A stretch of 35,787 bases of DNA from Gemmatimonadota bacterium (GTDB lineage: Bacteria; Gemmatimonadota; Gemmatimonadetes; Longimicrobiales; Gaopeijiaceae). Below the pieces are notes generated by a model. The model had not been told where the DNA came from, ran no database searches, and was given only the letters and a program-made list of their open reading frames with translations. The stretch is from contig JADFRS010000019.1 in NCBI GenBank assembly GCA_022561145.1, positions 1 through 35,787 of the forward strand, in the 5' to 3' direction. Both the position numbers and the translations under genes were made by a program. This document shows positions 1 through 35,787 of this stretch, piece by piece. The stretch's first letter is position 1. Each line of letters begins with the position of its first letter.

Positions 1-1
1 T

Positions 2-415
2 GAAGCGCCCGATACCGTTGTGGTGCGGGTGATCGAGGACGGCCCGATGCCGATGGGCCCCTTCGTGTACCTGGCGCAGTGCGCCGGCTGTCACGGGCCG
101 ACCGGCACGGAGGGCCCCAACGACCGCCTGGTCGGGACGACCCCCTGGGAACAGTGGCCGAGCGGCCGGGCCATCGGCAACTACTGGCCCTACGCCACCA
201 CGCTGTTCGACTACATAAGCAAGGCGATGCCCCAGCTGACGCCGGGCACGCTCACGGCCGACGAAACCTACGCGGTGATCGCATACATCCTGAACCTGAA
301 CGGGCTCGTCCCGGACGACGGGGTCATGAACGCCGAGACGCTCCCCGCGGTCGTGATGCCGGCCCGGGACAAGTTCGTGCCGGACGACCGACGGGGTGGG
401 GCGGAGGTGCGGTAG
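2..415 (+). CDS. Cytochrome c subunit, SoxD/SorB-like sulfite dehydrogenase (3' part)
   Basis: The frame is open from the window edge, so only the C-terminal ~137 residues are present. A single c-type heme motif, CAGCH, lies near the start of the visible part. The following sequence, with IGNYWPYATTLFDYISKAMP, TADETYAVIAYILNLNG and a closing MNAETLPAVVMP block, is the pattern I know from SoxD/SorB cytochromes that accept electrons from a molybdopterin sulfite dehydrogenase (SoxC/SorA) in the periplasm. The molybdoenzyme gene would be expected just upstream, outside the window. The listed GTG at 20 is only the first start-like codon, not the true start. It converges with the XRE operon across 32 bp. 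Other monoheme cytochromes with this C-terminal block remain possible. Confidence 0.8.
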   Translation, partial: EAPDTVVVRVIEDGPMPMGPFVYLAQCAGCHGPTGTEGPNDRLVGTTPWEQWPSGRAIGNYWPYATTLFDYISKAMPQLTPGTLTADETYAVIAYILNLNGLVPDDGVMNAETLPAVVMPARDKFVPDDRRGGAEVR

Positions 416-447
416 CGGCCGACCCGCCGTCAGTCTATCCCTCCGGC

Positions 448-654
448 TCAATCTTCCGGATCATCGCGGGGATCGAATATGTCGTCGATCCTCAGGTCGA
501 ACGCCTCCGCCAGCTTGAAGGCCAGAGATAGAGACGGATCGTGCTTGCTGGTCTCGACTGCGTTGATTGCCTGCCGGGAAACGCCGACGTGCTCGCCGAG
601 ATCGGCTTGGCTCCACCGGCGCTCCGCACGAAGAACCCGAAGCCGGTTCTTCAT
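448..654 (-). CDS. XRE/Cro-CI family transcriptional regulator (68 aa)
   Basis: A one-domain DNA-binding protein. The helix-turn-helix is WSQADLGEHVGVSRQAINAVE (about residues 14-34), followed by the usual LAFKLAEAF and an acidic tail. This length and tail match the small COG1476-type repressors found beside small membrane proteins. The ORF track gives a longer form (118 aa), but its extra N-terminus reads through the upstream gene; the ATG at 654 overlaps that gene's stop as ATGA, indicating translational coupling. It is the last gene of the hydrolase, membrane protein, regulator operon. I infer that it represses its own operon through the palindromes at 2009-2059. Confidence 0.9.
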   Translation of the reverse strand: MKNRLRVLRAERRWSQADLGEHVGVSRQAINAVETSKHDPSLSLAFKLAEAFDLRIDDIFDPRDDPED

Positions 655-1049
655 CTGGCGCGCCACAGCAGTACGCGGTAGATGATGCCATAGGTTGCGA
701 TCAACGTTGGCAGCACCCAGATCATCGAGATTCGCGGCGCGTTGATCGAGCCTTCCAAAAAGCCGTAGCCAAAGCTGAGGAAACCCACGATGCCCGCACC
801 CCACAAGAGCGCCTCCGATTCGACACTACGCAGGAACTCATCCACGGCTCGGAATCTCACCACGAAGGCGTGCAGGGCGTAGAGAGCGGGCACCATCGGC
901 AGCAGCGAAAGCGCGCCGGCCCGCCATCCTGTAACCTCCAGCCCATTGATCGTCCATACCGAGGCGAGCACTACCCCGCTGTAGACGAGCATGGCCCCGC
1001 CGAAATGCACCAGATAGCGTTTGGTTGCAGCCTTGGTCGGACTGCTCAT
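651..1049 (-). CDS. Small four-helix membrane protein of an XRE-regulated operon
   Basis: 132 residues with about four hydrophobic segments (roughly residues 14-35, 44-64, 81-100 and 108-127) and short charged loops, including VVRFRAVDEFLRSVESEALLWG between helices two and three. The start ATG overlaps the stop of the hydrolase (TGATG) and its stop overlaps the regulator start (ATGA), so all three genes are translationally coupled. Small membrane proteins next to short XRE repressors are a recurrent pair in many bacteria; their function is unknown and I do not assign one. No catalytic motif is visible. Confidence 0.75.
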   Translation of the reverse strand: MSSPTKAATKRYLVHFGGAMLVYSGVVLASVWTINGLEVTGWRAGALSLLPMVPALYALHAFVVRFRAVDEFLRSVESEALLWGAGIVGFLSFGYGFLEGSINAPRISMIWVLPTLIATYGIIYRVLLWRAR

Positions 1050-1975
1050 CAGTCCCTCCTCTCGCGATCACCGGTCAGCATTCCGCCGAGTGCATCGGCG
1101 AAGGCGTCGGGTCGGTCCAGCATGATGAAGTGGCGCGAGTCGACAATGATGCGGACATCGACATCAGCCAGTCCGGCGTATTGACCTTCATATATTGCGC
1201 GCAACTGGTCACTCGAATAGGGAGCGCCGTCGCTCCAGGCCGCCAGTACGGTCACACGCGCGCCGACCTTCGCCAATATCGGACGGAAATCGGAGCCCGC
1301 CACTTCGCCCATCGCTTGGGCGACCGCGGCCTGGTCGGACGCCTCCATATAGCCCATCACCTGCTTCTGACCCGACTCGGTGATCGATTGCAGGGCGATG
1401 CCCTGGTGCGCAAAGCCGAGGTATTGCTCTCGCGGCATACCGGCCATTCGCATGCGGAGTGCCGCGCCGTACTGCGCGGCGGCCTCGGGCGTCACCGTCG
1501 GATCGAACAGAGCGGCGTAGAATGGCGCGCTATCGACAACGAGGACCCGGCCCACGGCATCGGGACGCGCGGCCGCCAGCTGCAGGGCGATTTGCCCGCC
1601 AATGGAATGACCGACGAGAACCGCGTCCTGCAGTCCCTCCTCATCGAGATAGTCTGCCAGCGCGCCGACTGCCAGTTCGACATAGGGGGCGATCGGATCC
1701 ACTGCCGATAGGCCCGCGAAACCGGCGAGCGTGACGATGTGAAGGTCGTGGCTGTCGACGATGCTCGCGGCGGCCGCATCCCAGACAGCGCCCGGGGAGC
1801 CCAGGCCGGGGATGATAACGACCGGCCGGCCCCCGTCGGCGCCGCGACGTTCGACCTCGAATCGTGACTCTTTCGACTCCTGCGCCACGCTCTCGGGAAG
1901 ATTCGCAGTGAAAATGGCGATCGCGATGGTGACCCAGAGTGCGGGCTTGAAAGGTTCAAAGGCCCTGCAATGCAT
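1049..1975 (-). CDS. Exported alpha/beta-fold hydrolase
   Basis: 308 residues. The N-terminus has a hydrophobic stretch (WVTIAIAIFTANLPESVAQ) that looks like a signal peptide, so the enzyme probably acts in the periplasm. The fold is shown by VVIIPGLGSPGAVWD (oxyanion strand and loop), the nucleophile elbow GHSIGG with Ser at about residue 123, and a late histidine in DSRHFIMLDRP. The acid residue is probably the Asp in AAWSDGAP. The substrate cannot be read from sequence. The ATG at 1975 has a good AAGGAG ribosome site at 1983-1988 on the minus strand. It is the first gene of the operon and is preceded by a near-consensus promoter with two palindromes. Confidence 0.85.
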   Translation of the reverse strand: MHCRAFEPFKPALWVTIAIAIFTANLPESVAQESKESRFEVERRGADGGRPVVIIPGLGSPGAVWDAAAASIVDSHDLHIVTLAGFAGLSAVDPIAPYVELAVGALADYLDEEGLQDAVLVGHSIGGQIALQLAAARPDAVGRVLVVDSAPFYAALFDPTVTPEAAAQYGAALRMRMAGMPREQYLGFAHQGIALQSITESGQKQVMGYMEASDQAAVAQAMGEVAGSDFRPILAKVGARVTVLAAWSDGAPYSSDQLRAIYEGQYAGLADVDVRIIVDSRHFIMLDRPDAFADALGGMLTGDRERRD

Positions 1976-2008
1976 GGGAAGACTCCTTATCAGGTTTTAT
2001 TGACTGAA

Positions 2009-2026
2009 TGTCAGGATAACCTTACA
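2009..2026. promoter_or_regulatory. Operator-like palindrome 1 (TGTCAGG-N4-CCTTACA)
   Basis: Half-sites TGTCAGG and TGTAAGG (reverse complement of CCTTACA) agree at 6 of 7 positions around a 4-bp centre. The site covers the -10 region of the minus-strand promoter. I infer a binding site for the XRE regulator encoded by the same operon. Confidence 0.5.
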
Positions 2027-2047
2027 CAAAGAAGCGGCGGGTGTCAA
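2019..2047 (-). promoter_or_regulatory. Promoter of the hydrolase/membrane protein/XRE operon
   Basis: On the minus strand a perfect -35 TTGACA (2042-2047) is followed after exactly 17 bp by TAAGGT (2019-2024) as -10. The AAGGAG ribosome site and the ATG at 1975 follow at a normal distance. Both promoter boxes sit inside the palindromes listed separately. Confidence 0.6.
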
Positions 2048-2059
2048 GTAGACCTGACT
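2042..2059. promoter_or_regulatory. Operator-like palindrome 2 (TGTCAAG-N4-CCTGACT)
   Basis: Same 7-4-7 layout as palindrome 1, with half-sites TGTCAAG and AGTCAGG. It covers the -35 box. Its centre is 33 bp from that of palindrome 1, about three helical turns, so two dimers would bind the same DNA face. Confidence 0.5.
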
Positions 2060-2063
2060 TTTC

Positions 2064-2845
2064 ATGAGGCGAGAGGCGTTGCCGTTGTTCAGCATTTGGC
2101 TGCGGCGCGCGCGCCGCCGTTGGGGTCGGGTGGGGCCGTTGCTGGTCTGGGTGAGGGCGGTGGTCGATCTCCTCGGCGCGCATATCGGTGCCCGCCGAGG
2201 AGCGGCTCGTAAGACTGACGGAGGAGAGGTGATGGGACAGCTTTGGGATGAGGTTCGTCTGGCCGTGCGCACGTTGATCGCGACGCCCGGGTTTTCGCTC
2301 GTCGTCATCGTAACCCTGGCCCTGGGGATCGGCGCCAACACGGCAATCTTCAGCGTGGTGAACGGAGTGCTCCTCCGGGCGTTGCCGTACGAGGATCCGG
2401 AGGATCTGGGCCTCGTCCCTTCTCGACCTACGTGGAGGACCAGCTCGCGCCGACGGAGTTCGCGCTGCTTCTCGTAGCGATCTTCGCCGGGGTGGCGCTC
2501 GTGCTGGCATCGGTGGGCCTCTACGGAGTGATCGCCTACACCGTGCGTCAACGTACGGCCGAACTCGGAGTCCGCATGGCCTTCGGTGCAGAGCCTGGAG
2601 CGATCCTCCGGCTGGTGCTCAAGCACGGGCTGTCCCTGACCGCCGTGGGCCTGATCGTCGGTCTCGCGACTTCTCTCCTCGCGACACGGGCTCTGTCTGG
2701 GCTGCTCTTTGGCGTCGACACCTTCGACCCGCGTACCTTCGCCGCTCTGACCCTACTCTTGGCCGCGGTGGCGTTCTGTGCCTGCTGGGTTCCGGCCCGC
2801 AGAGCGACACGGATGGACCCGGCAGAAGTCCTCCGGGGCGATTAG
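2064..2845 (+). pseudogene. ADOP-family FtsX-like ABC permease, internal deletion
   Basis: Two ends of one ADOP permease remain. The first part (to about 2415) ends in the membrane start typical of this family, [20 protein letters not shown] followed by [16 protein letters not shown]. The second, in another frame from about 2420, begins [19 protein letters not shown] and carries the last FtsX transmembrane bundle to the usual terminal DPAEVLRGD. The macB-like periplasmic domain and the second and third helix groups, about 500-600 residues in intact members, are missing. The join lies near 2410-2425 and changes the frame. A single functional protein is unlikely. Intact ADOP genes are common in Acidobacteriota and Gemmatimonadota, which is part of the taxonomic argument. 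Confidence 0.85.
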
Positions 2846-2972
2846 CGGCCGTGGGACTCGGGGTCTGGCCGCAGAAACAGCCCTGAGATCATGGCTTGTA
2901 CGGCCGGCGTGGTCCTTTCACTGAGCGACGTCAGCTCGCGTCGTATACGAACTCATAAAACGTTGACCGCCT

Positions 2973-5228
2973 CTACCGCGGACCGGGAGGCAGGTGCGTA
3001 AGCAGATATCGCACCATGAGCATCCGCACGTGCAGCGACGTGCCCTCCCCCTCTCGGAGACCGTGGTTGCGGTTGGGATAGGCCATGTAGTCGAATGACT
3101 TGCCCAACTCAATGAGACGATCCACCAGCCCCTCCGTGATCTCGAGGTGGGTGTTGGTCTCCCCCGTGCCGTGGATGATCAGGAGGTCCCCCTTCAGGCC
3201 TTTGGCGAAGTTGATTGGGGCGGACCGGCGGTATCCCTCGGGGTTTTCCTCGCGGGTCCGCATGTAGATTTCCTGGAACCACGCATTGTAGAGATGCGGC
3301 TGCGGTTTGGGTGCCACAGCGATCCCTAGGTGATAGACATCCGGCTTCCGGAACATGGCGTTGAGTGTATTCGAGCCACCGCCGCTCCAACCCCAGATGC
3401 CCACCCGGGATAGATCGACGTACGGTCGTGTACGAGCCAGCTCCTGTAGACCCGCCGCTTGCTCTTCGGTCGATAGCGGGCCGAGGCTGCCGAACACCGC
3501 CCGCCGCCACGCGGCCCCTTTGGGCGCCGGCGTGCCACGGGTGTCCATACACACCACGAGATACCCGAGGTCGGCGATCACGCGATGGAAGTGGGCGTGG
3601 CTGCGGGCCCACTGGTCCAATACGTCCTGTGCGTGCGGCTCCGAGTATTGGTACACGAAGACGGGATACCTCCGGGACGGATCGAAGTCGCGGGGTTTGA
3701 TCATCCACGCGTCCATCACCACGCCGCCGCCGATATCGAGCTGGAGAAACTCGGTGGGCCCAGAGATCAACGACTCCGCCCTGTTGCGCAGCTCGTCATT
3801 GTCTTCGAGGACGCGCACCACCCGGTGCTCCGGCAGCTGTACCAGCTCGGTGACCGGGGGCGTGTCGAACGTCGAGTAGGTATGGAACGCCCATCTGGCG
3901 TCGGGCGAGAAATCGTAATTGTGCGTGCCGGGTTGGTCCGCGGGGGTAACCCGTTCGGGCTCTCGGGTGCCGTCCAACGGCACGCGATAGAGATACCGCT
4001 GGGTCGCATTGTCAGGGGAAGCGAGGTAGTAGAATCGGCCTCCCGCTTCGTCCACCATGCCGCGTTCGATGATGTCGAAGGCTCCGGGCGTTAGGAGAGC
4101 CTGCTCCTCTCCGTCGCGCGAGACGACATAGGCGTGGCGCCAGCCGTCCTTTTCGCTCAGCAATACGAACGCGCGACCCCCGTGGATCCACTCCAGGCCG
4201 CTATTCAACCGGTAGCTCGCAACAACCCACGCAGGATCGGATTCGTGGTACATGCGGGTCACCGCACCGGTGCGGACGTCGGCAATGAGGAACTCACGTT
4301 CATCCCGACCACGGCTCCTCCATTCCACCAGCAGTTCCTGTGAATTCGTGGCCCAGTCGACCGGTCCGAGGTAGAATCCCTCGGCTGGGGCGGGAAGCGA
4401 GAGCCACAGCGGCTCGCCTCCCTGGGCATCGACTACGCCAACACGCAAAGTCGCAATCGTCTCGCCTACCCTGGCAAAGCGGACTTCTGTGAACCCTCTA
4501 TACGATGGATCGCCCGGGACGAGCATCGCCCGCAACCGGACCTCGGACACGTCCGACTGTACGTAGGCGATCCGCCTTCCGTCGGGACTCCACACAGCGC
4601 GACTGTTCGACACCGACCCCACGGCCCCGTCCGTGGTGAGCGGAATCGTCCGGTCGAGACTCAGATCGTAGACATGCAGGTTGCCCCGATCAGCGTACAG
4701 GAAGCGTTGCCCGTCCGGTGAAATGCTGTTGTCCATGCCACCCCCACCGACGCCTGCAACGACTCGGCGAAGCGTCCCTGAACTCCGCTCCAGAATCCAG
4801 TAGTCGTTTACGCTGTTTCCCGCCTCGCGCCTACTCGCCTGCAGCAGCAGCCGGTCGCCGTCCGGCATCAGGGCGTAGTCTTCAATGGCAAGGGGGTCGG
4901 TCGCGCCCGGAGGAACGAGTTGCGACCGTGAGGCCAGCACGGTGCGTTCGCCGCTGGCCGCATCATAGCGTACCAGTTCTCGTGCATTCGTCCCGGGCGC
5001 CGGCTCCAGCATGGTGTAGCCCGAACCGTCCCGGAGCCATGTGGCTCGAAAGGATCGCGGATTGAATTCCCCGCGCTCGTAGATCGCTCGGAGTCGTGCT
5101 TCGGCTTCGGCTGGGACCTGGGCGGAGGCATCGACGCCTTGAAGCGTGAGTACGGCTGCGATACCGGCCAGACAGAGACACGGCGTGATCCTTCTCTTCA
5201 GCAATGTTCTAGGCTCTGTGAAGATCAT
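2973..5228 (-). CDS. S9 family (DPP IV-like) prolyl oligopeptidase with altered triad
   Basis: 751 residues. A signal peptide (ITPCLCLAGIAAVLTLQGVDASAQ) is followed by a beta-propeller domain of the DPP IV N-terminal type (about residues 60-490; repeats such as ISPDGQRFLYADRGNLHVYD and WSPDGRRIAYVQ). The C-terminal peptidase S9 domain has the nucleophile in GWSGGG (Ser at about 615; the family usually has GWSYGG) and a histidine in NRNHGLREG (about 722). Where DPP IV enzymes have DDN with the catalytic Asp, this protein reads HGTGETNTHLE, so Thr at about 691 occupies the Asp position. It may be a divergent subfamily using another acid, or inactive. No strong ribosome site precedes the ATG. 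It is divergent from the GH95 gene. Confidence 0.85.
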   Translation of the reverse strand: MIFTEPRTLLKRRITPCLCLAGIAAVLTLQGVDASAQVPAEAEARLRAIYERGEFNPRSFRATWLRDGSGYTMLEPAPGTNARELVRYDAASGERTVLASRSQLVPPGATDPLAIEDYALMPDGDRLLLQASRREAGNSVNDYWILERSSGTLRRVVAGVGGGGMDNSISPDGQRFLYADRGNLHVYDLSLDRTIPLTTDGAVGSVSNSRAVWSPDGRRIAYVQSDVSEVRLRAMLVPGDPSYRGFTEVRFARVGETIATLRVGVVDAQGGEPLWLSLPAPAEGFYLGPVDWATNSQELLVEWRSRGRDEREFLIADVRTGAVTRMYHESDPAWVVASYRLNSGLEWIHGGRAFVLLSEKDGWRHAYVVSRDGEEQALLTPGAFDIIERGMVDEAGGRFYYLASPDNATQRYLYRVPLDGTREPERVTPADQPGTHNYDFSPDARWAFHTYSTFDTPPVTELVQLPEHRVVRVLEDNDELRNRAESLISGPTEFLQLDIGGGVVMDAWMIKPRDFDPSRRYPVFVYQYSEPHAQDVLDQWARSHAHFHRVIADLGYLVVCMDTRGTPAPKGAAWRRAVFGSLGPLSTEEQAAGLQELARTRPYVDLSRVGIWGWSGGGSNTLNAMFRKPDVYHLGIAVAPKPQPHLYNAWFQEIYMRTREENPEGYRRSAPINFAKGLKGDLLIIHGTGETNTHLEITEGLVDRLIELGKSFDYMAYPNRNHGLREGEGTSLHVRMLMVRYLLTHLPPGPR

Positions 5229-5428
5229 GTTCTACGTTCCCGGAGATCAGTACGCACTTCATTCGGTGCCGATCGAAGATACAGATCCAGACACGGCCCG
5301 GCATGGTTTCGTTCACGGGCCTTTCCGGGTGCACGTCTCGAATCGGGTCGAAGGACCAAACTCGCTTCGCCAAAACGTGACGGATAGGTTGGCAACGCTC
5401 CTCCACCGCTCGACATCGAGGTCGTCAC
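5229..5428. other. Divergent intergenic region, S9 peptidase / GH95
   Basis: 200 bp between two oppositely oriented genes for secreted hydrolases, so promoters for both should lie here. I see a TAGGTT hexamer on the plus strand near 5386, like the -10 used elsewhere in the window, but no convincing -35. Small ORFs across it look like shadows. No repeat or operator was convincing. Confidence 0.4.
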
Positions 5429-7876
5429 GTGCATCCGCACACCGTGTCTTCGATCACCACCGCGGCCGCGCTCATGCTCTTGGCCGCCCCGGCGCATGCG
5501 CAGGACAATCCCGCATCGCCGCTCAAGCTCTGGTACGACGAGCCCGCGTCAGCCTGGAATCAGGCGCTCCCGGTGGGGAACGGCCGCCTCGGTGCCATGA
5601 TCTTCGGTGGCGTCGAGCGGGAGCGCATCCAACTGAACGAAGAGACCCTCTGGTCAGGAGGGCCGTACGACCCCGTCGTCGCGGGGGCGCACGAGGCTCT
5701 GCCCCGGATCCGCGACTACCTCTTCGATGGGGACTTCGTGCGGGCTCACGACCTCTTCGGACGCACAATGATGGGTGTGCCCTACGAGATGATGAAGTAC
5801 CAGCCGTTCGCGGACCTTTGGCTGGACTTCCCGGGCCATGAAGGCGCGACGGATTACAGGAGGGAGCTCGATCTGAGGGACGGCGTGGCCCGGGTGAGTT
5901 ACGTGGTCGACGGGACTACCTATCTTCGCGAGGTGTTCTCAAGCGCCGTGGATCAGGTGGTGGTAGTCCGCATCACGGCCGACCGCCCCGGTGCTGTGAC
6001 CTTCTCCGCGAACCTGCACGGGGTGAGGAACCCCGCGCACTCCAACTACGGCACAGACTACTTCCTCATGGACGGGATCCCTCCGGGGGATCTCCGGGTC
6101 ACTGGAAAGAGCTCCGACTACCTGGGCATCGAGGGCCGCCTGCGCTACGAGGGACGCGTCCGGGCGAGAGTGAGCGGCGGGACCACCGAGGTGGACTATC
6201 GCACCCTCCACGTGCGGGACGCCGACGAGGCAGTCCTCGTGTTCGCAGCGGCTACGAGCTTCGTCGACTACCGGAACGTGTCGGCAAGTCCGGCTGAACG
6301 CGTGCAAGCTGCGCTTTCCAACGTTCGTGACCGCAGTTGGGATGCGATGCGAACCGATCACGTACGCGAGCACCGCTCCTGGTTCGATCGGGTAGAGCTG
6401 ACCCTCGGAGCCCCCGCCGCGGCTGGGCCGAGCTTGCCCACGGATGAGCGCATCGAGCGCTTCGCCGACAACCCCGATCCCGGCCTGGCAGCGCTCTACT
6501 ACCAGTTCGGTCGGTATCTGCTCATCGCAAGCTCCCGGCCGGGCACCCAGCCCGCCAATCTCCAGGGGATCTGGAACGACAACCCAAACCCGTCGTGGGA
6601 CAGCAAGTACACCATCAACATCAACCTGCCGATGAACTACTGGCCCGCCGAGACGGGCAACTTGCAAGAACTTGTGCAGCCTCTGGAGCGCTTCACCTAC
6701 GAGGTGGCCGAGGCAGGCGCGGCCACGGCCCGGGAGCACTGGAACGCACGCGGATGGGTGCTGCACCAGAATACCGACCTGTGGCGGGCCACCACCCCCA
6801 TGGACGGTCCTTCGTGGGGTGCGTGGCCCGTGGGCGGGGCGTGGATCATGACGATCCTGTACGAGCACTACCGTTTCAGCCGAGACGAGGCCTACCTGGA
6901 GCGCATCTACCCGGCGCTCCGGGGGCAGACGCAGTTCCTCCTCGACATCCTCGTGGAGCATCCAGACTATGGATGGCTGGTCACGGCGCCCTCGAACTCG
7001 CCCGAGAATTTTCCCGCATGGCCGGGCAACGGACGCTTCTTCGACGAAGTGAGTGGGCTTTTTCTCAAGGCGCGCACCATGGCCGCGGGCCCGACCATGG
7101 ACATGCAGATCATCCGTGAGGTCTTCGCCGAGTTCGTCGAAGCCGCTTCTATTCTGGGCATGGACGGTGAGCTCGCCGCAGAGGCGAACGCGGCCCGCTC
7201 GCGATTGGCACCGAACCAGATCGGGAAACACGGCCAGCTCCAGGAATGGATCGAGGATTACGACGAGATCGAGCCCGAACACAGACACCTCTCTCACCTC
7301 TGGGGCCTTTACCCCGGCAGCGAGATCACCGCGGCCTCTGGTGATCTGACGCGCGCGGCCGCTGTCTCCCTCGACCGGCGCGGCACGGGCGGATGCGGAT
7401 GGTCGTACGGCTGGAAGATGGGTCTGCGAGCTCGGCTCCTGGACGGCGAAAAGGCGCTCCTACAGCTGCGTGCGCTCCTCACTGAATCGTCGCTTCCCAA
7501 CTTCTTCTCGCTTTGCTCAGGAGTACTCCAGGTAGACGGCAACTTCGGCGCGACCGCCAGCATCGCCGAGATGCTGCTCCAATCACAGAACGGCATGATC
7601 CGGCTTCTTCCAGCGCTTCCGTCCGAGTGGTCACAGGGAAGCGTCAACGGGCTCAGGGCCCGGGGCGGGTTCACGGTGTCCATGAGGTGGACGGACGGAT
7701 CGCTGATGGAGGCCGGCCTCGAGGCGTCGGTGGACGGGCCCTGCCGAGTCGTGGCCGAGGGTCTGACGGCCGTGCTCTCGGAGGGGCGCACCATTCCCCT
7801 CACCCTCACCGCCGACGGCAGCTTCCAGTTCGAAGCTCACGCCGGTTTCAGTTACCAACTGATGTTCGAAGGATGA
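5429..7876 (+). CDS. GH95 family glycoside hydrolase (alpha-L-fucosidase type)
   Basis: 815 residues, the normal length for GH95. The start is the GTG at 5429, with GAGG about 8 nt upstream; it gives a signal peptide (ALMLLAAPAHAQ) so the enzyme is exported. Family signatures in order: LKLWYDEPASAWNQALPVGNGRLG and QLNEETLWSGGPYDP at the N-terminal beta-domain, NLQGIWNDNPNPSWDSKYT and INLPMNYWPAETGNL (with Asn 397 and Asn 399 in NIN, the motif that holds the catalytic asparagines in characterised members), APSNSPEN, GPTMDMQIIRE, HLSHLWGLYPG, and a late QVDGNFGATASIAEMLLQS block. GH95 enzymes release L-fucose, or L-galactose in some subgroups, from glycan ends by inversion. Exact specificity cannot be read here. 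Confidence 0.93.
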   Translation: MHPHTVSSITTAAALMLLAAPAHAQDNPASPLKLWYDEPASAWNQALPVGNGRLGAMIFGGVERERIQLNEETLWSGGPYDPVVAGAHEALPRIRDYLFDGDFVRAHDLFGRTMMGVPYEMMKYQPFADLWLDFPGHEGATDYRRELDLRDGVARVSYVVDGTTYLREVFSSAVDQVVVVRITADRPGAVTFSANLHGVRNPAHSNYGTDYFLMDGIPPGDLRVTGKSSDYLGIEGRLRYEGRVRARVSGGTTEVDYRTLHVRDADEAVLVFAAATSFVDYRNVSASPAERVQAALSNVRDRSWDAMRTDHVREHRSWFDRVELTLGAPAAAGPSLPTDERIERFADNPDPGLAALYYQFGRYLLIASSRPGTQPANLQGIWNDNPNPSWDSKYTININLPMNYWPAETGNLQELVQPLERFTYEVAEAGAATAREHWNARGWVLHQNTDLWRATTPMDGPSWGAWPVGGAWIMTILYEHYRFSRDEAYLERIYPALRGQTQFLLDILVEHPDYGWLVTAPSNSPENFPAWPGNGRFFDEVSGLFLKARTMAAGPTMDMQIIREVFAEFVEAASILGMDGELAAEANAARSRLAPNQIGKHGQLQEWIEDYDEIEPEHRHLSHLWGLYPGSEITAASGDLTRAAAVSLDRRGTGGCGWSYGWKMGLRARLLDGEKALLQLRALLTESSLPNFFSLCSGVLQVDGNFGATASIAEMLLQSQNGMIRLLPALPSEWSQGSVNGLRARGGFTVSMRWTDGSLMEAGLEASVDGPCRVVAEGLTAVLSEGRTIPLTLTADGSFQFEAHAGFSYQLMFEG

Positions 7877-7979
7877 CATGAAGGCGCTCATGTTCCGCCC
7901 CCTCCGCTGGGACTACTTTGTCCGGCATCTGCTCGGAGTAGACCCAGCCAGGGAGTTCGAGACCGGGAGGGTAGCCCCC

Positions 7980-8702
7980 ATGTCCACGTCCACACGCATC
8001 AAAATCCTCAGTTGGGTTGGCCTGGCGGTTGCTTTCGGTGCCTGCGGCGGGCAGGGGACAGACCCGGTGGATGATCGACGCACCGTGACCTGGCATGCCA
8101 TCGAGTGGAGTGGAGGTACGGTCAACCTGGCGGTGCTTCCCCCTCCCCAGGTAGGGTCGGGTGGCCACCCTGTCGTCTTCGCGCTTTCCTGGGGCGCTGG
8201 GTCGGCAGACCTCGTAATAGGATTCCTGGAGACGTACTGGGCCGTGGAACCGGGGAATCGAGGGTACTTCGTCGTGGCGCCTGAGGTAACGGGATCGACG
8301 CTGGCCGATATCGCCGACGAGCTGCTGCCCGCGATTTTCTCCTGGATGGACGCGGAGCTGCCCTACGACCCTACGCAGGTTGCGCTGGTAGGGGCGTCGA
8401 ACGGGGGGAGGGGGATCTTCCACGCCGCACTGTCACAACCGAATCGATTCCGGGCCCTGGTGGGGCTCCCTGGCGAATACTCCGGTGATCCCGGGAATCT
8501 GGCCGTGTTATCAGGCAAACCCGTATGGCTCATGGTTGGAGAGTTCGATCAGGGGTGGGTGGTGGCGGCCCAGGCTACTGCGGATGCGCTTTCGGCGGTT
8601 GGGGCCGAGGTCACGCTGGAGGTGTTGGCAGAGCAGGGGCACGTCCTCTTGCTCAGCCCTTCGGTCCTCATGAACTGGATCGATGACGCGCTCGGGCGGT
8701 AG
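7980..8702 (+). CDS. Alpha/beta hydrolase lipoprotein, esterase-like
   Basis: The ATG at 7980 is chosen because GGGAGG lies just upstream and because it yields a lipoprotein signal (IKILSWVGLAVAFGACGG, acylated Cys at about residue 23); the ORF track's longer form adds 34 residues unlike a leader. The 240-residue product has an oxyanion strand in VVFALSWGAGSADL, a nucleophile elbow GASNGG, an acidic residue in MVGEFDQGW and a histidine in EQGHVLLLSP. This layout resembles dienelactone hydrolase or PHB-depolymerase-like esterases. Lying 103 bp after the GH95 gene, it could remove acyl groups from the same glycans, but that is inference only. Confidence 0.75.
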   Translation: MSTSTRIKILSWVGLAVAFGACGGQGTDPVDDRRTVTWHAIEWSGGTVNLAVLPPPQVGSGGHPVVFALSWGAGSADLVIGFLETYWAVEPGNRGYFVVAPEVTGSTLADIADELLPAIFSWMDAELPYDPTQVALVGASNGGRGIFHAALSQPNRFRALVGLPGEYSGDPGNLAVLSGKPVWLMVGEFDQGWVVAAQATADALSAVGAEVTLEVLAEQGHVLLLSPSVLMNWIDDALGR

Positions 8703-8726
8703 CGAGTCCCCTGGCCGGGAGAGAAC

Positions 8727-9436
8727 ATGAGAGTTTGGGTCGGCACGAGTGGGTTCTCGTACAAGGCGTAGAAGGGCCACTTCTATCCGGAAGACCTTCC
8801 GGACAGCGGCATGCTGGCATACCACGGCGAGCGGCTGAGCTCGCTGGAGATCAACAACACGTTCTACCGGATGCCGTCTCGCAAAGTCCTGGCCGAGTGG
8901 GGAGAAAGGGTGCCCGAGTCGTTCATGTTCGTCCTCAAGGCCTCGCGCAAGATCACGCACTTCAAGAGGCTCAAGCCCGAAGCCGAGGACGAGTTGGCCT
9001 ACCTTCTGGATGTGTCCGGTGAGCTTGCCGAGCGCAGGGCCCCATCTTGTTTCGGTTGCCGCCGAATTTCAAGAAGGACGTCGAGCGCTTGAGGGCTTTT
9101 CTCGCGTTCTTCCCGGACGGCCTACGCGCGGCTTTCGAGTTCCGGAATCCGTCCTGGTTCGACGAAGAGGTCTACGCCGCGTTGCGCGAGCACAACGTGG
9201 CGCTGGTAGCGGCCGACACGGGCGAGGAGGGGGAGGATCCGCCGGTGGTGCCCACGGCATCGGTCGGTTACGCGCGCTTGCGCAAGGAGGCCTACGAGCC
9301 GGGTGAGATCGAGTCGTGGGCCGAGCGCCTCACCGCTCCTGATCGGGAGGACTCCTACGTCTTCTTCAAACACGAGGACGCGGGCGCCGGTCCCGCTCTG
9401 GTAAAGGTGTTCAGGGAGCTGGCCGACGGAGCGTGA
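8727..9436 (+). pseudogene. DUF72 (YecE-like) protein gene, nonsense plus frameshift
   Basis: The product starts with MRVWVGTSGFSYKA, the hallmark of DUF72 (COG1801). The next codon is TAG where the family has Trp (YKAW). The same frame continues as KGHFYPEDLP and SSLEINNTFYRMPS to about 9030. The family sequence then jumps frame: LFRLPPNFKKDVERLRAFL runs on to the normal end. Restoring one G in the run before GCCCC near 9036 gives ERRGPILFRLPPNF, so one base appears lost. The family's role is unknown. Two independent lesions make recoding of the TAG unlikely; either the gene is dead or the consensus has two errors. Confidence 0.88.
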
Positions 9437-9471
9437 GGTGGGGTGGCACACAGTATGCCCGCCCGCCCGTC

Positions 9472-10368
9472 TCAGCGAAAATGGGCCTCGGACAGGGGCC
9501 AGGCCAGAATCGCATCATCGGATGGATCCTGGTTGGGCCCGGGCTCCGAGCGGCCATGGCTTTCCGCCACATGCAGGCCCGCCACGAGCTGATTCGTTGC
9601 TTGGAGTGTTGCCATGATGGCCGCTCTCTCGGTCCCGTGGTCGGCGGAGGATACACCTGCGAGGGTGAGCTTCCGATCGTTCACGGTCGCTTCGACAAGA
9701 ACCACCACCGAGTCGTGACGAGCCGAGAGCAGGCGCCGCGTGCCGAGTAGCTCGAAGGACACAGGGCGCCGACCATTCCAGCCCACGGACCCGAGCAAAT
9801 CCTGGACCGCCTCGAGGGTTGCCGCGGCCGGCAACTCGTGCAATCCCTCGGGGCTGTCGGATCCCTCCAGCCGGCATTCGACCGGCCCCCCGGCACCGCC
9901 GAGCCGAACCCCGACGTCCAGTCCGCCCGCTTCGTTCTTGACGACGTGAAAGTTTAGGAACTCCAAGCGCGGTGCGATCGCGCCGGCCCCCTGTGGGGCG
10001 CCCTCTCGAGATTCGGTCTGCGGCGCGCCCTCCTGATCCGGCATCGGCGAGGTGGCTGGCGGGTCTTCCGCCGGTCGGCCCACATCCCGTCCCAGCAGGA
10101 CCTCCAGCTCATCACGCGTCAGTCGGCTCTGTGCTACTGAGATCCGGCTTGCCGGCACGCTTAGATCCAGGCCCGATAGCAACGCCGAGGTTACCGCGGC
10201 ATGCACCTCGGACACGGGCATGGCGCTCGTGGAAAGCACATGAACCTGAGGGGGCACCTCCTGATCGAGGAGGACGCGGGCCGACACGACGGCCGCCAAT
10301 GACTCGAGGAGGGCCTCGGCCCGCCGGCCCAATTCCTCGTCGCGGCTCAATTCGCTCGTCCGGACCAT
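9472..10368 (-). CDS. Unknown protein, tandem paralogue 1
   Basis: 298 residues, no signal peptide or membrane segment. The N-terminal ~85 residues (AEALLESLAAVVSARVLLD, PPQVHVLSTSAMP) form a small alpha/beta unit of the kind I recall in uncharacterised cytosolic proteins. A low-complexity Pro/Glu/Gly linker follows (about residues 95-130), then a C-terminal domain ending TERAAIMATLQATNQLVAGL and an acidic tail. The upstream gene encodes the same two domains in the same order, and the two ORFs overlap by 22 bp, so they are a tandem duplication in one operon. I do not recognise a function. The ATG at 10368 is the first plausible start. Confidence 0.75.
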   Translation of the reverse strand: MVRTSELSRDEELGRRAEALLESLAAVVSARVLLDQEVPPQVHVLSTSAMPVSEVHAAVTSALLSGLDLSVPASRISVAQSRLTRDELEVLLGRDVGRPAEDPPATSPMPDQEGAPQTESREGAPQGAGAIAPRLEFLNFHVVKNEAGGLDVGVRLGGAGGPVECRLEGSDSPEGLHELPAAATLEAVQDLLGSVGWNGRRPVSFELLGTRRLLSARHDSVVVLVEATVNDRKLTLAGVSSADHGTERAAIMATLQATNQLVAGLHVAESHGRSEPGPNQDPSDDAILAWPLSEAHFR

Positions 10369-11120
10369 GTTTGGGCATCCGGCGACTCATCCCGCGGTGA
10401 CGCATCTTCCCAAGTCAGCCACCGGCTTACGGTTCGGCCGGTAGCCTGGAGTACGGCGAGGATCGCAGCCTGGTCCGACGCCTCGCCCAAAGGCCAGGCG
10501 GCAGTGAGTCGGGTGGGCTCGCCTTCCTTCGAGGCCGTCACGCCTACGACTGCGACCGGCGCGCCCCCGACCTCCGTATCGAGTACGCTTTCGAGCGCCA
10601 GGGTCGGGTTGCCGGTCCCACGATAGAGTGCCCGAACACAGGTGTCCAAGGCTCTGAGCGTGGCGAGAGCCGCGATCTGAATCCCCCCAGGCGGCGCCAT
10701 TCGCCCCACCACCGCACCGCTGAACGTGCGCCCTCTGCAACCGACCTGAACCTCGAATCGGACTATCCCGGGGCGTACCCTGCGCTGGTGATGGGCAACG
10801 AGGCTCACTGCGGCGTCTCGCGGGACCCTGCCCATCGGCTCCGGCGCAGCGCGCGGAGGTTTCGACCAGCGGCGCGGAGCATCGCCGGCGCGCGGGGCCA
10901 CCGCAACGTGGAATCGTGCCTTGGACAGGCGTGCTTGCACGTCCGACTCCAGCCTCGCTCTCACGGCGTCCAAGATCTCGCCGACCGGGTGGCCCGGCTC
11001 ATAGAGAATCCGGACTTCCTCAACGGCCTGGGCATCGCCCACGAGCGAGACGGACGTTACCCCGGGTACCGACTCGAGAAGTCGCTCGGCCTCCGCAGGC
11101 CAGGATGAATGCTCGTTCAA
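10347..11120 (-). CDS. Unknown protein, tandem paralogue 2
   Basis: The ORF track starts at 11309, but the first 63 residues are Arg/Pro-rich and unlike a protein start. The TTG at 11120 has AAGGAA about 6 nt upstream and begins directly before the conserved domain (AEAERLLESVPGVTSVSLVG), giving 257 residues. The N-terminal unit (VEEVRILYEPGHPVGEILDA) and the C-terminal domain (IAALATLRALDTCVRALY; SDQAAILAVLQATGRTVSRW) align along their length with paralogue 1. A basic linker replaces the Pro/Glu linker of that protein. No known family name comes to mind. It overlaps paralogue 1 by 22 bp. Codon-level checking of the TTG start would be useful since no ATG fits. Confidence 0.7.
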   Translation of the reverse strand: MNEHSSWPAEAERLLESVPGVTSVSLVGDAQAVEEVRILYEPGHPVGEILDAVRARLESDVQARLSKARFHVAVAPRAGDAPRRWSKPPRAAPEPMGRVPRDAAVSLVAHHQRRVRPGIVRFEVQVGCRGRTFSGAVVGRMAPPGGIQIAALATLRALDTCVRALYRGTGNPTLALESVLDTEVGGAPVAVVGVTASKEGEPTRLTAAWPLGEASDQAAILAVLQATGRTVSRWLTWEDASPRDESPDAQTWSGRAN

Positions 11121-11241
11121 CTTGGATTCCTTCGGTCGTCGGATCAGAGGGCTGAGCGGATGAGCGGATAGGTACGGTCCAAACAGTACGCCGGAAAACG
11201 CGAGACGGGAATAGGGTGCGGGCGCCCTGGGGAGGGCCCCT

Positions 11242-11922
11242 CTACCGTAAGGGTCGTGGAGGGATCTCGGGCAGCGTGATGGAGGGGCCCTCGATGCCGA
11301 GGATCGCACGGAACTTGCGAACCAGCTCCGCCCGGGCCCGAGGGATCTCCGTGTTGACCTGTTCGAGCACTCCCTTCATCACCTCGTGATCCTGTGGATG
11401 CCCGGCCTCGTCGACGTCCGCGGTCATGTCGACGAAACAGTCATAGAGGATCCCGAGCACGGTATTCATCGCGTCACATGTGTCGCGCTCCAACCAAATG
11501 GCGTGTTCGTAGTAGTAGGCCTGCAGCTCGGAGTACGACGCCCATGCACGGTCCGCGAGGTCCTTCATGTCCACCTCTTCCGGCTTGATGAGGGCTACGA
11601 AGTGGTGGAGTGCCAGGTGGAGCCGCTCGAGGCCGGCAAAGAGCTCCGCGATGACCTCGGCCTGCTTGGCGTGGGCTACGGAGCTTTGAAGGCCCTGCTC
11701 TCTGACGGCCGTCTCGAGGGCAGTACGTAGTTGCGCGAGCTCGGATTCCGACGCGGACTGTAGCTGAGCCCGGTACCCCGCAATGTCTCTCTGCAGCGCG
11801 ATGCGATGCGTTTCCGCGGAGCGGTCGATGAGAGCCGTGCCCAGGGATTTCGCCACCCACGCCACGGCGGAAACGACCACCACGGTCGATACGACGATCT
11901 GCCAGAAGTCGGGCCAGCTCAT
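11242..11922 (-). CDS. Membrane-anchored coiled-coil protein of unknown function
   Basis: 226 residues. One N-terminal transmembrane helix (FWQIVVSTVVVVSAVAWVAKSLG, about residues 6-28) is followed by a long helical, probably coiled-coil region (SAETHRIALQRDIAGYRAQL and onward to about residue 95) and a helical C-terminal domain rich in His, Tyr and Asp, with a Pro-rich tail (LPEIPPRPLR). Similar one-helix proteins are usually annotated as hypothetical. It lies 121 bp upstream of the paralogue pair on the same strand, so it may or may not share their transcript. No catalytic motif is visible. Confidence 0.7.
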   Translation of the reverse strand: MSWPDFWQIVVSTVVVVSAVAWVAKSLGTALIDRSAETHRIALQRDIAGYRAQLQSASESELAQLRTALETAVREQGLQSSVAHAKQAEVIAELFAGLERLHLALHHFVALIKPEEVDMKDLADRAWASYSELQAYYYEHAIWLERDTCDAMNTVLGILYDCFVDMTADVDEAGHPQDHEVMKGVLEQVNTEIPRARAELVRKFRAILGIEGPSITLPEIPPRPLR

Positions 11923-12112
11923 TCCATTCGGACTCGGCCGTTGAGATCCAAGACGGCGGCTAAGGATACGCGATTCTTCCGAGCGACCACGATGCCGCCG
12001 TGGCTTCCGAGTCGCAAGGTCGCGCTGGTATCTTGGGGGCCCTCCCTATCCGGATGGCCCCAGCGCCGTCGCTCCACTAATCTTCCCTCACCACCTAGGA
12101 TCGGAGTGCACG
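11923..12112. other. Divergent intergenic region upstream of the beta-lactamase/VanX fusion
   Basis: 190 bp between the coiled-coil membrane gene (minus) and the fusion gene (plus). Only the ribosome site CGGAG just before the ATG at 12113 is clear. No palindrome or strong promoter was recognised. Confidence 0.4.
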
Positions 12113-14470
12113 ATGTCCCTTTGGCATGCCGGGGCAAGCCGCATAGGCGTCGCCCTTTTGACCTTCGCCGCCCTCGCTTGCGGCGGCTCGACGCCCGACT
12201 CAGCGGCTCGGCCCGACTACCGACAGGTCGCTGAACGGCTGATCGCCTTCATCGAACACGAGATGGCCGACAAGGAGCTACCGGCGCTCTCCGTGGTCCT
12301 CGTGGACGACCAGGAGACCGTCTGGGCCCAGGGCTTCGGCTGGGAGGACCCGGCGGACAGCGTGCCCGCCACGGCGGAGACGGTGTACCGCGTGGGCTCG
12401 GTGTCCAAGCTCTTCACCGACCTGGGCATCATGCAGGCCGTCGAGCGAGGTGACATCGACTTGGACCAGCCGGTCGTCGAGTTGCTTCCCGAGTTCGCTC
12501 CCGAGAGCGATTTCGACAAGCCCGTCACGCTCAGGCAGCTCATGTCGCACCGCTCGGGCTTGGTGCGGGAGCCCCCGACCGGACACTACTTCGACGACAC
12601 GGCGCCCTCCCTCGAGGCCACGGTGGCGTCGCTCAACTCGACGAGCGCCGTTTACGAGCCTGAGACTCGCACGAAGTACTCCAACGCAGGCATCGCGACG
12701 GTGGGCTACGTGCTCGAGTACATGAGCGGCGAGCCGTTCGCCGAGTACCTGAAGGCGGCCGTGCTCGAGCCCCTGGGCATGGACGACAGCTCCTTCCTGC
12801 CCGAGCCGAACGTGGTGGACCGGCTGGCGACCGCGTACATGTGGACGTACGACGGTCGTACGTTCGAAGCTCCGACCTTCCAGCTCGGCATGGCCCCGGC
12901 CGGCAGCATGTACGCCCCCGTCACCGATCTGGGCCTGTTCATGCAGGCGATCTTCGCCGGCGGGCGGGGCCGCCGCGGAGTGGTGGTGAGTCCTTCCACG
13001 CTCCAGGCGATGCTCCGGCCCCAGTTCGCCGAGACCGGCGCCACGACAGGCTACGGCATCGGTTTCAGGCTCTCCGAGTTCAGAGGGCAGCGGATCATCG
13101 GCCACGGCGGCGCCATCTACGGCTTCGCCACCGACCTGGCCGCACTCCCGGACGCCAAGCTGGGGGCCGCCGCGGTGACGAGCATGGACGTGGCGAACGC
13201 GGTGGTGAGCCGGATCACCCGCTACGCGCTGGAGCTCATGCTCGCGGCGCGTGAGGGTCGACCGCTCCCCGAGGCCGAGACCACGCACGATATACCAGAG
13301 GGACTGGCGGAATCGGTGGCCGGCCGCTACGGAACCGGCGATGAGAGCCTCGAGATCACGGTGCGCGGAGGCGAGACCCACGCGTGGCTCGCGAGCTCGG
13401 GAATGCGTCTCAGGCTCCGAGCCATCGGAGACACGCTCGTGGTGGACGACCGTCTCTCGTACGGCATGCGGATTCTGCCCACGCACGAAGGCGTGCTCGT
13501 GGATGGTCGGCTGATGCCGCGCGCTCCCACCCCCTTACCCGACCCGGCGCCAACTCGCTGGAAGGGGCTCATCGGCGAGTACGGATGGGACCACAACACG
13601 CTCTACGTGCTCGAGCACGAGGGCCGGCTGCACGCCCTGATCGAGTGGTTCTTCCAGTACCCGCTCGAGGAGCTCTCCCCGGACGTGTTCGCCTTTCCCG
13701 ACTGGGGTCTCTACCACGGTGAGCGCCTGGTATTCCGGCGGGACGGGGCAGGGAAGGCCAGCGAGGTGGAGGCGGCCAGCGTGGTCTTCCGCCGACGGAA
13801 AGTCGGTACGGAGGCGGGTGAAACGTTCACGATCGACCCGGTACGGCCCGTCGAGGAGCTCAGGTCGGAGGCTCTGGCTGCGAACCCCCCTCCGGAAGAG
13901 GGCGACTTCCTGGACTCCGACCTGCTCGAGCTCAACACCCTCGACGCCACCATCCGCTACGACATCCGCTACGCCACCACGAACAACTTCATGCAATCCG
14001 TCTTCTACGACGAAGCGCGGGCCTTCATGCAGCGGCCCGCCGCCGAGGCGCTGGTCCGCGCACACCGGAAGTTGAGAGACGCCGGGTACGGCTTGTTGAT
14101 CCATGACGCGTACCGCCCCTGGTACGTCACGAAAATGTTCTGGGACGCAACGCCGGCCGACAAGAGGATCTTCGTCGCCAACCCGGCGAACGGATCGCGC
14201 CACAACCGGGGAGCGGCGGTGGACCTGACGCTGTACGACCTGGCCACCGGTGATCCGGTGCCCATGGTGGGCGGATACGACGAGATGTCCGACCGCTCGT
14301 TCCCGGAGTATCCCGGTGGCACCTCACGGCAGCGCTGGCACCGCGAGCTGCTCCGGGACGCCATGGAAGCCGAGGGCTTCGAGGTCTACGAGTTCGAGTG
14401 GTGGCACTTCGACTACGGTGACTGGGCCCGCTACCCGATTCAGAACCTCACGTTCGACGGAATTCGTTAG
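12113..14470 (+). CDS. Lipoprotein fusing a serine beta-lactamase-like hydrolase to a VanX-type D,D-dipeptidase
   Basis: 785 residues. A lipoprotein signal ends in FAALACGG (Cys at about 23). Residues ~40-390 form a serine beta-lactamase/penicillin-binding (S12) domain with SVSK (Ser at about 96), the tyrosine motif YSN in TKYSNAGIATVG, and HGG in IIGHGGAIYGF. Residues ~400-580 resemble the beta-barrel that often follows S12 domains. Residues ~600-785 are a peptidase M15D domain: the zinc motif SRHNRGAAVD and the catalytic EWWHFDY near the end, plus DIRYATTNNFM and IHDAYRPW, all typical of VanX-like D-Ala-D-Ala dipeptidases. Both domains keep their key residues. The protein is therefore predicted to process D-amino-acid peptides of peptidoglycan in the periplasm with two chemistries. 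The ATG has GGAG about 6 nt upstream. Confidence 0.92.
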   Translation: MSLWHAGASRIGVALLTFAALACGGSTPDSAARPDYRQVAERLIAFIEHEMADKELPALSVVLVDDQETVWAQGFGWEDPADSVPATAETVYRVGSVSKLFTDLGIMQAVERGDIDLDQPVVELLPEFAPESDFDKPVTLRQLMSHRSGLVREPPTGHYFDDTAPSLEATVASLNSTSAVYEPETRTKYSNAGIATVGYVLEYMSGEPFAEYLKAAVLEPLGMDDSSFLPEPNVVDRLATAYMWTYDGRTFEAPTFQLGMAPAGSMYAPVTDLGLFMQAIFAGGRGRRGVVVSPSTLQAMLRPQFAETGATTGYGIGFRLSEFRGQRIIGHGGAIYGFATDLAALPDAKLGAAAVTSMDVANAVVSRITRYALELMLAAREGRPLPEAETTHDIPEGLAESVAGRYGTGDESLEITVRGGETHAWLASSGMRLRLRAIGDTLVVDDRLSYGMRILPTHEGVLVDGRLMPRAPTPLPDPAPTRWKGLIGEYGWDHNTLYVLEHEGRLHALIEWFFQYPLEELSPDVFAFPDWGLYHGERLVFRRDGAGKASEVEAASVVFRRRKVGTEAGETFTIDPVRPVEELRSEALAANPPPEEGDFLDSDLLELNTLDATIRYDIRYATTNNFMQSVFYDEARAFMQRPAAEALVRAHRKLRDAGYGLLIHDAYRPWYVTKMFWDATPADKRIFVANPANGSRHNRGAAVDLTLYDLATGDPVPMVGGYDEMSDRSFPEYPGGTSRQRWHRELLRDAMEAEGFEVYEFEWWHFDYGDWARYPIQNLTFDGIR

Positions 14471-14518
14471 GCCGGGGTCGTCGAACCCGCTTGCCAGCGG
14501 CTTTGCCCGGCACACATC

Positions 14519-15249
14519 ATGGGGCTGGTCCTGCGCCGCCAGAGAAAATGGCAGGAGGCCATCGACTACTGCTTCAGGCCTCGAAGAGCCAGCCCAACGC
14601 GTGGGACAAGGCGTACGTCACGGCCGAGACGTACGCGCTGATCGACGACTACGGCAACGCCACGAAGTATTACGACCTGGCACTCGCCGCCGTGAGTGGG
14701 CCCGGGCCCGAGGACGACGCGCGCACCATGCTGGCGCGCGGTTCGATGAGCGTGTTCCAATCGGGCGACGTGACCGTGCTGGGCGCCATCGCGAGGGCGG
14801 CGGTCGAGGACTCGACGAACGCCCAGTCGGTCATGGCAGCCATCCTGCGGCCCGAGCTGCGGTATTTGGCCCGCATGCTCACGTCCGACGTGCAGCAGGC
14901 TCTGCTCGACGTGCCCCTCGACTCCGTGCGGCACGACCCGGTCTTCTACCACATGACGCGAGCGGACCTCTACCATCACAACGGCGACACCGCACAGGCC
15001 CGCGTCGAGGAAGCCGAGAACGCGCTTCGAGCCGTGGCTTCGTCCCACTTCGTGGGCTCGGGCACGATGGCCAGAGCCGTCACGCAGTGGTGGTCCACCG
15101 AGGTGTATCTCATCGTAGGGAGGCATGTCGAGGCCGCCAACCTCGCGAACACGCAGCTCGAGGATCTGGGCTTCCTCCTTACGAGGGAGTGGATGTGCAT
15201 GGACGCACTGTATGCGCCGATCCGGGAGGCTTGTGCGTCGGGCGATTGA
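14519..15249 (+). pseudogene. TPR-protein remnant, 5'-truncated and frameshifted
   Basis: The first readable part, MGLVLRRQRKWQEAID, is a tetratricopeptide start of the kind found inside long TPR regions of bacterial Ser/Thr kinases and regulators. Near 14560-14575 the frame shifts by one and the reading continues as LLQASKSQPNAWDKAYVTAE to a normal stop at 15249, with further helical pairs (YALIDDYGNATKYYDLALAA; VFYHMTRADLYHHNGDTAQA). No kinase or regulator domain precedes it: the fusion gene ends 48 bp upstream. I read it as the 3' end of a larger gene. A short intact helical protein starting from another codon is the alternative. Confidence 0.6.
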
Positions 15250-15324
15250 GGTGGGGGCCGACCTAGCCTACTCGGGCCCACCGGCTCCGCCCGGCTCTCA
15301 GGTGTTGGTCACCTGGGGGCTTCC

Positions 15325-15773
15325 CTATGCCACGTAGCGCACGAGCACCATGTCCCAACCTTCGTCGTAGCCGGCCAGGGCGGCGTCGATCCGTTCCTCG
15401 TCGCCGAGCTTCTCCCAGCCGCTGTGCACGATCTCGAGACGCGTTCCGTCTCCCTCGGCGTGGAAGGTCACCTCCAAGCGTTGCGCCCCCTCCTCGTCGC
15501 GACCCGGATGCCAGCTCATCACGAAGCGCGTGGGCGGTTCTCACTCCAACACCTTCCCCCATCTGATTCCACGCCTTGGGCCGTTCTCTCAAAGCTCCTT
15601 CCGCCTTGGTGCATCTCGAAGACAACCTGCACGGACTCGTGCTGACCCACGGAGTGTGTTTCGGTCGGCCACCAGTCGTTCCTGTCTCCGGTAAAGCGCC
15701 GGAATGCGTCTTCGGGCGCCCAGGCCACCGTCACAGACTTCCTTATTGCCAAGTTGACGTCAGGTGTGTTCAT
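15325..15773 (-). pseudogene. SRPBCC (AHSA1/START-like) domain gene, frameshift plus nonsense
   Basis: The minus-strand ATG at 15773 begins MNTPDVNLAIRKSVTVAWAP, followed by EDAFRRFTGDRNDWWPTETHSVG, a typical AHSA1-like SRPBCC start. After FERTAQGVES the frame is lost. In the next frame the expected WGKVLE appears, then TGA where a Trp is expected, then EPPTRFVMSWHPGRDEEGAQ and VTFHAEGDGTRLEIVHSGWE to the stop at 15325. One missing base near 15555 and one TGG-to-TGA change explain the break. Family members bind small hydrophobic ligands or act as chaperone activators. It is divergent from the sigma factor gene. Confidence 0.85.
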
Positions 15774-15832
15774 GCTCACGCCCTTGGTCTGGTTCCGACG
15801 AGTACCAATGAACACAACCCTTAGCCCTGGAC

Positions 15833-15896
15833 CGTGAACCAAATCGGCGGTTAGTGTATTCGTATTGTGGGTCTGGATTCGACCCAAGGGTTCACG
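15833..15896. repeat. Nested inverted repeats upstream of the sigma factor gene
   Basis: Outer arms CGTGAACC (15833-15840) and GGTTCACG (15889-15896) are exact complements. Inside them TGGGTC (15868-15873) and GACCCA (15881-15886) form a hairpin with a 7-nt loop. The right side ends four bases before the GGAG ribosome site of the sigma gene, so it could be a regulator site or an mRNA structure. The left arm contains TGAACC, similar to some ECF -35 elements. Confidence 0.4.
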
Positions 15897-15912
15897 ATTC
15901 GGAGTCCACTGG

Positions 15913-16419
15913 ATGTCGCAGACGTTCGAAGAGTTGGCAGCCAAAGAGGTAGACGGTCTCTTTCAGGGGGCTCTCTTTCTGCAGGCGGGCGATGAGGTGG
16001 CCGCAGAGGACTTGCTGCTTTGGACCCTCACCAAGGCGTTTCACGTTTTTCGCGAAACGGGTGGTGGTGAGAGTCCGGATCAGTGGCTGGAGGGCAGGCT
16101 CATGCAGGAATTCCTGGCTCTCCTTCCCAAGAATGACGGGCCGGCCCAGGCACGCGCCGCTGAACCCAAGAGCCCCTCGCAGTATGTCGGCTCGGTTGAC
16201 CCTGGAGCGCTGCACGAAGCGGCGGGACAGGTACCCGCCCTTGCCCGCGCCGCCTTGTGGCTGGTTGTCTTGAGGCGGTGGACATACCGGGAGGCCTCCG
16301 CGGCACTCCACACAGATACTGAAGAACTGAAGGATCTCCTTCGATTCCGTCATACGCTCATGTCTGCGGTGTTGAAGCCGAGAAGCGGGCGCAACGGGAC
16401 CGACGGAGGCATGAGTTGA
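15913..16419 (+). CDS. Divergent ECF-like RNA polymerase sigma factor
   Basis: The ATG at 15913 has GGAG 9 nt upstream; the ORF track's earlier start adds 16 residues that do not fit. In the 168-residue product, residues ~5-45 (VDGLFQGALFLQAGDEVAAE then DLLLWTLTKAFHVFRE) match the shape of sigma region 2, and residues ~105-150 (ALARAALWLVVLRRWTYREA) match region 4 with its helix-turn-helix. Both are poorly conserved; the usual polar DNA-melting residues of region 2 are largely replaced by hydrophobic ones. The call rests mainly on this shape and on the next gene, one base downstream, which encodes a zinc-finger anti-sigma factor. Confidence 0.65.
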   Translation: MSQTFEELAAKEVDGLFQGALFLQAGDEVAAEDLLLWTLTKAFHVFRETGGGESPDQWLEGRLMQEFLALLPKNDGPAQARAAEPKSPSQYVGSVDPGALHEAAGQVPALARAALWLVVLRRWTYREASAALHTDTEELKDLLRFRHTLMSAVLKPRSGRNGTDGGMS

Positions 16420-16420
16420 A

Positions 16421-17224
16421 ATGCCCATGAATTGCGCGGCCGCCAGAGAGGCGTTGTGGCCCCCCGAGAAGCTACGGCTTGCAGGGGAAGGTGTTCTGCT
16501 TGCGCGTGAGCACATCGAGGAATGCGGCGAGTGCCAGGAGTACTTCCGCCAAGACCGCCAGCTTCTAGATGCCTATTCCAGGCTGCGCAAGGAGCGCGCC
16601 CCGCGCAGGGTTCGCGAGCGGGTGTTCGACTCGCTGGCCAGGGAACGGGCTGGGAACCGGACGGCAGAAGTGAATCGGGATGCCCAGGTTGGGCCGGGAT
16701 CCCTCGCCCTTCCACGCTGGGCGGTAGCGGCCGCAGCTTCGCTGGTGCTCCTTTCGGCGCTAGGCACCACCGCCATGTGGGTGAGCCGTTCGACCACCCC
16801 GCACGAGGCCGGCGAGTTATTCATAGACGACTACCTCCGCAGGGCCGTGGGCCAGGACAACATCGTGTCGTCCGATCCGGCTGAGGTCTCCCGCTTTCTG
16901 GTGAGGGAGCTGGGCCTCCTGATCACGCCGATGCAGATCGAAGGGCTGCGGCTCGCCGGGGCTGAGGTGTGTTTCTTGGACGGCCGCCGCGGGGCGATGA
17001 TTCGCTACTGGCAGAACGGCCTCGAGGTGACGCACTACCTCATTCCGAGAGAAGGTGTGGAGGAGCGCGCGCCGAGGCGGTCGAGCATCTTGCCCGATCG
17101 CTCCGAGGATCAGGCTGCGCCTTCCGTGGTCACATGGGCGACGCCCTCCATCGAGCAGGCACTGGTGGGTGAGGTTTCCGCCGAGCGGCTCATGACGATC
17201 GCGCTGGAGGCTTCCTCGCTCTAG
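16421..17224 (+). CDS. Anti-sigma factor with ZAS zinc finger and periplasmic domain
   Basis: 267 residues. The N-terminus carries the zf-HC2/ZAS motif H-x3-C-x2-C (HIEECGECQEYF, about residues 29-40), which binds the cognate sigma factor. One transmembrane helix follows (WAVAAAASLVLLSALGTTAMWV, about residues 103-124), then a periplasmic domain of about 140 residues with FIDDYLRRAVGQDNIVSSDP and VCFLDGRRGAMIRYWQNG, resembling the extracytoplasmic part of other membrane anti-sigma factors. It starts one base after the sigma gene stop, with GGAGG at 16405-16409. The pair should form a signal-responsive switch; the signal is unknown. Confidence 0.85.
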   Translation: MPMNCAAAREALWPPEKLRLAGEGVLLAREHIEECGECQEYFRQDRQLLDAYSRLRKERAPRRVRERVFDSLARERAGNRTAEVNRDAQVGPGSLALPRWAVAAAASLVLLSALGTTAMWVSRSTTPHEAGELFIDDYLRRAVGQDNIVSSDPAEVSRFLVRELGLLITPMQIEGLRLAGAEVCFLDGRRGAMIRYWQNGLEVTHYLIPREGVEERAPRRSSILPDRSEDQAAPSVVTWATPSIEQALVGEVSAERLMTIALEASSL

Positions 17225-17236
17225 CGACGTAGCGGG

Positions 17237-17254
17237 GCTGGACCCTAGTCCAGC
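17237..17254. terminator. Hairpin between convergent anti-sigma and thioredoxin genes
   Basis: GCTGGAC (17237-17243) and GTCCAGC (17248-17254) form a perfect 7-bp stem with a 4-nt loop, 13 bp after the anti-sigma stop and across the stop codon of the opposite gene. Neither side has a T-run, so it is at best a weak two-way terminator. Confidence 0.35.
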
Positions 17255-18756
17255 GTGCTCGGCTGTCCTCGCCGCAATTCTTCGTCCACGATTCGCCGAA
17301 TCGGATCGATATTCTCGCCGAACCCGTACAGCCGACGGACCACTTTCAACTCGCGGTCCAAGATGACCGTGTAGGGTAGCCCGCGGTAGTTGTAACGGCT
17401 TCTCAACCGCCCACCACCCTCGGCGTTGAGGTACCCGACGTGCCCGATCTCTTCCAGGAAGTCCAGGCCGTCGGAGGCCGAGATGTCTTCGTTCAGGCCG
17501 ATCACGACCACCTTGTCGGGGTCGAGCTCGCGAGCATACGCGGCGAGTTGTGGCATCTCTCTTCGACACGGACCGCACCAGCTCGCCCAAAAGTTTATGA
17601 CCACCACTTTCCCCAAGTAGTCGTCGAGGCGGACCGGCTCGTCGCCGCCCAATTCAGTGAGGTCGAACGTGGGGAACAAGACGCGCTCCGGCTCGCCCGT
17701 CCGGGCGAGGGCGTCCTCCATGCTCAGCGCATAAACGTGGCCGCTTCGGTCGGCAAAAACCGCCCCGGCACTCGGGACCTCGCCGGTCCGTAGGAGTGTG
17801 CCGTCGGACGCGAACGTGTACACGTGTGTCGGCCCACGTCCCTCATGGGGCGCGGCCAAGACATAGATGTATCCGTCCGGCCCCACCGTCAGTCCATGCT
17901 GGAGTACGTGGTAGACCGGGGTGAGCGTCCCGTCGATGGGACGAAGCACTGGGGGATCGATCTCTGAAGGCGGACTCCAACGGCTCTTCCAAGCCAACTC
18001 GCCATCAGGCGTGAACGCGTTGATTTCGGGTCGCACCGATGACGCGAAGTAGATCATTCCGTCGGGTGCTACATGGGCCCATCCGGTATTCGCCAGTTGC
18101 CCGAGGAACGGTTCGGAGGGCCGCGTAACCTTCCCGATCGGCCGCAGCTCGCCCGAGAAGGCGTTTCGGACCCACATGAGTGGATCACGCGAGCGTATGG
18201 GGGCGAGGCTGAACTCCAGGATCGTGCGCGCCGCGACGAGTCCGCGACCGGCTTCACCACTCAGCGGTGCCGGCACCTCGTTGTCGACCCATTGCGACGG
18301 CGTTTCCCCCTCGAACAGCAAGCCCCGGCCGTCCGACTCCACGGCCACGACGCCACGTGAGTCGATCGAGACGTAGGTGGGCCGCGTGAGGTCGCCACCC
18401 TCCTTCGGCCTACCCTGTAGAATGCCGGCCACCACACCGCGTCCGTCGAACATCAGGATCCGCGCTCCGTCGGCGTCCGGCCAGGCAGCGCCACCGTCCG
18501 GGAGCGGGACCGCGGCACGGTTGCCCATGAACAGAAGCCGCAGGCCCTTGGTGGGGAGGCTCTCGTAGACACGGAGATGCTCTGCGGGTCCGTGATTCTC
18601 GACCGTGCGCACACCCTCCACCGTTGTGACGTCGGGAGCACGGTAGTCCTCGACCGGATCACTCACCGGTCCCGGTCCCGTATTGCAGGCGCTCAGAAGC
18701 GCCACAAGAATAAGAAGGCCGGAGCCGAGGCCCCGGCCTTCACGGTTCCGCCGCAT
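17245..18756 (-). CDS. Lipoprotein with beta-propeller and TlpA-like thioredoxin domain
   Basis: The ATG at 18756 (MRRNREGRG) is preferred to the upstream one because it gives a clean lipoprotein signal ending LVALLSACNT. The 503-residue protein has an N-terminal propeller of NHL or 6-bladed type (VPLPDGGAAWPDADGARILM; HVAPDGMIYFASSVRPEINA; LTVGPDGYIYVLAAPHEGRG) and a C-terminal thioredoxin domain of about 130 residues with VVINFWASWCGPCRREMPQL, then GLPYTVILDRELKVV carrying the cis-Pro. The intact CxxC suggests disulfide reduction or isomerisation in the periplasm, like TlpA/ResA. The next two genes downstream of the promoter side encode small exported Cys and His proteins, which fits a shared redox or metal role (inference). 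Confidence 0.88.
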   Translation of the reverse strand: MRRNREGRGLGSGLLILVALLSACNTGPGPVSDPVEDYRAPDVTTVEGVRTVENHGPAEHLRVYESLPTKGLRLLFMGNRAAVPLPDGGAAWPDADGARILMFDGRGVVAGILQGRPKEGGDLTRPTYVSIDSRGVVAVESDGRGLLFEGETPSQWVDNEVPAPLSGEAGRGLVAARTILEFSLAPIRSRDPLMWVRNAFSGELRPIGKVTRPSEPFLGQLANTGWAHVAPDGMIYFASSVRPEINAFTPDGELAWKSRWSPPSEIDPPVLRPIDGTLTPVYHVLQHGLTVGPDGYIYVLAAPHEGRGPTHVYTFASDGTLLRTGEVPSAGAVFADRSGHVYALSMEDALARTGEPERVLFPTFDLTELGGDEPVRLDDYLGKVVVINFWASWCGPCRREMPQLAAYARELDPDKVVVIGLNEDISASDGLDFLEEIGHVGYLNAEGGGRLRSRYNYRGLPYTVILDRELKVVRRLYGFGENIDPIRRIVDEELRRGQPSTLD

Positions 18757-18788
18757 GAATTCAGCGAAAATCATCAGGATCAGGAGTG

Positions 18789-19178
18789 TTACTCCTCCAT
18801 CTCCACGCTCTCGATGATGATCGTGTTCATGCCGGCGCGCTTGATGACTTTGCCCGTCACGCGAACGGTATGCTCGGCATGCGGCTTGAGAAGCTCGTTG
18901 GCGCTGGTGCCCGGCATGCCAGCACTGACAGGCAGGTAGAAAGTGCCGTCAGCCGTAAGCAATCCGAGCGGAATGCCGTTGTCCGCGCACACCTGGGAGC
19001 ACATGCGATGATCATCGCCGCTCAGGTTGTACACGACCTTGCAGGACAGGTCCACCACCGTAGCGGTGAAGCTCACGTCCTCGGCATCCTCGGCCATTTG
19101 CATCATCTGCGCCGAAGCGGGCATGGCCGAGAGGGCCAGCACGCCGAGCGAGAGAACGGTCAACGCAAGTTTGCGCAT
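18789..19178 (-). CDS. Small exported cysteine-containing protein of unknown function
   Basis: The ATG at 19178 has GGAGG (19187-19191) nine bases upstream and gives a signal peptide (MRKLALTVLSLGVLALSAMPASAQ). The mature part, about 105 residues, has three cysteines in LSCKVVYNLSGDDHRMCSQV and CADNGIPLG, then a beta-rich stretch (GTFYLPVS; HAEHTVRVTGKVIKRAGMNT) that looks OB-fold-like. I recall similar proteins annotated as hypothetical in several phyla. The cysteines and His residues would suit metal or heme-related handling; this is inference. It lies 32 bp upstream of the thioredoxin lipoprotein gene, likely co-transcribed. Confidence 0.7.
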   Translation of the reverse strand: MRKLALTVLSLGVLALSAMPASAQMMQMAEDAEDVSFTATVVDLSCKVVYNLSGDDHRMCSQVCADNGIPLGLLTADGTFYLPVSAGMPGTSANELLKPHAEHTVRVTGKVIKRAGMNTIIIESVEMEE

Positions 19179-19211
19179 TAGAACTACCTCCAATTGCGAA
19201 TAAGTGACGCT

Positions 19212-19234
19212 AAAAATCCGGACCGTGCGTCCGG
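19212..19234 (-). terminator. Rho-independent terminator after the YtkA-like gene
   Basis: On the minus strand CCGGAC-GCACG-GTCCGG forms a perfect 6-bp stem with a 5-nt loop, followed directly by ATTTTTAG. It lies about 70 bp after the stop at 19305 and just before the ribosome site of the next gene, whose promoter must therefore overlap or be weak, unless read-through is used. Confidence 0.6.
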
Positions 19235-19304
19235 TCTCCGAACAAACAACTCGAACACGGCTCCATGGGTTCCTGGGAGGGCACCCGGTCCGTGATTTTC
19301 TCGA

Positions 19305-19865
19305 TCAATGCTCATCTTGCCCGCCGTGGCCAGAGTGCGCCTGGGTCCCGGTGTGATCCGGCGCCTCCTCGACCTCGAGGCGAGTTCCGTGCTCGTGGCC
19401 GGCCCCCTCTTCACTTGGCTCCGCCACGAATTCGAAGGAGGCGGCGTCGACTCCGACGCCGAGGTTCACATAGATCTGCCAAACACCGTCCATCATGATG
19501 GGCGCCGACACCGTGTAGTCGCCGCTCGCCATGCGGTGGGCCGCGTAGCGCCGGATGCCCATCATCGGCATCTCGGGCGACACGATGTCGATCGACACTG
19601 GGATGGAGTCGGGCACTTCCCAGCCAAACGCGAGGTGGAAGCTCGTGTCACCGACGCGCACCGGATAGGGCTCGACCGTGACCGTCACCGGGACGCCACT
19701 CGCCGACATGGCCTCCCAAATGGCGGGGTTCGCAGCCTCAACGGCGCTCGCCGCCTCCGATGCTGCGGCGCCACCCTCGATGTCGCCCGGGCCGCACCCG
19801 GAAGCGTGCACCGTGAGCCCCGCGAACAGAACTAATCCAGCGAGCTTGATATGCGGTTTTCCCAT
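19305..19865 (-). CDS. YtkA-like domain lipoprotein with His-rich tail
   Basis: The ATG at 19865 gives a lipoprotein signal (IKLAGLVLFAGLTVHASGCGP). In the 186-residue product, residues ~55-150 show the beta-sandwich pattern of YtkA/FixH-like domains: PVTVTVEPYPVRVGDTSFHL, then IVSPEMPMMGIRRYAAHRM and SGDYTVSAPIMMDGVWQIYV. The tail has many His residues (GAGHEHGTRLEVEEAPDHTG, HSGHGGQDEH). YtkA-like proteins are often found with copper or cytochrome oxidase genes, and the Met/His content fits copper binding, but no direct proof is in the sequence. A terminator separates it from the next gene. Confidence 0.8.
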   Translation of the reverse strand: MGKPHIKLAGLVLFAGLTVHASGCGPGDIEGGAAASEAASAVEAANPAIWEAMSASGVPVTVTVEPYPVRVGDTSFHLAFGWEVPDSIPVSIDIVSPEMPMMGIRRYAAHRMASGDYTVSAPIMMDGVWQIYVNLGVGVDAASFEFVAEPSEEGAGHEHGTRLEVEEAPDHTGTQAHSGHGGQDEH

Positions 19866-19975
19866 GGCATCCGTTGAACGCATGGGGGGGATTCGGGGTT
19901 CCCATATTTGGTACGAGGTATGGAGTCTTGGGTGCTGCGGTGGGATCGGCTAATGCGCCCCGGCGGGCGGAGGGC

Positions 19976-20437
19976 TCAGTATCGTTGTTGGAGATCGTTA
20001 CGCTCGACCAGAATACGTCGCATCGACAGGGCATCCCGCAGGGCAATGCGGAGGAATTTCGCCTCGACGGGCTTGACCAGATAGGTGCGCGCACCCGCTT
20101 CGAGACACTCCAGCGCGATGTCCGGATCGTCCACGCCGGTCATCATGACAACGGCCATTTCGGGGTCGCGTTGAAGCGCCCAACTGAGGAACTCGACGCC
20201 CTTCATGCGGGGGAGCTCGATGTCGAGCAGGAGTGCGTCGAACCGCTTAGAGGCAAGCCACGTATCCGCTTCTTCGGCGGATGCGGCGGTGCGAACGGAG
20301 TAGCCGAACTGGGTCACGAGCCGCTCCATCGTCTGGCGGACGTCGGGCTCGTCATCCACTGCCAACAGCTCTGCGTGGGCGGGGGAAGTACTGACCAGTT
20401 TCTGCCACCCGAGACGGTTGCGGTGGAGTGCGATCAT
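19976..20437 (-). CDS. Single-domain response regulator (receiver)
   Basis: 153 residues, essentially one CheY-like receiver domain. Key residues are present: the acidic pair in LLAVDDEPDVRQ (about residue 28), the phosphorylation Asp in LLLDIELPRMKG (about residue 72), Thr in VVMMTGVDD and Lys in YLVKPVEAKF. The C-terminus ends in a short helix (MRRILVERNDLQQRY) with no output domain. It follows the small membrane protein gene by 7 bp, so the two are co-transcribed. The N-terminal ~20 residues before the receiver are unusual and the real start may be slightly downstream. It could relay phosphate to another protein. Confidence 0.85.
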   Translation of the reverse strand: MIALHRNRLGWQKLVSTSPAHAELLAVDDEPDVRQTMERLVTQFGYSVRTAASAEEADTWLASKRFDALLLDIELPRMKGVEFLSWALQRDPEMAVVMMTGVDDPDIALECLEAGARTYLVKPVEAKFLRIALRDALSMRRILVERNDLQQRY

Positions 20438-20444
20438 GGTGTTT

Positions 20445-20861
20445 TCACCGTCTGGGCGCCCGTTCCAGGTCCTCCATCTTCCACAACTCGTTGATCAGCC
20501 GGTTCGCCTGGTCACTGAGTTCGCCCGGAGCTTGGGCCTTGGAACGCTCCTCTTCGGCAAGCTGCTCCGGCGTCGTATGGGCGCTGAGCCCCACGTAGCC
20601 ACCGACACCCCCCGCAGCGAGCAGAGCACACGCGAAGCCGACCTGGATACGCCGAGCCCTCTTCCTCCGCTGTGTCTCGACCTTGGCTTGTCGAGCCCAA
20701 TGCTCAAGGTCGCTCACGCCGGGGATCACAGCGTAACGCTCGCTCTCTTTCTTCGAGCGCAAGGTCTGTTTCTTGGGTCCCCCGGGGTAGCTTCCGGAAA
20801 TCGTGATCACGCCGATGCTTCCGTTCCAGTCGTGCTCTCGTGGCTTGGACACGCCGCTCAC
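20445..20861 (-). CDS. Small one-helix membrane protein upstream of the response regulator
   Basis: 138 residues starting with GTG at 20861. A basic region (RQAKVETQRRKRARR) precedes one transmembrane helix (IQVGFACALLAAGGVGGYVG, about residues 72-93). The C-terminal part is a short charged helix (TPEQLAEEERSKAQAPGELS). I do not recognise the family. The tight spacing to the receiver gene suggests a shared function, for example as membrane partner, but that is not shown. The GTG start is not well supported. Confidence 0.55.
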   Translation of the reverse strand: MSGVSKPREHDWNGSIGVITISGSYPGGPKKQTLRSKKESERYAVIPGVSDLEHWARQAKVETQRRKRARRIQVGFACALLAAGGVGGYVGLSAHTTPEQLAEEERSKAQAPGELSDQANRLINELWKMEDLERAPRR

Positions 20862-20949
20862 AGGCGCTCGTGGACCTGCCTCTGCCCCCCTGGCGAGACC
20901 CTGGTCACGATGCCACTCCTATGAGGATCGGCGGCGCGAAACCAGGACT

Positions 20950-21332
20950 TTAGTCGCGCGGATCGCCCATGAGGGCGTCTTCGACCGCTTCGGAGAGTTG
21001 ATCGAGCGAAAAGGGCTTGGGCAGGAAGGGCTCCGGCGGAGAGGATAGTTCACGCCCGAGTTCACGCGAAGCGTACCCGGACATGAACAAAAACTTCAAG
21101 TCGGGCCGGGACTGCTCGAGGATCTCGACCATCTCTATGCCGGTCAGGCCGGGCATTACGATGTCCGTGAGCACCAGATCGACGTCGGTGCCCCGGTCCA
21201 GAACGAACTCCAGCGCCACGCGCGCGTCCGGAGCGGAATGCACTTCGTATCCGAGCTTGGCGAGCAGGCGACCGTGACCTTACGCACGGTCTCCTCATCC
21301 TCGACCACCAGAATGGTTATCGGTGTGCCTAT
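20950..21332 (-). pseudogene. Response regulator receiver gene, start-codon loss plus frameshift
   Basis: From 21332 the minus strand reads ATA-GTPITILVVEDEETVRKV, preceded by GGGGAG (21340-21345) 7 nt upstream, exactly where an ATG would be expected. After KVT the frame breaks near 21270-21276; restoring one G gives GRLLAKLGYEV, then HSAPDARVALEFVLDRG and VDLVLTDIVMPGLTGIEMVE with the phosphorylation Asp, MSGYAS and PKPFSLDQL. The total length, 383 bp, is one short of a multiple of three. A 97-residue ORF from a downstream ATG would lack the first strand and acidic residues. Original function: a CheY-like receiver or the end of a hybrid kinase. Confidence 0.8.
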
Positions 21333-21407
21333 GTCCGTTCTCCCCGCCTCAATATGCTCAGCCCCGCGCCAAACGAACTCGGCGTCGAAATCGCGTTCGT
21401 AGAAGTT

Positions 21408-23444
21408 CTATGCCAAAGACTCATGGCGGTTCTTTTCTAGCAGACTTCGTGCCGTTCCAGCCACCTTCTCGGCCGTGATGTCGAACTCGGCGTACAGCGT
21501 CGGCGATGGAGCCGAAGCTCCGAAATGGTCGATTCCTACGGCTCCGCCGTTGTCTCCCACCCACCGTGCCCACCCGTGCGTACTGCCTGCTTCCACGGCC
21601 ACACGCACGGCCGTTGATGTGAGCACCTCGTCGCGATAGGCCTGGGACTGGGCACAGAAGAGGTGCCAGCTCGCCATGCTCACAACCCGAGTAGGGACTC
21701 CGTCCGACTCCAGGGCGTCCCGCGCTTCTACCGCGAGCTGAACCTCGGACCCGCTTGCGATCAGGACCAGGTCGGGTGTGCCTCCCGTTGCCTCCGCCAG
21801 GATGTACGCACCCTTGGCCAGGCATTCCGCAGCGTCTCCGGTGCGCACCAGCGCGGGCACCTTTTGCCGCGTGAGGGACAGGAACGAAGGCCCGTCGGTG
21901 CGCGCCATCGCCGCGCGCCAGGCCTCCACGGTCTCTGCAGGATCGGCCGGCCTCAAGTCCATCAAGTTCGGAATGGCTCGCAGTGACATGAGGTGCTCGA
22001 CGGGCTGGTGGGTCGGACCATCCTCACCCAGGCCGATGCTGTCGTGCGTAAAGACGTATATGACCGGCAGTCCCATCATTGCGGCCAGACGGATGGACGG
22101 TCTCATGTAGTCCGAAAAGATGAGGAACGTGCCACCGAACGGCCTCACACCGCCGTGAAGCGCCATGCCGTTCATGATGGCGGCCATCGCGTGCTCCCTC
22201 ACGCCGAAGTGGATCACTCGACCATCCGGCGATTCCGGCAGCAGCGGATCTGCGCCTACTATATCCGTCTTGTTGGACGGCCCCAGGTCGGCGGATCCCC
22301 CGATCAGGCCCGGAACGCCGGCAGCCAATCCCTGGAGCACCTTCCCGGAGGACGAGCGAGTGGCGTCGGCCTCCCCGTCCAGATTGGGGATCTCGTCGTC
22401 CCAACCCACCGGGAGGCGTCCGGCCATGGCGCCCTCGAGCTCGGCAGCGAGGTCGGGGTGTGCACCCTCGTATGCTGCCCACCGCTCGGCCCACTCGCCC
22501 TCCTGGCGGGCTCCACTGGCAATGGCGCGCCGCCACACTTCGAGCGCTTCGTCCGGAATGTGGAACGGCTCGGTTGAGGGGTAACCGAGATTCTCCTTGG
22601 TGGCGGCCACCTCGTCCTCACCGAGAGCTGCGCCGTGGGTGCTGTGATGACCCACCTTGTTGGGGCTGCCCTCCGCGATGCGGGTGCTCACCGAAATGAA
22701 CGAAGGCCTTCCATGTTCCTTCTTTGCGGCCTCCATCGCCCCATTCAGCGCCTCCAGGTCGGTTCCGTCATCCACCGTCTGGACGTGCCAGCCATAGCTC
22801 CGAAATCGATCCGCCTGGTTCGTCGAGCAGGCCAGGTCGGTACTGCCCTCGATCGTGATGCGGTTGTCGTCGAAGAGCCAGATCAACCGCCCGAGCTTCT
22901 GATGCCCGGCGAAAGCGGCCGTCTCGTGCGAAATCCCCTCCATGAGATCGCCGTCCGAGCAGATCGCCCAGGTGTGGTGGCCGACGATGTCGTGCCCGGG
23001 GCGGTTGTACCGTTTTGCGAGCCAGCGTTCGGCCATGGCCATGCCGACGGAGTTCGCGATGCCCTGCCCGAGCGGCCCTGTGGTGGTCTCGACTCCCGGA
23101 GTGTGTCCCGCTTCGGGGTGGCCGGGCGTGCGCGACCCCCACTGGCGGAAATCCGCCAGTTCCTCCAGCGGGAGATCGTATCCCGTCAGATGCAGAAGCG
23201 AGTAAAGCAACATCGAAGCGTGTCCGGGAGAAAGAACGAACCGATCCCTGTCCAGCCAACCCGGATTCGCCGGATTATGCCGAAGGTGCCTCGTAAAGAG
23301 CAGGTACCCGAGGGGTGCTAAGCCCATGGGCGCCCCTGGGTGTCCACAGTTGGCCTTCTGCACCGCATCCATCGATAGGACACGCACCACATTTATGCAA
23401 AGTTGATCCAGCTCCGGGTTCACCTCCCTGGGCGTTTCAAGCAT
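21408..23444 (-). CDS. tkt: Transketolase
   Basis: 678 residues, the normal length. The ATG at 23444 has GGGGAG 5 nt upstream and overlaps the leuS stop (ATGCTTGA); the GTG at 23450 in the ORF track sits too close to that ribosome site. Signatures: [11 protein letters not shown], the thiamine diphosphate motif [33 protein letters not shown], the central [16 protein letters not shown] and [13 protein letters not shown]. The enzyme moves two-carbon units between sugar phosphates in the cytosolic pentose phosphate pathway. The coupling to leuS is unusual but no functional link is implied. The tail after [20 protein letters not shown] is normal. Confidence 0.97.
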
Positions 23445-25947
23445 CGGCACTCCCCACTACAAAGTTAAGCAGCCGGTTAGGCACATAAATCGCTCGTCTC
23501 ACGATGCCCTCATCGAGATAACGGGCCACGTTTTCCTCTTTCCGGGCCAGCTCTTCGGCCATCTCCTGGCTCATGCCCATGGGCCCGCGCACAGTGCCCC
23601 GCAGCTTGCCATTTACCTGCACCGCGACCTCGACGGACGACTCCTTCGCCTTTTCCGGATCGTGCTCCGGCCAGTTCTTTCCGAAGATGGTCCCTTCTTT
23701 CCCGAGTCGGCTCCATAACTCTTCGGCGATGTGCGGTGCGAACGGTGCGGTCAGCACGACCAATGGCTCGACTTCGGCACGGACCGCCGTGCGGCCACCG
23801 GCCCTGACGCTGTTGAGGTACTCCATGAGTGCAGCGATAGCGGTGTTGTACTGGAGCGTGGGGATTTGGTCCGTGACCTGGGCGATTGTCTGGTGGAGCT
23901 TCCGTTCGACGTCCGGGTCAGGCGTCCCGTCTTCGGCGTTGACCACAGTGTCCCACAGCCGGTGCAGGAACCCGTGCGGGCCCTGGATACCTTCGTCGCG
24001 GTAGTCACCGCCCTCCTCGAAGGGCCCCAGGAACATCAGGTAGGTCCGAAGCGTGTCTGCGCCATACTGTTCGATGATCTGGTCTGGGACGACCACGTTG
24101 CCCTTGCTCTTGGACATCTTGGCGCCCTCACGAATGATCAATCCGTGGGCCCGAAACCGCACGAACGGCTCATCGAACTCGACGTGCCCCAGGTCGTGCA
24201 GCGCCATCGTAATGAAGCGCGCGTAGAGCAGGTGCAGCACGGCGTGCTCGTTCCCGCCGATGTAGCAATCCACCGGGAGCCAGGTACGCGTGATGTCCTC
24301 GTCCATCGCCTTGTCGCCGGAGTCCGTGGACGGATAGCGAAGGAAATACCAAGAACTGTCCAAGAACGTATCGGACACGTCCGTCTCCCGGCGTGCGCCC
24401 GCGCCGCACTCCGGGCATTCCGTGCGATACCACTCTTCTACACGAGCCAGCGGGCTCACTCCGGAATCATCGGGCTTGAAGTCCTCCACACGCGGCAGGA
24501 CGACGGGCAGATCTTCCTCCGGTACGGGGACCGCCCCGCAGTCATCGCAGTAGATGATCGGAATCGGCGGCCCCCAGTATCGCTGACGTGAGATGCACCA
24601 ATCGTGAATCCTGAAGTTGACCTGGGCCTCGGCCAACTCCCGCCCGGCGAGCCACTCCACGATGGCGGGTTTGGCATCGGCCACGGGGATTCCGTCGAAG
24701 TGCTCCGAATTCACCAGGGAGCCGTCTCCCTGATAGGCCTCGTCCAGCGGCGTGTCGGCGTCCTCGCCCGGGGCAGCCACGACCCGCCGAATCGTGAGCC
24801 CGAACGCGGAAGCGAACTCGAAGTCCCGCTGATCATGCCCCGGCACAGCCATAATGGCGCCTGTGCCGTAGCCCATCAGGACGTAATCGGCGATCCAGAT
24901 CGGAATGGGCTCGCCCGTGGCCGGGTTGAGGCAATAGCCACCGGTGAAAATGCCCGTCTTGTCCTTTTCCGTCTTCTGGCGTGCGACCAGGTCCGTCTTC
25001 GTGGCGAGCTCGCGGTACTCACGGATGGCGTCCGCCTGTTCGGGGGCGGTGACTTCATCCACCAGCGGATGCTCCGGCGACAGAACCATATAGGTGGCGC
25101 CGAAAACCGTATCTGGCCGCGTCGTGAAGACACCGATTTGCTTCGCGTCGGCTGGGAGTGCGTCCGCGGCGACGGTCATCGTATCACCGACGCCCGCAGT
25201 CACATCGCCCGGCGAAAGGATGGGAAAGCGCAGCAGCGCTCCCTCGCTCCGGCCGATCCAATTGACCTGAGCCTTTCTGGTCGAGTCCGACCAGTCGAGG
25301 TGGTCCAGATTGTCCAGGAGCTTCGCGGCGTACTTGGTGATCTTGAAGAACCACTGCGCGATCGTGCGCTGCTCGACGGGGGTGTCGCAGCGCTCACATG
25401 TCCCGGCGATCACCTGCTCGTTGGCCAGCACCGTCATGCAGGATGGGCACCAGTTGACCGGGGCTTCCTTCCGTTCGGCGAGGCCAGCCTTGAACAGTTG
25501 GAGGAAGATCCACTGCGTCCAGCGATAGTAAGCCGGGTCCGTCGTGTCGACCGAGTGGTCCCAATCGAACATGCCACCGATACGCCGGAGCTGCCGCGTG
25601 AAGTTCGCCACGTTGCTCGGGATCAGATCCATCGGGTGAATGCCCTGCTTCAGGGCGAAGTTCTCCGAGTGGATCCCGAATGCGTCGAACCCGATCGGCT
25701 CGAACACGGTGTGTCCCGTCAACCTCCGGAAACGGCCATGAACGTCAGCGCCCGTGAACGCGTAGATATTCCCGACGTGCAGCCCCTCGGCGGATGGGTA
25801 GGGGAACATCATCAGGTTGTAGTAGGGGCGGTCGGGCGCTCGCAGGTCGTCCTGCGTAAAGCGGTTCGTGCCCTGTTTTTCCCAGCTCTCCTGCCATTTT
25901 GCTTCAACTTCGGCGGGTGAGTAGCCGGTTGGGGGGTCGGTGCTCAT
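23437..25947 (-). CDS. leuS: Leucyl-tRNA synthetase
   Basis: 836 residues from the ATG at 25947 ([19 protein letters not shown]). The ORF track adds 20 residues with no family match. Class I signatures: [13 protein letters not shown] (HIGH-type), then [14 protein letters not shown] with a zinc-type Cys cluster continuing in CERCDTP, an editing domain with [20 protein letters not shown] and [32 protein letters not shown], a second Cys pair, and KMSKSKGN. The C-terminal anticodon and tRNA-binding domains end at the tkt overlap. It charges tRNA-Leu in the cytosol. No lesion is present along 2.5 kb, which argues against a generally error-prone consensus. Confidence 0.97.
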
Positions 25948-26007
25948 GTTCGTGTGTTTCGGTGGAGGCCAGCTCCAGCCGCGGAGGTCAAGAATCGGAA
26001 TCCACAC

Positions 26008-26036
26008 AACCTACAAGATGCGACCCTCCTGTACAA
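26008..26036 (-). promoter_or_regulatory. Probable leuS-tkt promoter
   Basis: On the minus strand TTGTAC (26031-26036) is followed after 17 bp by TAGGTT (26008-26013). The same TAGGTT hexamer at the same spacing is seen in the promoter-like site at 33501-33529. The ATG of leuS lies 60 bp downstream. Confidence 0.45.
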
Positions 26037-26054
26037 CGGACGAATTTGAGTTTA

Positions 26055-26088
26055 GGCCGGGGCTCCGAGGGTGGCCCTCCGAGCGGCC
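26055..26088. terminator. Hairpin between the MutS-like gene and leuS
   Basis: GGCC arms, GCTC/GAGC and GAGGG/CCCTC form an interrupted stem with a 3-nt loop, about 24 bp after the stop of the MutS-like gene on the minus strand. There is no T-run on that side, so terminator function is doubtful, but its place at an operon end is suitable. Confidence 0.3.
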
Positions 26089-26111
26089 TTTGCGCTTGGG
26101 ATCAGGGTCGC

Positions 26112-28007
26112 TCACTCGGCCGCCTGGTGAGGGCCTCCGCCCGTTCGAGCCCCGTTGCCGTCGAGCCCGATCAGGCGCATCAGCTTGAGTGCGTTGGTGG
26201 AGTTCGCGATTCCTGGGCGAAGCTGGTAGTCGAACTGGAGCACCGCATCGTCCGAGGCCTCGCCGACCGCCTCCGTGAAGAAGACCGGGTGAGCCCGCGC
26301 CTTCAGGTCCTCGGCGTCGGCCAACGTGAGATCGTGCGTCGTGACGGCGCCGATCGCGCCGCTATCGAGCAGGTGTCGGATCACCTGACGAGCCGCGATT
26401 TGCCGTTCGGCCGTGTTCGTGCCGAGCAGGATCTCGTCCAGGAGGTAGAGCAAGTGGGATCCGGCGGTGCGACTCTCCGCGTGCGCCGCGTCGACGACCT
26501 CCTTGAGGCGCTTGAGTTCGGCCATGAAATAGGAGACGCCTTCCTCGATCGAGTCGCGGATACGCATACTCGTACGTAGCTCGAGGGGTGGCATCGAGAG
26601 CGAGCTCGCGCATGCCGGTGCGCCCGCTCCGGCCAGAACCGTGTTGAGGCCTATGGCCCGGAGAAGCGTGCTCTTCCCGGACATATTGGAGCCGGTTACC
26701 AGAAGGAACGTGTCGTGTGGACCGACGGTCACGTCGTTGGTAACGCACTTGGCCGTAGATAACAGGGGGTGCCCCAGCCCCTTGGCTGCGAGAACCGGCT
26801 CGGCGGACTCCTCAACCTGGGGGAATGTCCAGCCGGGGTGAGCGTGCGCGAGCCCGGCCAGGGCCGAGAGCGCGTCCGTGTCCCCGAGGCTGTCGAGCCA
26901 GGGCCGCAGATCCAGTCCACAGCGCTCTCGCCAGCGATCGAGGGCGGCATAAACGTGGATGTCCCAGAGCGTGAGAAGGTTCATCGGGAAGTGTAGGTCC
27001 GAAAGGCGGAGGTCCGACAACTCGATCCACCTGAACAGGCGCCTCAGCGCACCGGGTGCCGGCTCATGTCCCTCGGTCAGTCCATCACGTAGGCCGCGAA
27101 GATGCGGGCTCTCGAAGTCCTGCGCGGCGATCTCTTCAACCACCTCGGCATACCGCCTGAGTCCGGAGTCGCCCGACGACAAGCGCGCGAAGTCGCCCAA
27201 GATCCGCGTGCCCACATGACGCATGAGCACCAGGGTGGCGGCAATGGGCGGGATCCATAGGTAACCGACGACGCCCATGGCATGGAGCGTGATTGTCGAG
27301 ACGGTCAGAAACGGAAGCACCCACGACAGGATCCGGACGACCTTCTTGTCGCGCAGCCACACGGGCTCTTCCGCCCACGCCAATAAGCTCTCCAGCTCCT
27401 CGACGGTCACTGAACCGAGCATTCTTCCGCGAGCCGTGAGCGAATCGCGGAAGTCCAGCATTGGGGTCAGCTCGGCCACGGCTTCTTGGCGGGCCCGAAT
27501 TTCGGATGGGGAGGCCGGATCCATGAGCCATGCGCGCAGGGCTTGTATCCCAGGGCGGGTTCCCACGGCGCCGAGGAGCCCGATCAGTGAAGCGTGCCCG
27601 AACACGTCCAGATCATCGGCATACGGGTGGTCGATGGCCGGGGCGACGTCGAGCTCGTCCAGCTCATCCCACGCTCGGCGCAGCCGGGCGCCGGTCTGGT
27701 TGCTCACGTGCTCGAGTTGCGCTTGCCAGGCTTCCGCCCGCCTGACACGTGCGTGCCGATACATGAGCACCAGGAAGGCGTTCGCCAGGGCAAAACCGGC
27801 GATCAGCAGGGGGAGTGCGAGGCCCGGGAGCAGTGTCTGGCTGAGAACGACTAAGGTCGATCCTGCCAGAAAGAGGCTCATGCGCCAGTTGGATAGAGCG
27901 TGTGATTTCTGGGCAAGGGCTTCGCCCCGATCGTGCGCCGTGCGGGCTCTCTGTCGATAGGTCTCTTCCGGCCCGGCGGCCTCTACATCGTCTTGGTTGT
28001 CAGTCAC
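26112..28007 (-). CDS. Membrane-associated MutS-family ATPase
   Basis: The GTG at 28007 (VTDNQDDVEAAGPEETYRQR) has TGGAG just upstream and overlaps the previous stop by 8 bp (GTGACTGA). The 631-residue product has two hydrophobic hairpins, one near residues 45-85 (LSNWRMSLFLAGSTLVVLSQ; ALPLLIAGFALANAFLVLMY) and one near 205-250. A MutS lever/clamp-like helical core follows, then the MutS ATPase domain with Walker A TGSNMSGKSTLLRAIGLN, SMRIRDSIEEGVSYFMAELK, Walker B LLYLLDEILLGTN and TTHDLTLADAED. The mismatch-binding N-terminal domains are absent, so it is not a canonical repair MutS. Members of this subgroup have unknown function. Confidence 0.88.
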   Translation of the reverse strand: MTDNQDDVEAAGPEETYRQRARTAHDRGEALAQKSHALSNWRMSLFLAGSTLVVLSQTLLPGLALPLLIAGFALANAFLVLMYRHARVRRAEAWQAQLEHVSNQTGARLRRAWDELDELDVAPAIDHPYADDLDVFGHASLIGLLGAVGTRPGIQALRAWLMDPASPSEIRARQEAVAELTPMLDFRDSLTARGRMLGSVTVEELESLLAWAEEPVWLRDKKVVRILSWVLPFLTVSTITLHAMGVVGYLWIPPIAATLVLMRHVGTRILGDFARLSSGDSGLRRYAEVVEEIAAQDFESPHLRGLRDGLTEGHEPAPGALRRLFRWIELSDLRLSDLHFPMNLLTLWDIHVYAALDRWRERCGLDLRPWLDSLGDTDALSALAGLAHAHPGWTFPQVEESAEPVLAAKGLGHPLLSTAKCVTNDVTVGPHDTFLLVTGSNMSGKSTLLRAIGLNTVLAGAGAPACASSLSMPPLELRTSMRIRDSIEEGVSYFMAELKRLKEVVDAAHAESRTAGSHLLYLLDEILLGTNTAERQIAARQVIRHLLDSGAIGAVTTHDLTLADAEDLKARAHPVFFTEAVGEASDDAVLQFDYQLRPGIANSTNALKLMRLIGLDGNGARTGGGPHQAAE

Positions 28008-29112
28008 GGGCTCCAGAGGTCTGTTGGGCCGTCGTTGCCACGGCCGTGGAGGGTAGGAGCTCGAACGGGTCGTCCGCCCCATGGGCCTCAGCCGCCAGGT
28101 AACGAACCGCTTCCTTCAGGCTGCCTTTTTCCTCCAAGAGGGTCTGGAAATCGGTCAGGCGGTGGTGATACCGCATGCGCGCCAGGATTATGGCGTTGTT
28201 CAACGGAACGCTCAAGAAATACTGGAAGGTGCTCACCTTGAAGGTGGGTTGAACCTCCTCCGCGAAAATCCTCCTGTACCGTGAGAAGATCTCGTCCCGG
28301 CCGGCGACCTTGCCCTCGTAGTCGAGGCTGTCGTTCGCGTAGAACGCCTCGATTTCACCGACGAAGGTATCCAAGAAGCGGGAGAAGGTCTGATCGTCGT
28401 CCCAGCGGGCCCTGGCCCGTTGGCACCAAACCGTGTCGGTGCCTCCACCCTCGCGTGAACAGAAGAAATCGGCCGCCGCCGCCCGCCCCACGAAACTGGC
28501 GAAGCTCTCGTTGAAGCGGACCTGACCGCTCACGAACAAATGGTTGTGCGAGAGCTCGTGCAGAACGGTCTCGACTACGTCCACCTCGTCGGCCCTCAGC
28601 ACGCTGGAGACGAGGGGGTCGGCGAACCACCCGAGGGTGCTGAACGCACCCGTGGGCCGGAGGTACGTGTCGAAGCCTTGTTCCTCGAGCTTCAGTTGTT
28701 CGTCCTTGGCGTCGCCCACGTCGAAGAAGCCCCGGTAGGGGATGCTGCCCACCACGGGAAACCACCACGTCTTCGACTCGAGCCGGTCACGGTGTGCGGC
28801 GGAGAGCACCAGCGCGAGAGTGTCTTTCTCGAGCTGCGAGAAGGTCGTGTAGGAGTCGCCCACGTCCAGCTGGAGTACGTCGATCGCGTAGCGCCGGGCC
28901 TCACGGACGAGCGTGAGCTTTCCACGCGTGCGCTCATCGGTCGCGGGATCCAGAATCACCTCGGGGAGGGGGCGGCGCGCCCTGAGGATCTTGGCCTCCG
29001 CGAGGCCGGCCTTGATCACGTAAATGGGTGAGCACGCGGAAGCGAGCGCTCCGCCCGCCAATGTGGCCAGAAGGAGCGCTCGAATCCAAGAAGTGCGGCT
29101 GGGCCGGCGCAA
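28000..29112 (-). CDS. Zinc aminopeptidase-like lipoprotein (DUF2265 type)
   Basis: 370 residues. A lipoprotein signal ends ALLLATLAGGALASACSP. The zinc site is VLHELSHNHLFV (HExxH, His at about residues 183-187) followed about 20 residues later by FNESFASFVG with the third ligand Glu. The preceding sequence (FPVVGSIPYRGFFD; YLRPTGAFSTLGWFADPLVS) is typical of the predicted aminopeptidase family PF10023. It should act at the outer face of a membrane. It starts 5 bp after the prohibitin gene and overlaps the MutS-like gene by 8 bp, so all three form one operon. Confidence 0.88.
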   Translation of the reverse strand: MRRPSRTSWIRALLLATLAGGALASACSPIYVIKAGLAEAKILRARRPLPEVILDPATDERTRGKLTLVREARRYAIDVLQLDVGDSYTTFSQLEKDTLALVLSAAHRDRLESKTWWFPVVGSIPYRGFFDVGDAKDEQLKLEEQGFDTYLRPTGAFSTLGWFADPLVSSVLRADEVDVVETVLHELSHNHLFVSGQVRFNESFASFVGRAAAADFFCSREGGGTDTVWCQRARARWDDDQTFSRFLDTFVGEIEAFYANDSLDYEGKVAGRDEIFSRYRRIFAEEVQPTFKVSTFQYFLSVPLNNAIILARMRYHHRLTDFQTLLEEKGSLKEAVRYLAAEAHGADDPFELLPSTAVATTAQQTSGARD

Positions 29113-29117
29113 GGTTG

Positions 29118-30008
29118 TTAGCGTCCTCCGCCGATGTTCCTCATCAGGGGCACGCCACCCTCGGTGGGCACGTAGACCACTGAGCCGCCGGGCAACTCGC
29201 CGAGCGTCTCGATGTAGTGGAACGGCAGGTATGCGGGCGTCAGGCCCGCCGTGATGATCCGCTGGGCTTCAGCGAGTCCCTTGGCCGCCTCGACCTCCTG
29301 GCGTGCACGCTCCTGGATGATCTCGGTCTGGAACCTCTCGGCGGCCACTTGCTGCTCACGCTGGAGTTTTTCCTCGATCGCCTCCCGCACACGGGGTGGC
29401 GTCTGGATGTCCCGGACGAAGACGTCGAGAACCTCGATGCGGGCGCCGGCCTTGGCTTGCACCGCCTCTACCATCGCCGCCGAGACTTCGCGGCGGTTGG
29501 GCGAGAAGATCTCGTTGATGGACTTGGTCGCTATCGCGTCCCTCACGCCGTTCCGTACCGCGTTCAGGATGATGCGGCGCTTGATGTCCTCTTCGGTTCC
29601 GATCGTCTGATAGAGCTCCGGCGCGAGCGCCGGGTCGATCCGGAAGAGCAGGGAGATTTCGAGTGCGACGTTCATCTGCTCGCTGGTCTGAGCGTCGATC
29701 CGCTCGACGCTGCCGTCCGGCGGATAGGCTTGCTCCCGCACGGACATCTTCTCGACCGAAGCCAGAGGGTTGATGAAGTGGATGCCCTGCGGAAGGCTGA
29801 TCGGGTCGACGGTTCCCCAAAAGTGCTTGACCCCCACCTCGCCCACGCCGATGACGACTACGGCATTCATCCCTACAGCGATGAACCCGGCGAGCATGAG
29901 GCCATAGCCTACCAGCTTGGCGTTTCCCTTGCTCGTTACCGCACCGCCCCCTGCGCGGACGGCGGCCCCAACTACGATCACCATCATGGCCAGAAAGACT
30001 GGCCTCAT
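29118..30008 (-). CDS. Prohibitin / SPFH-domain membrane protein
   Basis: 296 residues. Two N-terminal hydrophobic segments (FLAMMVIVVGAAVRA; VGYGLMLAGFIAVGMNAVVV) anchor the SPFH/band 7 domain: GEVGVKHFWGTVDPISLPQG, HFINPLASVEKMSVREQAYP, then MNVALEISLLFRIDP. A helical coiled-coil region follows (EEKLQREQQVAAERFQTEII; ARQEVEAAKGLAEAQRII) and the protein ends with a Gly-rich tail. Prohibitin-like proteins form ring or cage assemblies at the inner membrane and often control membrane proteases. An AAGGAG ribosome site (30016-30021) precedes the ATG. It leads the operon with the aminopeptidase and the MutS-like ATPase. Confidence 0.92.
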   Translation of the reverse strand: MRPVFLAMMVIVVGAAVRAGGGAVTSKGNAKLVGYGLMLAGFIAVGMNAVVVIGVGEVGVKHFWGTVDPISLPQGIHFINPLASVEKMSVREQAYPPDGSVERIDAQTSEQMNVALEISLLFRIDPALAPELYQTIGTEEDIKRRIILNAVRNGVRDAIATKSINEIFSPNRREVSAAMVEAVQAKAGARIEVLDVFVRDIQTPPRVREAIEEKLQREQQVAAERFQTEIIQERARQEVEAAKGLAEAQRIITAGLTPAYLPFHYIETLGELPGGSVVYVPTEGGVPLMRNIGGGR

Positions 30009-30054
30009 GGTTCGCTCCTTTGTCGACGGGGAGAATCCCCCGGAAATACGGTCG

Positions 30055-30069
30055 CATGTGGGTCACATG
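30055..30069. promoter_or_regulatory. Palindrome CATGTG-GGT-CACATG in the prohibitin 5' leader
   Basis: A perfect 6-bp inverted repeat with a 3-bp centre. It lies about 20 bp downstream of a minus-strand -10-like TATTAT (30090-30095) and about 45 bp upstream of the prohibitin ATG. A regulator operator is possible. Confidence 0.4.
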
Positions 30070-30193
30070 TCGAACCTCATGTCCGCAACATAATACGAGG
30101 GGCGGGTCGATTGTCTTTAATAACTCGAACGCGACGCCGAGTTCAAGGTATCCCGGGCTGTCGTTCCTGCTCGCGACGTTCTATGCTGGCGCC

Positions 30194-31483
30194 ATGACAC
30201 TCGCGGAGGTCCTGTACGCGTCGATAGTGCGCGGCCTGAAGGCCGCCTCACCGCTGCTGGCGTTGGGCTCCTCGAAGATGGCTCGCGGCTTTCGGGCTAG
30301 GCGCCATGCGGTGGACACTCTCTCCGGGTGGGCCGCCGAAGGTAGGGACCCGAGTCGTCGCCTGGTCTGGTTCCACGCAGCGTCCGTTGGCGAGGCCCTG
30401 CAGGCGAGGGCGGTGCTCGAGGTTGTTCAGGCGCGGCGGCCCGATCTTCAGATCGCCTTCACTCATTTTTCTCCATCGGCCGAGGCGGTGGCGGCGCGCA
30501 TGCCCGCGGATGTCGCGGGCTACCTGCCCTGGGACGTGGCGACGGACGCCCGGGCTGCTCTGGATGCGCTGCGTCCGAGCTTGCTCGTCTTTACCCAGAA
30601 GGAGGTGTGGCCCACGCTCACGCGGGAGGCCGCGCGCACGGGTGTTCGGGTCGCGCTGGTGGCCGCCACACTTCCCGCGGGTGCGGGCCGAATGAGGCCA
30701 TTGGCCCGGCCCCTGATCAGCCCGGTCCTCGCCAAGCTCGACCTGGTGGCGGCGATCGACTCGTCCGACGGAGAGCGTTTCGTGAGCATTGGAGCGCGGC
30801 CCGGTGCCGTGCACGTGACCGGAGACCCGGGTGTGGATGCCGCATGGGTTCGAGCCAGCGCGGTGGATCCCTCCGCGCCTCACCTCGCTCCCTTCCAGGG
30901 CGATGACCGTCCCACGGTGGTGGCGGGGTCCACTTGGGAAGCCGATGAGGCGGTGTTGCTGCCTGCCTTGCAGAGTGTCCGAGTCGAGTGCGTTGGCCTG
31001 CGCCTGGTGATCGCGCCTCATGAGCCGACTCATGCCACTGTGGACCGGCTGGCGAAGGTGCTGGCCGCGGCGGGTTGGCGGACAACTACGCTGGGCAAGG
31101 TGGAGCGCGATGGCGACGTCGGAAACGTCGACGCGGTCATCGTGGACCGTGTCGGCGTCCTTGCAGACCTCTACTCAGTGGGACGCGTCGCTTACGTCGG
31201 GGGCGGGTTCCACGCTGGCGGCCTCCACAATGTGCTCGAGCCGGCCGCCGCGGGCAGGCCCAGCCTGATCGGGCCCCGGTATGCCGACTCCCGCGCCGCG
31301 GCGGATTTGGTTCAACGGGGCGGTGCGGTCGCCGTAGACGCCCACGGGCTGGGTCCGGCGCTCACCAGATGGTTGGACGATCCGAACGCAATTGCAGGAG
31401 CCGAAAGAGCAGCGACCGATTACGTGCTCGAGCACCGAGGAGCGGCCGAGCGGACCGTTGATTTGCTGCTGGACTGTTTCTAG
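30194..31483 (+). CDS. waaA: 3-deoxy-D-manno-octulosonic acid (Kdo) transferase
   Basis: 429 residues from ATG 30194; upstream in-frame sequence does not look like the family. The N-terminal domain has LVWFHAASVGEALQARAVLE and IAFTHFSPSAEAVA, and LLVFTQKEVWPTL. The C-terminal GT-B half has VVAGSTWEADEAVLLPAL, RLVIAPHEPTH and VGRVAYVGGGF, then GGLHNVLEPAAAGRPSLIGP, the nucleotide-sugar-binding block of WaaA/KdtA. The enzyme attaches Kdo to lipid A at the inner membrane, implying an LPS-bearing organism. The usual N-terminal transmembrane helix is weak or missing (AEVLYASIVRGLKAASPLLA is only mildly hydrophobic). It converges with the ABC exporter with a 7-bp gap. Confidence 0.9.
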   Translation: MTLAEVLYASIVRGLKAASPLLALGSSKMARGFRARRHAVDTLSGWAAEGRDPSRRLVWFHAASVGEALQARAVLEVVQARRPDLQIAFTHFSPSAEAVAARMPADVAGYLPWDVATDARAALDALRPSLLVFTQKEVWPTLTREAARTGVRVALVAATLPAGAGRMRPLARPLISPVLAKLDLVAAIDSSDGERFVSIGARPGAVHVTGDPGVDAAWVRASAVDPSAPHLAPFQGDDRPTVVAGSTWEADEAVLLPALQSVRVECVGLRLVIAPHEPTHATVDRLAKVLAAAGWRTTTLGKVERDGDVGNVDAVIVDRVGVLADLYSVGRVAYVGGGFHAGGLHNVLEPAAAGRPSLIGPRYADSRAAADLVQRGGAVAVDAHGLGPALTRWLDDPNAIAGAERAATDYVLEHRGAAERTVDLLLDCF

Positions 31484-31490
31484 GCTGCTT

Positions 31491-33296
31491 CTAGGCGGCG
31501 GACGGAGCGAACTGCAGCTCGTGCAGCCGGGCGTAGAGCCCGCCTCGCTCGAGTAGCTCCTGGTGCGTTCCTTCTTCGCACAATTCCCCATGGTGCAGCA
31601 CGACGATGTGATCTGCTCCCTGGACCGTGGACAGCCGGTGCGCGATGACCAAGGACGTCCGACCCAGCATGAGTCGGCTCGTGGCTTCCTCGATCTGGGC
31701 CTCGATCTCGGAGTCCACGGAACTGGTGGCCTCATCGAGGACGAGCACGGCCGGATCGTACGCCAGGGCCCGAGCGAACGACACGAGCTGCCGCTCACCC
31801 ACCGATAAGGTCGAGCCGCGCTCTCCCAACTCTTGCGAGTAGCCGTCGGGGAGGCGGTCGATGAATGGTGCTGCGCCCACCCGTTGTGCCGCCGCTCGTA
31901 CTCGTTCGTCGGAAATGTCGTCGTTGCCGAGGCGGATGTTGTAGCCCACATCCTGGCTGAACAAGAAGACGTCCTGGAGCACGAATCCGATCTGATCCCT
32001 CAGGTCGTTGAGGCGCAAGCGGTGGATGGGCACGCCGTCCAGGAGGATCTCGCCCTTCTGCACGTCGTAGAAGCGCATGAGCAGGTTCACCAGGGTCGTC
32101 TTTCCCGCGCCCGTGTGCCCTACGACGGCAATCTTTTGGCCGGGTCTTACGTGGAAGCTCACCCCCTTCAAGATCCAGTCCCACTCGTCTTCTTCGTTCT
32201 TCCCATATGCGAACCACACGTCGCGAAACTCGATCTCACCCTCGAGGGGCGAGGGCAGGGGAAGTGGGTCCTCCGGGTCACCGACCCCGATCTCGCGATC
32301 CAGGAGCTCGAAGATGCGCTCGGACGACGCCATGGCCCCCTGGAGCAGGTTGTACTTCTCGGAAAGGTCCTGGATGGGCCGGAAGAAACGCCGTGCCCAC
32401 TGGATGAACGCCGCGAGAATGCCCACCTGAAGCGCCCCGGCCAGGATCAGTGCGCCGCCCTGCCAAATGATGAGCGCCAGGGCGATGGCGGTGAACAGCT
32501 CGATGACCGGGAAGAAGAGCGCATAGTAGGTGATGGAGCGGAGGTGGGCCTCGAGGTAATCCCGGTTGATCTCGGCGTGGCTGTCCGCGTCGTGTTGCTC
32601 GCGATTGAAGTACTGCACGACGCGGATGCCTGTAAGGCGCTCGTGGAGGAACGCGTTGATGCGCGCCAGCCTCAGCCGGATATCGCGATACGCCGTACGC
32701 ACCTTGGCGCGGAACAGGATTGCCGTGAGCGCCACCAACGGCAGCACGGTGAACGTCACCAGGGCCAGCTGCCAGTGCATGTTCAGCATCAAGGCCACGA
32801 TGAAGACCAGGGTGAAGACGTCGCCGAACACCGCCACCAGCCCCGAGCTGAACAGCTCGTTCAGCGTCTCGACGTCCGAGGTGATCCTGGTCATGAGCCG
32901 GCCCACCGGATTCCGGTCGTAGAAACGGAGGTCCAGGCGCTGCATCTTGGCGAAGATCTCGGTCCGGAGGTCGAACATGACGCGCTGGCCGAGCCAGGTC
33001 ATCAGTAGGGCCTGCCCGTACATCAGGAAGAAGGACGCCACGACCGCAGCCATGTATACACCGGCCAAGACGGCCAAGTAGCTGCTGTCGCGGTCGGGAA
33101 TGGCCTCGTCCAGGGCGAGCTGGGTGAGCTTCGGTCCGATGACCTGAAGGCCCGCCGCCGCCAGAAGGATGAGGATGGCCAGTGCCACCTGGAGTTTGTA
33201 CGGCCGCAGGTAACGCAGGAGGCGCTTCATGAGGCGCGCGTCGTACGCCTTCCCCAGGGCGTCTTCTTCCTGGATGTGATCCTGAGCTGCGTTCAC
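31491..33296 (-). CDS. ABC exporter, MsbA/multidrug type (half transporter)
   Basis: About 601 residues from the GTG at 33296, which has GAGGAA 5 nt upstream; the ATG at 33311 lacks a ribosome site. Six transmembrane helices (about residues 40-320) include YDRNPVGRLMTRITSDVETL, the coupling motif of type IV exporters. The nucleotide-binding domain has Walker A GHTGAGKTT, Q-loop FVLQDVFLFSQD, signature LSVGERQ (family norm LSGGQ), Walker B VLVLDEATSSVDSE and H-loop IAHRLSTVQ. A homodimer would export lipids or drugs. Convergence with waaA suggests lipid A transport, but no feature proves the substrate. The upstream leader is listed separately. Confidence 0.9.
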   Translation of the reverse strand: MNAAQDHIQEEDALGKAYDARLMKRLLRYLRPYKLQVALAILILLAAAGLQVIGPKLTQLALDEAIPDRDSSYLAVLAGVYMAAVVASFFLMYGQALLMTWLGQRVMFDLRTEIFAKMQRLDLRFYDRNPVGRLMTRITSDVETLNELFSSGLVAVFGDVFTLVFIVALMLNMHWQLALVTFTVLPLVALTAILFRAKVRTAYRDIRLRLARINAFLHERLTGIRVVQYFNREQHDADSHAEINRDYLEAHLRSITYYALFFPVIELFTAIALALIIWQGGALILAGALQVGILAAFIQWARRFFRPIQDLSEKYNLLQGAMASSERIFELLDREIGVGDPEDPLPLPSPLEGEIEFRDVWFAYGKNEEDEWDWILKGVSFHVRPGQKIAVVGHTGAGKTTLVNLLMRFYDVQKGEILLDGVPIHRLRLNDLRDQIGFVLQDVFLFSQDVGYNIRLGNDDISDERVRAAAQRVGAAPFIDRLPDGYSQELGERGSTLSVGERQLVSFARALAYDPAVLVLDEATSSVDSEIEAQIEEATSRLMLGRTSLVIAHRLSTVQGADHIVVLHHGELCEEGTHQELLERGGLYARLHELQFAPSAA

Positions 33297-33376
33297 CGGT
33301 GTTCCTCGCATGGGCGCCGGGGCTCGGGGTACACCCTGCCGGGAAGGGGAGTTCCGGAGCCCCGCAGCCAAGAAAA

Positions 33377-33493
33377 TCAAACCGCGGCCCATCGATCGAC
33401 GGGCCGCGGTTCGGCTCGGTCAGCCGGTGAGAACCCCTGCCGGCCGGGGCGGTCCCGAAGGGCCACCGTGGCAGCCAGGGCTGCGGTGCTCAC
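33377..33493 (-). CDS. Putative 38-residue leader peptide upstream of the ABC exporter
   Basis: A GTG at 33493 lies 7 nt below the -10 hexamer, so the mRNA could start at or next to it (leaderless translation). The frame reads VSTAALAATVALRDRPGRQG and FSPADRAEPRPVDRWAAV, then TGA at 33377-33379. The last codons cover the terminator hairpin, so translating ribosomes would disrupt it. The peptide is Arg- and Pro-rich (7 Arg, 5 Pro), which could stall ribosomes. No homologue is known to me, and the ORF may be chance. Confidence 0.4.
   Translation of the reverse strand: MSTAALAATVALRDRPGRQGFSPADRAEPRPVDRWAAV
33380..33411 (-). terminator. Rho-independent terminator or attenuator in the ABC exporter leader
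   Basis: AACCGCGGCCC and GGGCCGCGGTT form a perfect 11-bp stem with a 10-nt loop. On the minus strand it is followed by TGATTTTC. There is no minus-strand gene upstream to terminate, apart from the short ORF inside this leader, so it fits attenuation of the exporter transcript. It sits 84 bp before the GTG start. Confidence 0.6.
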
Positions 33494-33500
33494 GGCGGCC

Positions 33501-33529
33501 AACCTAGACATTTCCGGCCAGTCGGTCAA
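33501..33529 (-). promoter_or_regulatory. Promoter of the ABC exporter leader
   Basis: Minus-strand TTGACC (33524-33529), 17 bp, TAGGTT (33501-33506). The first start-like codon, GTG, follows 7 bp later. With the hairpin at 33380-33411, this accounts for most of the 320-bp gap between the exporter and uvrA. Confidence 0.5.
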
Positions 33530-33616
33530 CGGCTTCTACAGCCGTAGACGACAGCCGACGCCCGTGTGCAACGGAAGTCGGTTCCACCGGCTCGCGCAGT
33601 CTGCTATCATCCCGGG

Positions 33617-35385
33617 ATGGACGATATGATCCGCATCCGGGGGGCCCGTCAGAACAACCTCAAGAACATTGATGTGGATATCCCCCGTCGTGCTCTGACT
33701 GTGATCACCGGCCCGTCGGGTTCCGGCAAGTCGTCTCTCGCCTTGGACACCCTCTTCGCCGAAGGGCAGCGTCGCTACGTGGAGTCCCTGTCTACGTACG
33801 CGAAGCAGTTTCTGGAGCGCATGGAAAAGCCCGATGTCGACTCCATCGAGGGCCTTGCGCCGGCGGTGGCGATCGAGCAGAAGAACCCGACCAAGTCGAG
33901 CCGATCCACGGTGGGCACGGCCACGGAGGTCTACGACTACCTGAGGCTGCTGTGGGCTCGGGTGGGCCGAACCTCTTGTCCGGAGTGCGGCGATCGCGTG
34001 CGGCCCAACACCGTCAGCGAGACGGTGGACGCGGTCCTGGCCCTTCCCGAGGGGACTCGGGTGCAGGTGACCTTTCCGCTCCACTTGAGCGGCCGGGTGA
34101 AACATGCGCTCGTGGCAGAAAACCTCCGTGCGATGGGGTTCCTGCGCGTCCTGGCCGGGGGGGAGCAACTGGACCTCTCCGCCCCGGACGCGGATGACGC
34201 CGCCGCGCTCGGCGTGGACTTGACGCAGGTGGCGGATCCCCTGGTCGTGGTCGACCGCGTGAAGGTTGGCCCCGAGCTCGAGGACCGCCTGGCCGATTCG
34301 GTCGGCACCTGCTTCGCGGAGGGAGAGGGCGAAGTCGTCATTTTGGTCGATCGCGGGGCAGACGCCTCAAGTGACCTGCCGGAGCGCATGGAGTTCACCG
34401 AGCACTTCCGGTGTGCCAAGCACCCGGAGATCGAGTTCTTGGACCCTACGCCTCAACTCTTTTCATTCAACAACCCGTATGGGTCGTGTCCTCTGTGCAC
34501 CGGATTCGGCGCCACGCTCGACTATGCCGCCGACCTGATCGTGCCGAATCCCGACCGCTCCATCGACGAGGGCGCCGTGGACCCATGGACGAAGCCCCGC
34601 TACCACAAGGAGCATGCGCGCCTCCGCCAGTTTACGCTCGACCAAGGGGAATCGCTCTTCCACCCCTGGAAGGAGTTGTCGGAGGAGTTCCGGGAGGCCG
34701 TGCTCTACGGGGGGTCTGGATTCAAAGGAGTGGTGCCGTTCCTCATCTCCCGTGAGAAAAAACGCTACAAGCAATACATCCGGATCTTTCTCAGGCAGTA
34801 TCAGAGTCCGCAGGTGTGCCGCTCGTGCGGAGGAGCCCGTATTCAGGCCAAGGCCCTGTGTGTGAGTGTCGGGGGCCGCTCTATCGCCGAAGTCAGCGCC
34901 GTACCCCTCGAGGACTTGCGGCTGTGGATCGACGAACTCGACCTGAGCGAGATGGAGACTCTCATAGCCGAGACGATCCTGCGAGAGCTTCGCGCACGTT
35001 TGAGTTTCCTGGTGGACGTGGGACTCGGATACCTCACGTTGGACAGACAGACCCGGACCCTGTCGGGGGGCGAGGCGCAACGGATCAACCTCGCCAACTC
35101 CTTGGGCGCGCGCCTCGTGGATACGCTGTACGTGTTGGACGAACCCACGGTCGGCCTGCATCCCTGCGACACCGATGCCCTGCTGTCACTGCTGTGCAGC
35201 CTGCGTGACGCGGGCAACGCGGTAGTGGTGGTCGAGCACGATACGCAGGCCATCATGGCCGCCGACCACGTGCTCGAGCTCGGTCCGGGCTCGGGCGAGA
35301 ACGGAGGCATGGCGGTCTTCCAGGGAACCCCTGCCGAACTCCTGCTCTGCGACACTGCCACAGGTCGGTTCCTGTCGGGCAAGAC
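33617..35385 (+). CDS. uvrA: UvrABC excinuclease subunit A, C-terminally cut
   Basis: The ATG at 33617 begins [20 protein letters not shown]. Walker A is [16 protein letters not shown], then [37 protein letters not shown], the first zinc cluster (CPLCTGFG), a second ([10 protein letters not shown]), signature [16 protein letters not shown] and Walker [14 protein letters not shown]. This is the first half, up to FLSGK at about residue 589 of an expected ~940. After that the frame remains open to the window end (which is why the ORF track omits it) but no longer resembles UvrA; the opposite strand encodes glnD. The protein would recognise DNA damage in nucleotide excision repair. It is probably intact in the genome, with the join being artificial. 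Confidence 0.9.
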
Positions 35386-35787
35386 TGATCGATTCGCCGA
35401 TGGTTCTGATGCTGTGACCAAGACTCAGTCCTGCATCCCAGCAATCGCGAACCATTTGTGCTGTGCACGCTTCAAACGGGCTTTCTGCTTTCCCCGCATA
35501 AAGAAACAGCAGATCCGTGTCGGAATAAGGAGACAACTCGCCGCGACCGGATCCACCGATGGCAACGACGGCCGAATAACGTTCGACCAGTTCGCGGTCC
35601 TCAGGACTCAGAGTGGAGAGAACTTCTCGATACAACGAGAGAAGAAGTTCATCGGTCTGTTCGGAAAGAGCCGCGGCCACTTGAATTCCCGTGGCTCCCT
35701 GCTCGGAAAGCTTCCGGGATCGCTCCCGAATCTCCGCCACCCGCGCTCGATTATGCGCCTGACGCTCGCTGGAAAAACCGGCCGCGA
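35370..35787 (-). CDS. glnD: PII uridylyltransferase GlnD, internal fragment of probable foreign origin
   Basis: The minus strand is open from the window end and reads RVAEIRERSRKLSEQGATGI, then VVAIGGSGRGELSPYSDTDL, the nucleotidyltransferase motif (GGSGRGE...D-x-D) of GlnD, then [20 protein letters not shown]. Family similarity ends at about SLAR near 35380, where the plus strand becomes UvrA. Only about 130 residues of a ~850-residue protein are present and both ends are missing. Two lines counted by hand are about 52% GC, and codons such as GAA, CTT, TAT and GGA are common, unlike the neighbours. The lack of its own end and the mid-uvrA position argue for a chimeric join. Confidence 0.75.

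Follow-up and report, generated by a model that had tools for sequence, protein, structure and literature searches.

The window, a stretch of 35,787 nucleotides from a Gemmatimonadota bacterium, carries a three-gene operon whose promoter is overlaid by palindromes of the same build, and the question raised by this locus is which regulator these palindromes serve and whether the arrangement extends beyond one genome. The sequence-only reading had placed two palindromes at 2009-2059, one over a TTGACA -35 and the other over the -10 of the operon. In our in silico analysis, their letters are exactly as it gave them and their centres are 33 bp apart; the right half of operator O1 is indeed TTGACA and a -10 hexamer does lie inside O2 (Table 1). 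This -10 is a weak match to the consensus, retaining T1, A2 and T6, and its weakness explains why a generic promoter scan gave no call for the promoter of the XRE operon. The number of palindromes has to be corrected, as both are present but a third operator, O3, had been overlooked exactly 21 bp past O2; in the window, it is a weak match to the site. Single matches with up to three mismatches are expected by chance (1.5 per window), against 0.12 with up to two mismatches, and none of 300 dinucleotide-preserving shuffles contained a pair of sites (two mismatches at most) lying 50 bp apart or less.

The three genes are tightly joined, as had also been claimed: the hydrolase and membrane-protein genes overlap by TGATG (1051-1047), and the latter overlaps the XRE gene by ATGA (654-651). 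P0001 is an HTH_3/XRE protein, whose residue 29 falls in the recognition helix (27-34) of the structure model. In P0003, S124 and H282 are invariant, leaving the Ser/His pair intact, and its counterparts in the Maricaulis and Glycocaulis copies of the operon share 47-54% identity with it. P0002 matches no Pfam family above cut-off and no PDB fold in a fold search; an Asp-Glu pair is invariant in its family.

Table 1. Features of the operon and of its promoter region, in positions of the window
Feature	Position	Strand	Remarks
Operator O1	2042..2059	-	AGTCAGG-TCTA-CTTGACA; + strand, TGTCAAG-TAGA-CCTGACT
-35 hexamer	2042..2047 (read 2047-2042)	-	TTGACA, perfect; within right half of O1
Operator O2	2009..2026	-	TGTAAGG-TTAT-CCTGACA; + strand, TGTCAGG-ATAA-CCTTACA
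-10 hexamer	2019..2024 (read 2024-2019)	-	TAAGGT; within left half of O2; 17-bp spacer from -35
Operator O3, weaker	1988..2005	-	AGTCAATAAAACCTGATA; abuts Shine-Dalgarno; based on the third site at +21 in homologous loci
Shine-Dalgarno	1988-1983	-	AAGGAG; adjoins O3
Exported alpha/beta hydrolase P0003	1049..1975	-	308 aa; first gene; signal peptide; nucleophile S124 in GHSIGG; H282
Membrane protein P0002	651..1049	-	132 aa; 4 predicted transmembrane helices; invariant D70-E71
XRE/CylR2-like repressor (predicted) P0001	448..654	-	68 aa; recognition helix ~27-34; specificity residue Ala29

The test set beforehand for the link of the palindromes to the XRE protein was whether they are conserved near operons orthologous to this one, and they clearly pass it. 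Among 101 loci encoding related XREs, taken from neighbouring genomes and from a public genome collection (80 loci), 94 have at least one upstream site, of the 18-bp form TGTMARG-N4-CYTKACA. The 80 public loci hold 206 upstream sites versus 23 in an equal length of DNA downstream of XRE, a density about nine times higher, and the membrane protein adjoins XRE in 73 of them. The loci span Pseudomonadota, Acidobacteriota, Chloroflexota, Balneolota, Krumholzibacteriota and Verrucomicrobiota. Because they are conserved at related loci, the palindromes of the window are almost certainly operators of its CylR2-like XRE repressor. In a more distant group of XREs with Ser29 (L055, L056 and L059), two near-perfect TGTMAAG-N4-CTTGACA sites lie 41-47 bp apart directly before the XRE gene; the operator therefore reaches past the sampled family.

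A promoter design is likewise common to the relatives. On the operon strand, the last six letters of O1 are nearly always TTGACA, and when 68 homologous promoters are aligned on this hexamer, an A is found at position 2 of the -10 in 52 of them, with a 17-bp spacer. In loci whose XRE has Ala29, a symmetrical palindrome would demand CTGACA, which is mostly present in O2, and O1 nevertheless ends in TTGACA in 23 of 26 pairs (Fisher p 3.5e-6; for this count, O1 was chosen by its position alone and not by its ending). One base of symmetry is therefore sacrificed to preserve the -35 box. The spacing between O1 and O2 is mostly 21, 32-34 or 40-41 bp (range 18-47 bp, some values being out of helical phase), so that O2 overlies the spacer, the -10 or the start. 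Of 55 loci, 41 (the window among them) have the third site exactly 21 bp past O2, and this fixed step of two helical turns suggests cooperative dimers.

Covariation between regulator and site was sought by an unbiased mutual-information scan that paired each column of the XRE alignment with each position of the half-site, and in which residue 29 and base 6 form the top pair (mutual information 0.88, shuffle z 41). In the discovery loci, Thr goes with A in 37/37 cases, Ser with A in 24/29 (T in the remaining ones) and Ala with G in 26/28, Thr and Ser together having A or T in 66/66, and the code holds inside families containing both residue types. These counts are not independent, as the XRE tree (66 columns, most forks unresolved) is too short for many supported events: it gives one supported independent event, or seven if unsupported branches are included. 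Held-out loci and within-genome paralogues were therefore used instead. The held-out loci came from additional genomes within the class to which Maricaulis belongs, and 21 of 23 were readable (L185 and L194 excluded). Sites are present in all 21; Ala goes with G in 4/5, base 6 being mostly T in the other Ala locus, and Thr or Ser with A in 16/16 (hypergeometric p about 8e-4). In six genomes that have both Ala and Thr/Ser paralogues, the operators differ correspondingly, with one of them (G463) showing T and G, not a clear G, in its Ala operator. One locus (L193) has Thr29 and base A together with His38, so that the effect of residue 29 can be told apart from that of residue 38, which co-varies with it. 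Judged from these alignments, residue 29 of the recognition helix predicts half-site base 6. The window follows the code: base 6 is G because residue 29 of its regulator is Ala, whereas the majority of the relatives combine Thr or Ser with A. Five Thr29 modules (L049, L050, L177, L182 and L183) have TGGAAAG half-sites, with G at position 3, which hints at a second specificity position.

The exact sites are nearly confined to the promoter of the module itself. In eight genomes, Ala-type sites are found nowhere else, and the Thr-type positions of 12 further genomes are, except two, also there. This distribution argues that the module is a local autoregulator and not a global one. In the genome of the window, the sole other exact operator-like site, TGTAAGG-TTGG-CTTGACA (C43:6342-6359; locus L145, 1501-1518), lies 65 bp upstream of a peroxiredoxin gene and is followed by a near-palindrome, TGTCAT-N5-ATGACA. 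This gene was considered as a further target and set aside, as the site is absent upstream of its relatives; it remains a lead only.

All these results are best accounted for, with a high degree of confidence, by a self-regulating repressor module coupled to a membrane protein, of the same kind as CylR1/CylR2, in which an XRE dimer on the operators would shut the operon. The self-repressing XRE/membrane-protein module proposed earlier thus stays the best reading, on the strength of operator conservation near orthologues. We infer that the 68-aa XRE binds the 18-bp palindromes as a dimer, so that occupancy of O1 would block the -35 and occupancy of O2 the -10 or start, while O3, two helical turns past O2, probably receives a cooperative second dimer. 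The entire operon, encoding the hydrolase, the 4-TM protein and the XRE, would thereby be held low. Repression is most likely lifted through the membrane protein, whose gene is translationally coupled to that of the repressor and which would respond to a signal in the envelope or outside the cell; the hydrolase would be a cargo that perhaps destroys the inducing compound. The pairing of Ala29 with G, and of Thr29 or Ser29 with A, would prevent cross-reaction between paralogous modules.

The sequence-only reading had presented the hydrolase as an undescribed partner; no paper describing the operator or the hydrolase association was found, in a literature search short of most subscription papers, but the association recurs in other bacteria and is not peculiar to one genome. 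The three-gene operon is also present in Maricaulis and Glycocaulis (Maricaulaceae) and in Luteibacter, with a partial copy in Hellea, and in sphingomonads, Caulobacter and others a related hydrolase is encoded on the downstream side of XRE. One possibility, compatible with the main explanation and concerning the role of the enzyme only, is that the hydrolase is an unrelated, interchangeable passenger and that the regulator/membrane pair is the unit; we consider it nearly as probable as its opposite. It agrees with the lack of hydrolase in 65 of the 80 sampled loci and with the situation in Maricaulis parjimensis (L067, 3472-3618), where the hydrolase is reduced to a 48-aa signal-peptide ORF while operators, membrane gene and XRE are intact. 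This loss indicates that the core consists of the repressor, the membrane protein and the operators. A mere passenger is less readily reconciled with the finding that 15 of the 80 loci (one weak distant match left out), across Alpha-, Beta- and Gammaproteobacteria, have a related hydrolase flanking the pair, be it upstream or downstream.

As for the origin of the operon, a survey of 395 genomes from the phylum to which the window belongs revealed no copy of it, and the XRE of the window groups with those of Maricaulaceae, with up to 84% identity; both points make it probable that the operon was acquired horizontally. Misbinning of the contig is possible but less likely. In base composition, a foreign origin of the operon is no longer visible. 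Hydrolase relatives in the own phylum (29-41% identical) were considered as members of the same module and rejected, having no XRE or operators nearby. Beside the operon, at 2064-2845 (+), lies the remnant of an ADOP-type duplicated permease, of whose 803 positions only the first ~62 and the last ~135 are left, split over two frames; this deletion remnant is perhaps a scar left by the insertion of the operon. Elsewhere in the window, a large secreted protein resembling, by eye, a GH95-type alpha-L-fucosidase is encoded at 5429-7876 (+), near an S9-type peptidase, also recognised by eye, at 2973-5228 (-).

Other explanations bear on the repression itself. The XRE could be an activator or a dual regulator, which would recruit polymerase at O1 and repress at O2 and O3. 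The C proteins of restriction-modification systems act both ways from tandem sites, and they have the same fold (1y7y is among the structural matches). We nevertheless hold such a role to be unlikely: the -35 lies inside O1 and not downstream of it, which favours occlusion over activation, and most promoters keep a perfect TTGACA, so that no activator seems required. Alternatively, the palindromes could serve another regulator, for instance one acting on the divergent permease gene, since O1 is 5 bp upstream of its ATG at 2064. This is very improbable, as the sites of the relatives precede the XRE operon and their sequence tracks residue 29 of the encoded XRE, TTGACA is retained on the operon strand, and the gene at 2064 is itself the truncated ADOP remnant. 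Finally, weak matches of the XRE to HipB and CapH and of one P0002 relative to S_4TM might point to a module of the type II toxin-antitoxin or defence sort, its regulator resembling HipB or CapH. This reading has hardly any standing, given that the XRE scores far below the HipB and HigA cut-offs (24.2 bits vs 79, and 16.9 vs 47.7), that no toxin family is found among the neighbours of the XRE in the window, that P0002 and P0003 match no PADLOC model, and that the partner genes encode a 4-TM protein and a secreted hydrolase whose Ser/His pair is intact.

The membrane-coupled autorepressor can then be set beside known systems, of which the enterococcal CylR1/CylR2 is the closest described. The regulator pair of the sequence-only reading stands as an XRE/membrane-protein module, with the correction that it resembles this described pair. 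CylR1 and CylR2 of Enterococcus faecalis regulate a lantibiotic operon that diverges from them; the repressor CylR2 binds to the promoter region on which it acts, CylR1 has three predicted TM helices, and the relay of a signal from the membrane protein to the repressor is a proposal (PMC3709268). Bib1R1/Bib1R2 of Bacillus thuringiensis are named with them as the nearest systems (PMC11343131). P0001 has the length (~66 residues) and the fold of CylR2 (TM-score of the model 0.84-0.86; profile E 6e-21), a small membrane-protein gene adjoins the XRE gene in both systems, and the operator palindromes apparently overlap the controlled promoter, as in the CylR1/CylR2 type. In contrast, the pair of the window lies inside the operon that it apparently controls, with an alpha/beta hydrolase as first gene, whereas the genes controlled by the CylR pair make a two-component lantibiotic that acts as the inducer and the window operon encodes hydrolase, membrane protein and XRE. 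P0002 has four predicted helices versus three in CylR1, the two being compared by helix count alone, and the window module has three operators with a fixed 21-bp step between O2 and O3.

The closest solved structure is DR_2454 of Deinococcus radiodurans (PDB 9k3w, 'PbsX family'), with 66% identity and 0.6 A rmsd over 59 residues to the P0001 model; no paper on its function was found. It differs by a Thr at the position of Ala29, for which the code predicts TGTMAAG half-sites. The lambdoid triple operators (lambda OR1-OR3, P22 c2) are similar in that several palindromes are bound by an HTH dimer across a promoter, and P22 c2-DNA complexes are among the structural neighbours of the P0001 model. 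The window module is not a member of this group, however, having one promoter, one repressor and a chromosomal operon, with neither a Cro partner nor a cleavage domain.

The CylR1/CylR2 kind is already known; in the literature searched, we found no description of the triple operator, of the code linking residue to base or of the hydrolase branch. Our broader proposal is a tentative one: these modules could make up a widespread class of autorepressors coupled to a membrane protein, represented in five phyla or more. Its members would share a promoter layout, with O1 over the -35, O2 over the -10 or start and O3 at +21 bp; one residue of the recognition helix would fix base 6 and allow several paralogues to coexist in one cell without crosstalk; and in the hydrolase branch, the secreted enzyme would destroy the inducer and close the loop. 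Small XRE/membrane-protein pairs are common, yet hardly any work seems to have been done on those other than CylR1/CylR2. The triple operator and the one-residue/one-base code would make such modules recognisable from sequence and their targets predictable, these being nearly always their own promoters. The modules thus offer simple reporters for what their membrane proteins sense, and the code provides a direct test of insulation among paralogous HTH repressors.
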